Positions 1 to 64,000 of a stretch of 64,000 nucleotides of DNA are shown piece by piece. Numbering within the stretch: position 1 is the stretch's first letter; each line of letters opens with the position of its first letter. The stretch is from Nesterenkonia alba DSM 19423 (lineage in GTDB: Bacteria; Actinomycetota; Actinomycetes; Actinomycetales; Micrococcaceae). The notes beneath the pieces were generated by a model, which saw nothing but the letters and a program-made list of their open reading frames with translations, was not told the origin of the DNA and searched no databases. The stretch is taken from contig NZ_ATXP01000002.1 in the NCBI RefSeq assembly GCF_000421745.1, positions 62,001-126,000 on the forward strand, written 5' to 3'. A program made the translations under genes and the position numbers.

Positions 1-537
1 TTTGCTCGGTTCCCCAGTGCCGGGGGTCTTCTTCTCCCGCTTGGCCTGCTCGGCGGCTTTGCGCTTGGCTTCTTCCTTGGCGCGGCGGCGCTGTTCATCT
101 GCCCGGTCCAAGGAGCGTGGATCAAAGCTGGTGCCCTCCCGGGCCACGCCGAGGTCCAGCCGGAACCCACGGATGGCATCCTCAGGTACCAGCGGCATGG
201 CACGTTTGAGTTTGACGTAACCGATCAGCGCGAAGATCAACGCAATCAGGAGGAAGACCGCCGCCACAATGAGCGCGGCCAGCCACAGTTCAACGACCAG
301 TGCCAGTGCGGCAATCGCCGCGACAATCAGTGCCACCACTAAAAAGGTGACGAAGACCAGCCCCACCACCATCAGCGCGGCAGCGATCCCGGCAGCCAGC
401 CCTTTGGCTTTCATCTGGGCGGTGGCCAGAGCGATCTCATCGCCGATCTGCTTGGGACCCAGCCGGATGAGGACCTTGAGGACATCGAGAATCGAAGTCT
501 TGGGTGCCTTTTTGGTCTCAGCGGCATGCTGGGCCAC
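1..537 (-). CDS. Phage holin family protein (Holin-X/DUF1469-like), 3' end cut by window
   Basis: Small membrane protein truncated at the window edge, so its C-terminus is not seen. The visible 179 residues start with a short polar segment, then two adjacent hydrophobic helices (about residues 50-100, rich in Ala/Val/Leu/Ile), then a charged Lys/Arg/Glu-rich tail typical of a cytoplasmic helix. This two-helix plus charged tail layout matches the actinobacterial Holin-X (PF07332) family, whose members are chromosomal proteins of unclear role despite the name. The GTG start at 537 is chosen because GGAGG lies 7 nt upstream; an in-frame TTG at 582 is possible. It is transcribed away from the TM2 gene. 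No phage genes are nearby, so a lytic role is not supported. Confidence 0.75.
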   Translation of the reverse strand, partial: MAQHAAETKKAPKTSILDVLKVLIRLGPKQIGDEIALATAQMKAKGLAAGIAAALMVVGLVFVTFLVVALIVAAIAALALVVELWLAALIVAAVFLLIALIFALIGYVKLKRAMPLVPEDAIRGFRLDLGVAREGTSFDPRSLDRADEQRRRAKEEAKRKAAEQAKREKKTPGTGEPSK

Positions 538-609
538 GACTGCGCCTCCATCTGGACGTTTACGCTTGACGATGCCCTCCAAACTACCACCGCCAGAGCC
601 GTGCGGCCC

Positions 610-615
610 TAGTAT
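610..615 (+). promoter_or_regulatory. -10 element TAGTAT, leaderless start of TM2 gene
   Basis: TAGTAT ends 6 nt before the ATG at 622. Transcription would begin at or next to the start codon, and no ribosome binding site is seen. Confidence 0.5.
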
Positions 616-621
616 TGAGGT

Positions 622-1068
622 ATGGCTGGTGACTACGACCTCGACGAGCTGTACGCCAACACGTACACCGAGGATGATCGGCTCGCCCATCAGAACCAGC
701 CGATCTCGGAGAAGAAGTTCCTCATCGCCTGGGCCTTAGCGCTTTTCGGCGGCCCCGTCGGCGCTCAGCGGTACTACCTGGGCTTTCTTCCCACCGCGAT
801 CGTCAAGACCACCCTGTTCTGCGCGGCCCTGGTGTGTTTCAGCCTGGACCAGGTGAATCTGGCTCTCGGGTTCATGGCCGTAGTGGGCGCCTGGACAGTG
901 ATTGACCTGTTCCTACTGCTCTCCGGAACCATGCGTGACACCAAAGATCACCGCCTGGACGGTTACACCAGATTCGGCGGGATCTGCGCAGCCGTCACCG
1001 TGGTCGTCTTTGCCGGATTCCTGGTCATCGCCCTGGTCATCGGCACCGCCTCCGGTACAGCACAGTAG
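622..1068 (+). CDS. TM2 domain-containing membrane protein
   Basis: Protein of 148 aa. An acidic N-terminus of about 35 residues is followed by a TM2-type segment: a hydrophobic helix, a Gly-Gly-Pro-x-Gly-Ala-x-Arg-x-Tyr-Leu-Gly turn (about residues 48-59), and a second helix. Further hydrophobic stretches run to the C-terminus. The turn motif is the hallmark of TM2 proteins (PF05154), small bacterial membrane proteins of unknown function. It stands alone between two minus-strand genes and seems to be transcribed from a leaderless promoter. Family assignment is firm; function is unknown. Confidence 0.85.
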   Translation: MAGDYDLDELYANTYTEDDRLAHQNQPISEKKFLIAWALALFGGPVGAQRYYLGFLPTAIVKTTLFCAALVCFSLDQVNLALGFMAVVGAWTVIDLFLLLSGTMRDTKDHRLDGYTRFGGICAAVTVVVFAGFLVIALVIGTASGTAQ

Positions 1069-1104
1069 CCGGACATCCCCGGCACGGTCACGAGCCCGAC
1101 CGGT

Positions 1105-1935
1105 TTAGTCTTCGTCGATCTGTCCCACCGGTGTACGTTTCTCCGCCTGGAACTGGTCTTCTACCCGACCGTAGGCCCAGTAGGCAGACAGGGACATTCC
1201 GCGCCGATCCACACCGCGTTCTTTGACGAGATTACGCCGGATGGCTTTCATCTGCTCGCGCTCCCCGTGGATGAAAATCTGAACGTCCCCTGAGGGAATC
1301 TCCACCTCGGCCACCGCTGCGGTGAGTTGAGTGGTCTCCGGGGAGAAATCGGCGCCGCGATGCAGCCACCGGACCTCAACACCGGCGGGTGCGGCAATGG
1401 GCTGTTCTTCTGCGGCGTCACGCACCTCGATGAGCGCCAGCCCCTGGGCCTGTGCGGGCATACTTTCCACACTGGCGGCGATCGCCGGTAGCGCAGATTC
1501 GTCTCCGGCCAACAGATGCCAGTCGGCCTCCGGCCGGGGTGCGTAGCCCGAGCCGGGGCCGAAGAAACTGATCTGATCGCCCGGTTGCGCACCGGCAGCC
1601 CAGGGTCCGGCGATGCCCTCGTCCCCGTGGATGACGAAATCCACCCAGATGTGCTGACGCTCCCGGTCAATGTGCCGAATGGTGTAGGTCCGGGTCACCG
1701 GCATCTGGTCCTGGGGCAGCTGGTCACGAAGGGCATCCAGGTCGTAAGGGCGTTGCAAGCCAAGAGCCGGGTCGGCAAAGAGCAGCTTGATGTATTGATC
1801 GGTGTCCTCTTTGAACTCAATACCGGAGAACCCGTCCCCACCCAGGACCACGCGCACCATATGCGGGGTGAGGTGTTCAGTGTGTTGCACGGTGAGCAAG
1901 TGTTGACGGCGGGGCTTGCGTGGTGCTGGTGTCAT
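1105..1935 (-). CDS. Siderophore-interacting protein (FAD/NAD(P)H ferric-siderophore reductase)
   Basis: Protein of 276 aa of the SIP / ViuB family, cytoplasmic flavoenzymes that reduce imported ferric siderophores to release iron. The N-terminal FAD-binding barrel carries the Arg-Thr-Tyr-Thr-Ile-Arg flavin motif (about residues 81-86). The nucleotide-binding half has the Leu-Ala-Gly-Asp-Glu-Ser-Ala-Leu-Pro-Ala segment, and the C-terminus has the SAYWAYGR stretch typical of the family. Length is normal. A -10 like TAGGGT sits 6 nt before the ATG, with a partial iron-box-like palindrome just upstream, which fits iron control. No siderophore transporter is adjacent. Confidence 0.9.
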   Translation of the reverse strand: MTPAPRKPRRQHLLTVQHTEHLTPHMVRVVLGGDGFSGIEFKEDTDQYIKLLFADPALGLQRPYDLDALRDQLPQDQMPVTRTYTIRHIDRERQHIWVDFVIHGDEGIAGPWAAGAQPGDQISFFGPGSGYAPRPEADWHLLAGDESALPAIAASVESMPAQAQGLALIEVRDAAEEQPIAAPAGVEVRWLHRGADFSPETTQLTAAVAEVEIPSGDVQIFIHGEREQMKAIRRNLVKERGVDRRGMSLSAYWAYGRVEDQFQAEKRTPVGQIDED

Positions 1936-1941
1936 ACACCC

Positions 1942-1962
1942 ACCCTATAGGAAGGTTTACCT
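1942..1962 (-). promoter_or_regulatory. Leaderless -10 (TAGGGT) plus possible DtxR/IdeR-like half-sites
   Basis: On the minus strand TAGGGT (1942-1947) ends 6 nt before the ATG at 1935. Directly upstream is the 10-bp palindrome AGGTAAACCT (1953-1962), which contains the AGGT...ACCT half-sites of iron-repressor boxes but with shorter spacing than the 19-bp consensus. The location in the -10/-35 spacer and the iron-related gene suggest an iron-dependent operator. The match is partial. Confidence 0.35.
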
Positions 1963-2075
1963 CAGTTCATCTCCCGGGGTAACGCAAGATGAGACTCACC
2001 TATCTGCGAAGACTCCCGCTGCGACGTCGTCGTCGTTCATCTCCTCGGCACACCCTCGCCATCTCACGAGAAAAA

Positions 2076-2096
2076 CTTGAGCCCTGTTGGCTCAGG
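2076..2096 (+). promoter_or_regulatory. HAIR element (HspR operator) of hsp20, overlapping the -35
   Basis: CTTGAGC-N7-GCTCAGG matches the HspR-associated inverted repeat CTTGAGT-N7-ACTCAAG in spacing and in most positions (one mismatch between arms). The left arm contains TTGAGC, usable as a -35, and a weak -10 (GAATAA, 2101-2106) follows 18 bp later, so repressor binding would block the promoter. Confidence 0.7.
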
Positions 2097-2134
2097 TTTG
2101 GAATAACCCGGGAGCACACTCCGTTGGAATGACT

Positions 2135-2156
2135 GGCAGCCCCCTGAAGGGCTGCC
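2135..2156 (+). other. Stem-loop in hsp20 5' leader
   Basis: GGCAGCC (2135-2141) can pair with GGCTGCC (2150-2156) in the roughly 100-nt leader between the HAIR promoter and the hsp20 start. It could be a leader structure or a weak attenuator. It does not cover the AAGGAGG at 2201-2207, so a simple RNA thermometer is not obvious. Confidence 0.35.
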
Positions 2157-2217
2157 CCCACAACCCGATATCGAGTTGTAGGCGATTGGATCTTTCCCGG
2201 AAGGAGGCTGATTGCTG

Positions 2218-2700
2218 ATGATCAACCCGACCATGACCCGTCTTGACCCGTTCTCCCTCATTGACGATGTCTTCCGTCAGGTGCGTAGCCCGATGAGTGA
2301 GGAGAGCCGCCGCGCCGGTTTCGTCCCCGCCGTCGACGCCCATCGCGATGGAGAGGACCTCATCCTCTCCGCCGACCTGCCCGGCATTGACCCGGAGAAC
2401 GACGTCTCGGTGGAACTGACCGGTGGACGCACACTCACCGTCTCTGGCGAACGGAAGACCCGTAACGACGCCGAAGGCATCCGTGAGGTGCGCTACGGCA
2501 CCTTCTCCCGCACCATCACACTGCCGGAGGAGGTCAGTCAGGATGCGATCTCCGCAGAGTACGACGCCGGCGTGCTCACCGTCCGCGTGGCCGGTGTCTA
2601 CGCCAAGGAGCAGCCACAGCGGATCAAGATCTCATCCGGTCACGGCGCACGCAGCGTCGAGACCTCCGGTTCCGAGGAGAAGAAGGAAATCAACGCCTGA
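2218..2700 (+). CDS. Hsp20/alpha-crystallin family small heat shock protein
   Basis: Small heat shock protein of 160 aa, an ATP-independent holdase for unfolding proteins. The alpha-crystallin domain spans roughly residues 38-140, with the conserved Gly-Val-Leu-Thr-Val-Arg-Val strand near its end. It is followed by the C-terminal Ile-Lys-Ile (IxI) motif used for oligomer assembly. ATG 2218 is chosen because a strong AAGGAGG lies 10 nt upstream; a TTG at 2212 would be too close. The gene is monocistronic, preceded by an HspR-type HAIR element and followed by a strong terminator, indicating heat-shock control. Confidence 0.93.
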   Translation: MINPTMTRLDPFSLIDDVFRQVRSPMSEESRRAGFVPAVDAHRDGEDLILSADLPGIDPENDVSVELTGGRTLTVSGERKTRNDAEGIREVRYGTFSRTITLPEEVSQDAISAEYDAGVLTVRVAGVYAKEQPQRIKISSGHGARSVETSGSEEKKEINA

Positions 2701-2716
2701 TCTCCGCCGGCACTCA

Positions 2717-2742
2717 GGGGGTCGCCTTCGGGCGGCCCCTTT
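2717..2742 (+). terminator. Terminator after hsp20
   Basis: GGGGTCGCC (2718-2726), TTCG tetraloop, GGCGGCCCC (2731-2739), then TTT. A compact 9-bp GC stem about 20 nt after the hsp20 stop. Confidence 0.75.
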
Positions 2743-2791
2743 CGCGTGCCCACCCACCACAGTGAATCGCTACCCCAGATAGAACCCAGCA

Positions 2792-3364
2792 TTATGAGCG
2801 GGAGTCTTGCACCGGGGGCTCCCAGCGGCGCAACTGACCGATGAGATCCTCGGCGGAATCGGCGACCACCAGGGCATCGCGTCGCCATGCCGCAATGAAG
2901 CCCTCCGCCACCTGATGATCGATCATCGCCAGCAGCGGATCCCAGAAACCTTTGATGTTGTACAGCGCCACCGGCTTGGCATGGATCCCTAGGTATTGCC
3001 AGGTCCACACTTCGAAAAGTTCTTCTAAGGTGCCCATCCCGCCCGGCAACGTGACGAAGGCATCCCCTAACTGGGCCATACGAGCCTTGCGGGCATGCAT
3101 ATCCGGGACCACCTCCAGCTGGGTCACCCCGTGGTGAGCCACTTCGCGGTCTACGAGGACCTCCGGCATCACCCCGATGACCTGCCCACCGGTCTCCAGG
3201 GCAGCATCGGCCACCTGCCCCATCAGCCCCACCTTGCCACCGCCGTAGACCAGTCCCACGCCGGCGCGGGCCAGGGCACCACCCACGCTGCGGACCTCCT
3301 GCTGGTAGGTCAGATCGTGCCCGGAGGCCCCGCCCGTGAAAACTGTGACTCTGTTCAGTTCCAT
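2792..3364 (-). CDS. LOG family protein (cytokinin riboside monophosphate phosphoribohydrolase-like)
   Basis: Protein of 190 aa with the Rossmann-like fold of the LOG / TIGR00730 family. Members hydrolyse the N-glycosidic bond of cytokinin nucleotides or general nucleoside monophosphates. Visible motifs are Val-Tyr-Gly-Gly-Gly-Lys-Val-Gly-Leu-Met-Gly near residue 40 and the diagnostic Pro-Gly-Gly-Met-Gly-Thr-Leu-Glu-Glu catalytic motif near residue 107. Length is normal. A TAGGAT -10 (3373-3378) lies just upstream, so the message is probably leaderless, starting at ATG 3364 (8 nt gap) or GTG 3367 (5 nt gap). The physiological substrate in bacteria is usually unknown. Confidence 0.88.
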   Translation of the reverse strand: MELNRVTVFTGGASGHDLTYQQEVRSVGGALARAGVGLVYGGGKVGLMGQVADAALETGGQVIGVMPEVLVDREVAHHGVTQLEVVPDMHARKARMAQLGDAFVTLPGGMGTLEELFEVWTWQYLGIHAKPVALYNIKGFWDPLLAMIDHQVAEGFIAAWRRDALVVADSAEDLIGQLRRWEPPVQDSRS

Positions 3365-3466
3365 CACAACTCATCCTAGGCCGCACAGCAGCCTGAGTGC
3401 GCCCTGACCTCACACCGGCTGGGCACACTCACCGAAGGCGATTTCTCACCCCGACGACTTCCTTGC

Positions 3467-3472
3467 TAGACT
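3467..3472 (+). promoter_or_regulatory. -10 element (TAGACT) of tRNA-Asn
   Basis: TAGACT lies 12 nt upstream of the mature tRNA 5' end, the usual spacing for a tRNA promoter. The -35 is weak (TTCTCA at 3443-3448). Confidence 0.4.
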
Positions 3473-3484
3473 TCCTAGGTCCAT

Positions 3485-3556
3485 TCCTCCGTAGCTCAAT
3501 GGCAGAGCACTCGACTGTTAATCGAGTGGTTGCTGGTTCGAGTCCAGCCGGGGGAG
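3485..3556 (+). tRNA. tRNA-Asn (GTT)
   Basis: 72-nt cloverleaf: acceptor TCCTCCG pairs with CGGGGGA (one T-G pair), D arm GCTC/GAGC, anticodon stem CTCGA/TCGAG around loop CTGTTAA with anticodon GTT, and T arm GCTGG-TTCGAGT-CCAGC. The discriminator is G and CCA is not encoded. Confidence 0.96.
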
Positions 3557-3570
3557 CTCGAAAGATCTGC

Positions 3571-3594
3571 GGCCTCTGCTTTTTGGCAGGGGCC
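3571..3594 (+). terminator. Terminator-like hairpin after tRNA-Asn
   Basis: GGCCTCTGC (3571-3579) pairs with GGCAGGGGCC (3585-3594) around a T-rich loop, followed by a T-rich stretch (gttagtcttt). It separates the tRNA from purU. Confidence 0.5.
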
Positions 3595-3657
3595 GTTAGT
3601 CTTTCTCGCAGTACTATGGCGGTCGGCATGCCGGCCTTTCGACCCTCAAGGAATGCT

Positions 3658-4524
3658 GTGACTGATACTTCTGATGCCGATATTGCGCGCCTGGTGATTT
3701 CCTGCCCCGACCAGCACGGCATTGTCGCTGCGGTCTCCCAAACCATCGCCGACCTCGGCGGCAACATCACCACCCTGGATCAGTACTCCACTGGTGTGGA
3801 GGACGGCCAGTTTTTCCAGCGCACCGTCTTCCACCTGCCGAGCTTCCCCGCCCGGCGTCCGGAGGTCGAAGCAGCGGTAGAGGCCCTCGCCGAACGGTTC
3901 TCCATGCAGTGGCAACTCACCGAAGCCGCTCAACCCAAACGCGTGGCGATCTTCGCTTCCAAAACCGACCACTGCCTCCTGGATCTTCTCTGGCGCCACC
4001 GTCGTGGCGAACTGCCCATGGACATCGCCATGGTCATCTCCAACCACCCGGATCTCGCCGAGGACGTCCGGCGCTTCGGCATCCCCTACGTCCACGTGCC
4101 CGTGGACAAAGGCAATAAAGCCGCTGCCGAAGCCGAACACCTCACACTGCTGGCCGGCAATGTGGACCTGGTGGTCCTTGCCCGGTACATGCAAATCCTC
4201 TCCGGAGAGTTCTTAGAACAGATCGGCTGCCCCGTCATCAATATCCACCACAGCTTCTTGCCCGCCTTCATCGGCGCCGGGCCCTACCAGAAGGCCAAAG
4301 ACCGCGGGGTCAAGCTGATCGGCGCCACCGCGCACTACGTGACCGAAGATCTCGATGAGGGCCCCATCATCGAACAAGACGTCATCCGTGTCTCTCATGC
4401 CGACGACGTCGCCCAGCTCACCCGCTATGGGGCCGACGTCGAACGTGCAGTACTCTCCCGTGCGGTCAAATGGCACTGCGAAGACCGGGTCATCCGGCAC
4501 GGCAACACCACGATCGTCTTCTAA
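3658..4524 (+). CDS. purU: Formyltetrahydrofolate deformylase
   Basis: PurU hydrolyses 10-formyl-THF to formate and THF, balancing one-carbon pools and supplying formate. The 288-aa protein has an N-terminal ACT domain (about residues 8-85, the Asp-Gln-His-Gly-Ile-Val start) and a C-terminal formyltransferase-like domain. The domain shows the catalytic Asn-His-Asp set: Ser-Asn-His-Pro-Asp, His-His-Ser-Phe-Leu-Pro, and Glu-Asp-Leu-Asp-Glu-Gly-Pro. GTG 3658 is chosen from the AAGGAA upstream and family length. The reading frame stays open back through the tRNA, but those starts are excluded by the tRNA and its terminator. TACTAT at 3612-3617 may be its -10. Confidence 0.93.
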
Positions 4525-4533
4525 AGCCGCCGT

Positions 4534-5226
4534 TTAGGGGTTCACCGGACGGATGGTCAGCGACTCGACCATCGAGGCGTCCTCATTGTCCACCGCGAGC
4601 CGGACCGTCTTGGCCACCGCCTGCGGGGACACATACCGCGACCCGTCGTAATCCTCATTGCCGTAGGAACGCTGCAAAGCAACCTGCATCTCCGTGTCCA
4701 CCTGGCCGGGGTGGATCGACGTGACCCGCACCCGGCCCCGTTCCTCTTCACGCAATGCATCAGTGAGCGCCCGCAGCGCAAATTTCGACCCCGAATACAG
4801 CCCCTGGCCAGCACGGGCGGTGAATCCGGCACCGGAATTGATCGCAATGACCTGACCGTCTGATTCACGCAGCGCCGGCAATGCGGCCCGAGTCAGCTCG
4901 GCCACGGCGAAAACATTGAGGCTGAACATCCGCTGCCAGTCATCTGGTGCCGCCTGCGTCACCGGAGACACCCATGCGAAACCGGCGCTGTGCACCAGGA
5001 CATCCACCCGCGGTAGCTGAAGCTGTGCGAACGACGCCGCAATGGAGTCCACCTGCGTCAAATCAGCCAGAAACCCGGAGGCGTCCCCCAGCTCACTGAC
5101 GGTGCGATCGATCCGTTCCGGATTGGATCCACCCACCACCACGTGGTGGTCTGTGACCAATTCCGCGGCGATGGCCCGTCCGATGCCGCGCGTTCCTCCG
5201 GTGACCAGTGCAATCTTCTCTGCCAT
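4534..5226 (-). CDS. SDR family oxidoreductase
   Basis: Short-chain dehydrogenase/reductase of 230 aa using NAD(P)H, substrate unknown. The cofactor motif Thr-Gly-Gly-Thr-Arg-Gly-Ile-Gly is near residue 10, the Asn-Ser-Gly segment supplies the catalytic Ser, and Tyr-Ser-Gly-Ser-Lys is the YxxxK pair. Ile-His-Pro-Gly-Gln-Val-Asp-Thr follows, as in the classical subfamily. The ATG at 5226 is preceded at 6 nt by TACGGT (5233-5238), a probable leaderless promoter that diverges from the GNAT promoter within about 60 bp. It converges with purU, the stops being 10 bp apart. Confidence 0.9.
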   Translation of the reverse strand: MAEKIALVTGGTRGIGRAIAAELVTDHHVVVGGSNPERIDRTVSELGDASGFLADLTQVDSIAASFAQLQLPRVDVLVHSAGFAWVSPVTQAAPDDWQRMFSLNVFAVAELTRAALPALRESDGQVIAINSGAGFTARAGQGLYSGSKFALRALTDALREEERGRVRVTSIHPGQVDTEMQVALQRSYGNEDYDGSRYVSPQAVAKTVRLAVDNEDASMVESLTIRPVNP

Positions 5227-5232
5227 AGCACT

Positions 5233-5238
5233 ACCGTA
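5233..5238 (-). promoter_or_regulatory. -10 element TACGGT, leaderless SDR start
   Basis: Minus-strand TACGGT ends 6 nt before the ATG at 5226. Confidence 0.45.
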
Positions 5239-5275
5239 CCGGCCCGGGGCTCTGCACCCGGTGGTGCCGGCGTCG

Positions 5276-5281
5276 TACAGT
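5276..5281 (+). promoter_or_regulatory. -10 element TACAGT, leaderless GNAT start
   Basis: TACAGT ends 7 nt before GTG 5289. This decides among three in-frame GTG codons (5280, 5283, 5289), because the first two overlap or abut the -10. Confidence 0.45.
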
Positions 5282-5288
5282 GGTGGAC

Positions 5289-6074
5289 GTGGCCGATAAC
5301 TCACCGCTGCAGAGCATCACCCTCTCCTCCGGGCTCGTCGTCCGGGAGCTGACCAACTACGGTGAACTCAAACAGGCCTGCCAGCTCTACCGCGGGGTCT
5401 TCGGGTATACGGGTGAGGACGAGAGCATCAATCCACGGATGCTGACCTCCCTGCGCCTGCACGGCGGATCCGTGGTCGGTGCAGTAGACCCCTCCGGCAC
5501 AGTGCTCGCCTTCGCCTACGGGTGGACCGCACTCGACTCCGCCGACGCGATGACCGGCACCACCGACGGCGTCTACCATTTCTCCCAGGCGGCGGTGGTG
5601 TCCTCTGTGTTGCAAGGCCAGGGCGTGGGCCGGTCCCTTAAACGAGTCCAGGCCGATGTTGCCTCCCGGTACGGAGCACACCGCATGCGGTGGACCTACG
5701 ATCCGCTGCTGGCCCGCAACGCGCACTTCAATCTCGACGTACTCGGGGCCGTGGGCCGCTGGTACACCCCCGATGCTCAGGGACTGCCCGGCACCGACCG
5801 GATCACCGTGGAATGGCAGTTCGCCCCCAGGGAGGACCCATCCCACCAGGAGCACGCGCCCCACCAACACCGCCTGCCCGCACTGGAGGTGGGCGAGGTG
5901 AGGCAAGAGCAGGACACCGTCTACCTGGGGGTCCCGGCGGCCAAACCCGTGGACCCCGACCTCGCCGCACAGTTACGCCACCGTATCGCCGGGCTCTTCT
6001 CGCAGGGCTGGCAGGCAGTCTCCTGCACCCGCAGTGACGCCCACACCGCCGTGTACACCTTCACGAGCCCCTGA
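5289..6074 (+). CDS. GNAT-fold acetyltransferase (COG3375-like), partner of the menC-like gene
   Basis: Protein of 261 aa with an N-terminal GNAT fold. The acetyl-CoA loop appears as Val-Leu-Gln-Gly-Gln-Gly-Val-Gly-Arg-Ser-Leu-Lys (about residues 108-119). The segment Arg-Trp-Thr-Tyr-Asp-Pro-Leu-x-x-Arg-Asn-Ala-x-Phe-Asn is typical of the COG3375 group. These proteins are often encoded beside o-succinylbenzoate synthase / N-acylamino acid racemase enzymes, as here (29-bp gap, same strand), suggesting a joint role on N-acylated amino acids. The substrate cannot be read from the sequence. The start is set by the leaderless -10 at 5276. Confidence 0.82.
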   Translation: MADNSPLQSITLSSGLVVRELTNYGELKQACQLYRGVFGYTGEDESINPRMLTSLRLHGGSVVGAVDPSGTVLAFAYGWTALDSADAMTGTTDGVYHFSQAAVVSSVLQGQGVGRSLKRVQADVASRYGAHRMRWTYDPLLARNAHFNLDVLGAVGRWYTPDAQGLPGTDRITVEWQFAPREDPSHQEHAPHQHRLPALEVGEVRQEQDTVYLGVPAAKPVDPDLAAQLRHRIAGLFSQGWQAVSCTRSDAHTAVYTFTSP

Positions 6075-6103
6075 GCTCTCACGCAGCCCCGAATCGAGGA
6101 CCC

Positions 6104-7234
6104 ATGCGCATTACTGAAGCCGTTCTCTACGACGTCGAACTCCCCCTGGTGCATTCCTTCGAGACCAGCTCCCACCGGAAATCCTCCTTGCGGCACCTGC
6201 TGATCCGACTCACCGACACCGATGGGGCCGAAGGGTGGGGAGAGATCGCCTCACCAGCAGGGCCGTACTACGCCTCCGAGACCACCACAATCGCCAAGCA
6301 CACCGCAGGCGAGTACCTCATTCCCGCATTGGCTGGTGCCCAGTGGGACCACCCCGACGAGGTCTCTGACCTCTTCTCCACCATCCGGGGACACTACTTC
6401 GCCAAAGCCGGCGTGGAGATGGCCGCTTGGACCCTCTGGTCGACCAAGACTGGCATCCCCCTGAGCACGGCGCTGGGCGGAACCCGCAGCACAGTCATCG
6501 CCGGGGTCTCCCTGGGGATCGAACCACGGATTGAGGACCTCTTGGTCCAGGTGGGTCGATATGTGGAGGCCGGCTACCCGCGGGTGAAGCTGAAGATCGC
6601 CCCCGGGTGGGATGTGGAACCCGTTCGGGCGGTGCGCGCCGAGCATCCTGACCTGGATATCCACGTCGACGCCAACGGGGCCTACCCGGGTCGTGGAGAG
6701 CAGGGCTATGACGAGGCGATCGCCATCTTCCGCGCTCTTGACGCCTACGGGTTGACGATGATCGAACAACCCTTCGCGCCACGGAATCTCCTGGACTCGG
6801 CGCGCCTGCAGGCCAAGCTGCGCACACCGATCTGCCTGGACGAATCGGTCGAAACCCTCGATGACCTGCGCACCGCAGTGCAATTAGGTGCCGGCGGGGT
6901 GCTCAATATCAAGGTCTCCCGGATGGGTGGACTCACCACCGCCCGGCGCGCCCACGACCTGGCACAGGAAGCCGGCTGGCCGGTGTGGTGTGGCGGGATG
7001 CATGAATTCGGCATCGGACGCCTGGCCAATGTGGCGATCTCATCCTTGCCGGGCTTTACGCTGCCCAGCGACGTCTCCGCCAGTGAGAAGTACTACGCCG
7101 AGGACATCATCGACCCACCGGTCACCGCCGAGGCGGGAGAAGTCCGCGTGCCCTCTGTACCGGGCCTGGGCGCCCGGGTGAAAACCGAGCTCATCACCCA
7201 GCACGCAGCCGATAGCCAACAGTTCAGGCTGTAG
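6104..7234 (+). CDS. menC: Enolase-superfamily o-succinylbenzoate synthase / N-acylamino acid racemase
   Basis: Protein of 376 aa of the muconate-lactonizing subgroup. The catalytic and metal-binding set is intact: Lys-Leu-Lys (K-x-K base), His-Val-Asp-Ala-Asn (metal Asp), Ile-Glu-Gln-Pro (metal Glu), Leu-Asp-Glu-Ser (metal Asp) and Ile-Lys-Val-Ser (opposite base). The family includes OSBS for menaquinone synthesis and promiscuous OSBS/NAAAR enzymes. No other men gene is nearby and a GNAT gene precedes it, which leans towards N-acylamino acid racemization, though a men role cannot be excluded. Its 3' end overlaps the convergent TRAP permease gene by 11 bp. Confidence 0.85.
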   Translation: MRITEAVLYDVELPLVHSFETSSHRKSSLRHLLIRLTDTDGAEGWGEIASPAGPYYASETTTIAKHTAGEYLIPALAGAQWDHPDEVSDLFSTIRGHYFAKAGVEMAAWTLWSTKTGIPLSTALGGTRSTVIAGVSLGIEPRIEDLLVQVGRYVEAGYPRVKLKIAPGWDVEPVRAVRAEHPDLDIHVDANGAYPGRGEQGYDEAIAIFRALDAYGLTMIEQPFAPRNLLDSARLQAKLRTPICLDESVETLDDLRTAVQLGAGGVLNIKVSRMGGLTTARRAHDLAQEAGWPVWCGGMHEFGIGRLANVAISSLPGFTLPSDVSASEKYYAEDIIDPPVTAEAGEVRVPSVPGLGARVKTELITQHAADSQQFRL

Positions 7235-9464
7235 CAGCTGCGGAGCGCTCCTCATCACCGGGCTGAGCGACCTCGCTGCTGTCAGAAGAGCCGGTGTTTT
7301 CAGCCCCTGGGCCGGAGCGTCCACGGCCGATGACTTGGAGCACCACGGCTACAGCCATAGCCACCATGCCTGCCACCGAGATCGTCATATCCGGGTAGAT
7401 GAGCATCAGCCCACCGAGGATGAGCAGCGTCCGCTCCCAGCCGTTAGCACGGCGTACGAGGTACCCCGCCAGTCCGGAAGCTAGGGCAACCATCCCCACG
7501 ATCGTCATCGCCAAATATCGCACGGTCTCGAACCATTCCCCTTGCAGCAAGAGTGCCGGCTGCAGGATGAATACATAGGGGATGAGGAATCCGGCGAAGG
7601 CGATCTTCAGTGCCGTCACCCCCGCCGAGAGCGGATTCGCGTGGGCGATACCCGCCCCGGCGTAGGCAGCCAGACAGACGGGTGGCGTGATATCGGCGAG
7701 AATGCCGAAGAAGAACACGAACATGTGAGCTGCGATGAGCGGCACGTCGAAGTTGTTGTAGAGGATCGGTGCAGCGATCGTCGCGGTGACCACATAATTC
7801 GCCGTGGTGGGAAGTCCCATGCCCAACACGATGCAGGCGATCATCACGAAGAACAGCACCAGCATGAACTCCAGCTGGTTACGGTCGATGAGCACTTCAA
7901 GGAACCCCGGGAAAAAGGCGATCAGCGAGCTAGAGATATCCATCAGCCCGGCACCCAGTTGCCCGCCCAGTCCGGTGGAGGTCACAGTACCTGCCACGAT
8001 TCCCGCAGTGGCACAGGCGGCGATCACCGGCAGCGCTGTCCGGGCTCCGGCGATAAACATCTCGGTGACCACCTGAGCCAGCGCGAGAGCGGACTTGCCC
8101 ACGGCTTGGGGGATCTCGCCGCGTTCGGCCGCTTCGGAGAGCAGTGGACCAAAGTGCTGGATGAGCGCCCTGATGAAACTGATCCCCAAGGCGGTGCCGA
8201 TGCCGAACAGTGCCGCACGCATCGGGCTCATCCCCGACAGCAGTGTGGAGATGATGACCACCAGGGGCAGGAGCATATCGATCCGGGTCAGGATGGACAT
8301 CCATGTCGGCAAATCAGCCGAAGCCATTCCTTGAAGCCCGTTGCGCTTGGCTTCAAAGTGCACCGAGAGCATCGCCCCGAGGAAATACAGCAGTGAGGGG
8401 ATCACTGCGATGACGATGAGCTCGTTGTACTCCAAGTCCGGCACATTCTGGGCCATGATGAAGGCTGCAGCCCCCATGATCGGGGGCATGAGTTGCCCGC
8501 CGGTGGAGGCGGTGGCCTCGGTGGCCGCCGCCACGTGCGGTTTGAAACCGGCCCGTTTCATGATGGGGATGGTGAAGGAGCCTGAGGCCACCGTGTTGGC
8601 CACCGACGACCCGGAGATCATTCCCTGCAGACCGGAGGCACCAACCGCGGCTTTAGCGGGTCCCCCGGAGAACCGACCAGCCGCCCGGAAGGCGAGGTCG
8701 TTGAAAAACTGCCCAATATTGGTGCGCAGCAGCACCACGGCGAAGAACAAGAACAAGAAGATGAAGTTCGCCGAGACTTGGATCGGGGTCCCGAAAACTC
8801 CCTGCCCCGAGGAGAGAAACAGGTTAGTGGCCACCTCCGACCACTCCTGGCCGCGGTGGGCAAAAGCAGGCAGGTGATTGCCGAAGATGGCGTAGAGGAT
8901 AGCCAGCGAGGCAATAATGACAATGGGCAAGCCCACACAGCGGCGTGTGGCTTCCAGCACCAGCAGCACCCCGACGGCGGCGACAGCAATGTCGAGGTCG
9001 GTATACCCCAGGATCTGGGTCCGGTTGGAGACCAGATGCGGGTACCGGAAAAAGATGTACAGACTGCACGCGATCCCCGCAGCAGCGAGGACGACGTCGT
9101 ACCAGGCCACTCCACGGTGACGCCCGGTGAGGATGTTCTTCCACTTCTGATCCGGGTCCCCGGGCTGCAACAGCTTCCGGGAAATCGGGTACAGCAGGAA
9201 GATCAGTCCCACGGCCCCAGCGACGTGCAACGAGCCGTGCATCCACTGATTGAACGGCCTGTTAAAGGCCGCATAGAGGTGGTAGGCGGTGAAGGCCACC
9301 GAGATGGCCCCCACGAGCCAACCCCACCAGCCAAGATCGGTGCGATACCGGCTGGAGACGTCGTGCTCGCGGAGGACCTCCTCGGCCTTCTCCTCAGAGG
9401 CGGCGCCCGGCTTCATCCCAGCTGGGGATTCGGCCGGGCGCCGACTCGGAGCAGCGGTGTTCAC
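7224..9464 (-). CDS. TRAP transporter fused permease subunit (DctQ-DctM fusion, TAXI type)
   Basis: Integral membrane protein of 746 aa that combines the small (4-TM) and large (about 12-TM) TRAP permease subunits, as usual for TAXI systems. A charged N-terminus of about 45 residues is followed by many hydrophobic helices. Gly/Ser-rich stretches such as Gly-Met-Ile-Ser-Gly-Ser-Ser-Val-Ala-Asn and Gly-Met-Gly-Leu-Pro-Thr-Thr-Ala-Asn match DctM-type substrate and Na+ sites. The C-terminus is a Ser/Glu-rich cytoplasmic tail. GTG 9464 overlaps the stop of the binding-protein gene by 4 nt, so the two are co-translated. The substrate is unknown; some TAXI systems take up dicarboxylates or glutamate. 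Confidence 0.92.
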   Translation of the reverse strand: MNTAAPSRRPAESPAGMKPGAASEEKAEEVLREHDVSSRYRTDLGWWGWLVGAISVAFTAYHLYAAFNRPFNQWMHGSLHVAGAVGLIFLLYPISRKLLQPGDPDQKWKNILTGRHRGVAWYDVVLAAAGIACSLYIFFRYPHLVSNRTQILGYTDLDIAVAAVGVLLVLEATRRCVGLPIVIIASLAILYAIFGNHLPAFAHRGQEWSEVATNLFLSSGQGVFGTPIQVSANFIFLFLFFAVVLLRTNIGQFFNDLAFRAAGRFSGGPAKAAVGASGLQGMISGSSVANTVASGSFTIPIMKRAGFKPHVAAATEATASTGGQLMPPIMGAAAFIMAQNVPDLEYNELIVIAVIPSLLYFLGAMLSVHFEAKRNGLQGMASADLPTWMSILTRIDMLLPLVVIISTLLSGMSPMRAALFGIGTALGISFIRALIQHFGPLLSEAAERGEIPQAVGKSALALAQVVTEMFIAGARTALPVIAACATAGIVAGTVTSTGLGGQLGAGLMDISSSLIAFFPGFLEVLIDRNQLEFMLVLFFVMIACIVLGMGLPTTANYVVTATIAAPILYNNFDVPLIAAHMFVFFFGILADITPPVCLAAYAGAGIAHANPLSAGVTALKIAFAGFLIPYVFILQPALLLQGEWFETVRYLAMTIVGMVALASGLAGYLVRRANGWERTLLILGGLMLIYPDMTISVAGMVAMAVAVVLQVIGRGRSGPGAENTGSSDSSEVAQPGDEERSAAATA

Positions 9465-10468
9465 GGCAGGTCGATGCCCTGCTCGTCGTAGTACCGCTCA
9501 GCACCGGGGTGCAGCGGCAGGTCGCCGATGCCCAGCAGTGCCTCGTCGATGTCGATGCTCTCACCCTGGTCCACGGTGATCTGGTCGGCGTTGTCGAAGA
9601 TCGCCGCGGTGATCTCGTAGGCCAAGTCCTCAGAAACCTGAGTGGAGGAGGCCACCAGGGCGGCGAAAACCGAGAGGGTGGTGACATCCTCGTCGAGGAA
9701 TTCGTAGGCGTCGGCCTCGATCGTGTAAGCCTCGTAGTCGCCAGTGTCGGCGATGTCCTCGGCGTCGGACTCATCGAGGGAAACCAACCGGACATCGGTG
9801 GACTGAGCCAGCTCGGTCAGTGAGGCCACGGGCACACCAACGACGAACATCGTCGCGTCGATCTGACCGTCGGCGAGCATCTCCGTGGAGTCACCGAATT
9901 CGGTCTCCTCAGCCTCGTAGTCGCCTTCTTCGATACCGAAGTGCTCGAGGATCGCATCGGAGATGATGCGGGTACCGGAGCCGACGTCGCCCACAGCGAT
10001 GGTCTGGCCCTCGAGGTCCTCAATGGTTTCAATATCCGAATCGGCACGCACCACAATGTGCATGGCCTCCGGGTAAAGGTTCGCGATCCAGCCGAAGTTG
10101 TCGATGACCTCACCTTCAAGGTCCGGCAGCTCTCCGTTCATCGCGTCGATGGCGGTGTCATTCTGGGTCAGGGCCAGCTGGGACTGTTCCTGGTAGATCC
10201 GGCCGAGGTTGTCGGCGGAACCACCGGACTCCACATAGTTCACCGTGGCTTCAGTCTCTTCTTCGAAGATGCTGGCCAGCTCACCACCCAGCGGGTAGTA
10301 GGCCCCACCTGTACCACCGGTGGTGAACTCCAGGTCCGTGATGAAGTCGTCCTCGTCACCGACCTCAAGGTCACCGTCACCGTTGCCGTTGTCGTCGTCG
10401 CCGCACGCGGCCAGCGCGGTCAGTGCGCCAATGGCCAAGGTTGCAGCGGCAGTGCGTCGAATATTCAT
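9461..10468 (-). CDS. TAXI family TRAP transporter solute-binding lipoprotein
   Basis: Protein of 335 aa with a lipoprotein signal peptide (Leu-Ala-Ala-Cys, Cys22) followed by an Asp/Asn/Gly-rich linker. The mature domain begins with Phe-Thr-Thr-Gly-Gly-Thr-Gly-Gly-Ala-Tyr-Tyr-Pro, the N-terminal signature of TAXI binding proteins. Gly-Asp-Val-Gly-Ser-Gly-Thr-Arg appears later at the ligand cleft. It is very acidic, as expected for an extracytoplasmic protein in a salt-tolerant organism. AGGAGG upstream supports the start. It heads a two-gene operon with the fused permease. Confidence 0.93.
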   Translation of the reverse strand: MNIRRTAAATLAIGALTALAACGDDDNGNGDGDLEVGDEDDFITDLEFTTGGTGGAYYPLGGELASIFEEETEATVNYVESGGSADNLGRIYQEQSQLALTQNDTAIDAMNGELPDLEGEVIDNFGWIANLYPEAMHIVVRADSDIETIEDLEGQTIAVGDVGSGTRIISDAILEHFGIEEGDYEAEETEFGDSTEMLADGQIDATMFVVGVPVASLTELAQSTDVRLVSLDESDAEDIADTGDYEAYTIEADAYEFLDEDVTTLSVFAALVASSTQVSEDLAYEITAAIFDNADQITVDQGESIDIDEALLGIGDLPLHPGAERYYDEQGIDLP

Positions 10469-10628
10469 CTGTCCTCCTGAGTGCGATGCAGGATCGGTCC
10501 TGTTCAGCTTATTTCACGCATGCATGTCGGGGCTACTCAGGCAGTGAGGCGCAACACACCTGTAACACGATTGTCACCCATCCCTGACCTTTCCGGCGTA
10601 GGCACTGCTGGGCATCCACCATGACTTA

Positions 10629-10634
10629 TAGGAT
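10629..10634 (+). promoter_or_regulatory. -10 element TAGGAT, leaderless dapD start
   Basis: TAGGAT ends 7 nt before ATG 10642 and lies downstream of the alternative ATG at 10621, which favours 10642. Confidence 0.5.
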
Positions 10635-10641
10635 GGTCGCC

Positions 10642-11595
10642 ATGACGTCTCAGCCTCGTATCGCATCAGGACATGGACTGGCCACTGTGGCCGCCGACGG
10701 CACCGTTCTCGACACCTGGTTCCCTTCCCCGGTCCTCGCTCCCCTGGAGCAGAACACCGATGAGGAACTTCTGGCTTCACTACGGGCCGCCGAGTCCCAG
10801 GACTTCGACCGGGCCGTGCACACTGAGGCGGTTTCAGTGGAATCCGATCTGGACTCCGAGGCCACCTCCACCTCCGATGTCTGGCTGCGTCTGCACCTGC
10901 TCTCCCACCGGTTGGTCCGGCCCAACACCATCAACCTCGAGGGCATCTTCGGCCACCTGACCAATGTGGTGTGGACCAACTTTGGCCCCTGTGCGCTGGA
11001 AGGTTTCGAGACCACCCGGCTACGCCTGAAGGTCCGCGGGCACGTCACCGTGCACGCCATCGACAAATTCCCCCGCCTGGTCGACTACGTCACGCCCAAG
11101 GGGGTGCGGATCGGTGACGCCGACCGCGTCCGGCTCGGCGCCCACCTGGCAGAGGGCACCACAGTGATGCACGAAGGTTTCGTCAACTTCAACGCCGGCA
11201 CACTGGGCAGTTCGATGGTCGAAGGCCGCATCTCCGCCGGGGTGGTCGTGGGTGACGGCACCGACATCGGCGGCGGGGCTTCGATTATGGGCACGCTCTC
11301 TGGCGGGGGTAAAGAGCGCATATCCCTCGGTGAGCGCGTCCTGCTGGGCGCGAACTCCGGTGTGGGCATCTCCCTGGGTGATGACTGCGTCGTCGAAGCG
11401 GGGCTCTACATCACCGCTGGAACCAAAGTCGCTGTGCTCGATGCCGCCGGTGAGGTCACCAACACTGTGAAAGGCAGCGAACTCTCCGGGGTGAGCAACC
11501 TCCTCTTCCTGCGAGACTCGGTGACCGGCCAGGTCCAAGCCCGTCCCCGCGCCGGGCAGAAAGTAGAGCTCAATGCCGCTCTACACGCCAACTGA
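10642..11595 (+). CDS. dapD: 2,3,4,5-tetrahydropyridine-2,6-dicarboxylate N-succinyltransferase
   Basis: DapD succinylates tetrahydrodipicolinate in the succinylase branch of lysine / meso-diaminopimelate synthesis. The 317-aa protein has the long N-terminal domain of actinobacterial DapD and a left-handed beta-helix made of hexapeptide repeats. The helix runs from about residue 155 to 265 and includes [11 protein letters not shown] and [13 protein letters not shown]. The next step (DapC) is encoded about 3.7 kb away. The start at 10642 follows a leaderless -10. Confidence 0.93.
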
Positions 11596-11618
11596 ACCGG
11601 GCAGGATGCCGTGAGTCG

Positions 11619-12731
11619 ATGAGTCCTCGATCCCAGCCCCGCCCTGTGGTGGCCACCCGGCCCATGGCTCGGCGCACTCGCCGCCGTCGGACCGTGGCCG
11701 CCCTGGGGCTCACGGCCGCATTGATCGCCGGGACCACCTACGGAGCCTGGCGGTATATCGATGAGAACGAATACCTCCTCGATGCCCGCTGTGAAGTCCA
11801 GGTCGGAGAACACCAACAACGCCTCTCCCCCGAGCAAGCCGACAGTGCTGCCCTGTTAGCGGCCACCGCTGTGGAACGTCAGCTGCCCCCTGCAGCGGCG
11901 GTCCACGCCGTGGCGATGTCCCTGCAAGAGACCGAACTTCAGCTGCGCGCCGATGACCCGGATCCAGGCGAACGCGAGCTCTTCGCCCGGGGTCGTCCCG
12001 CCTGGAGTGACCAGGCCGGGGCGGAGCAGGTTCCAGTGACGGTCAACGGCTTTTTCGACCTGCTGGAAGAACGCTACGAGGCTGCTCTTGCCGCGGAAGA
12101 GGAATCCGAGGACGAAGACGACGACGCCGAGGACACCGAGGACGAAGACTCCGCCGGTGAGTACTGGCAGCCTGAGATGGAGCTCGACGTCGCTTCAGAG
12201 GCTCTCGACCGTCCGCATAACGCGCAGTTCTACCCCGAACATTATGACCGTAGCCGGGCGTTTGCCGCCCCGTTGGCCGGTCAGTCCCAAGTGGACTTCA
12301 GCTGCACGCTCAGCCAGCTCGAGGTACCCGGTCCGGACCCCGAGGGTACAGCGGAGGAACTCATCGCCGTGGTCCCCACCGCTTTGGAGATCCCCTTCAC
12401 AGAACCGGAAGACGACGATGAAGACGAGGGTGACGAGGATGGGGAGACCGAAGACGACGACGTCGCACCGGAGCCGCTCCCCGAGGGGATCGTGGAGGTC
12501 ACCGGCAGCGGAGAAGAGGCCGTGGTGACCGTCACCGCCCCGCCTGCTGATGAGTTTTACGATTACCAGTGGATGGTGGCCCATTGGGCGGTGGCCAGTG
12601 CTGAGCGCTTCGGTATCCAGAGCGTCACCGCCGGCTCCCAGCAGTGGACCCGGGATAACAGCCACTGGGAAAGCACCGATGAGCCCACCGAGGCGGACAC
12701 GGTGGTCATCGGCTTCACCCGCGACATCTAA
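11619..12731 (+). CDS. Membrane-anchored acidic protein, divergent lysozyme-like actinobacterial family
   Basis: Protein of 370 aa with an Arg-rich N-terminus (about residues 16-27), one TM helix (about 28-46), and a large extracytoplasmic region. Two acidic low-complexity runs lie near residues 160-180 and 265-290. The segment after the TM (Leu-Ser-Pro-Glu-Gln-Ala-Asp-Ser-Ala-Ala-Leu, then Leu-Pro-Pro-Ala-Ala-Ala-Val-His-Ala-Val) resembles a common actinobacterial family that carries a conserved Asp-Arg-Asp-Ser ... Leu-Phe-Gln-Gln-Arg-Pro-Ser-Gln-Gly-Trp motif. Here that motif is reduced to Glu-Leu-Phe-Ala-Arg-Gly-Arg-Pro-Ala-Trp. Function is unknown. It lies 23 nt after dapD and is probably co-transcribed. 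Confidence 0.7.
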   Translation: MSPRSQPRPVVATRPMARRTRRRRTVAALGLTAALIAGTTYGAWRYIDENEYLLDARCEVQVGEHQQRLSPEQADSAALLAATAVERQLPPAAAVHAVAMSLQETELQLRADDPDPGERELFARGRPAWSDQAGAEQVPVTVNGFFDLLEERYEAALAAEEESEDEDDDAEDTEDEDSAGEYWQPEMELDVASEALDRPHNAQFYPEHYDRSRAFAAPLAGQSQVDFSCTLSQLEVPGPDPEGTAEELIAVVPTALEIPFTEPEDDDEDEGDEDGETEDDDVAPEPLPEGIVEVTGSGEEAVVTVTAPPADEFYDYQWMVAHWAVASAERFGIQSVTAGSQQWTRDNSHWESTDEPTEADTVVIGFTRDI

Positions 12732-12765
12732 GCGCCCACAGCCCCACCAGCCACGCCTACCACCA

Positions 12766-12806
12766 CTTAAGGGCCCCACTCAGCAGCACTGAGCGGGACC
12801 CTTAAG
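12766..12806. terminator. Bidirectional terminator between the dapD unit and gltA
   Basis: Imperfect 18-bp inverted repeat (two mismatches) with arms 12766-12783 and 12789-12806 and a 5-nt loop. The ends are CTTAAG, giving A/T-rich flanks on both strands. It sits between convergent stops at 12731 and 12824. Confidence 0.8.
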
Positions 12807-12823
12807 GATGGAACAGGTGAGGA

Positions 12824-14110
12824 TTAACCCTTCACGGGGTAGTCCCTCAGCGGCTCTCCTGTGTAGATCTGCCGGGGGCGGCCGATCTTAGTGGTGCCAT
12901 CACTCATCATCTCCCGCCACTGGGCAATCCACCCGGGCAGCCGACCCAGAGCGAAGAGCACGGTGAACATCTTCTCCGGGAAGCCCATCGCCTTGTAGAT
13001 CAGGCCGGTGTAGAAGTCCACATTCGGGTAGAGCTTCCGCTCCACGAAGTAGTCATCCTCCAGTGCCACGGCCTCGATCCGCTGGGCAATGTCGAAGAGT
13101 TCGTCATCTCCGCCGAGCTTGCCGAGCAGCTCATCAGCCAGGCCTTTGACGATCCGAGCGCGCGGGTCGTAGTTCTTGTAGACCCGGTGACCGAAGCCCA
13201 TCAACCGGATACCGGCTTCCTTGTTCTTCACCTTTGTCATGAAGTCTTCCGGTGAGATGCCCTCAGCTTGGATCTCGCGCAGCATCTTCAGCACTGCCTC
13301 ATTAGCACCACCGTGGGCAGGACCGAAGAGAGCGTTGATACCCGCCGAGACGGAGGCAAACAGGTTGGCCTGGGCCGAACCCACCAGCCGCACCGTGGAA
13401 GTGGAGCAGTTCTGCTCGTGGTCGGCGTGCAGAATGAGCAAAGTGTCCAGAGCCTTGGCCACCGCCGGGTCCACCTCATACGGTTCGGCAGGCACCCCGA
13501 AGCAACCGCGTAGGAAGTTCTCCACCAGGTTGAGCTCATTGTCCGGGTAGAGCATGGGCTGGCCCACGGACTTCTTGTACGCGTAGGAGGCGATCGTCGG
13601 CAGTTTGGCCAACAGGCGCCAGGTGGACCGCTCGACCTGGTCGGCGTCGAAGGGATCCAGAGAGTCCTGATAGAAGGTCGACAGCGCCGAGACCGCCGAG
13701 GAGAGCACCGGCATGGGGTGGGCATCCCGAGGGAATCCGGCGAAGAAATCCTTCAGATCCTCGTGCAGCAGCGTGTGACGCCGGGTCACCCGGTCGAACT
13801 CAGCCAACTGGTCGGCAGTGGGCAGCTCACCATAGATGAGCAGGTAGGAGACCTCCAGGAAGTTGGAGTGCTCAGCTAGCTGCTCGATGGGGTATCCGCG
13901 GTAGCGCAGGATGCCTTCGGCACCGTCGATGTAGGTGATCGCCGACTTCGTGTTGGCGGTGTTCATGAAACCGGGGTCGTAGGTGACCGCTCCAGTGGTC
14001 TTCAGCAGCGGAGCGATGCTGAGGCCGTCATTGCCCTCAACAGCGGACTCCACTGGGAGTTCTAGCTCGTGGTCCTGGTAGGACAGTGTGGCTGAGGCCT
14101 GCTCAGTCAT
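12824..14110 (-). CDS. gltA: Citrate synthase
   Basis: Type II (hexameric-type) citrate synthase of 428 aa, condensing oxaloacetate and acetyl-CoA at TCA entry. Active-site signatures are present: Leu-His-Ala-Asp-His-Glu-Gln-Asn-Cys-Ser-Thr-Ser, Gly-Pro-Ala-His-Gly-Gly-Ala-Asn (oxaloacetate His), Gly-Phe-Gly-His-Arg-Val-Tyr-Lys, and Val-Asp-Phe-Tyr-Thr-Gly (catalytic Asp). Length is normal. The ATG has AAGGAG upstream. It is transcribed alone, converging with the dapD unit. Confidence 0.97.
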   Translation of the reverse strand: MTEQASATLSYQDHELELPVESAVEGNDGLSIAPLLKTTGAVTYDPGFMNTANTKSAITYIDGAEGILRYRGYPIEQLAEHSNFLEVSYLLIYGELPTADQLAEFDRVTRRHTLLHEDLKDFFAGFPRDAHPMPVLSSAVSALSTFYQDSLDPFDADQVERSTWRLLAKLPTIASYAYKKSVGQPMLYPDNELNLVENFLRGCFGVPAEPYEVDPAVAKALDTLLILHADHEQNCSTSTVRLVGSAQANLFASVSAGINALFGPAHGGANEAVLKMLREIQAEGISPEDFMTKVKNKEAGIRLMGFGHRVYKNYDPRARIVKGLADELLGKLGGDDELFDIAQRIEAVALEDDYFVERKLYPNVDFYTGLIYKAMGFPEKMFTVLFALGRLPGWIAQWREMMSDGTTKIGRPRQIYTGEPLRDYPVKG

Positions 14111-14193
14111 AGGTCTCCTTCACTGTAGAAGCACAGTCGTGCACAACACTGCCCAACCTACCGTGTGCCGCGCAACACGCGCCAATAATTGCC

Positions 14194-15306
14194 TCAGACG
14201 ACAAACGAGCCGCGGAGCCGATCAGCCGCAGCGTCAATCCGTTCGTCACGGGCGGTCAGCGCCACCCGGATGTAGCCCTGCCCCGCGTCTCCGTAGAAGG
14301 TTCCGGGTCCAACGATGATCCCCCGCTGGCTCAACGCGTCCACCTGCTTCCAGGTATCGCCTGAGCCGTCGGTGCACCACAGGTACAACCCCGCCTCGGA
14401 ATGCTCCACCGTAAATCCAGCAGCCTGTAGCGCCGGTTTGAGAACCTCACGACGTCGGCGGTAGACCTCCCGCTGGGCGGTGACGTGGGCGTCGTCGTTC
14501 AGTGCAGCGGTCAAGGCCGCCTGCACCGGAGCGGGCATTATCATCCCCGCCTGTTTCCGGGCGTTCAGTAGCCCACGGATCAGTACAGGGCAGCCGGCCA
14601 CAAACGCGGCACGGTAACCGGCCAGATTGGACTGCTTGGAGGCCGAATAGACAGCCAGCAGTCCGGAGGAGTCTCCTTCGCTGACCCGTTTATCCAGGAT
14701 CGAGGGAACCTCTTCGGCCTCCCAGGGCAGTTCGGCATAGCACTCATCAGAGGCCACTACTGCCCCGATGCGCCGCGCTAAGTGCACAATCTGTCTCAGT
14801 GTGGCGACGTCGTCGACCCGGCCAGTGGGGTTGCCCGGGGAGTTGACCCAGATCAGTTTGACGTTCTGCAGGGTGAGTTCATCCAACTGGGTGGGGTCGT
14901 CGGCGGCCACCGGCTTGGCCCCGGCGATCACAGCCCCCATGTCATAGGTGGGGTAGGCAATCTCGGGGCGCACCACGATGTCTCCGTAGCCCAGACCCAG
15001 CAGGGTCGGCAGCCAGGCCACGAACTCCTTGGAGCCGATCGTGGGCAGCACGGCCTCCGGGTCCAGTCCGGGCACACCGCGGCGGCGGGCGAACCAGTCG
15101 GTGACCGCCTGACGCAGCGCGGCCGTGCCGTGGGTGGTGGGGTATCCCGGAGCGTCGGCGGCTTCGCTCAATGCGGCTCGGACCACCTGCGGTGTGGGGT
15201 CGACAGGGGTACCGATCGACAGGTTCACTGCACCGTCCGGGTGCTCCTCGGCGCGCTGGCGGTAGGGCGCCATGGCGTCCCAGGGGTATTCGGGGAGATT
15301 CAGCAT
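14194..15306 (-). CDS. dapC: Succinyldiaminopimelate transaminase
   Basis: Fold-type I aminotransferase of 370 aa, actinobacterial DapC type. It interconverts N-succinyl-2-amino-6-ketopimelate and N-succinyl-LL-DAP in lysine synthesis. The PLP Lys is in Ser-Ala-Ser-Lys-Gln-Ser-Asn-Leu-Ala-Gly-Tyr-Arg (about residue 226). Asn-Ser-Pro-Gly-Asn-Pro-Thr-Gly and Ser-Asp-Glu-Cys-Tyr are the usual cofactor segments. It follows fdxA on the same strand, an arrangement conserved in actinobacteria, and AAGGAG precedes its ATG. With dapD in the window this gives two steps of the succinylase branch. Confidence 0.92.
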   Translation of the reverse strand: MLNLPEYPWDAMAPYRQRAEEHPDGAVNLSIGTPVDPTPQVVRAALSEAADAPGYPTTHGTAALRQAVTDWFARRRGVPGLDPEAVLPTIGSKEFVAWLPTLLGLGYGDIVVRPEIAYPTYDMGAVIAGAKPVAADDPTQLDELTLQNVKLIWVNSPGNPTGRVDDVATLRQIVHLARRIGAVVASDECYAELPWEAEEVPSILDKRVSEGDSSGLLAVYSASKQSNLAGYRAAFVAGCPVLIRGLLNARKQAGMIMPAPVQAALTAALNDDAHVTAQREVYRRRREVLKPALQAAGFTVEHSEAGLYLWCTDGSGDTWKQVDALSQRGIIVGPGTFYGDAGQGYIRVALTARDERIDAAADRLRGSFVV

Positions 15307-15373
15307 CGGGCTCCTTGTCGGTCAGTGGTCAACAGTACTGACCCACTGAGTCCGACACGCCGTGGGGAGGGGC

Positions 15374-15703
15374 TCAGGCCTCGTCGTGCTCTTGCGGCGG
15401 CAGAGCCTGGATGACTTCGTGGTCTTTGTCGATCTTGCCGACCTTAGCCGCCCCGCCGGGGGATCCGATGTCGTCGAAGAACTCGACATTAGCCCGGTAG
15501 TACTCATCCCACTCTTCGGGGAGGTCGTCCTCGTAGTAGATGGCCTCCACCGGGCAGACCGGTTCACAGGCACCGCAGTCCACACACTCATCGGGGTGGA
15601 TGTAGAGGGAACGCTCCCCCTCATAGATGCAGTCGACAGGACACTCGTCGATGCATGCCTTGTCCTTGAGGTCCACACAGGGCAGCGCAATCACGTACGT
15701 CAT
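15374..15703 (-). CDS. fdxA: Ferredoxin, 7Fe (3Fe-4S/4Fe-4S) type
   Basis: Low-potential electron carrier of 109 aa. The N-terminal half has the full cysteine set: Pro-Cys-Val-Asp, Lys-Ala-Cys-Ile-Asp-Glu-Cys-Pro-Val-Asp-Cys, then Glu-Cys-Val-Asp-Cys-Gly-Ala-Cys-Glu-Pro-Val-Cys-Pro. This matches the 7Fe FdxA ferredoxins of actinobacteria. The C-terminal 45 residues are acidic, as in the family. AAAGGA precedes the ATG. It sits upstream of dapC; the two are often adjacent without an obvious functional link. Confidence 0.96.
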   Translation of the reverse strand: MTYVIALPCVDLKDKACIDECPVDCIYEGERSLYIHPDECVDCGACEPVCPVEAIYYEDDLPEEWDEYYRANVEFFDDIGSPGGAAKVGKIDKDHEVIQALPPQEHDEA

Positions 15704-15751
15704 GGCGTCCTTTGAAGGGGTTTGGTGCCGGTCAGGTTCTGAACGTTAATT

Positions 15752-16213
15752 CTACTGCTCGAGGGCAAACTGAGCCTGGGCGCGACGACGCTTGACGTCA
15801 TCTGTGATAAGAACCACACGCACAGCGAACATCGCGAGGATCGTCACTGCGGCACTGCCCAGCCACCACACCACCGAGGCGATCACCGGTCCCGGCAGCG
15901 ATTCCCACACTTGGGGGGAATAGTGGACCATGAGCTGGTCTGGGCCCGGCCAGAGGTAGACCGCGGTGACCACGGTGAAGACCGTGCCACCGAGCAGCAA
16001 CACCTCAGCGAGGGAACCGGAGGTCGTCCCAGCCCACACCAGTGCCGCAAAGACGAGCACCAGAGCGAACACCGCACCCCAGGGCAGCACGAGCCCACTG
16101 CCGACATCCCCCAACACCCAGATATTGCCGTGGATCAGTGTGCCGAGCACACCAAGGGCCACACCGACAGCGAAGCACGCCACCGCGAAGAGAACCCGGC
16201 GCTTACCCTGCAT
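15752..16213 (-). CDS. Four-helix membrane protein of unknown function
   Basis: Protein of 153 aa with four hydrophobic helices (about residues 8-27, 40-60, 70-88, 108-132) and a basic C-terminal tail (Asp-Val-Lys-Arg-Arg-Arg-Ala). I do not recognise a functional family. Its start abuts the typA stop (TGA-GTG-ATG), so GTG 16216 or ATG 16213 is used and translation is likely coupled to typA. It lies between typA and fdxA on the same strand. A small membrane protein at this position is likely structural or stress-related, but nothing in the sequence shows that. Confidence 0.7.
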   Translation of the reverse strand: MQGKRRVLFAVACFAVGVALGVLGTLIHGNIWVLGDVGSGLVLPWGAVFALVLVFAALVWAGTTSGSLAEVLLLGGTVFTVVTAVYLWPGPDQLMVHYSPQVWESLPGPVIASVVWWLGSAAVTILAMFAVRVVLITDDVKRRRAQAQFALEQ

Positions 16214-16216
16214 CAC

Positions 16217-18139
16217 TCAGACCGCCGCGGCCTGCTTCTTCCGGCGGCTGGCCTTCATCCGCTCACTGGAGTCCAGGATGACTTTGCGGATGCGGATCGC
16301 CTCGGGAGTGACCTCCACGCATTCGTCGTCGCTGGCAAACTCCAGGGATTCCTCCAGGGTGAGCTTCACCGGCGGGGTGAGCCCCTCGAAGGAGTCGGCG
16401 GAGGCAGCCCGCATATTGGTGAGCTTCTTCTCCTTGGTGATATTGACTTCCATGTCCTCATTACGGGAGTTCTCCCCCACCACTTGGCCCTCATAGACCT
16501 CGGAGGTCGGCTCCACGAAGAACGTCCCCCGCTCCTGGAGGTTAATCATGGCAAACGGGGTGGCCACTCCGGGCCGGTCGGCCACCAGGGAACCGGAGGT
16601 GCGGTAGACGATCTCGCCCTTCCAGGGCTCATAACCGGCCGCGTACGACGACGCAATCCCGGCTCCTCGCGTCTCGGTGAGGAACTTGGTGCGGAACCCA
16701 ATGAGACCGCGGGCCGGGACACTGAACTCCATGCGGATCCACCCGGTGCCGTTGTTCGTCATCGTGTTCATCGTGCCCTTGCGGGCGGCCAGCAGCTGGG
16801 TGATCGCCCCCATGTACTCTTCGGGTGCGTCGATGGTGAGGTTCTCCATCGGCTCGTGGAGCACCCCGTCAATCTCCTTGGTGACCACCTGCGGCTTGCC
16901 CACGGTCAGCTCGAAACCTTCGCGGCGCATCTGTTCCACCAGGATGGCCAGGGCGAGCTCACCACGGCCCTGGACCTCCCACATATCCGGGCGTTCGGTG
17001 GGCAAGACCCGGATGGAGACGTTACCGATGAGCTCCTGGTCCAGCCGATCCTTGACCTGCCGTGCGGTGACCTTGGCCCCCTTCACGCGGCCGGCCATGG
17101 GTGAGGTGTTGATCCCGATGGTCATACTGATGGCCGGGTCGTCGACGATGATGTCGGGCAGTGGCTTGGGGTTCTCCACATCCGTGAGGGTCTCGCCGAT
17201 CATGATGTCGCCGATTCCGGCCACCGCCACGATGTCCCCGGGGCCCGCGGACTCGGCGGAGACCCGCTCGAGCCCCTTCGTAGCCAGCAGCTCAGTGATC
17301 TTCACCGTTTTGGTGGTGCCATCTTTACGCGCCCAGGCGACCTGCTGGTTCTTCCGCAGCGTGCCGTTATGGATACGCAGCAGCGCCAATCGCCCCAGGA
17401 AGGGGCTGGCGTCGAGGTTAGTGACGTGGGCCTGGAGTACCTCGGCGTCGTCATAGGTAGGGGCCGGCACATGCTTCAGAATCGTCTCAAACAGTGGTTC
17501 GAGGTCTTCGTTCTCTGGCAGGGCACCGTCGGCCGGTTGCGCAGTGGAGGCCCGGCCCGCTTTACCGGAGGCGTAGACCACCGGGACATCAAGCACCGCA
17601 TCGAGGTCGAGATCTGGGTTCTCCTCGGCGACGTCGCTGGCCAACCCCAGTAGCAGGTCCATGGTGTCAGAGACCACGCCGTCGATCCGGGCATCGGGCC
17701 GGTCAGTCTTGTTGACCACCAGAATGACCGGCAGGGATGCGTTGAGCGCCTTGCGCAGCACGAACCGTGTCTGCGGCAAGGGCCCTTCGGAAGCGTCAAC
17801 AAGTAGCACGACCCCGTCCACCATGGAAAGTCCACGCTCGACCTCTCCGCCGAAGTCGGCGTGACCGGGGGTGTCGATGATGTTCATCGTGACGGTCTCT
17901 GCCTCGGCGATCTGCTGGGCAGCGGGGCCGGAGTAGAACACCGTGGTGTTCTTCGCCAAGATCGTGATGCCTTTTTCCTTCTCCAGTTCCCCGGAGTCCA
18001 TGACACGCTCTTCGTTTTCGCCGTGCCCACCGTAGGCCTTGGTCTGGGTCAGCATGGCGTCGACGAGGGTGGTCTTGCCATGGTCGACGTGGGCGACGAT
18101 GGCGACATTGCGCAGGTCATTGCGCGCGGTGATGCTCAA
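16217..18139 (-). CDS. typA: Ribosome-associated GTPase TypA/BipA
   Basis: Translational GTPase of 640 aa, implicated in 50S assembly and stress or low-temperature growth. G motifs are Ala-His-Val-Asp-His-Gly-Lys-Thr-Thr-Leu (G1), Asp-Thr-Pro-Gly-His-Ala-Asp-Phe (G3) and Asn-Lys-Thr-Asp-Arg-Pro (G4). EF-G-like domains II, III and V and the BipA C-terminal domain follow. The start is taken as TTG 18139 because GGAAGG lies 9 nt upstream and the product then begins like other TypA proteins. The frame is open further upstream without a good site. A TTG start may lower expression. Confidence 0.95.
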   Translation of the reverse strand: MSITARNDLRNVAIVAHVDHGKTTLVDAMLTQTKAYGGHGENEERVMDSGELEKEKGITILAKNTTVFYSGPAAQQIAEAETVTMNIIDTPGHADFGGEVERGLSMVDGVVLLVDASEGPLPQTRFVLRKALNASLPVILVVNKTDRPDARIDGVVSDTMDLLLGLASDVAEENPDLDLDAVLDVPVVYASGKAGRASTAQPADGALPENEDLEPLFETILKHVPAPTYDDAEVLQAHVTNLDASPFLGRLALLRIHNGTLRKNQQVAWARKDGTTKTVKITELLATKGLERVSAESAGPGDIVAVAGIGDIMIGETLTDVENPKPLPDIIVDDPAISMTIGINTSPMAGRVKGAKVTARQVKDRLDQELIGNVSIRVLPTERPDMWEVQGRGELALAILVEQMRREGFELTVGKPQVVTKEIDGVLHEPMENLTIDAPEEYMGAITQLLAARKGTMNTMTNNGTGWIRMEFSVPARGLIGFRTKFLTETRGAGIASSYAAGYEPWKGEIVYRTSGSLVADRPGVATPFAMINLQERGTFFVEPTSEVYEGQVVGENSRNEDMEVNITKEKKLTNMRAASADSFEGLTPPVKLTLEESLEFASDDECVEVTPEAIRIRKVILDSSERMKASRRKKQAAAV

Positions 18140-18379
18140 AAGAAAGGACCTTCCGGAATACAGCGAGTAGGAGAACGTGCGACGACGCACTCATCCAGTG
18201 TACGCGGCAGGTGTGGTAGCGCTGCACGGAAGGCTTGAGGACGTGACCGGCAACACTCCCCCTCTTTCCAAGAAGTGGAACGAGCGTTTACGATCTGTTC
18301 ATCAGCATGATAGGCGCCGTTGCATCCAGGTTCACGAAACATGGCGGTAAAACGGCGGCGTTAGAGTCATGACACGTCC

Positions 18380-18397
18380 CGAAGTGTCCGCACTTCG
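18380..18397 (+). promoter_or_regulatory. Palindromic operator candidate upstream of peptide ABC operon
   Basis: Perfect inverted repeat CGAAGTG-TCCG-CACTTCG, overlapped on the left by GACAC-N8-GTGTC (18371-18388). A possible -10 (TAAGCT, 18401-18406) follows 3 nt later, so a bound regulator would occlude the promoter. No regulator gene is adjacent. Confidence 0.4.
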
Positions 18398-18432
18398 AGA
18401 TAAGCTACTCCGCACTTGACCTAAGGGGAGAA

Positions 18433-20073
18433 ATGAACAATCGCACCTCCATCCGTACCGCGTCTCTCGCGGTGGCTGCCAGCGCTGCGCTCGTGCTCAG
18501 CGCCTGCGGCGGCAACGGTGATGATGATGAGAATGGCAATGGCAACGGCGACAACGGTAACGGCGAAGCAGCCGAGACCGGTGGCACCTTAAGCATTGCT
18601 AACACCGAACCGCAGAACTTCATGCCCGGAAACTCTTCCGAGGTCGGCGGTTCCAAGATGCTCGAGCAGTTGTTCACCGGCCTGACCGGCGTCGACTACG
18701 AAACCTACGAGGTCGTTCCCGGTGTCGCTGAAAGCTGGGAAGCCAACGACGACGCCACGGTGTGGACCTTCGAACTGCGCGACGACTGGACCTTCCACAA
18801 CGGTGATGAGATCACCGCGCAGACCTTTGTGGACACCTTCAACTGGGTCGTCGACCCGGAGAACGGTCAGCAGAACGCTGACTTCTACGATGTCTTCCTC
18901 GGCTACGAGGACGTCGTCGAAGGTAACGCCGATGAACTCGAGGGCGTGACCGCCGTCGACGATTACACTCTGGAAATCGAGCTCAACGAGCCGTTCTCCC
19001 CCCTGCCGATGATGCTCTCCTACACCGGCTTCTACCCCGTGCCGCAGGAGGCCTTCGACGACCCGGACGCCTTCGAGCAGTCCCCGATCGGCAACGGCGA
19101 GTACCAGATGGACGGCGAGTGGGAGCACGACGTCCAGGTCGCCATGGACCGCTGGGAAGACTGGCCCGGTGAGTCCCAGGGTGGGCCTGACCGGATCGAG
19201 TGGCGCCTCTACGCCGATATGGAGACCGCCTACCTGGACGTGCAGGCCGGCGAGCTCGACCTGCTCGACACCGTTCCTGCTCCGCAGTACGGCGACTACG
19301 AGGCCTCCTTCCCGGAGAACCACGCGATCTTCGAGACCTCGTCCTTCGAGTACCTGGGCTTCCCGCTGTACCAGGAGGAGTTCGAGGACCCCGACATCCG
19401 CCAGGCCCTGTCCATGGCGATCGATCGGGAGCAGATCATCGAGTCGATCTACCACGGGCTGCGCACCCCGGCTACCGGCCCCATCCCGCCGATGCTCGCC
19501 GAGTACCGTGAGGACAAGTGCGACGCCTGCGAATACGACCCGGACACCGCCGCTGAGCTCTACGAAGCCGCTGGCGGCCCCTCGGAGCTGACGATCTACT
19601 TCAACTCCGGTGCCGGCCACGAGGAGTGGGTCGAGTCGATCTCCAACATGTGGCAGGAGCACCTGCCCATCGACGACATCGAGTTCCAGTCCCTGGAGTT
19701 CGCCCAGTACCTGGACCTCCACGATGACGAGCAGATCGACGGGCCCTTCCGTCTGGGCTGGTCCACCAGCTACCCGAACGCCCAGTACACGATGGAGCCG
19801 ATCTACACCACAGGCGTCTCCTCGAACTACACCCACTTCAACAACGAAGAGTTCGATGACCTCATCGCCCAGGCCAACGCCGAAACCGATGAGGACGCCG
19901 CCACCGAGCTGTACCAGCAGGCCGAGGATCTCCTCCTGGAGGAGATGCCGATCATCCCGCTGTGGTACGGCCAGTCGGTGATGGTGCACACGGACGCCAT
20001 CGACAATGACAGCCTGCTGATGGACTACCGCGGCTTCACCCGCGTGGAGCAGGTCACCGTCCTCGAAGACTAA
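18433..20073 (+). CDS. Peptide ABC transporter substrate-binding lipoprotein (family 5)
   Basis: Protein of 546 aa with a lipoprotein signal peptide (Leu-Ser-Ala-Cys, Cys25), a Gly/Asn/Asp-rich linker to about residue 50, and a family-5 (OppA/DppA) domain. The motif around Leu-Arg-Asp-Asp-Trp-Thr-Phe-His-Asn-Gly-Asp is the usual SBP_bac_5 signature. A Cys-Asp-Ala-Cys pair near residue 360 could form a disulfide. It is the first gene of the five-gene transporter operon and closely resembles the lipoprotein at 24256-25857. RBS AAGGGGAG. The ligand is presumably short peptides, not provable here. Confidence 0.93.
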   Translation: MNNRTSIRTASLAVAASAALVLSACGGNGDDDENGNGNGDNGNGEAAETGGTLSIANTEPQNFMPGNSSEVGGSKMLEQLFTGLTGVDYETYEVVPGVAESWEANDDATVWTFELRDDWTFHNGDEITAQTFVDTFNWVVDPENGQQNADFYDVFLGYEDVVEGNADELEGVTAVDDYTLEIELNEPFSPLPMMLSYTGFYPVPQEAFDDPDAFEQSPIGNGEYQMDGEWEHDVQVAMDRWEDWPGESQGGPDRIEWRLYADMETAYLDVQAGELDLLDTVPAPQYGDYEASFPENHAIFETSSFEYLGFPLYQEEFEDPDIRQALSMAIDREQIIESIYHGLRTPATGPIPPMLAEYREDKCDACEYDPDTAAELYEAAGGPSELTIYFNSGAGHEEWVESISNMWQEHLPIDDIEFQSLEFAQYLDLHDDEQIDGPFRLGWSTSYPNAQYTMEPIYTTGVSSNYTHFNNEEFDDLIAQANAETDEDAATELYQQAEDLLLEEMPIIPLWYGQSVMVHTDAIDNDSLLMDYRGFTRVEQVTVLED

Positions 20074-20104
20074 GGCGCACACGCCACGGTCTGACCACGG
20101 CAAT

Positions 20105-20141
20105 GCGGCCCGTACTTCCACTAGCCTGGAGTGCGGGCCGC
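20105..20141 (+). other. Intercistronic stem-loop between binding protein and permease genes
   Basis: GCGGCCCG (20105-20112) pairs with CGGGCCGC (20134-20141), extended by partly paired inner sequence. It lies in the 188-bp gap and has no T tract, so it is more likely a 3'-end stabiliser or partial terminator that raises binding-protein mRNA over permease mRNA. Confidence 0.55.
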
Positions 20142-20261
20142 ACCCGTGGCCACCGGATTCTTCGCTGAACACCACATCGCATACCGCACCTTGAGACCCT
20201 GCCCCCGCACCGCATCCAGGAGCATCTCCGCTATGAGGCCCCCTGAGGCTGGAGTACGTCG

Positions 20262-21188
20262 ATGACGCAGTACATCATCCGGCGCCTTCTCCAGTTCATC
20301 CCCGTGACGATCTTCGCCACGCTCATCGTCTACTGGCTGGTCTTTTCCATGCCCGGCGACCCTATCCGCGCGCTCTCCGGCGACCGTCCCATGCCGGAAG
20401 CCCAGGTCGAGGCGATCCGCGAACAGTACAACCTCAACGACCCTTTCCTCGTCCAGTACGCCAAGTACATGTGGGGAGTCTTCACCCAGGGCGACTTCGG
20501 CACCACCTTCCAGGGTCGCCCCGTGCTCGACATCATTCAACAGACCCTGCCCACCACCCTGACCTTGGCGGCTTTCGCCTTCGTCTTCCAAGGGATCATC
20601 GGCATCATCGCCGGTATCCTCTCCGGGGTCTACAAAGACCGCTTCATCGACCGTCTGGTCCAGGTCTCCACGGTGGTCGTCGTGGCGCTGCCCACCCTGG
20701 CCATCGCCTTCCTGTTGCAACTGGTCTTCGGACTGAACCTCGGGCTGTTCCCCATCGCAGGAATCCAGCAGGGACTCGTCAGTTACATCCTGCCGGCCAT
20801 CGCCCTGGGGGCGGTCTCCACCGCGATGATTGCTCGCATGCTGCGCAGCGAACTCATTGAAGCCCTGCAGTCCGACTACGTCCGCACCGCCACCGCCAAA
20901 GGACTCAAGCGTGGCCGGGTCATCGGCCGCCACGGTCTGCGCAACTCGCTCATCCCTGTGGTGACTTTCATGGGTGCTGACTTGGCCACCATGATGGGCG
21001 GAACGATCGTCGTTGAATCAATCTTCAACATCCCAGGCCTCGGGGGACAGATCTTCCGATCCATCCAAGCCCAAGAGGGTACGGTCGTCGTCGGCATCGT
21101 GACCCTGCTGGTGCTGTTCTACGTCACCCTGAACCTGCTGGTGGACTTGCTTTACGCCGTGCTCGACCCAAGGATCCGTTATGACTGA
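20262..21188 (+). CDS. Peptide ABC transporter permease (DppB type)
   Basis: Inner-membrane permease of 308 aa. It starts with Tyr-Ile-Ile-Arg-Arg-Leu-Leu and has six helices, with the periplasmic loop after TM1 (Met-Pro-Gly-Asp-Pro) typical of the DppB/OppB family. The EAA loop that contacts the ATPases reads Tyr-Val-Arg-Thr-Ala-Thr-Ala-Lys-Gly-Leu near residue 205. It overlaps the next permease gene by 8 bp. Confidence 0.95.
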   Translation: MTQYIIRRLLQFIPVTIFATLIVYWLVFSMPGDPIRALSGDRPMPEAQVEAIREQYNLNDPFLVQYAKYMWGVFTQGDFGTTFQGRPVLDIIQQTLPTTLTLAAFAFVFQGIIGIIAGILSGVYKDRFIDRLVQVSTVVVVALPTLAIAFLLQLVFGLNLGLFPIAGIQQGLVSYILPAIALGAVSTAMIARMLRSELIEALQSDYVRTATAKGLKRGRVIGRHGLRNSLIPVVTFMGADLATMMGGTIVVESIFNIPGLGGQIFRSIQAQEGTVVVGIVTLLVLFYVTLNLLVDLLYAVLDPRIRYD

Positions 21189-22095
21189 GCTGAATAAAGT
21201 AGACGCCTCGGCCACCGTCACCAACGAGCCGGCTAAGAAGACGGAGGACGCCAGCCTCTGGGCGGATGCCTGGCGTTCGCTGCGGCGCAACCCGTGGTTC
21301 ATCACCTCGGCGGTGCTGCTGCTGATCCTCATCACCATGGCCCTGTTCCCGCAGCTGTTCACCGATCAGGATCCGCGGCACTGCCCGCTGGACCGCTCCC
21401 GGCAGGAACCCTCCGCCGAGCACTGGTTCGGCACCGATATTCAAGGCTGCGACTACTACAGCCGGGTCATCTACGGTGCGCGGAACTCGATCGCCATCGG
21501 TCTGATCGTGGCGTTCTCCTGCCTGGGCATCGCCATCGTGATGGGACTGGTAGCCGGGTACTTCCGCGGTTGGGTCGATGCGGTACTGGGTCGTCTGACC
21601 GACCTGGTCTTCGCCATCCCCTACATCCTGGGTGCCCTGGTCTTCCTCAACGTCATCGAGACCCGCGGTGTGCGGGAAGTCGCCTTCGTGCTAGTGATCT
21701 TCGGCTGGCCGACGATGACCCGACTGATGCGCGGCTCGGTGCTCTCAGTCACCGGACAGGAGTATGTCCTGGCGGCCAAGGCCCTCGGAGCCAAGAACAT
21801 CAACATTATGCGCCGGCACATCCTGCCCAATGCCCTCGGACCGGTGGTCGGTTACACCGCCATCTACACCGGCATCGTCATCGGTGCGGAGGCGACGCTG
21901 ACCTTCCTCGGTGTGGGTCTGCAGCTGCCGGCGATCTCCTGGGGAATCCAGCTGAACCAGGCACAGGGTTACATCACCCAGCTGCCCCACCTGCTGGTGT
22001 TCCCCATGATCTTTGTGGGCCTGACCGTGTTCTCCTTCATGATCATGGGTGAAGCCCTGCGCGATGCCATCGACCCCAAGTCGAAGAAGAGGTGA
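21181..22095 (+). CDS. Peptide ABC transporter permease (DppC type)
   Basis: Inner-membrane permease of 304 aa with a charged N-terminus of about 35 residues and six helices. The DppC/OppC-type periplasmic segment Glu-His-Trp-Phe-Gly-Thr-Asp precedes the core. The EAA loop Tyr-Val-Leu-Ala-Ala-Lys-Ala-Leu-Gly-Ala-Lys is near residue 195. It pairs with the DppB-type subunit; the overlapping start and downstream ATPase genes show one polycistronic unit. Confidence 0.95.
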   Translation: MTELNKVDASATVTNEPAKKTEDASLWADAWRSLRRNPWFITSAVLLLILITMALFPQLFTDQDPRHCPLDRSRQEPSAEHWFGTDIQGCDYYSRVIYGARNSIAIGLIVAFSCLGIAIVMGLVAGYFRGWVDAVLGRLTDLVFAIPYILGALVFLNVIETRGVREVAFVLVIFGWPTMTRLMRGSVLSVTGQEYVLAAKALGAKNINIMRRHILPNALGPVVGYTAIYTGIVIGAEATLTFLGVGLQLPAISWGIQLNQAQGYITQLPHLLVFPMIFVGLTVFSFMIMGEALRDAIDPKSKKR

Positions 22096-22103
22096 GCGGA
22101 ACG

Positions 22104-23120
22104 ATGACGACCACCCCGCTGCTGGAGGTCAAAGACCTCCACGTGGAGTTCCGCACCAAATCCGGTGTGGCCCAGGCCATCAATGGACTGAACTTCAGTC
22201 TCAACGCCGGAGAGACCCTGGCGATCCTCGGTGAATCCGGATCCGGAAAGTCGGTCACCGCCCAGACCATCATGGGAATCCTCGATATGCCTCCGGGGCA
22301 CATTGCCGGCGGGCAGATCCTCTACCGCGGCGAGGACATCCTGACCATGAATGAGACCAAGCGGCGCAAGCTGCGCGGGGTCAATATCTCCATGATCTTC
22401 CAGGACGCCCTCTCCGCCTTGAACCCGGTGCTTCCGGTGGGTTGGCAGATCGCCGAAATGTTCCGGGTCCACCGGGGTATGAAACGCGGCCCCGCGAAGA
22501 AAAAGGCCATCGAGCTGATGCAGCGCGTCGGCATCCCCGGAGCCGAAGGCCGGGTGGGTGACTACCCGCACCAATTCTCCGGCGGTATGCGCCAACGCAT
22601 TATGATCGCGATCGCCATCGCTCTCGATCCTGATGTCCTCATCGCCGATGAGCCCACTACCGCCCTGGACGTCACCGTCCAGGCGCAGGTGATGCGCCTG
22701 CTGAAAGAACTGCAGGTAGAGAACAATATGGGTCTGATCCTCATCACCCACGACCTCGGCGTCGTCGCCGATGTGGCGGACAAGATCGCGGTGATGTACG
22801 CCGGACGGGTCATGGAAGCCGCCGATGTCTACGAGATCTACGCCAAACCAGCACACCCCTACACCAAGGGGCTGCTGGAATCGATCCCCCGGATCGACGC
22901 CGAAGGTGACCGGCTCTCGGCCATTCCCGGCTTGCCACCATCATTGACCGATATGCCCTCCGGCTGCCCGTTTAACCCCAGGTGCCCCTACGCCACCGAT
23001 CTGTGTGTCAGCGATCGACCGGAGCTGCTGCCGGCGGCTGAGGGACACTATTCGGCCTGTCACTACCGTGAGGACGTCTACCAGGGCACCATCGAGCCCC
23101 GTCAGGAGGCCCAAGCATGA
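22104..23120 (+). CDS. Peptide ABC transporter ATP-binding protein (DppD type)
   Basis: ATPase of 338 aa. Walker A is Gly-Glu-Ser-Gly-Ser-Gly-Lys-Ser, the signature is Phe-Ser-Gly-Gly-Met-Arg-Gln-Arg, and Walker B is Leu-Ile-Ala-Asp-Glu-Pro-Thr. The switch His is in Ile-Thr-His-Asp. The C-terminal oligopeptide/dipeptide domain has the Cys motif ([10 protein letters not shown]...Cys) that can hold an Fe-S cluster in some relatives. ATG 22104 is chosen; GTG 22092, overlapping the previous stop, is an alternative. Confidence 0.94.
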
Positions 23121-24166
23121 CTGCCACCGCAGAACAGACCACCGACCCGTTCGCGGGCGAGGAGGTCGTCCTCGACGTCGACGGCTTGGTCAAGCACTTC
23201 CCGCTGAAGCAGGGCATCGTGGTCAAACGCCAGATCGGAGCCGTGCAGGCCGTCGACGGGGTGAGCTTTCAGCTGCGTCGCGGTGAAACCCTCGGCATTG
23301 TCGGTGAATCCGGCTGCGGAAAGTCCACTCTGGCCAAACTGCTGATGCGGCTGGAAGAGCCCGACGCCGGCGAGGTGCGTTTTCGCGGAGAGGACTTCCT
23401 CGCCCTCGATGGTGAAGAGCTGCGCCGGATGCGGCGGAAGATCCAGATCATCTTCCAGGACCCCTACACCTCACTGAACCCGCGGATGTCAGTGGGCGAC
23501 ATCATCGGTGAACCGTTCACCATCCACAAAGATGTCGTGCCGAAGAAAGGGATCCGCAACCGGGTCAAGGAGCTGCTCGACGTCGTCGGGCTCAACCCCG
23601 ACCACATCAACCGGTACCCGCACCAATTCTCAGGCGGACAACGCCAGCGCATCGGCATCGCCCGGGGACTGGCGCTGAACCCGGACGTCATTATCTGTGA
23701 TGAGCCAGTCTCTGCCCTCGATGTCTCGGTGCAGGCCCAGGTGATGAACCTCTTAGAGGATCTGCAGGATGAGTTCGGGCTGAGCTATATCTTCATCGCC
23801 CACGACCTCTCCGTGGTCCGGCACATCAGTGACCGCATCGCAGTGATGTACCTGGGCAAGCTCGCCGAACTGGGCACCGAGCATGAGATCTACGGTGGTC
23901 CGGCACACCCCTACACCCAGGCACTGCTCTCCGCGGTACCGGTCCCGGACCCCACGCTGCGGGGCAAGCGCGAGCAAATCGTACTCAAAGGGGATCCGCC
24001 GAACCCGGCGAACCCGCCCTCAGGCTGCCGGTTCCGCACCCGATGCTGGAAAGCCACCGACTACTGCGCCGAAGTGGCCCCAGAACTCACCGTGCGCCCG
24101 GGGATATCCCAGGCTGCAGCCTGCCACTACGCGGAGACCAACGAAGACGTCGCCGCCATGGACTAA
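23117..24166 (+). CDS. Peptide ABC transporter ATP-binding protein (DppF type)
   Basis: Second ATPase of the transporter, 349 aa, overlapping the preceding gene by 4 nt. Walker A Gly-Glu-Ser-Gly-Cys-Gly-Lys-Ser, signature Phe-Ser-Gly-Gly-Gln-Arg-Gln-Arg, Walker B Val-Ile-Ile-Cys-Asp-Glu-Pro-Val, and switch Ile-Ala-His-Asp are present. The C-terminal Cys motif (Gly-Cys-Arg-Phe-Arg-Thr-Arg-Cys) is conserved. It is the last gene of the operon, followed by a perfect hairpin. Confidence 0.95.
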
Positions 24167-24200
24167 AAGCATCCGAACCATCCTGGTTCAGATAGACAGA

Positions 24201-24241
24201 CGCTCAAGGGCCCGGAGTCGATGACTCCGGGCCCTTGAGCG
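24201..24241. terminator. Perfect 19-bp bidirectional terminator
   Basis: Arms 24201-24219 and 24223-24241 are exact complements around a GAT loop. It sits between convergent stops (24166 and 24256) and serves both transcripts. Confidence 0.88.
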
Positions 24242-24255
24242 TACGGGGATACTGC

Positions 24256-25857
24256 TTAGTCGAGCACTTCCACGCGCTCCACCTGCGGCAGACCGCGGGA
24301 GGTCACGTGGACGTTGTCGATGTTCTCAGACCACACCACGTGCTGGTCTTCGAACCACAGCGGCAGCACGGGCAGCTCTTCGAGAAGCACGTCTTCTGCC
24401 TCCTGGTAGGCCTCGACTGCCTCATCGGCGTCGGCGGCGTTGGCCGCGGCGATGCGCTCGTCGAACTCATCGCTACCCCAGCCGGTGTAGTTCCGGGAAG
24501 CCTGCGAGTGGTACATCGGCTCCAACGACTCCTGGGCACTGGGGTAAGACAGGGTCCAACCCAACCGGTACGGACCAGCGATGTCGCCCTCTTCGAGCAG
24601 ATCGAGGTACTGAGCGAACTCCAGTGACTCGAACGTGACGTCGTCAACGCCGAGGTTGGCCATCCACTGGTTGGCCACCGCTTCGGTCCAGTCCTCGTGA
24701 CCGGCGCCGGAGTTGAAGTAGATGGTCAGCTCGGAGGGGCCGTTGGCCTGCTCGTACAGATCAGCGGCAGTGTCCGGGTCGAACTCGCAGAAGTCACAGG
24801 CGTCCTCGCGGCCTTCGGGCAGCACCGGAGGTAGGAAGGACCCGGCCACAGTCAACGAGCCGTCGAAGATGTTGTCAATGATTTCTTGACGGTCGATCGC
24901 CATGGACAGAGCCTGGCGGATCTGCGGGTCGGAGAACTCATCCTGGTACGTCGGGATGCCCAGGAAGGTCAGGGTCCCGGTCTCAAATGAGTCCTGGTTG
25001 TCCCCGAAGTCCTGCTCCATCACGGGGATGTTCTCCGGCGGAGCGTTGTAGAGCAGGTCGATGTTTCCGGCCTGAACGTCCTGGTAGGCCGTGGAGACAT
25101 CGCTATAGATGACCCACTCGATACGGTCCGGGGAGCCGGGGTCCTCGCCGGGCCAGTCCTCGTAACGCTCAAGGTTGATGGCGACGTCGTGCTCCCATTC
25201 GCCGTCCATCTGGTACCGACCGTTACCGATGGGCGCCTGAGCGAAGGAGTCGAAGTCCTCGAAGGCCGCCTCAGGCAGTGGGGAGAAACCCACCAGGGAC
25301 AGCAGTGCAGGCAGCTGTCCGAAGGGCTCGGCCAGCTCCAGCTCCAGCGTGTAGTCATCCACGGCCCGCACACCGGCCAGCTCCTCGGCCTCACCGGCGG
25401 CGAGCTCCTCGTAGCCGGCGAAGAAGTCGTAGTAGTCCGCGTTGGGCTGAGCGTTCTCCGGGTCGGCAGTGAAGTTAAACGCGTCCACGAAGTTCTGCGC
25501 GGTGAGTTCTTCACCGTTGTGGAAGGTCCAGTCCTCCCCCAGGTGGAAGGTCCAGGTGACGTTGTCTTCGGTCTCCCATTCCTCGGCCACCCCGGGGACC
25601 GCCTCGAAGGTGTCGTAGTCGATCTCGGTCAGGCCGGTGAAGACCTGCTCGAGGACCGCAGCGCCACACACCTCGGTGGAGGTGCCGGGGTCGATGCTCT
25701 GCGGCTCGCAGTTGTAGGCTCGCAGGGTCCCGCCACCTTCGGCGGTCTCATCCCCGTTCTCGCCATTGCCGTTATCGCCTCCACAGGAGGCCAACACGAG
25801 CGCGGCAGCAGCGCCGACGGCGACAGACGCCGAGCGCACAGTGATTCGGTTGCTCAT
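24256..25857 (-). CDS. Second family-5 substrate-binding lipoprotein (paralogue)
   Basis: Protein of 533 aa with signal peptide and lipobox (Leu-Ala-Ser-Cys, Cys25). It is colinear with the 18433 lipoprotein over its length: both have Asp-Trp-Thr-Phe-His-Asn-Gly, Pro-Ile-Gly-Asn-Gly-x-Tyr-Gln-Met-Asp-Gly-Glu-Trp and a matching Cys-x-x-Cys site (Cys-Asp-Phe-Cys). This points to a local duplication. It has its own promoter on the opposite strand and no permease of its own, so it probably feeds the neighbouring DppBCDF-type transporter with a different ligand range. ATG 25857 has GAGGAG upstream. Confidence 0.92.
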   Translation of the reverse strand: MSNRITVRSASVAVGAAAALVLASCGGDNGNGENGDETAEGGGTLRAYNCEPQSIDPGTSTEVCGAAVLEQVFTGLTEIDYDTFEAVPGVAEEWETEDNVTWTFHLGEDWTFHNGEELTAQNFVDAFNFTADPENAQPNADYYDFFAGYEELAAGEAEELAGVRAVDDYTLELELAEPFGQLPALLSLVGFSPLPEAAFEDFDSFAQAPIGNGRYQMDGEWEHDVAINLERYEDWPGEDPGSPDRIEWVIYSDVSTAYQDVQAGNIDLLYNAPPENIPVMEQDFGDNQDSFETGTLTFLGIPTYQDEFSDPQIRQALSMAIDRQEIIDNIFDGSLTVAGSFLPPVLPEGREDACDFCEFDPDTAADLYEQANGPSELTIYFNSGAGHEDWTEAVANQWMANLGVDDVTFESLEFAQYLDLLEEGDIAGPYRLGWTLSYPSAQESLEPMYHSQASRNYTGWGSDEFDERIAAANAADADEAVEAYQEAEDVLLEELPVLPLWFEDQHVVWSENIDNVHVTSRGLPQVERVEVLD

Positions 25858-26009
25858 CAATCTCCTCTTGATATGGGCCCTCCGGGTCACGGAGACACCC
25901 ATGGATCTCTCATCAGTGCGGTAAACCGCGGGTAACGCGGCGATGAATCGAGCCTAAACGAGACGCTCCGCTATGCGGGAATGTTAAGCAGCTACACCCA
26001 AGGCGGGGC

Positions 26010-27281
26010 TTACCGCCGCCACAGCTCCTCCGGATCAGAGGTCTGCCCCTTGGAGACACGCAGTGCGTAACCGGCGGCGACGATGTGTTCGTGCTTGGCG
26101 CTTTTCTTCTTTACCCCGGTGGTCTGGCGAGGCGGCAGCATGATGGTCCGTTCGGCTTCGATCCCGGCCTGCAGCTGGCGGGCCCGTTCCAGCTCCGAAT
26201 CCAGTTCCGCCCCGAAGAGCAGCACGATGTTCATGATGTAGATCCAGAACAGGAAGATGATGACACCGGCCAGGGCACCGTAGGTGGCGTCGTAGTTACC
26301 GAAGTGCATCACGTAGAAGGCGATGCCGATGGTGGTCACGATCATCACCAGGATGGTCACCACCGCCCCGGCCGAAGTCCATTTCGGCCCTGGTTGCCGG
26401 ATGTTCGGGGTGGCGAAGTACAGCAGCCCAATGCCGAGTGCGGCAATGAGGATGAGCACCACGGGGCTGGCCCAGTTCCACACGGTCACGGCTGTCTCCC
26501 CGAGGCCGACAGTGTTGCCGATCGCCTCGGCGAGAGGCCCGGAGACCACCAGCATCACCGCTGAGAGCGCCACGAGCACGATGAGCGCGACCGTCACCAG
26601 GTAGAGCACCGGCCGTAGCTGAAGGAAGGAGCGCCCTTCTTCGACCTCCCAGATGCGGTTCATCGCCCGGGAGAAGGCGTTGACGTAGTTCGAGGCGGTC
26701 CAGATGGCCGCGAGGATACCGATCGCTAGACCCAGGCCGGCTCCTTCGGCGGGGGTGATGACGCCTAAGACCATCTGCACCGTGTCGGCGATCTCGCTCT
26801 CGGCCCCGGCGAGGTCCCCGACGGTGCTGAGCACGAACTCTTCGACCCGTTCGGCCTCTCCTAGCAGCCCGAGAATGGAGACCAGAGCGATGAGCGCAGG
26901 AAAGACCGAGAGCACGGCGTAGTAGGTCAGAGCCGCAGCCAGATCGGTGCACTGGTCCCGACTGAATTCAGCCAGCGTGCGTTTGAGACTGTACTTCCAC
27001 GCGGTGGAGGTCAGCTTCAGCGGGGAGGAGGCTTTGGGGTCATGCCGCTGGGGGGGTTCTGCCTCGGCGTACTCTTCACGCTGCCGGGCTTTGACCAGGT
27101 AGGGCTGGTCTGCAGCGGCGGCGACAGTGCCGGGCCGGGAGGCGTCCTCGTAGGTGGCGTTCTCGTCGAAGAGGTCGTGGGACTCGTCCTCGGCTTCACG
27201 CACCCGGTGCGGCGGCAGGCCCTCATCGGGGGTGATGGCCTCGTCGGGGGCCGGAGGCTCATGGGCATCGCGAGTGCTCAT
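26010..27281 (-). CDS. YihY/BrkB family inner-membrane protein
   Basis: Protein of 423 aa. A long acidic hydrophilic N-terminus (about 95 residues) precedes six or so helices. The core begins Glu-Phe-Ser-Arg-Asp-Gln-Cys-Thr-Asp-Leu-Ala-Ala-Ala-Leu-Thr-Tyr-Tyr and contains Trp-Thr-Ala-Ser-Asn-Tyr-Val-Asn-Ala-Phe, both characteristic of the family once misnamed ribonuclease BN. A cytoplasmic basic tail follows. Function is not established; transport or envelope roles are proposed. A TAGTGT -10 (27289-27294) ends 7 nt before ATG 27281, so the message is probably leaderless. It follows the mrp operon on the same strand but seems separately promoted. Confidence 0.88.
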   Translation of the reverse strand: MSTRDAHEPPAPDEAITPDEGLPPHRVREAEDESHDLFDENATYEDASRPGTVAAAADQPYLVKARQREEYAEAEPPQRHDPKASSPLKLTSTAWKYSLKRTLAEFSRDQCTDLAAALTYYAVLSVFPALIALVSILGLLGEAERVEEFVLSTVGDLAGAESEIADTVQMVLGVITPAEGAGLGLAIGILAAIWTASNYVNAFSRAMNRIWEVEEGRSFLQLRPVLYLVTVALIVLVALSAVMLVVSGPLAEAIGNTVGLGETAVTVWNWASPVVLILIAALGIGLLYFATPNIRQPGPKWTSAGAVVTILVMIVTTIGIAFYVMHFGNYDATYGALAGVIIFLFWIYIMNIVLLFGAELDSELERARQLQAGIEAERTIMLPPRQTTGVKKKSAKHEHIVAAGYALRVSKGQTSDPEELWRR

Positions 27282-27288
27282 AGCACCC

Positions 27289-27294
27289 ACACTA
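27289..27294 (-). promoter_or_regulatory. -10 element TAGTGT, leaderless YihY/BrkB start
   Basis: Minus-strand TAGTGT ends 7 nt before ATG 27281. Confidence 0.4.
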
Positions 27295-27336
27295 TCGCCG
27301 CAGTCGCTGGACAGAACCCGGACACTGCCTCAGTGG

Positions 27337-27741
27337 CTACTGCGATTCGGCCTCAGGGTCCGCAGTGGTCTCGGCCGACTGCCCGGTGTAATCCCCGCGG
27401 GTGGTGAGCAGTTCATCAGTATGGGTGATCGGCGCAGGCAGGGAGTTGTTGAGGTATCCGGCCCGGGCGATGGCCATTGAGCCCACCGTGGAGGTCAACA
27501 ACTGAGCCACCACGGCCAGCAGTGCTTTGAGGAGGTTCAGCCACGTGAAGTCGATGAGCAGAGCGCCGATGACGATCGATGCGACTCCCAGACCGGCTGA
27601 GGTACCGACGGCGGAAGCACGCAGGTAGAGGTCCGGCAGTTTGAACAGCCCAATGCCGGCGACGATGATCGTGGCGATGCCGAGGAAGATGCAGACCAGT
27701 CCGATGGTGTGCATCACCAGTCCTAGGGTGGTGTAGTCCAT
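27337..27741 (-). CDS. mrpG: Mrp/Mnh cation:proton antiporter subunit G
   Basis: Subunit of 134 aa with three helices in the first 90 residues and the family segment Phe-Lys-Leu-Pro-Asp-Leu-Tyr-Leu-Arg-Ala-Ser-Ala-Val-Gly-Thr. A hydrophilic C-terminal tail of about 35 residues extends beyond the usual core. It is the last gene of the six-gene mrp operon, its start overlapping the mrpF stop by 1 nt. MrpG is needed for assembly and activity of the multi-subunit Na+/H+ antiporter. Confidence 0.93.
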   Translation of the reverse strand: MDYTTLGLVMHTIGLVCIFLGIATIIVAGIGLFKLPDLYLRASAVGTSAGLGVASIVIGALLIDFTWLNLLKALLAVVAQLLTSTVGSMAIARAGYLNNSLPAPITHTDELLTTRGDYTGQSAETTADPEAESQ

Positions 27742-28007
27742 CAGCGGCGTCCCCCCAATCCGAGCCGGGCCATGGAAATCGCCGCCATGAAGCCCAGTAG
27801 CGTGGCGATGAGGATGATGTCGAACAGCGCCTCGATACCGGTCCGCAATCCGATCAATGCGATGAAGCCGATAATCGCGAAGAAGATGAGGTCAGCGGCG
27901 ACCGCACGGTCGGTGATCCGCGGCCCCAGCCAGGCACGGATGGCTGCCAGCAGCATCCCCACGGCGAGCAGAATCAGGGCGATCTCTAGGACGATCTCAC
28001 CGATCAT
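27741..28007 (-). CDS. mrpF: Mrp/Mnh cation:proton antiporter subunit F
   Basis: Subunit of 88 aa with three helices and the conserved segment Arg-Ile-Thr-Asp-Arg-Ala-Val-Ala-Ala-Asp seen here as Gly-Pro-Arg-Ile-Thr-Asp-Arg. It overlaps mrpE by 4 nt and mrpG by 1 nt. The size and helix layout match MrpF. Confidence 0.93.
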   Translation of the reverse strand: MIGEIVLEIALILLAVGMLLAAIRAWLGPRITDRAVAADLIFFAIIGFIALIGLRTGIEALFDIILIATLLGFMAAISMARLGLGGRR

Positions 28008-28447
28008 GGCTGCTCACCGCCTTCCTCAGCCGGTGTGTTCCCCGCGCCGATCACCGGTGCCTGCAGAGGTCGGGAGAGGTCTCCCGGGGTGCGCCGCATG
28101 GCCCGCAGGAGCCGGTTTTCCATCTCTTGGATTTCCTCAGCCAGGGCATCGCGTGTCTCGGCGAACATCCCGTGGACGTAGAGCACCCGGTGTTCCTTAG
28201 AGATGGTGATCGTCAAAGTGCCGGGGGTTAAGGTGATGAGTGCGGAGATCAGGGTCCATTCGGCGTCGGAGACGGAGGCTGCCGGCACTGCGGCGATCGC
28301 CGGATTGGCCTTCATCCGGCGTGTGGGGCGCAGCACGTCGATGGTCACTCGCAGGTTGGCGAGGAAGAACTCCTTGGCGTACCAGAAGAGGAAACTGAGG
28401 ATCCGCCAGATCCAGGGGGCTGAGGACGGGTTCCGGTGGCTAGGCAT
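28004..28447 (-). CDS. mrpE: Mrp/Mnh cation:proton antiporter subunit E
   Basis: Subunit of 147 aa. The N-terminal hydrophobic region and the Ala-Asn-Leu-Arg-Val-Thr-Ile-Asp-Val-Leu segment are followed by Thr-Leu-Thr-Pro-Gly-Thr-Leu-Thr-Ile, the MrpE signature, and a cytoplasmic domain. An extra C-terminal tail of about 30 residues is Pro/Gly/Glu-rich. It overlaps mrpD by 8 nt. Confidence 0.92.
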   Translation of the reverse strand: MPSHRNPSSAPWIWRILSFLFWYAKEFFLANLRVTIDVLRPTRRMKANPAIAAVPAASVSDAEWTLISALITLTPGTLTITISKEHRVLYVHGMFAETRDALAEEIQEMENRLLRAMRRTPGDLSRPLQAPVIGAGNTPAEEGGEQP

Positions 28448-30044
28448 TGCTCACCGCCTCCACGTAGTGCTCGGGGTTCAGGAGGTTTTCCGCCGCCGTT
28501 TCGGCAATCATCATCAACACTTCCGCACCCAGGCCGAAGAACAGGGTCACCCCGGCGAGGATCATCCCCGGGATGATGAGTTTCATCGGAACTTTGACCT
28601 GCTTCTCCCCGGCGAGGACTGCGGAGGTGGTGGCCGTGGGCGGACCGATGGTCAGCGTGGGGTTCTCTGCTTGGGCTTGGACCCGCAGGTACCGTTTGCC
28701 GTGCATGCGCTCCTGGTAGACCAGGGCGCGCTCTTCGAGGTCGTCGGGGGCCTTGCCCATGAACACCCCGGTCCAGATCTTCAGCATGGACAGCAGGGTG
28801 AACACGCTGACCAGGATGGCCACGGCGGCCACCCAGTAATGGGAGAGCTCGAGGGTGGCCTGGATGATGCTGAACTTGGCGACGAATCCGGAGAACGGCG
28901 GCAGTCCAGCCAGGGAGAGCGCGGCGATCATAAAGGTCACCGCGATCAGCGGTTCGCGTTTGAGCATGCCGCCGAGCTTGTCGATCTGTCCGGTGCCGTA
29001 GGTCTCCTCGATGGCGCCGGTGGAGAGGAACAGGGAGGCCTTCACGATCATGTGGTGCAGCAGGTAGAAAATCCCCGCGGTGAGTCCCAGTCCAGTGAAC
29101 AGCCCCACCCCGATGAGGATGTAGCCGATCTGGCTAATCATGTGGAAGACCAGGATAGAGCGGGTGGTTTTCTCCCCGATGGCTCCGAGCACGCCGATGA
29201 GCATCGTCAGGCTGGTCACCACCAGCGCGATCCAGAGGAACTGTTCGTCACCGTCGAACATCAGCGAGTAGATCCGGTAGATCGCGTAGATCGCCACCTT
29301 GGTGTGGATCCCGGAGAACAGGGTGGTCACCGCCGGTGAGGTCATCGGATAGGTGCGGGTCAGCCAGCCGTGAACGGGTACGACGGCGGCTTTGATACTG
29401 ATGGCGGTCAGTACCACTCCCGCAGCCACCGCCACAGCCGGATCCTCAGCGGCGACACCGTGGAGTTCAGCCAGGTTGACCGTCCCGGCGGTGGCGTAGA
29501 CCAGGGCGATACCGGCCAGCAGCAGCGTGGAGGCCAGCAGATTAACCGCCACGTAAATCCGGGCGCCGTGGGCGCCAAGTTTGGCACCCATCATGGCCAA
29601 CAGCCCGTAGCTGGGCAGCAGCATGACCTCAATGAAGACGAAGAAGTTGAAGATGTCCCCGGTCATCAGCGCCCCGGCCACACCGGCCATCAGCACCAGC
29701 ACGAAGGGGTGGTAGAACCGGGCGCGGGCCTCGTGAGTGGCCATGGCGAACATCACCGAGGTCAACCCGAGGATGCAGATGATGAACAGCACCGCTGCGG
29801 AGAGTTGGTCGACTACGAAGGGGATGGAGATCCCGTAGTCCCAGAACCCGACCTGGTGGGCGATGACGGTGCCGTCGTGGGTGGCCACGAGCAGTACCAC
29901 CGAACCGGCGAACATGGCCGCCAGTGTGGACAGGCTGATGATGTGGCGCAGCAGCTTGTGCTTGCGCACTGCAGCACCGAGGGCCGCCAGCAGCAGAGGC
30001 ATACCGACCAGCAGGGGCAGCAATGGTGGGAGAAGCTCGTTCAC
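28440..30044 (-). CDS. mrpD: Mrp/Mnh cation:proton antiporter subunit D
   Basis: Proton-translocating subunit of 534 aa related to NuoM/NuoN of complex I. It has about 14 helices, with the conserved Glu in Val-Phe-Ile-Glu-Val-Met-Leu-Leu (about residue 135) and Lys in Ser-Ile-Lys-Ala-Ala-Val-Val-Pro-Val-His-Gly-Trp-Leu. The C-terminal cytoplasmic part (about residues 425-480) is longer than in the Bacillus protein. GTG 30044 overlaps the mrpC stop (GTGA). Confidence 0.95.
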   Translation of the reverse strand: MNELLPPLLPLLVGMPLLLAALGAAVRKHKLLRHIISLSTLAAMFAGSVVLLVATHDGTVIAHQVGFWDYGISIPFVVDQLSAAVLFIICILGLTSVMFAMATHEARARFYHPFVLVLMAGVAGALMTGDIFNFFVFIEVMLLPSYGLLAMMGAKLGAHGARIYVAVNLLASTLLLAGIALVYATAGTVNLAELHGVAAEDPAVAVAAGVVLTAISIKAAVVPVHGWLTRTYPMTSPAVTTLFSGIHTKVAIYAIYRIYSLMFDGDEQFLWIALVVTSLTMLIGVLGAIGEKTTRSILVFHMISQIGYILIGVGLFTGLGLTAGIFYLLHHMIVKASLFLSTGAIEETYGTGQIDKLGGMLKREPLIAVTFMIAALSLAGLPPFSGFVAKFSIIQATLELSHYWVAAVAILVSVFTLLSMLKIWTGVFMGKAPDDLEERALVYQERMHGKRYLRVQAQAENPTLTIGPPTATTSAVLAGEKQVKVPMKLIIPGMILAGVTLFFGLGAEVLMMIAETAAENLLNPEHYVEAVSNA

Positions 30045-30640
30045 GCAACGCCTCCCTTCTGCCCCGGGGAGCTGTCGTCGTCGTTGCGGGGCGCTGCGCC
30101 ACGGTGCTCGGAATCGGGGCGTTCAGCCTCGCTCGGCTGGGGCTGTCGCCCTTCGAAATCGTGCACCGGTGACATCGGGGAGGCGTCGGCTCCTCCGGTT
30201 CCTGCCCCTGCTGCCCCGGTGGTGGTCAGATCCATGGAGTGAGAAGCCGCGTCGGTGAGGTCTGCGGTGTTACTGTCTTGCGCCGGAGCAGGAGCAGCAC
30301 CTTCGGGGGCGAGGACTTTCACCGGGGATTCCTCATCATTCTCCGTGTCGTCGTCGCCGGTGGTGGTGATAGCCAGGGTGAGCATGAACATGGTGATGGC
30401 GAAGGCGATGACGATCGCGGTGAGCACGAACGCCTGCGGCAGCGGATCCGCACCTTCACCGAATTCTGAGCTCCCGATGTACGGCACCCCCCGGAAGGCG
30501 GTGTTCCCGGCGGCGAAGAACATCAGGTTCGCCGCATGTGAGGCGAGGATGAACCCGATGATGATGCGGACCATGCCCCGCTGCATGAACAGGTAGACGG
30601 CGGCTGCGGTGAGCAAGCCGACCGCGATGGCGATGCTCAT
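30041..30640 (-). CDS. mrpC: Mrp/Mnh cation:proton antiporter subunit C with long tail
   Basis: The first 110 residues are a NuoK-like three-helix MrpC, with Gly-Phe-Ile-Leu-Ala-Ser-His-Ala-Ala-Asn-Leu and Ala-Phe-Val-Leu-Thr-Ala-Ile-Val-Ile. A hydrophilic tail of nearly 90 residues rich in Ala, Ser, Asp, Pro and Gly follows, giving 199 aa where 110-150 is usual. The tail looks disordered and cytoplasmic. It overlaps mrpA and mrpD by 4 nt each. Confidence 0.93.
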   Translation of the reverse strand: MSIAIAVGLLTAAAVYLFMQRGMVRIIIGFILASHAANLMFFAAGNTAFRGVPYIGSSEFGEGADPLPQAFVLTAIVIAFAITMFMLTLAITTTGDDDTENDEESPVKVLAPEGAAPAPAQDSNTADLTDAASHSMDLTTTGAAGAGTGGADASPMSPVHDFEGRQPQPSEAERPDSEHRGAAPRNDDDSSPGQKGGVA

Positions 30641-33630
30641 TCCTCGCCCTCCTTCCGGCGTCGGGCGCGCAGCAACTCTCCGGGCCGCAGCTCACCCTCT
30701 GCGTAGTCAGGGTCGGCTTCACGGGGCAGGTCTCCGGGGTCTTCGCCGGCGTGGATGGTCTCCGCTGGGGTCTTTCCGGCGGCACGCATGTGTTTGCGCA
30801 GCAGTTCCGCTGGGTACCGCTGAGCCTGGCCGAGTCGGTCGATGGCGGTCAGGACCGCACCGATGACAGCCAGGTAGATCCCGACGTCGAAGACCAGTGC
30901 GGTGGTCAGGGTGAAGCCAGCCTCCGTGCCCCACGGCAGGGGCAGCCCTTCGACGATGACGATGGGCCGCAGGTAGGAGCCCTCCTCTCCATCGAGGAAT
31001 CCGGCCAGACCGATCGCCGCCCCCAGGGCGATACCACCGACGATGATGAGTGCGTAGTCGAAACGCAGTTTGACCGCTGAGTCGCTGGGGGCCACCAGGT
31101 AGCGCAAGGCGAAGAATCCACCCAGGACAAGGGCCGCGATGAACCCTCCCCCGGATTCGTAGTGGCCGCGCGCCAGCAGCACCAGGGAGAGAATGATGAT
31201 GAACGGGGCCATCCAGGTGAACACCTTGCGCATAGCGGTGGTGTTGTCCTCGGAGTTCGCCAGCGGGGTACCGTCCCAGAGCTTGGATTCGGCGGGCTCA
31301 TTGTCGCTGGTGGAGAAAGCGGAGTTCAGCACCGCGAGGATGGCGAACCCGGCCACACCGAGCACCGTGAGCTCACCGAAGGTATCCAAGGGGCGGAAGT
31401 CCACCAGGATGGAGTTGACGGTGTTGACGGCGCCGACGACGTCGTAGGTCTCCGTTAAGTACCACTCGGCCGCTGGGGACTGCCCCCGCCGCCCGGTCAG
31501 CGCGAATGTGGCGATGAACGCCATGGCACCGAAAGCCACGGCCACCACGGCTGAGACCACCGTGCGACGCCGGGAGACGGCGTGGAAACGCCGAGGCAGT
31601 TTGCGCAGCACGAGGACCAGCACCACCACGGTGAGGATCTCCACCAGCAGCTGGGTCATGCCGACATCGACCGCACCGAGGGCGAAGTACCAGGCGCCGA
31701 CGACGAATCCCGCGCCTCCGGCGAGCACAGCCGCAGCGGTCCGGGACTGGGAGATGACCGTGCCGACCAAGAAGATGGCCAGCAACCCGATGAGCACCCA
31801 GTCGGTCATCAGCGTGTGGCCGGGGTCGAAGCTACCGACGTCGCCGACATGCAGCACTCCGGCGATGAACAACCCGGCCAAGAAGATACCCGGCACGGTC
31901 AGGTGCAACCCGTGCATATCAGTACGGGTTAAGTCACCGACGCGCCGACCGATGTCGATAGAACCGGTGCGCATCTTTTCGGCCACGGCGACACCGGTCC
32001 ACGGCAGGATGGTGCGGGGAATGACGCTATCGAGGCGGGTACGGCCGAACACGGCCACCAGGCCGATACCCATAATCGCCACCGAGAGCATCAGATCCAC
32101 GGTGATGCCGCCCCAGAGGTAAAAGTGCGCGTCATAGGCAACGGTGGCAGCGGCGTCGACAGCGGAGGTGATGAGTCCATCGAAGAGGAAGGGTGCAAAG
32201 CCCAGCAGTCCACCGAGCGCCGGCAGCAGGGCTGGCAGGTAGAAGCTCATCGGGGCTTCGTGTGCGGCATCAGCGGCCATCGGCTTACGAGGCTCGTCCT
32301 TGGCGCCGGCTCCGGTGTAGCTGGTGAACGCCCCGAGCACGATCCGCCCGCAGTAGGCGAAGGTGCCGACGGCCGCCAGCACTGCCAGCAGGGTCACCGT
32401 CCAGGTCAAGCCGGGGCCAAAAGTGCCCTCCTGCCCGGAGAGGAAACCTTTGAGCAGGTTCTCCTTGGAGACAAAGCCGAACAGTGGCGGCACTCCCGCC
32501 ATGGACAGGCAGCCCAGCACGGTGATGACGAAACTGACCGGCATGGTTTTGCGCAATCCGTTGAGTTCGCGGATGTCGCGGGAGTGCGCCTCATGCTCGA
32601 TGATCCCGACCATCATGAACAGGCTGGATTTGAACAGCGCATGGGCGACCACATGGATGATCGCCGCTGCGATCGCGGTGGGGGTGCCGATGCCGATGAC
32701 CGCCACGAGGAAGCCCAGCTGCGAGACCGTGGAGTAGGCCATGATCTCTTTGATGTCGTGGCGTTGGAGGGCGAACAGCGCCCCGATGAGCGCGGTGATG
32801 AGCCCGCAGATAATGAGTAGGCTCTGCCAGATGGCCACGCCTTCAAAGACCGGAGCGAACCGCAGCAGCAGGTAGATCCCGGCTTTCACCATCGCTGCGG
32901 CGTGCAGGTAGGCACTCACCGGGGCTGGGGCCACCATGGCATCGGGCAACCAGAGGTGGAAGGGGAACTGCGCTGACTTGGTGAACGCGGCAAAGGCGAT
33001 GAGCACCGCAACCACACCGGTGAACACGGCGTCCTCGCCCCACACCTGATGTTCCAGGGCGGCTGAAAGGCTCGTGGTGCCGGTGCGCACGATGATCCAC
33101 AGCACGGCCGTCAGCAGGCCGAGTCCACCGGCCATGGTCAGCAGCAGCGTCCGCTGGGCAGGAGCCGGAGCCTTATCCCCGGAGCGGTTGATGAGGAAGA
33201 AGGAGCACAGAGTGGTGAACTCCCAGAAGACGAACAGCAGGATCATGTCATCGGCCAGCACCATGCCGGACATGGCGAAGACGAACAGCAGCATCCACAC
33301 GTAGTAGTCGCTGGTCTTCTTCTGGGGGCTGAAGTAGCGGGCCGAGTAGGCCATCACCAGGGCGCCGATGAACAGCACCAGCAGCAGGAAGACCATCCCG
33401 AGCCCGTCGAGACGCAGGGAGATGCCGACGTCGACGGTGGGGATCCACGGTAGGTGCTCTTCTGCGGTCTCACCGGCGATGACATCGGGGAGCCAGGTGA
33501 GGCTGAAGATCCCGAGTACCGTCAACGCTGCGGCGGCGAACCAGCCGGTGTTCCTGCCCAGGACGGTGTGGGCCACGGCAGCGGCGGGCACCAGCAGCAG
33601 GGTGAGGAAGACCAGAGTCAGCATGCTCAC
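30637..33630 (-). CDS. mrpA: Mrp/Mnh cation:proton antiporter subunit A, fused with MrpB
   Basis: Protein of 997 aa, first gene of the operon. The N-terminal 500 residues are NuoL-like (Trp-Glu-Phe-Thr-Thr-Leu-Cys-Ser-Phe-Leu-Leu-Ile; Lys-Ser-Ala-Gln-Phe-Pro-Phe-His-Leu-Trp-Leu-Pro). A NuoJ-like MrpA C-terminal part follows, then an MrpB domain (about residues 800-940, Gly-His-Tyr-Glu-Ser-Gly-Gly-Gly-Phe). No separate mrpB exists, so the fusion supplies it. Start GTG 33630 has AGGAGG 7 nt upstream. The complex exchanges external protons for internal Na+ (or K+/Li+), supporting salt and alkali tolerance. Confidence 0.95.
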   Translation of the reverse strand: MSMLTLVFLTLLLVPAAAVAHTVLGRNTGWFAAAALTVLGIFSLTWLPDVIAGETAEEHLPWIPTVDVGISLRLDGLGMVFLLLVLFIGALVMAYSARYFSPQKKTSDYYVWMLLFVFAMSGMVLADDMILLFVFWEFTTLCSFFLINRSGDKAPAPAQRTLLLTMAGGLGLLTAVLWIIVRTGTTSLSAALEHQVWGEDAVFTGVVAVLIAFAAFTKSAQFPFHLWLPDAMVAPAPVSAYLHAAAMVKAGIYLLLRFAPVFEGVAIWQSLLIICGLITALIGALFALQRHDIKEIMAYSTVSQLGFLVAVIGIGTPTAIAAAIIHVVAHALFKSSLFMMVGIIEHEAHSRDIRELNGLRKTMPVSFVITVLGCLSMAGVPPLFGFVSKENLLKGFLSGQEGTFGPGLTWTVTLLAVLAAVGTFAYCGRIVLGAFTSYTGAGAKDEPRKPMAADAAHEAPMSFYLPALLPALGGLLGFAPFLFDGLITSAVDAAATVAYDAHFYLWGGITVDLMLSVAIMGIGLVAVFGRTRLDSVIPRTILPWTGVAVAEKMRTGSIDIGRRVGDLTRTDMHGLHLTVPGIFLAGLFIAGVLHVGDVGSFDPGHTLMTDWVLIGLLAIFLVGTVISQSRTAAAVLAGGAGFVVGAWYFALGAVDVGMTQLLVEILTVVVLVLVLRKLPRRFHAVSRRRTVVSAVVAVAFGAMAFIATFALTGRRGQSPAAEWYLTETYDVVGAVNTVNSILVDFRPLDTFGELTVLGVAGFAILAVLNSAFSTSDNEPAESKLWDGTPLANSEDNTTAMRKVFTWMAPFIIILSLVLLARGHYESGGGFIAALVLGGFFALRYLVAPSDSAVKLRFDYALIIVGGIALGAAIGLAGFLDGEEGSYLRPIVIVEGLPLPWGTEAGFTLTTALVFDVGIYLAVIGAVLTAIDRLGQAQRYPAELLRKHMRAAGKTPAETIHAGEDPGDLPREADPDYAEGELRPGELLRARRRKEGEE

Positions 33631-33778
33631 AGTGCGTCCTCCTGGTCAGTGCGGTGCGGGTCAGGTCACGTACGGCCGGCGCCGTGCAGCCGGCACGGAG
33701 CGACCAGGGCGATCTACTCCACACACTCACACGGCGGTAACCGCTTGCCGACCAGTCTTCCCGGCGCACCAGGCTCCG

Positions 33779-33808
33779 ACTATAGCGGGTGTCGGAATTC
33801 TCCGGCAA
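33779..33808 (-). promoter_or_regulatory. Promoter of the mrp operon
   Basis: Minus-strand TTGCCG (33803-33808) and TATAGT (33779-33784) with an 18-bp spacer. It leaves a leader of about 140 nt before mrpA, with no recognisable riboswitch. Confidence 0.5.
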
Positions 33809-33840
33809 CGATGTGACAAGCGATGACCGTCACCGGGAGT

Positions 33841-34689
33841 TTACTGTTCTTCGACGACACCGCAGGCTGAACGGGCTCCGGTGTCCCCGGTGGCCAGGGA
33901 TTCCTGGTCGGGTCCGTAGGGCGCATAGCGTTCGGGAATATTGCCGTAGTGGGCGGGATCTTCGTGCACGATGACAGCTGTTCCCTCCTCACTGAGGAGC
34001 AACTCCGAGGTGAGCCGGTCGGAGAAGAAGCTCATCTGCCCTTCACCGTCTTCGCCGATGAGAACGTTGGGCATGTCCCCGGCACGGTCGGGGTGGTAGA
34101 TCGTCTCCTGCCCGGTGGTCTCCTCTGACCCGGTGCCCTCCTGGTCAGTGCCTTCTTGGCCTTCAGCCTCCGGCGGCGGGGTGGTTTCGAGCTCATCCTC
34201 ACCTTCGATGACTTCATCCTCCTCGCTGGGGTGGCCGGGCAGCACTCCCCCGGCGGAGTAGAAGTCACCGATCTGACCGGCTTCGTTGGCGGATTGGGGT
34301 TCGCAGAGGCCGTTCTCGTTCACAGTGACAGCGCGGAACCCGGGGCTGAGGGTTTCCAACTCGGCGGTGACAACGACGCCGTCCTCGGCTTCGGTGAAGC
34401 TCACCGTCCCGATGGGGTTGCCGACGGCGTCGGCCAGCTCAGCGGCGGCGAAGGGTTGTTCACCGTCGCCGGTGTTCGACGCCTCGTCGGTCTCCTCGGT
34501 GGTGTCGGCCTCATCGGCCGCCGGAGTCTCGGCGGTGTTCTCCGGGGCCGGGGTGGTCTCATCCTCAGCGGGTTCGGCATTGTTGCCGCCCAGGGCGTCA
34601 CAGGCACTGAGCATGGCCGCGCTGGCGAGAAGGACAGTGGTGATGGCGTAGGTCCGCCTACGTGGTGAACGCTCACTTCTGCTCATCAT
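33841..34689 (-). CDS. SodC-like (Cu/Zn superoxide dismutase family) lipoprotein with degenerate metal site
   Basis: Exported lipoprotein of 282 aa: lipobox Leu-Ser-Ala-Cys (Cys30), a Thr/Glu/Asp-rich linker to about residue 78, then a SodC domain. Family landmarks are Gly-Phe-x-Ala-Val (118-121), Glu-Asn-Gly-Leu-Cys-Glu-Pro, Ala-Gly-Asp-Met-Pro-Asn and the C-terminal Thr-Gly-Asp-Thr-Gly-Ala-Arg-Ser-Ala-Cys-Gly-Val. The Phe-His-x-x-His-x-His copper motif reads Arg119, Thr122, Asn124, and Ser-Ala-Gly-Gly-His reads Ser-Ala-Gly-Gly-Val. Only the late His (Ile-Val-His-Glu) and a His at 153 remain, so dismutase activity is doubtful. An acidic insert of about 55 residues splits the domain. ATG 34689 follows TAGGGT at 8 nt. 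Confidence 0.85.
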   Translation of the reverse strand: MMSRSERSPRRRTYAITTVLLASAAMLSACDALGGNNAEPAEDETTPAPENTAETPAADEADTTEETDEASNTGDGEQPFAAAELADAVGNPIGTVSFTEAEDGVVVTAELETLSPGFRAVTVNENGLCEPQSANEAGQIGDFYSAGGVLPGHPSEEDEVIEGEDELETTPPPEAEGQEGTDQEGTGSEETTGQETIYHPDRAGDMPNVLIGEDGEGQMSFFSDRLTSELLLSEEGTAVIVHEDPAHYGNIPERYAPYGPDQESLATGDTGARSACGVVEEQ

Positions 34690-34697
34690 GAGGGCAC

Positions 34698-34703
34698 ACC
34701 CTA
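34698..34703 (-). promoter_or_regulatory. -10 element TAGGGT, leaderless SodC-like start
   Basis: Minus-strand TAGGGT ends 8 nt before ATG 34689. This supports a start far downstream of the open frame that runs back to 34923. Confidence 0.4.
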
Positions 34704-34753
34704 CCCGTGGAGGCTGAGGAAATTCTCCAGGGATTGTGAGTGTCTGGACGTGT

Positions 34754-35062
34754 TCACCGCAGGATGCTGAACCCGCTGGCCGGAAGAGTCTCCAGTTCTT
34801 CGGTGGTGGCCTGGCGGGTCTCCACGCCGCTGACCTGGGCGCGTGGAGGCCCATGGTGGCACCACCGCAGCAGGGCGTCGATAGCCGGCCCATCCCCACC
34901 GAGGAGCAGTTCAACGGCACCATCAGAGGTGTTACGCACCCAGCCGATGAGCCCCAGCTCTTCGGCTTGGCGCCGGGTGGAGGCCCGGTAGTTCACGCCC
35001 TGGACCTTCCCGGTGATCCGGGCGAAGACTCCTGTGCTGAATTCCTGGCCTGCAGTGGTCAT
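34754..35062 (-). CDS. acyP: Acylphosphatase
   Basis: Small cytosolic enzyme of 102 aa that hydrolyses acyl phosphates. The catalytic Arg is in Gly-Val-Asn-Tyr-Arg-Ala-Ser-Thr and the catalytic Asn in Gly-Trp-Val-Arg-Asn-Thr-Ser-Asp-Gly. The product is slightly longer than the 90-aa core because of a short N-terminal extension. Start ATG 35062 is chosen; TTG 35074 is possible. It follows the amidohydrolase gene on the same strand after a 119-bp gap. Confidence 0.9.
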   Translation of the reverse strand: MTTAGQEFSTGVFARITGKVQGVNYRASTRRQAEELGLIGWVRNTSDGAVELLLGGDGPAIDALLRWCHHGPPRAQVSGVETRQATTEELETLPASGFSILR

Positions 35063-35181
35063 GACACTAGTCAAACACCGCTCCCCGCCCGTTGTGAACA
35101 GAGCTTGTGAACCGAGCTCACCGCGCGTGAACCGATCAGGACAGCAGATGTCACCGCCTTAAGGTGAGCGGCTTACCACCC

Positions 35182-36360
35182 TCAGGCGTGGTGGGCTGTT
35201 GTGGTGGCGGCGTCGTACTGGTAGACCTCACGGCCATCGATCCAAGTACGCAGGGCCCGGTTGCGGGTGTCCAACGGGTCGCCTTCCCACAGGGTGATGT
35301 CTGCGTCCTTGCCAACCTCCAAGGAGCCGACCCTATCGGCCACACCGAGCACCTCGGCGGGATTGATGGTCACCGCTTGAAGCGCCTCCTCACGGTCCAT
35401 CCCCTCTTTCACGGCCAGGGCGGCCTGGTTGATGAGGAAGTCGATAGGTACCACCGGGTGGTCGGTGATGATGGAGACCTTCACCCCTGCGGCGGCCAGT
35501 ACCCCCGGGGCGTGGGGGCTGCGTTCGCGCACTTCGACTTTGGACCGGGACACCATCATGGGCCCGTAGAGCACCGGGATGCCGCGGGCGGCAATACGAT
35601 CGGCGAGCTTGTAGGCCTCGGTGCCGTGGTCCAGTACCAGTTCGTAACCGAATTCGTCGGCGAGCCGGAGGGCGGTCATGATGTCATCCGCGCGGTGACA
35701 GTGCTGCCGCCAGGGGATCTTGCGCTCCAGCACTTGGACTAGGGCTTCGGAGACCAAATCGGCCGGGCGGTCTTGAGGGTCTTTAGCGGCCCACTGCCGG
35801 GCTTCGGTGAATGCTTTGCGCACCGTGTAGGCGGTGCCCAGGCGTGTGGAGGGGGTCTTGTTCTGGTCGCCGTAGACGCGTTTGGGGTTCTCCCCCAGGG
35901 CCGCTTTGAGGCCGGAGGGTGAACGCAGCACCATATCGTCGACGACGGCGCCATGGGTCTTGATGGCCACCGTGAGGCCGCCAATGGGGTTAGCTGAGCC
36001 GGGATTGACGTTCACAGTGGTCACCCCGTGGGCCACGGCGTCGTCGAACCCTATATCAGCGGGGTTGATGGCATCGAGTGCTCGCACCGCGGCGGTCACC
36101 GGATCGGTCTTCTCATTGAAGTCGGCTCCGGCCCAGCCTTCACCCTGTTCGTGGACGCCGAGGTGGACGTGGGCGTCGATGAGTCCGGGGACCAGCCACC
36201 CGCCGTCTGCATCGATGACCTCGTGGTCATCTTCGGCCTCGATATCCGGGCCGAGCGCGGCGATCTTCCCACCGGTGACTTTCAGGGAGCCGTCGAAGGG
36301 CTTCCCGGTCACCGGGACGATGTGAGCATTGCGGACAATATAGTTTCCGGAAGCAACCAT
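35182..36360 (-). CDS. Amidohydrolase (imidazolonepropionase-like)
   Basis: Metal-dependent hydrolase of 392 aa, TIM-barrel amidohydrolase fold with the small beta-sandwich formed by both ends. Metal ligands seen: His-Val-His in Asp-Ala-His-Val-His-Leu-Gly, His in Gln-His-Cys-His-Arg-Ala, His in Leu-Asp-His-Gly-Thr-Glu, and Asp in Ile-Thr-Asp-His-Pro. The C-terminal Gly-Lys-Asp-Ala-Asp-Ile-Thr-Leu-Trp-Glu-Gly-Asp is typical of COG1228 proteins. The substrate is unknown. Expression is likely from a leaderless promoter (TACAGT 6 nt before the ATG). Confidence 0.88.
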   Translation of the reverse strand: MVASGNYIVRNAHIVPVTGKPFDGSLKVTGGKIAALGPDIEAEDDHEVIDADGGWLVPGLIDAHVHLGVHEQGEGWAGADFNEKTDPVTAAVRALDAINPADIGFDDAVAHGVTTVNVNPGSANPIGGLTVAIKTHGAVVDDMVLRSPSGLKAALGENPKRVYGDQNKTPSTRLGTAYTVRKAFTEARQWAAKDPQDRPADLVSEALVQVLERKIPWRQHCHRADDIMTALRLADEFGYELVLDHGTEAYKLADRIAARGIPVLYGPMMVSRSKVEVRERSPHAPGVLAAAGVKVSIITDHPVVPIDFLINQAALAVKEGMDREEALQAVTINPAEVLGVADRVGSLEVGKDADITLWEGDPLDTRNRALRTWIDGREVYQYDAATTTAHHA

Positions 36361-36366
36361 GTGCTC

Positions 36367-36372
36367 ACTGTA
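36367..36372 (-). promoter_or_regulatory. -10 element TACAGT, leaderless amidohydrolase start
   Basis: Minus-strand TACAGT ends 6 nt before ATG 36360. Confidence 0.5.
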
Positions 36373-36418
36373 ACGGATTCCTCACCACGTGCCGAGCGGC
36401 AGCCGGTGCCAGGGCTTC

Positions 36419-37285
36419 TTACGACTTGCGGTTGTACAGGACCATGCAGAGCGGGGAGAAGATGGCCACGAGCACGGCACAGTAGACCGCCACGAGTCCC
36501 AGGCTGGCCGGATCGTAGGTGCCGTCCATCAGCTCACGGATCGCTGATACCACCACGGAGACCGGGTTAGCTTCCACCACTCCCCGCAGCCAGGAGGGCA
36601 TGGTCTCAGTGGGCACAAAGATGTTCGAGGCGAAGGTCAGCGGGAAGATGATCGTCATCGAGACCCCCATGACGGCCTCTTCGGTAGGCATCAACAGCGC
36701 GATGGTCGTCCACACCCAGGACAGGCAGAAGCTGAACACCAACAGCAGCACGAACGCTGCGAGCACTCCGGTGAGCCCGCCGTCGGGACGGAACCCCACG
36801 ATGAACCCGACCGACAAGATGATGGTGCCCGCCAGGGTGTAACGCACTTGGTCCCCGAGCAATGCCCCGACCAGTTGAGATGGCCGCCAGGTGGGGAGCG
36901 AACGGAACCGGTCGAAGATGCCCTTGGAAATGTCTTTGTTCAGCGTCACCCCGGTGTACATGGTGATCATGATGAGGGTCTGCACGAAGATACCGGGGAT
37001 GAAGAACTGGACGTACTCCCGTACGGCCCCTCCCCCGGGCGTGCTGCCGGAGACCACCGCGCCCATGGCTCCGCCGAAGATGTAGGTGAACATCACCGTC
37101 ATCATGATGGGGAAGACGGTGACGTCGAACAGTTGCATGGGGATGTGCTTGAGCTTCAGCATCGCTCGCCACCCGAAGGTCAGTGAGGCGGTGAGCGGGT
37201 TGGACGGTCGGGGCCGATCCTGCGGGGGCAACAACACCCCACGGATAGCGTGGGCTTCCGTGGCCGGGGTGGTCTCGGTGCTCAT
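36419..37285 (-). CDS. ABC-2 type exporter permease (DrrB-like)
   Basis: Membrane subunit of 288 aa with six helices in the ABC-2 arrangement. The segment Phe-Asp-Arg-Phe-Arg-Ser-Leu-Pro (about residues 126-133) is the cytoplasmic loop typical of DrrB/NodJ-type daunorubicin-resistance permeases. It overlaps the ATPase gene by 4 nt. The pair would export a hydrophobic compound or lipid; the substrate is unknown. Confidence 0.9.
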   Translation of the reverse strand: MSTETTPATEAHAIRGVLLPPQDRPRPSNPLTASLTFGWRAMLKLKHIPMQLFDVTVFPIMMTVMFTYIFGGAMGAVVSGSTPGGGAVREYVQFFIPGIFVQTLIMITMYTGVTLNKDISKGIFDRFRSLPTWRPSQLVGALLGDQVRYTLAGTIILSVGFIVGFRPDGGLTGVLAAFVLLLVFSFCLSWVWTTIALLMPTEEAVMGVSMTIIFPLTFASNIFVPTETMPSWLRGVVEANPVSVVVSAIRELMDGTYDPASLGLVAVYCAVLVAIFSPLCMVLYNRKS

Positions 37286-38250
37286 CGGCTCTCCTCCGCG
37301 GGTTGACCGGTCAGGGCGAGGAAGACTTCATCGAGGCTGGGCTGCCCCAGGGCGAAGGTCTCTAACGCGATGCCTGCCTCTTCCAGGGCGCTGAGCCCAC
37401 CGGCGGCACTCTGGCCGGCGGCCAGGGAAGCACTCAGCCCGGCGCTATCGGCTTCGCGCACGACGTCGACACCGAGGCTAGTACGCAGCACTGCGGCTGC
37501 TTGTTCCCTCTCCGCTGGATCGATGACCCGCACCTTCAGGGCTCCAGCACCCACCTGGGCTTTGAGCTGGCCAGGGGTGCCTTCAGCGATGACGGTTCCG
37601 TGGTCGATGACCGCCAACCGATCGGCCAGTTGGTCGGCTTCTTCGAGGTACTGAGTGGTCAGCAACACTGTGGTGCCACCATCGACCAGGGTGCGGATAA
37701 TGTCCCAGACCTGATTGCGACTGCGGGGGTCCACCCCGGTGGTCGGCTCGTCGAGGAACATCAGCTCCGGGGTGACGATGAGCGAGCCGGCGATATCCAG
37801 CCGGCGGCGCATCCCGCCGGAGTAGTTCTTCACCTGGCGGTGGGCGGCGTCGGTGAGCCCGAAGGCTTCAAGCAGGTCCATGCCGCGACTGCGGGCGGCC
37901 CGCTTGGTAAAGCCCAGCAGCCGGCCGAGCAGGATGAGGTTCTCCACCCCGGTGAGGTCCTCGTCCAAGGAGGCAAACTGACCGGTGAGGGCGATCTTCT
38001 CCCGGATGGTCTTCGCTTCGGTGAATACATCGTGACCCAGGACAGTGGCCTCACCGGCATCGGGGCGCAGCAGGGTGGCCAGCATGCGGATCGTGGTGGT
38101 CTTACCGGCACCGTTAGGGCCGAGTACGCCGTAGATACCGCCGCGGCGAATGGTCAGGTCCACACCATCGACAGCAGTGGTCTTGCCGAAGCGTTTGACC
38201 AACCCGCTGGTGGCAACGGCAAGGTCGCCGGAGGAGAGCAGAGTGCTCAT
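37282..38250 (-). CDS. ABC exporter ATP-binding protein (DrrA-like)
   Basis: ATPase of 322 aa. Walker A Gly-Pro-Asn-Gly-Ala-Gly-Lys-Thr-Thr, signature Tyr-Ser-Gly-Gly-Met-Arg-Arg-Arg-Leu-Asp, and Walker B Leu-Met-Phe-Leu-Asp-Glu-Pro-Thr-Thr-Gly are present, together with the DrrA-family Gly-Val-Asp-Pro-Arg-Ser-Arg and a C-terminal domain of about 90 residues. ATG 38250 is chosen because GAAAGG lies 5 nt upstream. It starts 49 bp after the ppc stop and forms an exporter operon with the permease gene. Confidence 0.93.
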   Translation of the reverse strand: MSTLLSSGDLAVATSGLVKRFGKTTAVDGVDLTIRRGGIYGVLGPNGAGKTTTIRMLATLLRPDAGEATVLGHDVFTEAKTIREKIALTGQFASLDEDLTGVENLILLGRLLGFTKRAARSRGMDLLEAFGLTDAAHRQVKNYSGGMRRRLDIAGSLIVTPELMFLDEPTTGVDPRSRNQVWDIIRTLVDGGTTVLLTTQYLEEADQLADRLAVIDHGTVIAEGTPGQLKAQVGAGALKVRVIDPAEREQAAAVLRTSLGVDVVREADSAGLSASLAAGQSAAGGLSALEEAGIALETFALGQPSLDEVFLALTGQPAEESR

Positions 38251-38299
38251 CAGAGCCTTTCGGGAAGAACGAACGGGAATCACGTCCCCGGCGGATACC

Positions 38300-41005
38300 T
38301 TACCCGGTGTTCTGCAGACCGGCAGCGACACCCTTCAGCGTCAGCAGGAGTAGATTGCGGGGGTCTTCGCCCTCCGACTCGGTGAGCTCGGCCGAACGCA
38401 GGGTGCGCAGGGCCCGCAACTGGATCAACGAGAGCGCGTCCACATACGGGTTGCGCAATTGCACAGCCCGGCCGAGGACGCGGTGCTTGGCCAGCAGGCG
38501 GGGCTGGTCGGTGATCGCCAGCACCCACCGGGTGGTCAGTTCGAGTTCCTCAAGCACCTCGGTGGCGAGGTCTTGCCGGTCGCTGAGGGCCAGATAGCGC
38601 CGCGCGATGCGGGTGTCCGTCTTGGCCAGGGACATCTCCACATTGTCGATCATTGCCTTGAACAGCGGCCACTGCTCATAGGCCTGACGCAACAGCTCGA
38701 CGTCGCCGACGCGCTCCAAGGCGGTCCCCAACCCATACCAGCCGGTGAGGTTGATACGGGCCTGCCCCCAGGCAAAGTTCCAGGGGATAGCCCGCAGGTC
38801 CTCCAGGGACTCCACGGACAGCCCGCGTTTGGCCGGTCGGGAGCCGATGGCCAGCAGTCCGATTTCATCCTGCGGGGTGACCTGAGCGAACCAGGGGGCA
38901 AAACCCTCGGCGTGGATCAGGGAGTGGAAGCGTTCCCGGCTGGCGGCATCGAGCTGGGCGGCCAGGTCAGCGAAACGCTCGGCGGCAGCCGCGTTGCGTT
39001 TCTCCGTCGACGGCGCCGAGGCCATCAGGGTCGCAGCGGCAACCTGTTCGATGTGCCGCAGGGCGATCTCCGGGTTGCCGTACCGGGCGGCGATGACTTC
39101 ACCCTGTTCGGTGACTTTAAACCGCAGATCCACCGAATGGGGCGGCTGGGCGAGGATCGCCCGGTTGGCTGGCCCTCCGCCGCGACCTAGGGCCCCGCCG
39201 CGGCCGTGGAACTGCGTCAAGGTGATCTCGTGGTCGATGGCCCAGGCGGCGATCTTCTCCTGAGCCTCATAGAGGGCAAGAGTGGCGGCCACCGGGCCGA
39301 CGTCTTTGGAGGAATCCGAGTAGCCCAGCATGACTTCCATCCGCCGACCGGTCTGGTCGAGTCGCTGTTGGAGTTTCGGGTGGCTGAGGGCCTCGTCGAG
39401 GATTCGTGGGGCGTTCTGCAGATCCTCGTAGGTCTCGAATAGTGGAATGACATCGAGCACCGGGGCGTACTCCGGCCCACCAAGAGCCTCTTCAGCGAGT
39501 TCGTACACATCGGCGAGGTTCTGTGCGGACTGAGTGAAAGAGACGATGTAACGGCGGCAGGCGTCAACGCCGTAGCGCTGCTGGACACTGGCGATAGCCC
39601 GGAAGGTCTCCAGGACCTCCTCGCCGTCGACGGCCATCTTCTCCACCGCCTCAGGATCTTGAAGCCACTTCAGGGCCTGGCTGTGTACCGCCGAGTGCTG
39701 CCGGACTTCCAGCTCAGCCAAATGGAAACCGAAGGTCTCGACCTGCCAGATGAGTTCCTGCAGGTCCCCGTAGGCCGCACGGGCCGCCCCGGCCTCCACC
39801 AGGGAGGCCTGCACGATTTTGAGGTCCTCGACGAGTTCGGCGGGCACACTGTAAGCCAAGTCGGCGTCGCGGCGGCGGGTGGCGGCGATCCGTCCGGCGA
39901 TGGCGAGCATGACCTGCCGGTGGGGCTCCCGGGGAGAGTGCTCAGCCGCGGTGGCGGTCAGTTCATCGGAGAGCTGCTTGAGCCGGTTCCACAAGGTGGT
40001 CAGCTGCTCGCTGGGTGGGGTGTAGCGCTCATCGAGGGTCAAGGACAACCCCACGGTGCGGGCACGGTCCTGCAGTTCGGCCAGAACCTTGTCAGCCATC
40101 TGCCCCACCGCCCGCCGAGTAATGGAAGCGGTGACATTGGGGTTGCCATCGCGGTCGCCGGCAATCCAGGAGCCCAGGCGGATAAACGCTGGGGCTTTGG
40201 GGGCTGCTGACCCGGCGGTCTCGGCCTGCAGCCAGTCGTCCATACGCCGGTATGCCTCGGTGAACACCTGGGAGAACGAGTTGTCAAAGAAGTTCAGGGC
40301 GGTGCGGACCTCGTCCAGCGGAGAGGGGCTCGTCACCCGCAGCTGGGCGGTGCGCCACATATTGTCGATCTCTTCAGCCAGGTCCCGGGTGTTACGTGCC
40401 TGGGCGGCCGGCCCCATGCGGGGGTCGTCGCGTTCGTCGAGCAGCGCGCCGATCCGCCGCAGGCTGGAGGTGATCGCGTTGCGGCGGGCCTCAGTGGGGT
40501 GGGCGGTCAGCACCGGGTGGAAGCGCAGCTCTTTGAGGCGACGCTCGGCTTCGCGCTGGCCGACTTCCTCAGCCAAATGGGTAAAGGCTGCGGCCACCGA
40601 GTCCGACGGCGACTGCTCCTCTAAGGGGATCTCACCATCGCGGGTGCGCAGGGTGCGCACCCGATGCTGCTCTTCGGCAAGATTGGCCAACAGAAAGTAG
40701 CAAGTGAAAGCCCGGGCGACTTCCTTAGCCCGGTCGGGATCCAGGGATGAGACGAAATCTTCAGCCTCGGCGAGGGTGTCCTCACTGGGGTCTTCGACGG
40801 CGGCAATGCACAGTGAACGCAGGTGCTCGACGTCGTCGTAGAGTCCCCGGGGACTGGTGCTCTCAGTGGCGTATTCGCGCAGTACCTGACCCAGCAACCC
40901 ACCGAGAAGACCGACATCGTGGCGCATCGCCTCGGGGATCTCGTGGGTCGCTGCGGCACGGGAGTGCTCGTCGGCCGCGGGATTCGACGCAGTGTTTTGG
41001 GACAT
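38300..41005 (-). CDS. ppc: Phosphoenolpyruvate carboxylase
   Basis: Anaplerotic enzyme of 901 aa converting PEP and bicarbonate to oxaloacetate. Signatures: Leu-Thr-Ala-His-Pro-Thr-Glu-Ala-Arg-Arg (catalytic His, about residue 170), Phe-His-Gly-Arg-Gly-Gly-Ala-Leu-Gly-Arg-Gly-Gly-Gly-Pro (Gly-rich loop, near residue 600) and the C-terminal Gln-Asn-Thr-Gly allosteric end. Size is normal for bacteria. ATG 41005 has AGGAGG 7 nt upstream; the frame extends upstream without support. Confidence 0.97.
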   Translation of the reverse strand: MSQNTASNPAADEHSRAAATHEIPEAMRHDVGLLGGLLGQVLREYATESTSPRGLYDDVEHLRSLCIAAVEDPSEDTLAEAEDFVSSLDPDRAKEVARAFTCYFLLANLAEEQHRVRTLRTRDGEIPLEEQSPSDSVAAAFTHLAEEVGQREAERRLKELRFHPVLTAHPTEARRNAITSSLRRIGALLDERDDPRMGPAAQARNTRDLAEEIDNMWRTAQLRVTSPSPLDEVRTALNFFDNSFSQVFTEAYRRMDDWLQAETAGSAAPKAPAFIRLGSWIAGDRDGNPNVTASITRRAVGQMADKVLAELQDRARTVGLSLTLDERYTPPSEQLTTLWNRLKQLSDELTATAAEHSPREPHRQVMLAIAGRIAATRRRDADLAYSVPAELVEDLKIVQASLVEAGAARAAYGDLQELIWQVETFGFHLAELEVRQHSAVHSQALKWLQDPEAVEKMAVDGEEVLETFRAIASVQQRYGVDACRRYIVSFTQSAQNLADVYELAEEALGGPEYAPVLDVIPLFETYEDLQNAPRILDEALSHPKLQQRLDQTGRRMEVMLGYSDSSKDVGPVAATLALYEAQEKIAAWAIDHEITLTQFHGRGGALGRGGGPANRAILAQPPHSVDLRFKVTEQGEVIAARYGNPEIALRHIEQVAAATLMASAPSTEKRNAAAAERFADLAAQLDAASRERFHSLIHAEGFAPWFAQVTPQDEIGLLAIGSRPAKRGLSVESLEDLRAIPWNFAWGQARINLTGWYGLGTALERVGDVELLRQAYEQWPLFKAMIDNVEMSLAKTDTRIARRYLALSDRQDLATEVLEELELTTRWVLAITDQPRLLAKHRVLGRAVQLRNPYVDALSLIQLRALRTLRSAELTESEGEDPRNLLLLTLKGVAAGLQNTG

Positions 41006-41222
41006 GGTGGCGCCTCCTGGGAGTGATCGTGCCCTGCCGGCACGTCGAGGTGGGAGCGCGACCCCGTCGTCACGCCATGTCGTCACAGGATGTGTGCGAT
41101 ACCTAACACGTTACCAACCCCAGGGCGGCGGTGGCGGCGGAGCTGGAGTCGATACGATCGAGCCCGTAAGAAACCCGCGCCACGACATCCCCGATACAGC
41201 ATCGGCTTGAGGAGTCCATCGC

Positions 41223-42689
41223 ATGTCCCAGCATCCCGGCCACGGCTGGCCTCCCGGTGACAACGGCGAGCAGCCGCGGTTCGGGCCCACCATTACCGAG
41301 CAGATGCGGCTGCAGGGCCCGGTGGCGCCCCCTCAACAGCCCTACCGCCCCGTGCCACACCAGCAGCCCTGGACCACCCAGGCGATCCGTCTGCCCGGAG
41401 AACAGAAACAGTGGAGCCCACAGCGGATCGCCGCACTGGTCGGGGTGGGTGTTCTGGCCCTGGTGCTGGTGTTCATGCTGCTCATCATGCTGCTGGTCAT
41501 GGGCCCGGCAACCCTGGTCATCGTGCCGCTGGCGGCCTTGCCCCCGTTGGTCATTATTGCGGTGATCTGGCTGATGGACCGGTGGCATCCGCAGTCGCCG
41601 TTGATGATGGCGCTGTGTGTGTTGTGGGGTGCGGTCGCCTCGGTCATCATGACCCTGGTGCTGGGCCTGGGCGCAGAGATCGGGTTCGCCATTGCCTTCG
41701 GGGAACCTCCGGGATGGGTGGGTCCGGTGGTCTTCGCCCCGCTGTTCGAGGAAACCTCCAAAGCCCTGCTGCTGCTCATTATTCTGCTGGCCGCGCGGAA
41801 GCACTTCGATGGGCCGTTCCAAGGGTTGATGTTCGGCTCTCTGATTGGCATTGGGTTCGCCTTCACCGAGGACATCCTCTACATCAGCATGGCGTCGGTG
41901 GAGGGTGGTCTGGTCGCCGGGGGTGCCACGTTCTTCCTTCGGGGGATTCTCACACCTTTCGCCCACGTGGTCTTCACCGGGGCGATCGGAATGATCATGG
42001 GCTTTGGCGCCCGACGCCCCGGGATGGGCTGGGGTTTTGCCATGCTCGTGGCCGGCCTGCCAGTTGGCATGGTCCTGCACGCACTGTGGAATCTGGCTGC
42101 GGTGGTCTCGGCCACTGAGCCGCTGCTGGCTTTCATCATCTCCGCCCTGATGGGGTTCCTCAGCTTCGCTGCCTGGCTGACGGCTGCGCTGCTGTTGCGC
42201 CACGATGAGGTCAAACGCACCCGTCAGGCCCTGCGGGAATACGTGCGCAGCGGATGGATGACCCCGGAGGAAGTCACGATGTTTGGCAGCTGGTCCGGAC
42301 GGCGTCGGGCCACCACCTGGGCCTCCCGGTACCCCGGCGCTAAGAAGGTCATGCTGCGGATGATCCGCATCTCCGCCCGGTTGGCCGTGCTACGGCATCG
42401 CATCCTGCTCAACCCTGGTCACACCCAGAGCGAGCGCACCGCGGAGGTGAAACTCCTCCACGCCTTCACCCAGCTACGCGGCGAGTTACTGCGACGCACC
42501 ACCCCGGCACCCATGCCTGCACCCTCACCGGGTCCGTTTCCGGGCCCACCGCCTGGTGGGCATCCCGGGTCACCCGCAGGTCATTACCCTCCCCCGGGTC
42601 ACCACCCACACCCCGGTCAGCACGCCGGTCAGCATCCGCACTCCGGTCACCACCCACATCCTGGTCAGCACCCTCCCCGGCTGCGCTAG
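41223..42689 (+). CDS. PrsW-type intramembrane metalloprotease with His/Pro-rich tail
   Basis: Protein of 488 aa of the PrsW/CPBP-like glutamic-type membrane protease group (site-1 protease for anti-sigma factor RsiW in Bacillus). Eight or so helices follow a Pro/Gln-rich N-terminus of 65 residues. The conserved motifs are Glu-Glu-Thr-Ser-Lys (176-180), Phe-Ala-Phe-Thr-Glu (212-216), His248 in Ala-His-Val-Val-Phe-Thr-Gly, and Leu-His-Ala-Leu-Trp-Asn. The C-terminal 50 residues contain about 12 His amid Pro and Gly, an unusual possible metal-binding tail. GAGGAG lies 9-10 nt before the ATG. No anti-sigma gene is adjacent. Confidence 0.9.
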   Translation: MSQHPGHGWPPGDNGEQPRFGPTITEQMRLQGPVAPPQQPYRPVPHQQPWTTQAIRLPGEQKQWSPQRIAALVGVGVLALVLVFMLLIMLLVMGPATLVIVPLAALPPLVIIAVIWLMDRWHPQSPLMMALCVLWGAVASVIMTLVLGLGAEIGFAIAFGEPPGWVGPVVFAPLFEETSKALLLLIILLAARKHFDGPFQGLMFGSLIGIGFAFTEDILYISMASVEGGLVAGGATFFLRGILTPFAHVVFTGAIGMIMGFGARRPGMGWGFAMLVAGLPVGMVLHALWNLAAVVSATEPLLAFIISALMGFLSFAAWLTAALLLRHDEVKRTRQALREYVRSGWMTPEEVTMFGSWSGRRRATTWASRYPGAKKVMLRMIRISARLAVLRHRILLNPGHTQSERTAEVKLLHAFTQLRGELLRRTTPAPMPAPSPGPFPGPPPGGHPGSPAGHYPPPGHHPHPGQHAGQHPHSGHHPHPGQHPPRLR

Positions 42690-42720
42690 TCACCCCCGGT
42701 GGTCCGGCGACCACTCACGG

Positions 42721-44631
42721 TTAGTCGGTCACACGCAGGGCACGACGCCGTTTCTCCAAATCCATGAGTTCGGCGTTGATCCGCCGGTACTCCTCGGGCT
42801 GGTCCGCGGGGTCCATGCGCTGCAACCGTCCCATGAGGTTGGCTTTTTCATGCTGGATTTTCAGTTCCACGAGCCGGTTGAGGATTTCCTGACAGTATCG
42901 ATCCAGATGTTCCTCGTCGGTGGCCGGTAAGTTCATCACTGCCATCTCCGAGACCAGGGAGCGGATCGGTTCGGGGACTTCTTCCCGCACAGCGGCCACG
43001 AGCCTGGCCGGATCAGAGACCCGCGCCACGGCGATGCGGATCGCATCGTGGACCACCTGGTGGGCTGCGGCAGTAAACCGCACAGTCAGTGCTTCCTCCC
43101 ACTGTTCGGCGGTCAGCCGAGCGGGATGCTGCAGCAGCACCTCAAGCGCTTGACGTTCCATCATCACCACCGGATCGCGGGTATCGGGTCGCTGAAAGCT
43201 GGGAGCCGAGCTGCCGACGTCGTGGGCGTATCCGTTGCGGCCTCCCGCCGATTCAACCCTGCCACTGTGCTGATGTGATCCCCGCTGGGGGGCCTGTCGC
43301 TGAGTAGCACCGGCGGCCGTGTTGACCGCGGCCTCGACGTCGTGGATCTCCGCACCGAGCCAACCGGCCAGTTCCCGGATATAGGCACTGCGTAATGCTG
43401 TGTCCCGGATGCCAGCGACCACAGGTGCAGTGGCCCGTAGTGCCCCCACCCGCCCGTCGATGGTGCTTAAGTCCCATTCCCGTAGCCGCCGGCGGATGAC
43501 GAACTCAAACAGCGGGGACTTGGAGTCAATGAGCGCGATGATCGCCTCATCCCCCCGGTGCTGACGCAGATCGCAGGGATCCATCCCCTCTGGCCCCACG
43601 GCGATATAGGTTTGAGCGCTGAACTGGTGAGCCTCGTTAAATGCCTTCAGCGCGGCGTTCTGCCCCGCCTCATCACCGTCAAAGGTGAAGACCACCTCGG
43701 CGGGTGAGCCGTCGTCAGAGAGCAGCCGGCGAGCAAGCTTGACATGCCCCTCTCCGAACGCGGTCCCACAGGTGGCCACCGCGGTATCCACCCCGGCGAT
43801 ATGGCAGGCCATCACATCGGTATAGCCTTCGACGACGACGAGCTGGCGCTTCTTCGCAATGTTCCGCTTGGCATATTCGATCCCGTAGAGCACCTGATTC
43901 TTCTTGTAGATCGGCGTCTCCGGGGAGTTGAGGTACTTAGGCCCCTGGTCATCCTCGTAGAGCCGACGTCCCCCAAACCCCACTGTGGTGGACGTCATGT
44001 CCCGGATGGGCCAGATGAGCCGACCCCGGAACCGGTCGTAGAGACCCCGCTGCCCCTCGCTAAACAGCCCGGTGAGTTTCAGCTCATCCTCCCGGAAACC
44101 TTTGGTGCGCAGATGGTTGAGCAGATTGTTCCACCCGCGGGGGGCGTAGCCGACCCCGAAGCTCTCAGCGTGCTGACGGGTGAAACCCCGCCCGGTGAGG
44201 AACTCACGGGCGATCTGCGCTTCTGGCTGCAACAGCTGAGCCTGGAAGTACTCATCGGCGATCTTATGAGCGTCCAGTAAGCGCTGACGCCGGCCGACTT
44301 CAGCTTGATCCGGACCGCTACCGCCATCCTCGTAACGCAGTTCCACACCGTACTTCGCCGCGAGACGCTCCACTGTCTCTTGGAAGCTGGTGTGTTCCAT
44401 GGCCTGGACAAAGGCGATGACGTCCCCGGACTCCCCACAGCCGAAGCAGTGGTAGGTGCCGATCTGCGGACGGATGTGGAAGCTGGGAGTGCGTTCGTCG
44501 TGGAAGGGGCAGAGTCCTTTGAAGGAGCCGATGCCGGCTTGTTTCAAGGTGACGTACTGTTCGACGATCTCGCGCAAGTCGGCACGCTCACGCACCGCAT
44601 CGATGTCTTCCCGCTTGATCAGTCCAGCCAC
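42721..44631 (-). CDS. dnaG: DNA primase
   Basis: Replicative primase of 636 aa. The CHC2 zinc-binding domain is at the N-terminus (Cys-Pro-Phe-His...Cys-Phe-Gly-Cys). The catalytic core holds the TOPRIM motif Val-Val-Glu-Gly-Tyr-Thr-Asp-Val-Met-Ala and Phe-Asp-Gly-Asp-Glu-Ala-Gly. A C-terminal DnaB-interacting helical domain follows a linker near residues 430-480. GTG 44631 is chosen because the product then begins Met-Ala-Gly-Leu-Ile-Lys-Arg-Glu-Asp-Ile like other actinobacterial DnaG proteins; ATG 44661 is possible. dgt is its conserved neighbour in actinobacteria, here separated by the inverted ybaK gene. Confidence 0.95.
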   Translation of the reverse strand: MAGLIKREDIDAVRERADLREIVEQYVTLKQAGIGSFKGLCPFHDERTPSFHIRPQIGTYHCFGCGESGDVIAFVQAMEHTSFQETVERLAAKYGVELRYEDGGSGPDQAEVGRRQRLLDAHKIADEYFQAQLLQPEAQIAREFLTGRGFTRQHAESFGVGYAPRGWNNLLNHLRTKGFREDELKLTGLFSEGQRGLYDRFRGRLIWPIRDMTSTTVGFGGRRLYEDDQGPKYLNSPETPIYKKNQVLYGIEYAKRNIAKKRQLVVVEGYTDVMACHIAGVDTAVATCGTAFGEGHVKLARRLLSDDGSPAEVVFTFDGDEAGQNAALKAFNEAHQFSAQTYIAVGPEGMDPCDLRQHRGDEAIIALIDSKSPLFEFVIRRRLREWDLSTIDGRVGALRATAPVVAGIRDTALRSAYIRELAGWLGAEIHDVEAAVNTAAGATQRQAPQRGSHQHSGRVESAGGRNGYAHDVGSSAPSFQRPDTRDPVVMMERQALEVLLQHPARLTAEQWEEALTVRFTAAAHQVVHDAIRIAVARVSDPARLVAAVREEVPEPIRSLVSEMAVMNLPATDEEHLDRYCQEILNRLVELKIQHEKANLMGRLQRMDPADQPEEYRRINAELMDLEKRRRALRVTD

Positions 44632-44721
44632 AGCACCATCGTGCCACGGCGACGCCGTCATCGTCGCCGCTGTGGAAAACCGGGCTCCGCGATCTGGAAC
44701 CACATGCGCACTGCTTCTGGT

Positions 44722-44727
44722 TAGGCT
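44722..44727 (+). promoter_or_regulatory. -10 element TAGGCT, leaderless ybaK start
   Basis: TAGGCT ends 8 nt before ATG 44736. Confidence 0.4.
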
Positions 44728-44735
44728 GGGGTTCC

Positions 44736-45233
44736 ATGACTGAGCTTTCCGGACGTCAACGAGTCCAGGCCGCCGCAGATCAGGTGGGCGTGGCCATTGA
44801 GTTCGCCGAACGCGGGCCTGCCCGCTCCGTGGAGGAGGCGGCCGCTAGCCTCGGAATCACTCCCGGGGAGATTGTCAAGACCCTGGTGGCTCGGGCCAAA
44901 CGCACCCAGACCACCTCCGAGGCCGAATATCTCCTCGTGCTCATTCCAGGTGATAAAGCGGTGGACTGGGGAAAGCTACGCAAGCTGGCCGGGTTCAAGA
45001 AGATGTCGATGGCCGCCCCGGAGGAAGGTTACAAGGCCACCGGCTACTACCCAGGCACCATCAACCCCTTCGGCACCACAACACCCCTGCCGGTCTACGC
45101 GGACTCCTCCATCACCGGGCGGGTGGCCATGGGTGCCGGGGAGCCGGACCTCAACCTCTTCGTTGACTCCGCCGAACTCTTCGCCGCCTTCGGTGTGACG
45201 ACCGGAGACATCGGCAAATATCTCGACACATAG
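44736..45233 (+). CDS. YbaK/EbsC family aminoacyl-tRNA deacylase
   Basis: Editing-domain protein of 165 aa that hydrolyses misacylated tRNAs in trans (Cys-tRNA(Pro) for YbaK). Visible family features are Glu-Ile-Val-Lys-Thr-Leu-Val (catalytic Lys region, about residue 46), Val-Leu-Ile-Pro-Gly-Asp, and Gly-Tyr-x-Pro-Gly-x-x-Asn-Pro-Phe-Gly (about residues 102-112). Length is normal. It sits alone on the plus strand between dnaG and dgt. Exact tRNA specificity cannot be read. Confidence 0.9.
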   Translation: MTELSGRQRVQAAADQVGVAIEFAERGPARSVEEAAASLGITPGEIVKTLVARAKRTQTTSEAEYLLVLIPGDKAVDWGKLRKLAGFKKMSMAAPEEGYKATGYYPGTINPFGTTTPLPVYADSSITGRVAMGAGEPDLNLFVDSAELFAAFGVTTGDIGKYLDT

Positions 45234-45266
45234 AAGTGTCACAGAGTGCCGTGGGCACCCCATGGC

Positions 45267-46589
45267 TCAGGCGAAGAGGCGGTTCATCACTGGTTTGCCG
45301 TGCACGAGGGTGGCATACCACTCCAGGGCCGCACCATCGGTGAGGGACGCGATCTGGTCAATGATGGCACGGTGGCGACCGGCGTCGTCGTCGGCTGCGC
45401 GATAGTCCGCCTGGAATTGAGGGTCTAAGAACCGATCCCCGGTCTCCACCAGCAGTCCATGCAGATCAGTGAGCACGTCCCGCTGACGGACATAGACCGG
45501 CATCTGCTCGCGAGAAGCCATAATGTAGTTCGCCGCGATGCCCTTCATCAGGCAGATCTCCTCCAGGGTCTCTGTGGGCACCACGAGATCGGCCTCATGC
45601 CGTACCAGCGGCTGACTGCCGTGGGCCTGTCGGGTCGCTGTGTAGATGGCCCCGCAGAACCGTCCGATGAGTTCGCTTGTCATGTTCTTCAAAGCAGCCA
45701 GAGCGCGGCGAGACCCGTCGGATTCCCGGGTCCAGGCCTCCACGCCGGCTAAACGTTCGATGGCGGCGTCGATCCGGTCTTCACTGGTCTCCGGGAGGTA
45801 CCACTCCTGGGTGGTTTGAATGACGCGGGCCCGCTGAATGTCATCGTCGAGGAACTTCAGCTGGAACCGTCCCGAGACGATGCCGTCCTCCACGTCGTGG
45901 ACCGAGTAGGCGATATCATCGGCGGCATCCATCACCTGAGCCTCCATGCACTGGCGAGTACCCGTCACACCCTGGCGCAGCCAGGTGAAGACCTCCAGAT
46001 CGTCCTCATAGGCACCGAACTTAGGGCTGCGCGTGCCATCGGGCCGCAGAGGAGCTTGGTGAACCCGCCACGGATACTTCACCGCCGCATCGAGACTGGC
46101 CCGGGTGAGGTTCAACCCGGCGGAACGGCCATCGGGGTGGAAGCGCTTGGTCTCCAACCGGGTGAGGATACGCAGCGTCTGGGCGTTACCTTCGAACCCG
46201 CCAATCTCTGCGGCCAACTCGTTGAGTACCTTCTCCCCATTGTGGCCGAACGGGGGGTGCCCGAGGTCGTGGGAGAGGCAGGCGGCGTCGACGACGTCGG
46301 GATCGCAACCAAGCAGCCGCCCCAGTTCCCGTCCCACCTGGGCCACCTCCAGCGAATGCGTCAGGCGGGTGCGGGAGAAGTCGTCCACATCAGGTGAGAC
46401 CACCTGGGTCTTAGCGCCCAGGCGACGCAGGGAAGAGGAGTGCAACAGGCGGGCGCGGTCCCGTTCAAAACTGGAGCGGTAAACCGATTTGCCGTGCTCG
46501 GGAACCCACCGGTCCTCATCCACTTCGGTATAGCCAGGGGCCAGTGCGGAGTACCGCCCTTCGACTCGTTCCACGTTCCGCCCGCTCAT
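45267..46589 (-). CDS. dgt: Deoxyguanosinetriphosphate triphosphohydrolase-like protein
   Basis: HD-domain dNTPase of 440 aa, releasing triphosphate from dGTP or other dNTPs. HD motif: Thr-His-Ser-Leu-Glu-Val followed by Ser-His-Asp-Leu-Gly-His-Pro-Pro-Phe-Gly-His-Asn-Gly-Glu. The Arg-Thr-Arg-Leu-Thr-His start is typical of the Dgt type-2 group. It keeps the dusB-dgt-dnaG order of actinobacterial genomes. The -10 TAAGCT (46596-46601) ends 6 nt before the ATG, so the message is probably leaderless. Confidence 0.94.
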   Translation of the reverse strand: MSGRNVERVEGRYSALAPGYTEVDEDRWVPEHGKSVYRSSFERDRARLLHSSSLRRLGAKTQVVSPDVDDFSRTRLTHSLEVAQVGRELGRLLGCDPDVVDAACLSHDLGHPPFGHNGEKVLNELAAEIGGFEGNAQTLRILTRLETKRFHPDGRSAGLNLTRASLDAAVKYPWRVHQAPLRPDGTRSPKFGAYEDDLEVFTWLRQGVTGTRQCMEAQVMDAADDIAYSVHDVEDGIVSGRFQLKFLDDDIQRARVIQTTQEWYLPETSEDRIDAAIERLAGVEAWTRESDGSRRALAALKNMTSELIGRFCGAIYTATRQAHGSQPLVRHEADLVVPTETLEEICLMKGIAANYIMASREQMPVYVRQRDVLTDLHGLLVETGDRFLDPQFQADYRAADDDAGRHRAIIDQIASLTDGAALEWYATLVHGKPVMNRLFA

Positions 46590-46595
46590 AGGATC

Positions 46596-46601
46596 AGCTT
46601 A
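46596..46601 (-). promoter_or_regulatory. -10 element TAAGCT, leaderless dgt start
   Basis: Minus-strand TAAGCT ends 6 nt before ATG 46589. Confidence 0.45.
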
Positions 46602-46668
46602 CCCACGGGGAACGGCCGCAGGAGTCCCAGGTGTCAGCGACTGGCCCTGCGGGGCGATGCGGCAGGCC

Positions 46669-46687
46669 CCGCCGGGACACCCGGCGG
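46669..46687 (-). terminator. GC hairpin downstream of dusB
   Basis: CCGCCGGG-ACA-CCCGGCGG, a perfect 8-bp stem about 80 nt after the dusB stop, without a T tract. It may end or stabilise the dusB transcript before the dgt promoter. Confidence 0.4.
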
Positions 46688-46766
46688 CCACTACACCTGA
46701 GGGGAACGGCGTGGCAGTCGAGGGAGGGAAGGTGCAGGCTCAGCACCACGCACAGAGTGGAGGGGT

Positions 46767-47942
46767 TTAGCCGCCGGAGGTGTCGACCTCGGCGGCTTTG
46801 ATCATCTGGCGCTGGTCCTCATTGAGTTCCTGGGAGACCAACCAGTCCTCTGGCAGGTGCACCTTCTTCGGCGATCCCGCCCGGCCACGTGGGCCTTCGG
46901 CGGCCTCCCCGGGATAGCCGATCGACTGATCGAGCTGACCCAAGAGGTCCTCCAACTGGTCGAGGGTCTCCACCAGGACCAACTGCGACCGCAACGCACC
47001 TCCGATGGGGTAGCCCTTGAAGTACCAGGCCACGTGCTTGCGGATATCCTGCATCGCTTTGCGCTCATCACCGTCGAAATACGGAATGAGCATCTTCGCG
47101 TGGCGCAGCAGTGTCTCGATGACCATGGTCAGGTTCGGACGGTGCCGGTCTTCGCGGCCTTCGAAGGCTGCCTGGAGATCACCGAAGAGCCAGGGACGTC
47201 CTTGGCATCCCCGGCCGACGACGACGCCGTCGACCCCGGTACGCTGCACCATGGCCACGGCATCTTCGGCAGACCAGATATCCCCGTTGCCGAGCACCGG
47301 AAGATCCGGCAGGGCTTCGCGCAGCCGCGCGATGGCATCCCAGTCGGCCTGTCCCGAATAGTGTTGGCGGGCGGTGCGGCCATGCAAAGCAACAGCGGCC
47401 ACCCCGGCGTCGCGGGCCGCCCGACCGGCCTCAAGGTAGGTCAAGTGATCTTCATCGATGCCCTTGCGCATCTTCACCGTCACCGGGATATTGGCCTGCT
47501 CGGCCTCCCGCACCGCGGTGGTCACGATCGACTCGAACAACCCGATCTTCCACGGCAGGGCCGAGCCGCCGCCTTTCCGGGTGACTTTGGGGACGGGGCA
47601 GCCGAAATTCAGGTCAATGTGGTCAGCACGGTCTTCTTCGACCAGCATCCGAACCGCGCGCCCGGTGGTCACCGGGTCCACCGAGTAGAGCTGCACTGAG
47701 CGGGGCACCTCGTCCGGCTCGTGTTTGATGATCCGCAGGCTCTCCGGGCGACGCTCCACCAGGGCCCGCGCGGTGACCATTTCGTTGACGTAGAGCCCAC
47801 CGCCGTACTCGCGGCAGAGTCGACGGAAAGCGGTATTGGTGATCCCGGCCATCGGCGCGAGCACCACCGGGGTGTCCACGGTGATCGGCCCTAGCTGCAG
47901 GGCCGGAAGCAGGGCGCGCGGGCGTTCCAGAGTGTCAGTCAC
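46767..47942 (-). CDS. dusB: tRNA-dihydrouridine synthase
   Basis: FMN-dependent enzyme of 391 aa that reduces uridine to dihydrouridine in tRNA D-loops. The TIM barrel starts Val-Leu-Ala-Pro-Met-Ala-Gly-Ile-Thr-Asn. The catalytic Cys is in Asn-Phe-Gly-Cys-Pro-Val-Pro-Lys-Val-Thr-Arg-Lys-Gly-Gly-Gly, and FMN-binding Gly-Asn-Gly-Asp-Ile and Val-Gly-Arg-Gly follow. The C-terminal helical domain is complete. GTG 47942 is preceded by GATAAT (47949-47954) at 6 nt. An AT-rich inverted repeat lies just upstream. Confidence 0.95.
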   Translation of the reverse strand: MTDTLERPRALLPALQLGPITVDTPVVLAPMAGITNTAFRRLCREYGGGLYVNEMVTARALVERRPESLRIIKHEPDEVPRSVQLYSVDPVTTGRAVRMLVEEDRADHIDLNFGCPVPKVTRKGGGSALPWKIGLFESIVTTAVREAEQANIPVTVKMRKGIDEDHLTYLEAGRAARDAGVAAVALHGRTARQHYSGQADWDAIARLREALPDLPVLGNGDIWSAEDAVAMVQRTGVDGVVVGRGCQGRPWLFGDLQAAFEGREDRHRPNLTMVIETLLRHAKMLIPYFDGDERKAMQDIRKHVAWYFKGYPIGGALRSQLVLVETLDQLEDLLGQLDQSIGYPGEAAEGPRGRAGSPKKVHLPEDWLVSQELNEDQRQMIKAAEVDTSGG

Positions 47943-47948
47943 AGGTCT

Positions 47949-47954
47949 ATTATC
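47949..47954 (-). promoter_or_regulatory. -10 element GATAAT, leaderless dusB start
   Basis: Minus-strand GATAAT ends 6 nt before GTG 47942. The AT-rich repeat at 47971-48012 lies immediately upstream, at the -35 region and beyond. Confidence 0.5.
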
Positions 47955-47970
47955 CAGTCCTGCATAGTGC

Positions 47971-48012
47971 TATGAACCGTGCATAACGCTATAGCCCTAT
48001 GCAGGGTTCATA
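47971..48012. repeat. AT-rich 15-bp inverted repeat between GNAT gene and dusB
   Basis: Arms TATGAACCGTGCATA (47971-47985) and TATGCAGGGTTCATA (47998-48012) are complementary except for one position, around a 12-nt loop. Nested and flanking copies include CATAG-TG-CTATG (47963-47974) and TGCATAAC/GTTATGCA (47980-47987 / 48015-48022). It fills the 73-bp gap between the GNAT stop and the dusB start. It could be an operator for dusB, the GNAT terminator (no T tract), or a small mobile-element remnant. Confidence 0.7.
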
Positions 48013-48015
48013 AGG

Positions 48016-49017
48016 TTATGCAGATTGATCGCGGGCGTAGATGAGGGCTTCGAAATCCACCTCGGCTTCATCGCGCTCGACAAGGTCGTCGATGATGCCG
48101 GTCAGCGGGGTCATGGCGTCGTCGACCTCCAGCTGGACCGGGTAGCGGGCCGCCACCAGCGCCAGCAAGGTGGAAACTGCGGAGGCGGCCTCGTGCTCGG
48201 CGAGCTGCGGATTCCAGCCCAGCAGCACATCGGCGGGTGCATCGGTCTGCTCGGAGGTGTAGCTCACCGCGAAGGCAGTGATGCGGTTCTGGTGTGAGGT
48301 GTCCCGCAGCACCACCGCACCGCTGGCTCCGGTCTCCGGGGCCAGCAGGTACTTTTGGGCGGTGCCGATGGTCATCTCCGCGGGATCCCAGTGGTGGACG
48401 GCGTTGTAGAACTGTGCGACGACCTCACTGAGCTCGACCGAACCGGTGGCCAGATCCTCTAGATCCATCGGCGAGTTCTCGATGTCCGGAATCGGCAGCA
48501 CACCAGGGGCGACGACGACGTCGCGAGAACGCTGAATCTTGGTAAATCCGTTGTCCTTGAGGAAACACTGAGCAGCCGACCCCTTGGCGCAGCGGGCCTT
48601 GAGGCTCTGCACCGAGCAGTTAGACATCTCAGCTTCGAGGATGTTGAGCAGTTGGGCGGCAACCCCCTTGCGGCGGTGCTCGGGCAGCACCTCGGCGTAG
48701 AACCACAGCCGGGTGGGGTGTAAGGCAGAGCTGACCACGGTCGCAGCCGCGACCGGGACCTCGTGCTCTTCGGCGATGACGGTGCGCTGCCAGGGGTCGT
48801 TAGAGGACGGCCGCAGCATGGCGCGGTCTTGTTCGATCTGCCGGTCGTCGGCGTCGCCCCAGACTTCCATCAGGCGCAGGTCATCGCCATCCTGCCAGGG
48901 GCGGACGGTCAGACCGGAATCGAGGGTCAGGCAGGGCGCCGGGGAGGCCGCAGGGGTCTCCTCCGCGAGAAAATCAGAGGATTCTTCAGAGGGGTGCACC
49001 TGGTCGGTGGTGCTCAT
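48016..49017 (-). CDS. Two-domain GNAT family acetyltransferase
   Basis: Protein of 333 aa. The N-terminal GNAT domain (about residues 27-165) has the acetyl-CoA loop Arg-Arg-Lys-Gly-Val-Ala-Ala-Gln-Leu-Leu (about 115-124). The second half resembles a degenerate GNAT-like domain without a clear loop. AAAGGA lies 6 nt upstream of the ATG. The substrate is unknown. It sits between dusB and glyS on the same strand, and the final codons run into the AT-rich inverted repeat. Confidence 0.82.
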   Translation of the reverse strand: MSTTDQVHPSEESSDFLAEETPAASPAPCLTLDSGLTVRPWQDGDDLRLMEVWGDADDRQIEQDRAMLRPSSNDPWQRTVIAEEHEVPVAAATVVSSALHPTRLWFYAEVLPEHRRKGVAAQLLNILEAEMSNCSVQSLKARCAKGSAAQCFLKDNGFTKIQRSRDVVVAPGVLPIPDIENSPMDLEDLATGSVELSEVVAQFYNAVHHWDPAEMTIGTAQKYLLAPETGASGAVVLRDTSHQNRITAFAVSYTSEQTDAPADVLLGWNPQLAEHEAASAVSTLLALVAARYPVQLEVDDAMTPLTGIIDDLVERDEAEVDFEALIYARDQSA

Positions 49018-49134
49018 CGCGTGTCCTTTGCGGTGCGTCTACAGTCGATTGCAGCTCATGGCGACAGCTCAGCGAGTCTAAACCCGCCGGCTGAGGCGTG
49101 CAAACACCCCGCGCCACCGGCTCGTCAGTGAGCC

Positions 49135-50517
49135 TCAGCCCAGCAGCTTGGCCGCCAGGTAGGACTCGACCTGGTCCAGGCTCACCCGCTGCTGAGTCAT
49201 CTCATCGCGGTCGCGGATGGTCACCGCCTGGTCCTCGAGGGTGTCGAAGTCGAAGGTGATGCAAAATGGGGTGCCGATCTCATCCTGGCGACGGTAGCGA
49301 CGACCGATAGCGCCGGCGTCGTCGTAATCAATGTTCCAGTGCTTGCGCAGCGTGTCAGCGAGCCGGCCAGCGGGTTCAGCCAGTTCCGGCTTCTTCGACA
49401 ACGGCAACACCGCCGCCTTGACCGGTGCCAACTTCGGGTGCAGCTTCAACACGGTGCGAACATCCACTCCACCCTTGGTGTTGGGGGCTTCGTCTTCGGC
49501 GTAGGCGTCGACGAGGAAGGCCATCATCGAGCGGGTCAGTCCGAAGCTGGGCTCAATGACATAGGGCACGTAACGGGACTCGGAGGCCTGGTCGAAGTAG
49601 GACAGCTCCTTACCGGAGTGCTCGATGTGCTGGCTGAGATCGTAGTCGGTGCGGTTAGCGATCCCCATCAGTTCGCCCCACTCGCTGCCCTGGAAACCGA
49701 AGCGGTACTCCAGGTCGATAGTGCGGTCAGAGTAGTGGGCGCGCTCGTCGTCGGGCACATCGAACTGCCGCAGGTTCTCCGGGTTCAAGCCGAGATCGGT
49801 GAACCAGGCCACGCAGTCTTCCACCCAGCGGTCGAACCAGGTGCCGGCCTCCGCGGGCGGGACGAAGTACTCGATCTCCATCTGCTCGAACTCCCGGGTG
49901 CGGAAGATGAAGTTCCCGGGGGTGATCTCATTGCGGAACGCCTTACCGATCTGCCCGATGCCGAAAGGGGGTTTCTTCCGCGCGGCAGTGACCACGTTGG
50001 CAAAGTTGGTGAAGATCCCCTGGGCGGTCTCCGGGCGGAGGTAGTGGAGGCCGGATTCGTCATCGACAACCCCCAGATAGGACTTCACCAGCCCGGAGAA
50101 CTGGCGGGGCTCGGTGAAGTTACCCTTAGTGCCGCAGTGGGGGCAGTTGATCTCCGCCAGACCATCTTCGGGGGCACGACCCTTCTTCTCGATGAAGTCC
50201 TCGATGAGCTTGTCTTCACGATCCCGGGTGTGGCACTGCTTGCACTCCACCAACGGGTCGGTGAAGGTGTCCACGTGCCCGGAGGCCTTCCACACCGCCG
50301 AGGGCAGGATGATGGCCGAGTCGAGTCCGACCATGTCTCCGCGGCCCCGTACGAAGGTCTGCCACCATTCGGCCTTGATGTTCTCCTTCAGCTCGGTGCC
50401 CAACGGACCGTAGTCCCAGGCCGAGCGGGATCCGCCGTAGATCTCACCCGACTGGAAGACGAAGCCACGGCGCTTGGCCAGGTTGATGACTTTGTCGAGG
50501 GTGGTCTCCTTCGCCAT
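49135..50517 (-). CDS. glyS: Glycine--tRNA ligase (alpha2 type)
   Basis: Class II aminoacyl-tRNA synthetase of 460 aa charging tRNA-Gly, the eukaryote/archaea-like single-chain form used by actinobacteria. Motif 2 region: [10 protein letters not shown]. Motif 3: Glu-Pro-Ser-Phe-Gly-Leu-Thr-Arg. The family segment Tyr-Leu-Arg-Pro-Glu-Thr-Ala-Gln-Gly is present, with a Cys-x2-Cys / Cys-x2-Cys-like zinc site near residues 95-145. The C-terminal anticodon-binding domain is complete. ATG 50517 has AAGGAG 10 nt upstream. No T-box leader was seen. Confidence 0.96.
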
Positions 50518-50602
50518 GGGGCGTGTGCTCCTTGAAGTCTCGGTGCGCGGTGCACAGCGGGGGAACCGCTGCGCGGGTGACGATCGCCGCCAGCTTAGCG
50601 CT

Positions 50603-51589
50603 TCAGCGCGGTGAGGATCCGCCGCTGCGCCGGATGTCGGCAAAAGAGGCGACGACGACGGCGAGGATCGTCAGGAGAGTCCCCGCCACTGTGGCAAAGG
50701 TCACCACAGCCCCGGGTGCGGGCACGATGATATCCAACAGCAGGGAGCCCACCAGCTGGCCGGCGATCATGCCCATCGCCGCCAGCAGCACTCCAACCCG
50801 GGTCACGAGGAAGGCACCGAGGGCGATGAACATGATCCCCATCGGCCCGCCAAGGTAGTGCCACCACACCGGGGAGAGCCCGGCGTCCAGCCCAGTGACA
50901 ACTCCGGTGGCCAGCCAGACTAAGAACAACATGACCGAACCGGCGATGAAGTTGATGACAGTACCCGGAATGGGGGTGCCGTAGGCAGCAGACTGGCGAC
51001 CATTCAGCGCCTGTTGGGCGGCCTGGACGAATCCCGCGGTCAGCGGCAGGACCACCAGCAGCAGGGCTTCAGTGACCCCGGGTGAGGCGTCGAACTGCGG
51101 CCATACCGCCCACAACACAGCCAGTACTGTCATCGCCGCCCCGAGCACACGGAAACCATCCAGGTGACGGCGACCGGCCGGCCCCAGGCCGACGCGATCC
51201 CATACAAGCCCGCCGAGAGTCTGCCCCGTTACAGCGGCCACGCTGAACACGGCCACCCCGAGGGCAGCGATGGTCAGGGTCTGGGTCAGCACGAAGTATC
51301 CGCCGAGGCAGCCGGCCAGAAAGTACCACCACTTCACCGTTCCGGCGCGCAGGGCGGGGATGATCTTGCCGAAGCTGGCCCGGGTGCGTCGGGTCGCCAG
51401 ACCGATGGGGATCAGCGCCAGCGTCCCGCTGAAGAAACTCAGGAAGGCTGCGAAAACGGCGTCGCCAGTTTCCACGGCGAGTTCGGCGTTGATTCGTCCT
51501 TGAAGCGGGATGGCCATACCGGCTGCCAGCATCACCGCACCCAGCATCAGCCAGACCGCCGGTGACCTGGGAGCTTCCTCGCTGCGCAT
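50603..51589 (-). CDS. DMT family transporter (YdcZ/DUF606, two repeats)
   Basis: Membrane protein of 328 aa with ten helices in two homologous halves. Each half starts with a Gly-Ala-x-x-x-Leu/Val-Gln-x-x-x-Asn-type segment ([10 protein letters not shown], then Ala-Gln-Gln-Ala-Leu-Asn-Gly-Arg), as in duplicated YdcZ proteins of the drug/metabolite superfamily. The substrate is unknown. A TACAGT -10 ends 6 nt before the ATG, divergent from the S4 gene. Confidence 0.88.
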
Positions 51590-51595
51590 AGGGAC

Positions 51596-51601
51596 ACTGT
51601 A
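51596..51601 (-). promoter_or_regulatory. -10 element TACAGT, leaderless DMT transporter start
   Basis: Minus-strand TACAGT ends 6 nt before ATG 51589, within the 31-bp divergent gap to the S4 gene. Confidence 0.5.
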
Positions 51602-51620
51602 AACCTGTCAGACTGGTCAC

Positions 51621-51866
51621 ATGAGTGAACAGATCGAGGTTCCCCTCCGCGAGGGCAGCATTCGGCTGGGCCAGTTGCTCAAGCTCTCTGGAGTGGTGGA
51701 ATCAGGTGCGGTGGCCCGGGAGGCGATTACTGCCGGCGTCGTGCGCGTCGATGGTGCCGTGGTAACCCAGCGCGGTGCGCAGATCACCCCGGGGCAGAAG
51801 GTGGAATTCACTGGGGAGGAAATCGGACTTCCCAGTGTCACCCTCATTCCGGTGAAAGGCTCCTGA
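51621..51866 (+). CDS. Small S4-domain RNA-binding protein
   Basis: Protein of 81 aa consisting almost entirely of one S4 fold: Ile-Arg-Leu-Gly-Gln-Leu-Leu-Lys-Leu-Ser-Gly-Val-Val-Glu-Ser-Gly-Gly-type helices, then Val-Arg-Val-Asp-Gly and the Arg-Gly-x-x-Ile-Xaa-Pro-Gly turn. Relatives (YbcJ/YaaA-type) bind structured RNA, often ribosomal. It is short but complete for the family. The glycosyltransferase operon begins 76 bp downstream with its own promoter. Confidence 0.88.
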   Translation: MSEQIEVPLREGSIRLGQLLKLSGVVESGAVAREAITAGVVRVDGAVVTQRGAQITPGQKVEFTGEEIGLPSVTLIPVKGS

Positions 51867-51928
51867 CGCTGAGTTTCTCCTGGTCAGCTGAATGTAAAAA
51901 TTCCCAGGAAATGCACGGAGTTGGTGAC

Positions 51929-51934
51929 TACGGT
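51929..51934 (+). promoter_or_regulatory. -10 element TACGGT of the glycosyltransferase operon
   Basis: TACGGT ends 8 nt before GTG 51943. No ribosome binding site is visible, so a leaderless start is likely. Confidence 0.4.
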
Positions 51935-51942
51935 CGCGTTTC

Positions 51943-53028
51943 GTGCGTATCTGTCTCATCGCCTCGAGCCAGTTCCCCATCGCCGAGCCCTTCGCCGGCG
52001 GACTGGAGGCGCACACCCATGCCCTGGCCCGCACCCTGAAGTCCCGTGGGCATGAGGTCACCTTGTTCGCCGCGGCCGGTAGTGATCCGGCGTTGGAAGC
52101 AGAGGCGATCCACCCGCAGTCGCTGCAGCTGACCGACCAGGCGCGCCGGGATATCAGTGCGGCTCCGGAGTCCTGGATGCAACAGCACCACGCGTACCTG
52201 GGGCTGATGCTGCAGCTGGCAGGGGCCTGTCAGTTCGATGTGGTGCATAACAACTCCTTGCACCATCTACCGGTGGCGATGTCTCAGCTGCTCGATGCCC
52301 CGCTGGTGACCACACTGCACACTCCCCCGACCCCGTGGCTGGAGTCAGCCATGCACTACGCGGGCCATGCCGCCCGGTTTGTAGCGGTCAGTCGCGCCAC
52401 GGCCGGCGCCTGGTCATACACCGCAGAGTTCAGTGCTCCGGTTCAGGTCATCACCAACGGGGTGGATACCTGCCGGTGGCGACCCGGTCCTGGTGGCAAC
52501 GACGCGGTGTGGATCGGCCGGATCGCCCCGGAAAAGGCCCCACACCTGGCTATTGAGGCTGCCCGTGCGGCAGGGATACGGCTGCAGCTGGCCGGTCCGG
52601 TGATGGATGCGGCATATTTCGCCGAGCGGGTCCAACCACTGCTCGGCCCCGCTGCGGTCTACCGGGGTCACTTATGTCACCAGCAGCTGGTCGAGGTGGT
52701 GGGCGCCTCGGCGGTGGCAGTGGTCAGTCCGATCTGGGACGAACCCTACGGGCTGGTGGCCGCTGAGGCGATGTCCTGCGGAACTCCCGTGGCAGCAACC
52801 CCGCGCGGTGGTCTGATCGAACTCATCGGGCCGGCCTCCGGAGCCCTGGCCGCCGATGATTCCCCCGCCGCTCTGGCTGAAGCGATCCGCACTGCTCTGC
52901 GCTGTGACCGGATGCGGGTGCGCCAGTGGGCCCAACGGCACCTCTCATTGACGCGCATGGTCGATGAGTATGAAGAACTCTATGCCCGCTTAGCCCGCAA
53001 CCCGAAGCAGCGGAGTCCCACGGCATGA
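51943..53028 (+). CDS. Glycosyltransferase family 4 (GT-B), first gene of triad
   Basis: Retaining GT-B enzyme of 361 aa. The N-terminal domain has the acceptor loop Glu-Pro-Phe-Ala-Gly-Gly-Leu-Glu-Ala-His. Val-Ile-Thr-Asn-Gly-Val-Asp joins the domains. The nucleotide-sugar motif is Glu-Pro-Tyr-Gly-Leu-Val-Ala-Ala-Glu-Ala-Met-Ser-Cys-Gly-Thr-Pro-Val (about residues 267-283), the EX7E motif of GT4. No membrane segment is present. It overlaps the next gene by 4 nt. Donor and acceptor are unknown; three overlapping glycosyltransferases suggest sequential building of one oligosaccharide or glycoconjugate. Confidence 0.88.
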   Translation: MRICLIASSQFPIAEPFAGGLEAHTHALARTLKSRGHEVTLFAAAGSDPALEAEAIHPQSLQLTDQARRDISAAPESWMQQHHAYLGLMLQLAGACQFDVVHNNSLHHLPVAMSQLLDAPLVTTLHTPPTPWLESAMHYAGHAARFVAVSRATAGAWSYTAEFSAPVQVITNGVDTCRWRPGPGGNDAVWIGRIAPEKAPHLAIEAARAAGIRLQLAGPVMDAAYFAERVQPLLGPAAVYRGHLCHQQLVEVVGASAVAVVSPIWDEPYGLVAAEAMSCGTPVAATPRGGLIELIGPASGALAADDSPAALAEAIRTALRCDRMRVRQWAQRHLSLTRMVDEYEELYARLARNPKQRSPTA

Positions 53029-54053
53029 TCGGCTGCTACATCCACCACCAGGGGTCAGGGCACCTCCACCGTGCGCTGAGCTGGGCTGGACTGTGGGCCC
53101 GGCGGAGAGACGAACCGGTGACCGGACTCTCCAGCGCTCCGGCCCCACCGAAGTGGCCTGGGCCGTGGATCCACCTGCCCTCCGATGCCCCCAGCCAGGC
53201 TCCCAGGGAACCGGCCACCGGGGGCCTGGGCGATCCGACCGCTGGCGGGGCATTGCACTGGGTACCCACCCGTCATGCGGGGCTGCGGCGGCGTATGGCG
53301 ATGATCTCCGCGTGGATCGATCAGACCGCGCCGGCACTGCTGGTGGTTGATATCTCCGTGGAGGTAACTCTCATCGCACGGCTCCACGGAGTTCCCGTCG
53401 TGGTCGTCGCCCTGCCAGGAGACCGTCGGGACCCGGCCCACCAGCTGGGGTATCAGCTATCTGAAGCGGTGGTGGGGTTCTGGCCTCGAGAGGCCGAAGG
53501 GCTGCTCCAGCGCGACGACGCCGGCCCCGCCACACAGCCGCTGGGTGGGCTCTGCCGCTTCTCACCTGCAGTGCAGACCGCCACACCCCGCACTCCCGTC
53601 CCGGGGCTGCGTATCGCGGTGCTCAGTGGTCGCGGCGGCGGGGGGATCCCCGCACCTGCTGTGGCCGCTCTGCGCCGGGGCTGTCCCGAGGCACAGGTCA
53701 CTGTGCTCGGCGGAACCGCTGCGTGGCGTGAGGACCCCTGGCCGGTCCTCCACGCTGCCGACTTCGTGGTCACCGCAGCGGGCCAGAACGCTGTGGCCGA
53801 AGTCGCCGCCTCCCGGACCCCGGCGGTGGTGATGCCTCAGCAACGTCCCCATGGCGAGCAACATCACCTCGCCGAGGTGCTGTTGCGTGGGTCCTGGCCG
53901 GCTGTCCCGGCCCCACGGACTGACACCCCGGCAGCCTGGCGGGAGAGTGTCCACCAGGCCGCCGGGCTCGATGCCTCCTGCTGGCAGCACTGGACCGACG
54001 GACAGGCTGCAGTACGTTTCATCGAGCTCTTAGACAGGGAGATCCGCCCATGA
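53025..54053 (+). CDS. Glycosyltransferase (GT28/MurG-like GT-B), second gene of triad
   Basis: Protein of 342 aa beginning Ile-Gly-Cys-Tyr-Ile-His-His-Gln-Gly-Ser-Gly-His, the Gly-x-Gly-His loop of MurG/GT28-like enzymes. The C-terminal half carries Ala-Asp-Phe-Val-Val-Thr-Ala-Ala-Gly-Gln-Asn-Ala-Val-Ala-Glu, which matches the donor-binding Gly-x-x-Ser/Gln-x-x-Glu region, and then Pro-Gln-Gln-Arg-Pro-His-Gly-Glu-Gln. It starts inside the previous gene's stop (ATGA) and overlaps the next by 4 nt. Substrates are not predictable. Confidence 0.8.
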   Translation: MIGCYIHHQGSGHLHRALSWAGLWARRRDEPVTGLSSAPAPPKWPGPWIHLPSDAPSQAPREPATGGLGDPTAGGALHWVPTRHAGLRRRMAMISAWIDQTAPALLVVDISVEVTLIARLHGVPVVVVALPGDRRDPAHQLGYQLSEAVVGFWPREAEGLLQRDDAGPATQPLGGLCRFSPAVQTATPRTPVPGLRIAVLSGRGGGGIPAPAVAALRRGCPEAQVTVLGGTAAWREDPWPVLHAADFVVTAAGQNAVAEVAASRTPAVVMPQQRPHGEQHHLAEVLLRGSWPAVPAPRTDTPAAWRESVHQAAGLDASCWQHWTDGQAAVRFIELLDREIRP

Positions 54054-56005
54054 GAACTGTGGTCATTACCTCTGTGGCCGGACGGCACGAGCACTTACGC
54101 CGGATGCGCCGGGCACTGATGACAGCCGACACCCCACCGGAGGTACACGTGGTGGTCACCATGGGGGATGCCACCGCCGGCACTATCGCCGCCCAGATCC
54201 CGGGACCGTTGTGCATCTGCCACTTGCCGGTGGAGACCGCAGGCTTGCCTCTGGCCGCTGCGCGGAACACCGGAGCCCGACTCAGCGGCGAGGACCCTGA
54301 GGACCTGCTCATCTTCCTGGACGTGGACTGCATTCCCAGCCGGGAGCTGGTGGCCGGGTACCGGCAGGCCGCGGAAGAGTTCCCCGGTGAGATTCTCTGC
54401 GGTCCGGTGGCCTATCTGCCGGAGACCGACCTTGAAGGGAGCACTGACGCCGAACTGGCCACCCTGGCGGATCCTCATCCCGCCCGGCCGACTCCAGCAC
54501 CGGGATTCACTGAACCCGGGCAGAACTATGATCTGTTCTGGTCGTTGTCCTTCGCGGTGTCTCGCCGGGTCTTCGACTCTCTCGGGGGCTTCGACGAGCA
54601 GTACACCGGCTACGGAGCCGAGGACACTGACCTGGCCCGGCGGGTGGAGCAGTCTGGGATACCACTGCGCTGGGTGGGGTCGGCACGAGCCTTCCATCAG
54701 CACCACCCGGTCTCGGATCCCCCGGTGGAACATCTCGATGACATCCTCACCAACGGACGACGCTACGCAGCGAGATGGGGCCACTGGCCGATGCGTGGCT
54801 GGCTGGAGGCTTTCGCTGCCCGAGGGCTGGTCACTCGACGGCTGATGACCCAGGACACTCCCAGCCCCGGACTCGCTGACACCGGTGCTGGAGACACCGC
54901 GGAGGACTGGGTGCGTACGGTCCGGGTCGCCTCCGTGCCGAGTTCGCATGTCTATATTCGGCATCTGGCGCCTCCAGAGGATGAGGACGACGGCGTCGTC
55001 GTCCGCTTACCCGATCCTCCCCCGGCGCGAGAGGATCCACCCACCGGAGCGCCCTGGTGGCCACCCCGACTCCTTGACCCTGAGGCGGTCGAGGAGCTGG
55101 CCGCCGATGTGTTCCACGTGCACTTCGGGTTCGACGCCGAAGACCCGGCGCGTCTGGGGCAGTTCACCACCGCTCTGCGCACCCGAGGCATTCCGCTGGT
55201 CTACACCGTCCACGATCTGCAGAATCCGCACCACAGCGACACCGCCCTCCACCAGGCACAGATGACCGTACTGCTGGAGGCCGCCTCAGCGGTCATCACG
55301 CTCAGTGACCGTGCCGCGGAGATCCTGCACGCTCGCTGGGGTGTCACCGCGGAGGTCATCGCCCATCCCCATGTGGTGGACTTGCCGCTCATCAGTGACT
55401 ACGGCAGCCGTCAACTGCGGCGAGCCGATGAGTTCCGACTCGGCCTGCACCTGAAATCCCTGCGGCAGAATATGGCGGCGGTACCGGTGCTGGTTGCGGC
55501 CGCGCATGCGGTCGCGGAGATCCCCGGTGGGGTGTTGCAGGTCAACGTGCACACCGATGTCTACCAACCCGACGGCGCCCGGTACGACCCCGAGCTGGTC
55601 GCCGCGCTCGACGAGCTGGCCTCAGACGGGCTGGCGGTTGATCTGCGGGTCCATGATTACTTCAGCGACGCTGAGCTCTTCGATTATCTGGCCAGTCTGC
55701 ACGCCTCCCTGCTGCCATACCGCTTCGGGACGCATTCGGGGTGGCTGGAGGCCTGCCATGACCTGGGCACCACGGTCATCGCCCCGAATGTGGGCTGTTA
55801 CGCCAGCCAGGGTGCCGAGTTCATCTACCGGTGGAACTCCGGTGTGCTCGATACCGCGTCTCTGCGTTCGGCCGTGCGCAGCGCCGCTGAGGCCGCCGGA
55901 GTGGACACCCCACAGCAGGCGGTGGCGCGGCAACAGGCCCGGTGGCAGCAGCGGCGGGACATCGCCCGCCGGCATGAGGAGATCTACCGCGAGGTCTTGG
56001 GCTGA
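54050..56005 (+). CDS. Bifunctional glycosyltransferase: GT2 (GT-A) fused to GT4-like (GT-B) domain
   Basis: Protein of 651 aa with two catalytic-type domains. Residues about 1-225 are a GT-A fold: Phe-Leu-Asp-Val-Asp-Cys is the DxD motif (near 87), and Gly-Tyr-Gly-Ala-Glu-Asp-Thr-Asp-Leu-Ala-Arg-Arg (near 188) is the GT2 acceptor/catalytic segment. A Pro/Asp-rich linker spans about 285-345. Residues about 350-651 are GT-B-like, with Tyr-Thr-Val-His-Asp-Leu, Pro-His-Pro-His-type loops and Pro-Tyr-Arg-Phe-Gly-Thr-His-Ser-Gly-Trp-Leu-Glu-Ala in place of the usual donor motif. No TM helix is present. It ends the triad operon and overlaps the convergent esterase by 22 bp. Confidence 0.85.
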   Translation: MRTVVITSVAGRHEHLRRMRRALMTADTPPEVHVVVTMGDATAGTIAAQIPGPLCICHLPVETAGLPLAAARNTGARLSGEDPEDLLIFLDVDCIPSRELVAGYRQAAEEFPGEILCGPVAYLPETDLEGSTDAELATLADPHPARPTPAPGFTEPGQNYDLFWSLSFAVSRRVFDSLGGFDEQYTGYGAEDTDLARRVEQSGIPLRWVGSARAFHQHHPVSDPPVEHLDDILTNGRRYAARWGHWPMRGWLEAFAARGLVTRRLMTQDTPSPGLADTGAGDTAEDWVRTVRVASVPSSHVYIRHLAPPEDEDDGVVVRLPDPPPAREDPPTGAPWWPPRLLDPEAVEELAADVFHVHFGFDAEDPARLGQFTTALRTRGIPLVYTVHDLQNPHHSDTALHQAQMTVLLEAASAVITLSDRAAEILHARWGVTAEVIAHPHVVDLPLISDYGSRQLRRADEFRLGLHLKSLRQNMAAVPVLVAAAHAVAEIPGGVLQVNVHTDVYQPDGARYDPELVAALDELASDGLAVDLRVHDYFSDAELFDYLASLHASLLPYRFGTHSGWLEACHDLGTTVIAPNVGCYASQGAEFIYRWNSGVLDTASLRSAVRSAAEAAGVDTPQQAVARQQARWQQRRDIARRHEEIYREVLG

Positions 56006-56667
56006 GGCGGTGAGCTGTCGATGACCTTCGCGGTGAGGAATTCGTTGACGTGGGCGACTTCTTCGGGCACGATCCCGTGCCCGGCCCCGGTGTAGAGCAC
56101 TTTGGTTAGGTCCACAGTGTCAGTGGCCCAGCGGTGGGTGTAGTCGATGTGTTCAGCGGGGATGATGGGGTCATGCTGGTCTCGCCCCCAGAAGAACGGC
56201 ACCTGGCGGGCGGCGAGCGCTTCGTCGTCGAAGTACCCGTGAAGGCCGTCTCCACGACTGGGGTCCACCGCGAATCCGGAGAGCCCCACGCAGGCGGTGA
56301 AGTCAGCGGGTCGGCTGCGCAGCAGGGAGGTGGCCATCGCCATTCCCATGGAGAATCCCAGCAGGCTCACGCTGCTGTGTGGGGTACGCACGTGGTCGAT
56401 CCATCCGGCGAGGTCCTCGACGGCTTGACGTGCCGCAGCCGAGGAGTAAGCGAGCCGTTCGACGTCGAGGTCAAACCATGTGTAGGCCCCGTATCCCAGA
56501 GCCACCGGTGCCCGCACCGCCGCGTAGGTGGCTTCAGCAGGCAGCCCCGGCACCAGGGAGAGCAGGTCCCGTTCGTTGGCCCCGTAACCGTGCAGCAGCA
56601 CAATGAGCGGAGTTCCCTCGCGGTCGGCGGGCTCTGCGGTCCAGATGACCTGGTAGTCCTGTGCCAT
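55984..56667 (-). CDS. Alpha/beta hydrolase (carboxylesterase / phospholipase type)
   Basis: Serine hydrolase of 227 aa. Oxyanion segment Leu-Leu-His-Gly-Tyr-Gly-Ala-Asn-Glu is near residue 24. The nucleophile is in Gly-Phe-Ser-Met-Gly (about residue 110), the acid in Gly-Arg-Asp-Gln-His-Asp-Pro, and the His in Gly-Ala-Gly-His-Gly. This is the cytosolic YpfH/carboxylesterase-2 pattern acting on short-chain esters. A TAGGAT -10 ends 6 nt before the ATG. The 3' end overlaps the glycosyltransferase gene, so the two transcripts are antisense there. Confidence 0.9.
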   Translation of the reverse strand: MAQDYQVIWTAEPADREGTPLIVLLHGYGANERDLLSLVPGLPAEATYAAVRAPVALGYGAYTWFDLDVERLAYSSAAARQAVEDLAGWIDHVRTPHSSVSLLGFSMGMAMATSLLRSRPADFTACVGLSGFAVDPSRGDGLHGYFDDEALAARQVPFFWGRDQHDPIIPAEHIDYTHRWATDTVDLTKVLYTGAGHGIVPEEVAHVNEFLTAKVIDSSPPQPKTSR

Positions 56668-56673
56668 GGAACC

Positions 56674-56679
56674 ATCCTA
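56674..56679 (-). promoter_or_regulatory. -10 element TAGGAT, leaderless hydrolase start
   Basis: Minus-strand TAGGAT ends 6 nt before ATG 56667. Confidence 0.5.
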
Positions 56680-56734
56680 TGCACCCGTGGTCACCCGCAC
56701 GGCCCGCTCCGGCCGGTCCCGTCCGGCGCCCGGA

Positions 56735-56763
56735 TAGACGTTACTGGCGAGTTGGGTGACAAT
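56735..56763 (+). promoter_or_regulatory. Promoter of SGNH hydrolase (TAGACG-N17-GACAAT)
   Basis: -35 TAGACG (56735-56740), 17-bp spacer, -10 GACAAT (56758-56763), ending 6 nt before GTG 56770. This argues for a leaderless start at that GTG. Confidence 0.5.
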
Positions 56764-56769
56764 GAGTCT

Positions 56770-57765
56770 GTGAGCTCAGAAGCGCAAGCACACCAGCCGC
56801 GCAGGTCAGAGACCGGAGAGAACCCCGTTCCGGACAAACAAGAGGGTCAGCCCGATCCGGGTCAGGGAATCACCGTGGTGGGGTCCGAAGCCGGAGTCAT
56901 CACCTCAGCTGATCCCGTACCGCAGAACCCGCAGGGGGGTCAGGGCGAACTGCGGATGCCCAAGCACCCGTGGCAGCGGTTCGTCGCCCTGGGTGATTCC
57001 TTCACTGAAGGCATCGGGGATCCGGATGAGTCCCGCCCGGGGTATCACCGGGGGTGGGCGGATCGTGTCGCCGAGGAACTGGCCGCCGGCACGGAAAACT
57101 TCGCCTACGCGAACCTGGCGGTGCGGGGCAAGCTCATCGAGCAGATCCGCGATGACCAAATCGCCCCCGCCCTGCAGCTCAAACCCGATCTCATCACCCT
57201 GTGCGCCGGCGGCAATGATGTGATCCGCCCTGGCACAGACCCGGATGAGACCGCCCGGATTCTTGACACGATGGTGCAGATCCTGGCGACTACGGGGGCG
57301 ACGATCGTGTTGTTCAATGGCCCGGATGTGCGCGAAACCCCCGTGGTGGGTTCGATTCGCGGTAAAGTGGCGATCTTCAACGAGAATGTCCGCACGGTCG
57401 CTGCCCGTCACGACGCCGTCGTCGCGGATATGTGGTCACTGCGGGAGCTGACTCGCCCGGAGATGTGGGATGCCGACCGTTTGCATTTCTCTGCGCTGGG
57501 CCACCACACCATCGCGCGGATGGTGCTGGATACCCTCAATGTCCCGCACGACCTGGACCCGGTGGAGCCGCGTCCGGTGCCGGAACGTTCCTGGCGGGAA
57601 GCACGGGTCGACGACGCCGTCTGGGCTCGGCACCACTTGTTCCCCTGGGTGATCCGTCGGCTGCGGGGACGTTCCTCCGGGGATGGGATCAGCGCTAAGC
57701 GTCCAAACATCGAACCACTGTTCGGCGGCTCAATGCCCCCCGGTGGGGCTGCCGGTCAGCAGTGA
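56770..57765 (+). CDS. SGNH/GDSL family hydrolase
   Basis: Esterase-type hydrolase of 331 aa. Block I: Ala-Leu-Gly-Asp-Ser-Phe-Thr-Glu-Gly (Ser nucleophile, about residue 75). Block III: Cys-Ala-Gly-Gly-Asn-Asp-Val. Block V: Asp-Arg-Leu-His-Phe-Ser-Ala-Leu-Gly-His-His. A disordered, Gln/Pro/Gly-rich N-terminus of about 60 residues depends on using GTG 56770; ATG 56956 would give just the domain. No signal peptide is seen, so it is probably cytoplasmic. The C-terminal basic tail contains Arg-Arg-Leu-Arg-Gly-Arg. The natural substrate is unknown. Confidence 0.86.
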   Translation: MSSEAQAHQPRRSETGENPVPDKQEGQPDPGQGITVVGSEAGVITSADPVPQNPQGGQGELRMPKHPWQRFVALGDSFTEGIGDPDESRPGYHRGWADRVAEELAAGTENFAYANLAVRGKLIEQIRDDQIAPALQLKPDLITLCAGGNDVIRPGTDPDETARILDTMVQILATTGATIVLFNGPDVRETPVVGSIRGKVAIFNENVRTVAARHDAVVADMWSLRELTRPEMWDADRLHFSALGHHTIARMVLDTLNVPHDLDPVEPRPVPERSWREARVDDAVWARHHLFPWVIRRLRGRSSGDGISAKRPNIEPLFGGSMPPGGAAGQQ

Positions 57766-57766
57766 T

Positions 57767-58069
57767 TTAACTGGGGCTGCGCTCACTGCGAGGGCGTCGG
57801 CTTCCGGCGGCGACTTGCCCAATGGGCACCAGCTTCTCCCCGAGCCCGTAGCTGCGGTTTTTCAGCTGTTTGACGAATCCGGTGGCGATCATGGTGCGGA
57901 GCAACCGGTGTGCGGTGGCCGCGGGCAGCTGGGTTTCGGCGGCGACCTCGCTCAAGGTGACCGTGCCGCCGCGCACGGCGATGACTTCGAGGATCTGGAA
58001 GGCTCGCTCCACTGACTGCACCCCGTTGCGCCGGCCGGTGGTGATGCCATTATGCTCCGGTGCGTTCAC
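57767..58069 (-). CDS. IclR-type HTH protein lacking the effector domain (truncated)
   Basis: Product of 100 aa. Residues about 15-80 form the IclR winged HTH: Val-Gln-Ser-Val-Glu-Arg-Ala-Phe-Gln-Ile-Leu-Glu, Thr-Leu-Ser-Glu-Val-Ala, Thr-Ala-His-Arg-Leu-Leu-Arg-Thr-Met, then Tyr-Gly-Leu-Gly-Glu-Lys-Leu. The remaining 15-20 residues are Arg/Ser-rich and unlike the family. Full IclR regulators have about 250 residues with a ligand-binding domain that is entirely missing; the next gene ends 2 bp away. It overlaps the allantoinase-like gene by 4 nt. It is either a degraded regulator or a DNA-binding-only derivative. Confidence 0.8.
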   Translation of the reverse strand: MNAPEHNGITTGRRNGVQSVERAFQILEVIAVRGGTVTLSEVAAETQLPAATAHRLLRTMIATGFVKQLKNRSYGLGEKLVPIGQVAAGSRRPRSERSPS

Positions 58070-59532
58070 GCCGCTCCCACCGCCTGGCTGTTACGCACCG
58101 GGGGTGTTGCGGTGGCGTGTGCGGTATCCGCGGGGTTGAAGCCCAGCAGCTTGCCGTCCTGGGTGAGCACCGTTGAGGGGTCCTGCGCGCTGAACAGTTC
58201 GGTACCGCGCAGCATGGAGGCGACCACTGTGCCGCGGATCTCCATCCCGTCGTAGGCGGTGGAGGGGTTCTGGTGGGCCAGTCCCGAACCGGAGACCACG
58301 TGGGCTTGGTCCGGGTCGTAGATGACCAGGTCGGCGTCCCGGCCGGGTGTGATGGCCCCTTTGCGCGCTAAGTTCATCAGCCGGGCAGGCACCTGGGCCA
58401 TCCACTGGCTGACCCTGGCCAATCCGATCCCGCGCCGGGCGGCGGCTGCGGCGACGGCGGCGAAGCTCACCTGCAGCCCGGAGATCCCGGGCCGGACGGT
58501 GCGTAAATCTGTGGTGTGCCGGGGTTTCTCCTCCAGCGCTGCCGGAGAGTGGGCTGAGGTGACGACGTCGATCGTGCCGTCGTCGAGTCCTTCCCACAGG
58601 GCTTCGCGGTCTGCGGCTTCGCGGATGGGCGGCAGGCAGACGTAGTTGGCTGCCCCGGCGGGGATCTCTTCGGCGGCGAAGCACAGGTAGTGCGGGCAGG
58701 TCTCGGCGGTGATGGGCAGACCCTCAGCCCGGGCGGTGCGGAGGTGTTTCAGCGCGGCGGCGGATGAGAGATGCACCACGTGAGTGGGGCAGCCGGTTTC
58801 GCGCACCGCGTCGATGAGGCCTGCCACGGCGAGGGCTTCAGCTTCGGATGGACGACAGGCGGCGAAGTGGCTGTACCGGGTGAGACGGCGTCGGGGTGGT
58901 TGAGCTGCGGTGGCCCGGGCAATGGTGCGGGAGTCTTCGGCGTGCACGGCGAGGATCCGGTCGGTACGGCGGATGCGGGTCATTGCTTCGCGCAGTTGGG
59001 CAGGGCTCAGGGCATCGAAACGCGCCCCGGAGACCAGAGTGGCGAAGAACCCCAGGGCCCCGGCTTCGGCGAGGTCTTCGAGGTGGTCAAGACCAGTGGG
59101 CGTGAGTCCGCCCCAGAACCCGACGTCGACGGTGATCCGTCCGGCGGCACGCTCAGCTTTAGTGCGCAGGGCTTCTGCGGTGGTGGTGGCGGGGCGGTTG
59201 TGCACCGGCATATCGACTAACGTCGTGGCCCCGCCGAGTGCTGCGGCCATGGTGCCGGTGGCTAGGGTCTCCCTGCGGGTGTTACCGGGGTCGTTGAGGT
59301 GCACATGGGTGTCGACGACGCCGGGAAGGACCACTAGCCCGGGTTTGAGCACCTGCATCCCCTCCCCACCGGAGATGTCGGTGGCCCGCACGACCGCGGC
59401 CCGTTGCGCCCCGGCCCCTGGGGGCAACCGGTGGATGCGGCGGATGGTCCCCTCCTCGGTGATCTCCAGGTGGGCAGGGCGCAGCTCACCGTCGAGGAGG
59501 ACCTGCTCGGCGATGAGGTGGCGCACATTCAT
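58066..59532 (-). CDS. Allantoinase/dihydroorotase-like amidohydrolase with incomplete metal site
   Basis: Protein of 488 aa, cyclic amidohydrolase fold closest to allantoinases (Asp-Thr-His-Val-His-Leu-Asn-Asp-Pro-Gly; Thr-Cys-Pro-His-Tyr-Leu). Four His ligands are kept (76, 78, 197, 254). The bridging carboxylated Lys expected in Gly-Phe-Lys is Phe163 (Leu-Gly-Phe-Phe-Ala-Thr), and the catalytic Asp of Ser-Asp-His-Ser-Pro is Ala327 (Thr-Ser-Ala-His-Ser-Pro). So it may be mononuclear with altered activity, or non-catalytic. TACCGT (59539-59544) lies 6 nt before the ATG. It is transcribed with the truncated IclR gene; no other ureide gene is nearby. Confidence 0.82.
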   Translation of the reverse strand: MNVRHLIAEQVLLDGELRPAHLEITEEGTIRRIHRLPPGAGAQRAAVVRATDISGGEGMQVLKPGLVVLPGVVDTHVHLNDPGNTRRETLATGTMAAALGGATTLVDMPVHNRPATTTAEALRTKAERAAGRITVDVGFWGGLTPTGLDHLEDLAEAGALGFFATLVSGARFDALSPAQLREAMTRIRRTDRILAVHAEDSRTIARATAAQPPRRRLTRYSHFAACRPSEAEALAVAGLIDAVRETGCPTHVVHLSSAAALKHLRTARAEGLPITAETCPHYLCFAAEEIPAGAANYVCLPPIREAADREALWEGLDDGTIDVVTSAHSPAALEEKPRHTTDLRTVRPGISGLQVSFAAVAAAAARRGIGLARVSQWMAQVPARLMNLARKGAITPGRDADLVIYDPDQAHVVSGSGLAHQNPSTAYDGMEIRGTVVASMLRGTELFSAQDPSTVLTQDGKLLGFNPADTAHATATPPVRNSQAVGAA

Positions 59533-59538
59533 GCCGTC

Positions 59539-59544
59539 ACGGTA
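59539..59544 (-). promoter_or_regulatory. -10 element TACCGT, leaderless allantoinase-like start
   Basis: Minus-strand TACCGT ends 6 nt before ATG 59532. Confidence 0.45.
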
Positions 59545-59666
59545 GATGCACCGTGTTTCAGGAATGTTGACAGCGTGTTCACACCTGGTATCAAGCTGCC
59601 CTTTCGCCGGGAGATCACAGTCCCTGACCCCTCGTGTGGTGGGGTGAACTGTGCAAGGGTGGGGGC

Positions 59667-60620
59667 ATGAGCGTTGTTGAGAATTCCACCCTCGCCGTCG
59701 TCGGAGCCGGAAGCGTGGGAACCTCCACCGCCTACGCGGCGATGATTCGCGGCTCAGCCCGCCACGTCCGCCTCTACGACATCGACGCTGCCAAAGTGGA
59801 AGCCGAGATCCTCGACCTCGCCCACGGCAGCCAATTCACCGGAGCCAGCGACATCGACGGCGGAGCGGATCTGGCCCATATCGAAGGGGCCGACGTCGTG
59901 GTCATCACTGCCGGTGCCAAGCAGGATCCCGGCCAGACCCGGCTCGACCTGGCGGCCACCAATGTGGAGATCCTGCATACCCTCATGCCCCAGTTGCTCG
60001 AACGCGCACCTGAGGCTGTGTACCTGCTGGTGACCAACCCCTGCGATGTGCTCACCGTGGCCGCGCAGAAGATCTCCGGGTTGCCCACTGAACGGGTCTT
60101 CTCCTCCGGAACCGTGCTCGACACGGCCCGGCTGCGCTGGCAGCTGGCTCAACGGGCTGGGGTGGCGCGGCAGAGCGTGCATGCCCACATCGTCGGAGAA
60201 CACGGAGACACGGAGTTTCCCCTGTGGTCCTCGGCCAGTATCGGGGTCACCCCGCTGCTGGACTGGGAGCGGGATGGGCAACCGGTGTTCACCCCGCAGC
60301 TACTGGATCAGATTGCCGGGGATGTCCGCGACGCCGCCTACCACGTCATTCAGGGCAAAGGTGCCACCAACTACGCCATTGGGCTCTCCGGGGTGCGGAT
60401 CGTTGAAGCAATCCTCAATGATGAGCACGCGGTGCTGCCGGTCAGTACGGTGCTCGAGGGGTTCCACGGCATCACCGGCACCGCGTTGTCCATCCCCAGT
60501 GTGGTCTCCGCAGCCGGGGCATCTCCGGTATTGAGTACCCCGTTTTCTGCGCAAGAAGCCGAGCACTTGCGTGCTTCAGCCCAGGCGCTGCAGCACGTGC
60601 AAGCCTCACTCGGAGTGTAG
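59667..60620 (+). CDS. ldh: L-lactate dehydrogenase
   Basis: NAD-dependent LDH of 317 aa interconverting pyruvate and L-lactate. NAD motif Gly-Ala-Gly-Ser-Val-Gly near residue 14; catalytic loop Arg in Asp-Pro-Gly-Gln-Thr-Arg; substrate Arg in Asp-Thr-Ala-Arg-Leu-Arg; and catalytic His in Gly-Glu-His-Gly-Asp-Thr-Glu-Phe. The Gln in the loop (Gln-Thr-Arg) favours LDH over malate dehydrogenase. ATG 59667 lies 30 nt inside an open frame and has AAGGGTGGGG upstream. Monocistronic; a small antisense ORF overlaps its last 15 nt. Confidence 0.93.
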   Translation: MSVVENSTLAVVGAGSVGTSTAYAAMIRGSARHVRLYDIDAAKVEAEILDLAHGSQFTGASDIDGGADLAHIEGADVVVITAGAKQDPGQTRLDLAATNVEILHTLMPQLLERAPEAVYLLVTNPCDVLTVAAQKISGLPTERVFSSGTVLDTARLRWQLAQRAGVARQSVHAHIVGEHGDTEFPLWSSASIGVTPLLDWERDGQPVFTPQLLDQIAGDVRDAAYHVIQGKGATNYAIGLSGVRIVEAILNDEHAVLPVSTVLEGFHGITGTALSIPSVVSAAGASPVLSTPFSAQEAEHLRASAQALQHVQASLGV

Positions 60621-60755
60621 CGGCCGCTTCCGCGGCGGGACCACGGGTATGGAACCGGTCGTGCCCATCCCACCCATCGGGGAGGGCGCTTTGGGTTTGC
60701 GCACCGTGGATTCCGGAGCCGCCTCGGGCTCTGCAGGGGTTTCAGGCTCAGCCAT
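60606..60755 (-). CDS. Candidate 49-aa Pro-rich small protein downstream of metX
   Basis: Open frame of 49 codons, rich in Pro, Glu, Ala, Met and Gly (Met-Ala-Glu-Pro-Glu-Thr-Pro-Ala at the start; a Gly-Gly-Met-Gly-Thr-Thr-Gly centre; a basic Pro-Arg-Lys-Arg-Pro end). No family is recognised. Support: GC-rich third positions like its neighbours and a TAGAGT -10 (60763-60768) exactly 7 nt before the ATG, as for other leaderless genes here. It lies 46 bp after metX on the same strand and overlaps the end of ldh antisense. It could be a non-coding gap. Confidence 0.4.
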   Translation of the reverse strand: MAEPETPAEPEAAPESTVRKPKAPSPMGGMGTTGSIPVVPPRKRPLHSE

Positions 60756-60801
60756 AGTCCCTACTCTAAGCCGCCTGGGCAGAAGGTCATAGCGCGGCTG
60801 G

Positions 60802-61965
60802 TCACAACCGAAGTGTGCTCTTCAGCTCCGCACCAAGCTGATCCGGCGAGGTGAGGAACCCGTCGTGGCCGATGGGTGAACGGATCACATGCGTCGTGTG
60901 CTCACCGGGAAGCAGTCCGGCCAGCTGATCGGATTCATGGGGGTAGAACAACCGGTCACTTTCTACCGCGGCGATAAACGGAGTAGCCGTGACGCGCTGC
61001 AGAGCAGCGGCCACTCCTCCACGGTCGCGGCCCACGTCGTGGCTGAGATGTGCCTCAGTGATGGTGACATAGGCATTGGCGTCAAACCGGCGAACCAACT
61101 TGGCAGCCTGGTGATCCAGATAAGACTCCACCTGGTACCGACCGCCCGGACGCCCCGAAGCCACCGGGTGCCGTACGGTGAAAGGATCCTCACTGCCCTG
61201 AGGCTTCCGTCCGAAACGGGCCTCGAACTCTCCGGGACTGCGGTAGGTGATATGCGCAATCCGGCGGGCCAGGCCCAGCCCGACCTCCGGCGGCTGGCCA
61301 CCGTAGTAGTCTCCACCGTTGAAATGCGGATCGTTGCGAATCGCCTGCAACTGCGCCTGACCGAAAGCGATCTGCTCGGCAGTGGTGGCCGCACCACAGG
61401 CAAAGACCCCCACGCCCTCGACCATGTCCGGATAGGTCACCGCCCATTCCAGGGCCCGAGCACCGCCGACCGAGCCTCCCAGTACCGCACGGAAGCGGGT
61501 AATGCCCAGCTGAGCCGCCAGGCGATACTCCAAGTGGACTGAGTCACGAATCGTGGTGAACGGGAACCGCGAGCCCCACGGCTTCCCCTCAGGGTCCGGT
61601 GACGCCGGGCCGGTGCTGCCGTAGCATCCGCCGACAATCGCTGGGGCGATGACAAACCACTCACGCGGATCAACCGGCCGATCCGGTCCCACCAGGTTCT
61701 CCCACCAGCCCGGGGCAGGATCAGCCTGCGTGGCGGCGACATGGGAATCCCCGGTCAACGCATGGGCGATGAGCACCGCGTTGTCTCCGGCAGCGTTCAG
61801 CCGCCCCCAGGTCTCATAAGCAATAGTCACCTGGGGCAGTTCCCCACCGGTTTCGAACTGGTACGCCCCGACGTCGAGCGTTTTCAGGGCACCTGCGGGG
61901 CGGTCGCCGAAATCATTGGGCAGCCGGACCGGTGGTGTGGTGGTGGCGGGGATGTCGGTGAGCAC
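60802..61965 (-). CDS. metX: Homoserine O-acetyltransferase
   Basis: Alpha/beta-hydrolase-fold acyltransferase of 387 aa that activates homoserine with acetyl-CoA for methionine synthesis. The nucleophile is in Gly-Gly-Ser-Val-Gly-Gly (about residue 164), the Asp in Glu-Ser-Asp-Arg-Leu-Phe-Tyr-Pro, and the His in Ile-Gly-His-Asp-Gly-Phe-Leu. The N-terminal Ala-Tyr-Glu-Thr-Trp-Gly and Leu-Thr-Gly-Asp-Ser-His are typical. It lies 20 bp after the MetY-like gene, in the SAM-IV-controlled transcript. Strictly, acetyl versus succinyl specificity is inferred from family and lineage. Confidence 0.94.
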   Translation of the reverse strand: MLTDIPATTTPPVRLPNDFGDRPAGALKTLDVGAYQFETGGELPQVTIAYETWGRLNAAGDNAVLIAHALTGDSHVAATQADPAPGWWENLVGPDRPVDPREWFVIAPAIVGGCYGSTGPASPDPEGKPWGSRFPFTTIRDSVHLEYRLAAQLGITRFRAVLGGSVGGARALEWAVTYPDMVEGVGVFACGAATTAEQIAFGQAQLQAIRNDPHFNGGDYYGGQPPEVGLGLARRIAHITYRSPGEFEARFGRKPQGSEDPFTVRHPVASGRPGGRYQVESYLDHQAAKLVRRFDANAYVTITEAHLSHDVGRDRGGVAAALQRVTATPFIAAVESDRLFYPHESDQLAGLLPGEHTTHVIRSPIGHDGFLTSPDQLGAELKSTLRL

Positions 61966-61985
61966 GTCGGCTGCGGCGTCCTTTC

Positions 61986-63095
61986 TCAGGCCAGTGCAGC
62001 CGCGGGCGTCTCAGCAGAGTGTGCGGCCCGTTGCAGCGCAGTGTCGAGGTCGGCGATGAGGTCAGCCGGATGTTCCAATCCGATCCACAGCCGCACCAGG
62101 GCCGGGCGGACCCCGGCAGCGCGGCGCTGTTCCTCACTGAGGTCCCTATGGGTGGTGGCCAGGGGGCTGATCGCCAGTGCCTGGGGCCCACCCACACCGG
62201 AAGACCTGCGGAACAGCCGGAGTGCGGCTACTGTCTCCCGGGCCGCAACAGCCTGGTTGACCGGGTCCCGTCCGGCAGAGACCTCGAAGGAGACCACCGC
62301 ACCGGCCCCGGCTGGCAGGTAGGAGTCAGCCCGTTCTGCGCAGGGGCTGGTCACCAGCCCGGAGTAGTAGGCGTGGTGCACCCCCGGGTGGGCGTGGAGG
62401 AACTCGGCGACCTGCTGAGCGGCGGCAGTCTGGCGGGTCATCCGGGCAGCCAGAGTGTGCAGCCCAGCGGAAATCTCCTCCGCAATGACCCCCGGCAGGG
62501 CCGGTCCCAGCTGCCGGGGCAGCGGTTCCCGCAGAGCCGGTTCCACAGTGCCGGCGTCGATGATGATCCCCGCCGCGGTCCGGGCACGCCCGGACAACAG
62601 GTCCGCGCTGGTGTGGACCACCAGGTCAGCACCCCGCTCGATGGGTCGGACCAGGTACGGCGTGGCCAAGGTGTTGTCCACAATGAACGCGGCGTCGTGC
62701 TGGCGGGCCAGTTCGGCGACCTCATCGAAGGCCAGCACGTCTCCGCGGGGGTCGGCAATCGACTCACTGAGCAGGGCAGCCGTGGTGGGTTTCAGCTCGG
62801 CACGCCAGGATTCGGCGTCGTCGGGATCCGCCACAGTGTCCGCCTCCACGCCGAAGCGCGGCAGCAGCTCGGTGAACACCTCACGGTGCCCCGCGAACAA
62901 CGAAGGCGCCACCACAATGTGGCTACCGGGTTCGGCCACATGCAACACCGCCAACGCCAGGGCTTCTCGCCCGTCGGTGACAGCCCGTGCCTGTGCTCCG
63001 CCTTCCAGGGAGGCCAGCGTCTGCTCGAGAGTCTCCGTGGGGTTGTCGCTGCGGGAGGATGCGGCGTGAATCAGCCGGGTTTCAAATTCGCTCAT
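61986..63095 (-). CDS. MetY-like (Cys/Met metabolism PLP family) protein lacking the PLP lysine
   Basis: Protein of 369 aa aligning end to end with O-acetylhomoserine sulfhydrylase / cystathionine gamma-synthase: Asp-Asn-Pro-Thr-Glu-Thr-Leu-Glu, Leu-Glu-Gly-Gly, Ile-Val-Asp-Asn-Thr-Leu-Ala-Thr-Pro-Tyr-Leu, and Pro-Leu-Ala-Thr-Thr-His near the end. The catalytic block, normally His-Ser-x-Thr-Lys, is His161-Thr-Ser-Ala-Asp165. The only Lys in the protein is Lys102, in a different segment. The phosphate-binding Tyr of Tyr-Ser/Thr-Arg is Ser, and the Ser-Gly-Met turn is Asp-Gly-Arg. It follows a SAM-IV riboswitch and precedes metX. ATG 63095 uses GGAG at 63102-63105; ATG 63107 is also in frame. 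Confidence 0.88.
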   Translation of the reverse strand: MSEFETRLIHAASSRSDNPTETLEQTLASLEGGAQARAVTDGREALALAVLHVAEPGSHIVVAPSLFAGHREVFTELLPRFGVEADTVADPDDAESWRAELKPTTAALLSESIADPRGDVLAFDEVAELARQHDAAFIVDNTLATPYLVRPIERGADLVVHTSADLLSGRARTAAGIIIDAGTVEPALREPLPRQLGPALPGVIAEEISAGLHTLAARMTRQTAAAQQVAEFLHAHPGVHHAYYSGLVTSPCAERADSYLPAGAGAVVSFEVSAGRDPVNQAVAARETVAALRLFRRSSGVGGPQALAISPLATTHRDLSEEQRRAAGVRPALVRLWIGLEHPADLIADLDTALQRAAHSAETPAAALA

Positions 63096-63098
63096 GAT

Positions 63099-63128
63099 GG
63101 TCTCCATCCGTGCTCATCAGGTGAGACC
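63099..63128 (-). promoter_or_regulatory. Shine-Dalgarno-sequestering hairpin (SAM-IV expression platform)
   Basis: On the minus strand GGTCTC (63128-63123) pairs perfectly with GAGACC (63104-63099), which contains most of the GGAG used for ATG 63095. This is the arrangement expected for translational control downstream of the aptamer. Confidence 0.5.
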
Positions 63129-63184
63129 CGCACTGTGGAGTGAAGGTCCGCGCTTGCCGTGACGGGTGCTTATCCGTCCGGCCA

Positions 63185-63264
63185 GGTCGTCACCCGGGGC
63201 ACCCCACCGCGAACTGGAGGGTTGCCGGCCAGCAAACCGGGGTTTTGCGCTGGCACTCTTGACC
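63185..63264 (-). ncRNA. SAM-IV riboswitch
   Basis: Minus-strand sequence runs GGTCAAGAGTGCCAGCG, then CCCCGG, TGCTGGCCGGCAACCCTCC, GGTGGGGTGCCCCGGGTGA and CGACC. These blocks and their order match the SAM-IV aptamer described in actinobacteria: P1 GGTC/GACC, the GAGUGCCAGCG and GCUGGCCGGCAACCCUCC core, and the GGUGCCCCGGGUGA pseudoknot segment. It lies about 90 nt upstream of the metY-like/metX unit. SAM binding would be expected to lower expression. Confidence 0.92.
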
Positions 63265-63349
63265 TAGTGCGCAATTCTGCCTTGTGGAGCCGCTGTGAAG
63301 CAAGTCCCCAGGTGAACCGGGAGATATTCACAGCCGACGACGCCGGCTC

Positions 63350-63355
63350 TAGGCT
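63350..63355 (+). promoter_or_regulatory. -10 element TAGGCT, leaderless enoyl-CoA hydratase start
   Basis: TAGGCT ends 7 nt before ATG 63363. Confidence 0.45.
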
Positions 63356-63362
63356 GTTATTT

Positions 63363-64000
63363 ATGAGCGAGTACTCCACCATCACCACCAGGACAACTCA
63401 CCGGGTGACCACGATCGAACTGAACCGACCGGAGGCGCTCAACGCCCTGAATCGGCAGCTGATGGAGGAGGTGTTGTCCGCAGCCCGCGCAGCTGAGACG
63501 GACGAAGACGTCGGGGCGGTGCTGCTGACCGGGTCGGCGAAAGCTTTTGCCGCGGGGGCGGACATCACGGAGATGGCCGCACACAGCAGCACCAGTGTGC
63601 GGCAAGCCGATATTTTCTCCGGGTGGGATCAGCTGGCACAGCTGCGCATTCCCATCGTCGCGGCTGTACGGGGTTACGCCCTCGGCGGGGGCTGCGAGCT
63701 GGCGATGATCGCCGATGTCATCATCGCCGGGGAATCCGCGCAGTTCGGTCAGCCGGAGATCACTCTGGGCATCATCCCGGGGATCGGCGGCACCCAGCGC
63801 CTGGCCCGCACCGTAGGGAAAGCCACAGCGATGGATATGGTCCTCACCGGCCGGCGGATCACTGCCGCGGAGGCTGAAACCATGGGGCTGGTGTCCCGGG
63901 TGGTGGCCGACGACGACGTCGTCACCACCGCCACCGACGTCGCTGAGCAGATCGCCCATCACCCGGGGCAGGCGGTCCGCCTGGGCAAAGAGGCGGTCTT
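63363..64000 (+). CDS. Enoyl-CoA hydratase/isomerase family protein, 3' end beyond window
   Basis: The first 212 residues of a crotonase-fold protein. Oxyanion-hole segments are Ala-Phe-Ala-Ala-Gly-Ala-Asp-Ile and Gly-Tyr-Ala-Leu-Gly-Gly-Gly-Cys-Glu-Leu-Ala. The two catalytic Glu of hydratases are present, in Gly-Gly-Cys-Glu-Leu and Gln-Pro-Glu-Ile-Thr-Leu-Gly-Ile-Ile-Pro-Gly. This fits enoyl-CoA hydratase (FadB/EchA type) in fatty acid beta-oxidation. It is divergent from the methionine unit, sharing the 255-bp region that holds the SAM-IV riboswitch. Confidence 0.92.
   Translation, partial: MSEYSTITTRTTHRVTTIELNRPEALNALNRQLMEEVLSAARAAETDEDVGAVLLTGSAKAFAAGADITEMAAHSSTSVRQADIFSGWDQLAQLRIPIVAAVRGYALGGGCELAMIADVIIAGESAQFGQPEITLGIIPGIGGTQRLARTVGKATAMDMVLTGRRITAAEAETMGLVSRVVADDDVVTTATDVAEQIAHHPGQAVRLGKEAV

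Follow-up and report, generated by a model that had tools for sequence, protein, structure and literature searches.

Pseudo-metY and its genomic context

The window analysed here is a stretch of 64 000 nucleotides from the genome of Nesterenkonia alba (G000 in our sample of 30 genomes of the genus). It carries an intact open reading frame homologous to metY on the minus strand, designated hereafter as pseudo-metY, which occupies positions 61986–63107 and encodes a polypeptide of 373 amino acids when read from the ATG at 63107. The ATG at 63095, giving 369 amino acids, appears the more likely start, based on a GGAG ahead of it and its agreement with the start of the orthologue in genome G012. 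The predicted polypeptide scored 261.3 bits against PF01053, the Cys/Met metabolism PLP-dependent enzyme superfamily (cut-off 27), and 275 bits against TIGR01326, the O-acetylhomoserine sulfhydrylase MetY, where it failed the cut-off of 495.1 bits. It is homologous to MetY over nearly its whole length and shares its fold, the fold model being confident. A 374-amino-acid open frame lies antisense to the gene (62019–63143, plus strand); we attribute it to high G+C, because the N. alba gene and its G012 orthologue differ in a pattern that tracks the codon positions of the sense frame.

The preliminary description of this DNA had placed the gene directly under a SAM-IV riboswitch and before metX, and both neighbours were verified. 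The riboswitch (RF00634; 63145–63264, minus strand) scored 105.4 bits against a gathering threshold of 38 and covered model positions 1–116 of 116; it was the single SAM-IV match in N. alba among the 150 of 723 first-look candidates that were scored. The metX gene, encoding homoserine O-acetyltransferase (60802–61965, minus strand; 421.8 bits against a PRK00175 cut-off of 331), begins 20 bases past the pseudo-metY stop. MetX looks intact: of 172 columns without variation in 27 congeners, N. alba and G012 both retain 161. In these other 27 congeners a canonical metY followed by metX occupies the same place, and SAM-IV was found upstream at 27/27 canonical and 3/3 pseudo loci. The riboswitch was found once each in G000, G012 and G016, in each case before pseudo-metY, and two, four and one times in G004, G013 and G023, respectively.

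Loss of the PLP lysine and remodelling of the active site

The codon at the position of the lysine that forms the Schiff base with PLP is GAC (62601–62603, minus strand), encoding Asp169 counted from the ATG at 63107 or Asp165 from the ATG at 63095. It closes the series CAC ACC AGC GCG GAC that had been reported from the sequence, and the substitution was confirmed by alignment, the column holding Lys in 27/27 canonical congeners and Asp in all three orthologues (G000, G012 and G016). The sole lysine of the protein, also as first described, is residue 106, or 102 when counted from the ATG at 63095 (AAA, 62790–62792, minus strand); the G012 orthologue has none, so that on its predicted sequence no lysine is available for an internal aldimine. 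Our conclusion from the lysine counts is limited to that point because lysine-poor proteins are not rare in the window. Mechanically picked ORFs of 335, 370, 342 and 651 amino acids carry 0, 0, 1 and 1 lysine, respectively (9461–10468, minus strand; 11619–12731 and 53025–56005, plus strand), and with several ORFs of 335–651 amino acids holding 0 or 1 lysine the case for a special avoidance of lysine in pseudo-MetY is weak.

Thirteen cofactor and substrate positions, which we take to correspond to those of methionine gamma-lyase by its numbering, were compared with the 27 canonical MetY proteins encoded at the same locus in congeners. All 13 are invariant in the canonical set and 10 are altered in N. 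alba, G012 or both, leaving G89, D186 and R375 as the only positions that match in both. The Tyr of the Tyr-x-Arg arm is gone from both proteins and its Arg from G012 only; Ser88 is replaced by Asp, Ser208 by Thr and Thr210 by Ala or Leu. In canonical MetY these residues belong to the Tyr-x-Arg arm and the phosphate-binding Ser/Thr. The preliminary description was thus right that the cofactor site is altered and understated the extent, counting two further residues; it also lacked two in-frame deletions of about 40 amino acids each around the active site. In a pairwise alignment to the canonical MetY of G004, the first deletion falls at approximately 63056–63062 (minus strand) and takes most of the arm as far as the Tyr of Tyr-x-Arg, which goes with it; the second, at approximately 62520–62546 (minus strand; the alignment is uncertain here), removes a MetY-type insert. 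In canonical enzymes the Tyr59 arm completes the cofactor site of the neighbouring subunit.

The changes appear to extend beyond the site to the protein as a whole. Of 232 columns invariant in the 27 canonical proteins, 48 have a gap in G000, G012 or both; the other 184 include 88 that both copies retain. The underlying alignment gaps an N-terminal FETR stretch that the pairwise G004 alignment aligns, so that the figure of 48 and the earliest of the new residues are affected. Site columns did not fare significantly worse than the rest (3/12 retained versus 85/172; Fisher p 0.14), hence the reading of whole-protein change. Retention of the Asp186 and Arg375 equivalents, which would speak against a pseudoenzyme, is by the same comparison no better than chance.

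Selection on pseudo-metY

Despite these losses, the gene has diverged as a coding sequence. Over 365 codons the N. alba and G012 copies, the two intact pseudo-MetY sequences, differ 90, 78 and 177 times at first, second and third codon positions. Maximum likelihood gave an omega of 0.059 (2dlnL 194 against omega 1), a rough estimate with dS saturated at 4.3, and the third-position excess recurs in every 45-codon block, weakest in 271–315. The two proteins are 67% identical, the same value as for metX in that pair. Neutral drift is a poor fit to this pattern. Several dS values of the selection analysis did not converge, and for the second MetY of these genomes (MetY2, see below) the G000 row was start-trimmed to 344 amino acids and G017 had no row.

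These data weigh on the idea that pseudo-metY is a decaying passenger, or a leader whose translation ties that of metX to the riboswitch. Roughly half of the columns invariant in MetY have changed, the metX start lies just beyond the stop and the G016 copy is frameshifted, all of which would fit; yet two 373-codon orthologues have stayed free of stops at saturated synonymous divergence, with low omega and third-position excess along their whole length, and in G016 rpoB, metX and MetY2 are broken too. We regard this explanation as very improbable. Plain decay, which had been named as an outcome that would overturn the preliminary description, is disfavoured by the same conservation.

Identity along the protein is uneven. 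Windows 174–223 and 296–319, at 0.91–0.94 in six canonical relatives, fall to 0.50–0.62 in the pseudo pair, whereas windows 126–149 and 248–271 stand at 0.79 and 0.83 in the pseudo pair versus 0.78 and 0.81 in the canonical proteins. A protein kept for its surface and not for its pocket would look like this. Window 150–173, which contains the Asp, cuts against a surface-only picture with an identity of 0.79 in the pseudo pair, and the pocket could be in use. In such a role, the remodelled pocket, with its new Asp and kept Arg, would bind an amino acid or other metabolite, or serve PLP-independent catalysis. The Asp is invariant across the three genomes and lies in a conserved window, and further new residues are common to G000 and G012. 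Others differ in G016, where the Asp at Ser88 is His and the His at Thr117 (G004 numbering) is Asn, and the active-site loops are the most relaxed parts of the protein; we consider a new pocket function unlikely.

Distribution and origin

Pseudo-MetY was identified in 3 of the 30 genus genomes, always with the Asp, SAM-IV and metX. The G012 orthologue is intact and of equal length to that of N. alba. The G016 genome, a single contig rated 62% complete, has a frameshifted pseudo-metY whose fragments retain HTSLDLLAGRGG with the Asp; the frameshifts are read as sequence error because rpoB, metX and MetY2 of this genome are also in pieces. A sequencing error at the lysine codon, another outcome that would have undone the original observation, was rejected since the Asp is common to three genomes.

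Outside the genus, no genome exceeded 283 bits with profile A1 among 395 genomes of the family, 396 of the order and 394 of the class, so that no wider family of MetY proteins without the lysine was found in these samples. These sets share genomes, sample larger groups and had four candidates scored per genome, a design that a low-scoring unrelated homologue without the lysine would escape. All 52 MetY loci inspected from these searches have Lys. A count by alignment row gave 161 Lys and 7 Asp; the rows are redundant, and the seven are repeats of the G000 and G012 genes. A MetY homologue from another family of the order (L010; G049:C169, 1393–2658, minus strand) retains the lysine, lacks the MetY insert and has a different sequence in place of the Tyr-x-Arg arm; it lies about 1.1 kb downstream of a SAM-IV riboswitch with an ORF of about 190 amino acids between.

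The common Asp and deletions argue for a single origin of the pseudo form. Support for joining G000 and G012 is 100/100 in the tree of the proteins encoded at this locus, where the pair sits on a very long branch and G012 has an odd composition. The pseudo form may have been inherited vertically or passed from one lineage to another: the rpoB tree (28 genomes, G005 and G016 excluded) supports a clade of the two at 89/89, whereas the metX tree (grouping in 0% of bootstraps; p-AU 0.07) and the MetY2 tree (not joined; p-AU 0.11) lean against such a clade.

A canonical MetY and other sulfur genes in the same genome

Four PF01053 members above the cut-off were detected in N. alba. Besides pseudo-MetY these are L002 (G000:C22), a canonical MetY with the motif SVTKFLGGHGT and thus the second copy that had been proposed for search; L001, which we read as cystathionine-lyase-like and which adjoins a cystathionine beta-synthase-like ORF; and L003, in our reading a member of the same superfamily. 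MetY2 of the L002 type is present in 29 of the 30 genus genomes searched, at 82–91% identity in 27 other congeners and fragmented in G016; it was not found in G001. Its redundancy may permit the loss of metY1 activity and by itself does not explain it, because MetY2 occurs in nearly all congeners.

MetY2 could also be the protein with which pseudo-MetY associates, as a pseudo-subunit of a true sulfhydrylase that tunes or stabilises the hetero-oligomer at low SAM in the manner of LCB1/LCB2. The two share a fold and are encoded in the same genome, and passages of PMC3794620 describe a homologous subunit without the lysine in another PLP family. With the Tyr59 arm deleted, though, pseudo-MetY could not complete MetY2's site, and no faster change of MetY2 was seen in the pseudo genomes, whose MetY2/RpoB ratios of 1.73 and 1.66 lie within the 1.62–1.79 of the others. 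We think this arrangement unlikely, to the same degree as a new pocket function; the two are the main alternatives to a role with MetX.

Other sulfur genes were also searched. A strong two-domain sulfite/nitrite reductase match is present in N. alba (G000:C4:211085–212269, minus strand) and G012 (G012:C1:1548698–1549852, plus strand), with one weaker match each in G004 and G013 and none in G023. The MetH activation domain (PF02965) was matched in 0/6 genomes (G000, G012, G016, G004, G013 and G023); the MetE C-terminal domain gave a good match in G013 only and weak ones in G000 and G012.

Proposed role of pseudo-MetY

Pseudo-MetY is very probably a conserved pseudoenzyme without the PLP lysine, and the loss of the site suggests that it is not catalytic. 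A new function, as helper or regulator, is probable, because selection keeps the protein intact beside MetX in spite of that loss. Its ancestor would be the SAM-IV-controlled metY of this genus. Since MetY2 can cover homocysteine synthesis, as its sequence predicts, metY1 would have been free to shed two elements of the active site and several residues of the cofactor site, the PLP lysine among them, without losing the folded protein. Through the predicted action of the riboswitch it would be co-produced with MetX at low SAM, and the PLP-free protein may bind MetX, the step feeding MetY2, and stabilise or tune it. A partnership with MetX is put forward tentatively, as the likeliest of the roles considered; the gene inherited its place next to metX from the canonical operon, and contact between the products does not follow from it. 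The roles suggested in the preliminary description, a scaffold or regulator of MetX or of the true sulfhydrylase or a protein with other chemistry, are likewise conjectural. The statement as a whole, a lineage-specific pseudoenzyme acting as PLP-free binding partner of MetX with MetY2 covering catalysis, is likewise offered as a working proposal that may well be wrong.

The closest relatives are MetY proteins proper (TIGR01326; PDB 4kam, 8sf5/8sf6, 7kb0), with the same near-full-length homology, fold and, in the 27 congeners, SAM-IV–metY–metX locus; pseudo-MetY differs from them in the missing lysine, the 10 of 13 changed site positions and the two deletions, and unlike them falls far under the TIGR01326 cut-off. 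We take GcvPA to be a precedent, for which a literature search gave no result. As described in parts of PMC3794620, LCB1 (SPTLC1) of serine palmitoyltransferase is a PLP-enzyme homologue that was kept without the PLP-binding lysine. Like pseudo-MetY, it is a conserved protein that has kept the PLP fold; it belongs to another PLP-enzyme family, and its place as a subunit next to an active homologue is established, whereas the partner of pseudo-MetY is a proposal. The prozyme of trypanosome S-adenosylmethionine decarboxylase, a different enzyme from a different organism, is a paralogue that has lost catalysis and activates the enzyme (PMC5201418); there partner and activation are demonstrated, and here both are conjectural. 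Pseudo-subunits without the lysine are thus already known in other PLP-enzyme families. Among the matches listed from the open-access literature, none concerned such a subunit in the MetY/CGS family and nothing was on point for a MetX–MetY complex or a pseudoenzyme of the MetY family.

A more specific version, which we hold to be rather unlikely, is that a PLP-free MetY-fold protein made at low SAM has become an allosteric subunit of MetX, an acetyltransferase to which it is unrelated, or else a sensor that reports to MetX an amino acid of the pathway, bound through the retained carboxylate Arg and the newly acquired Asp. If true, this would be a protein-level control layered over the riboswitch. 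Annotation of such pseudo-metY genes as O-acetylhomoserine sulfhydrylase would be wrong. The dead copy occupies the same riboswitch-controlled locus as the live copy of 27 congeners, so that exchanging the two genes within this small operon offers a way to ask why pseudoenzymes persist.
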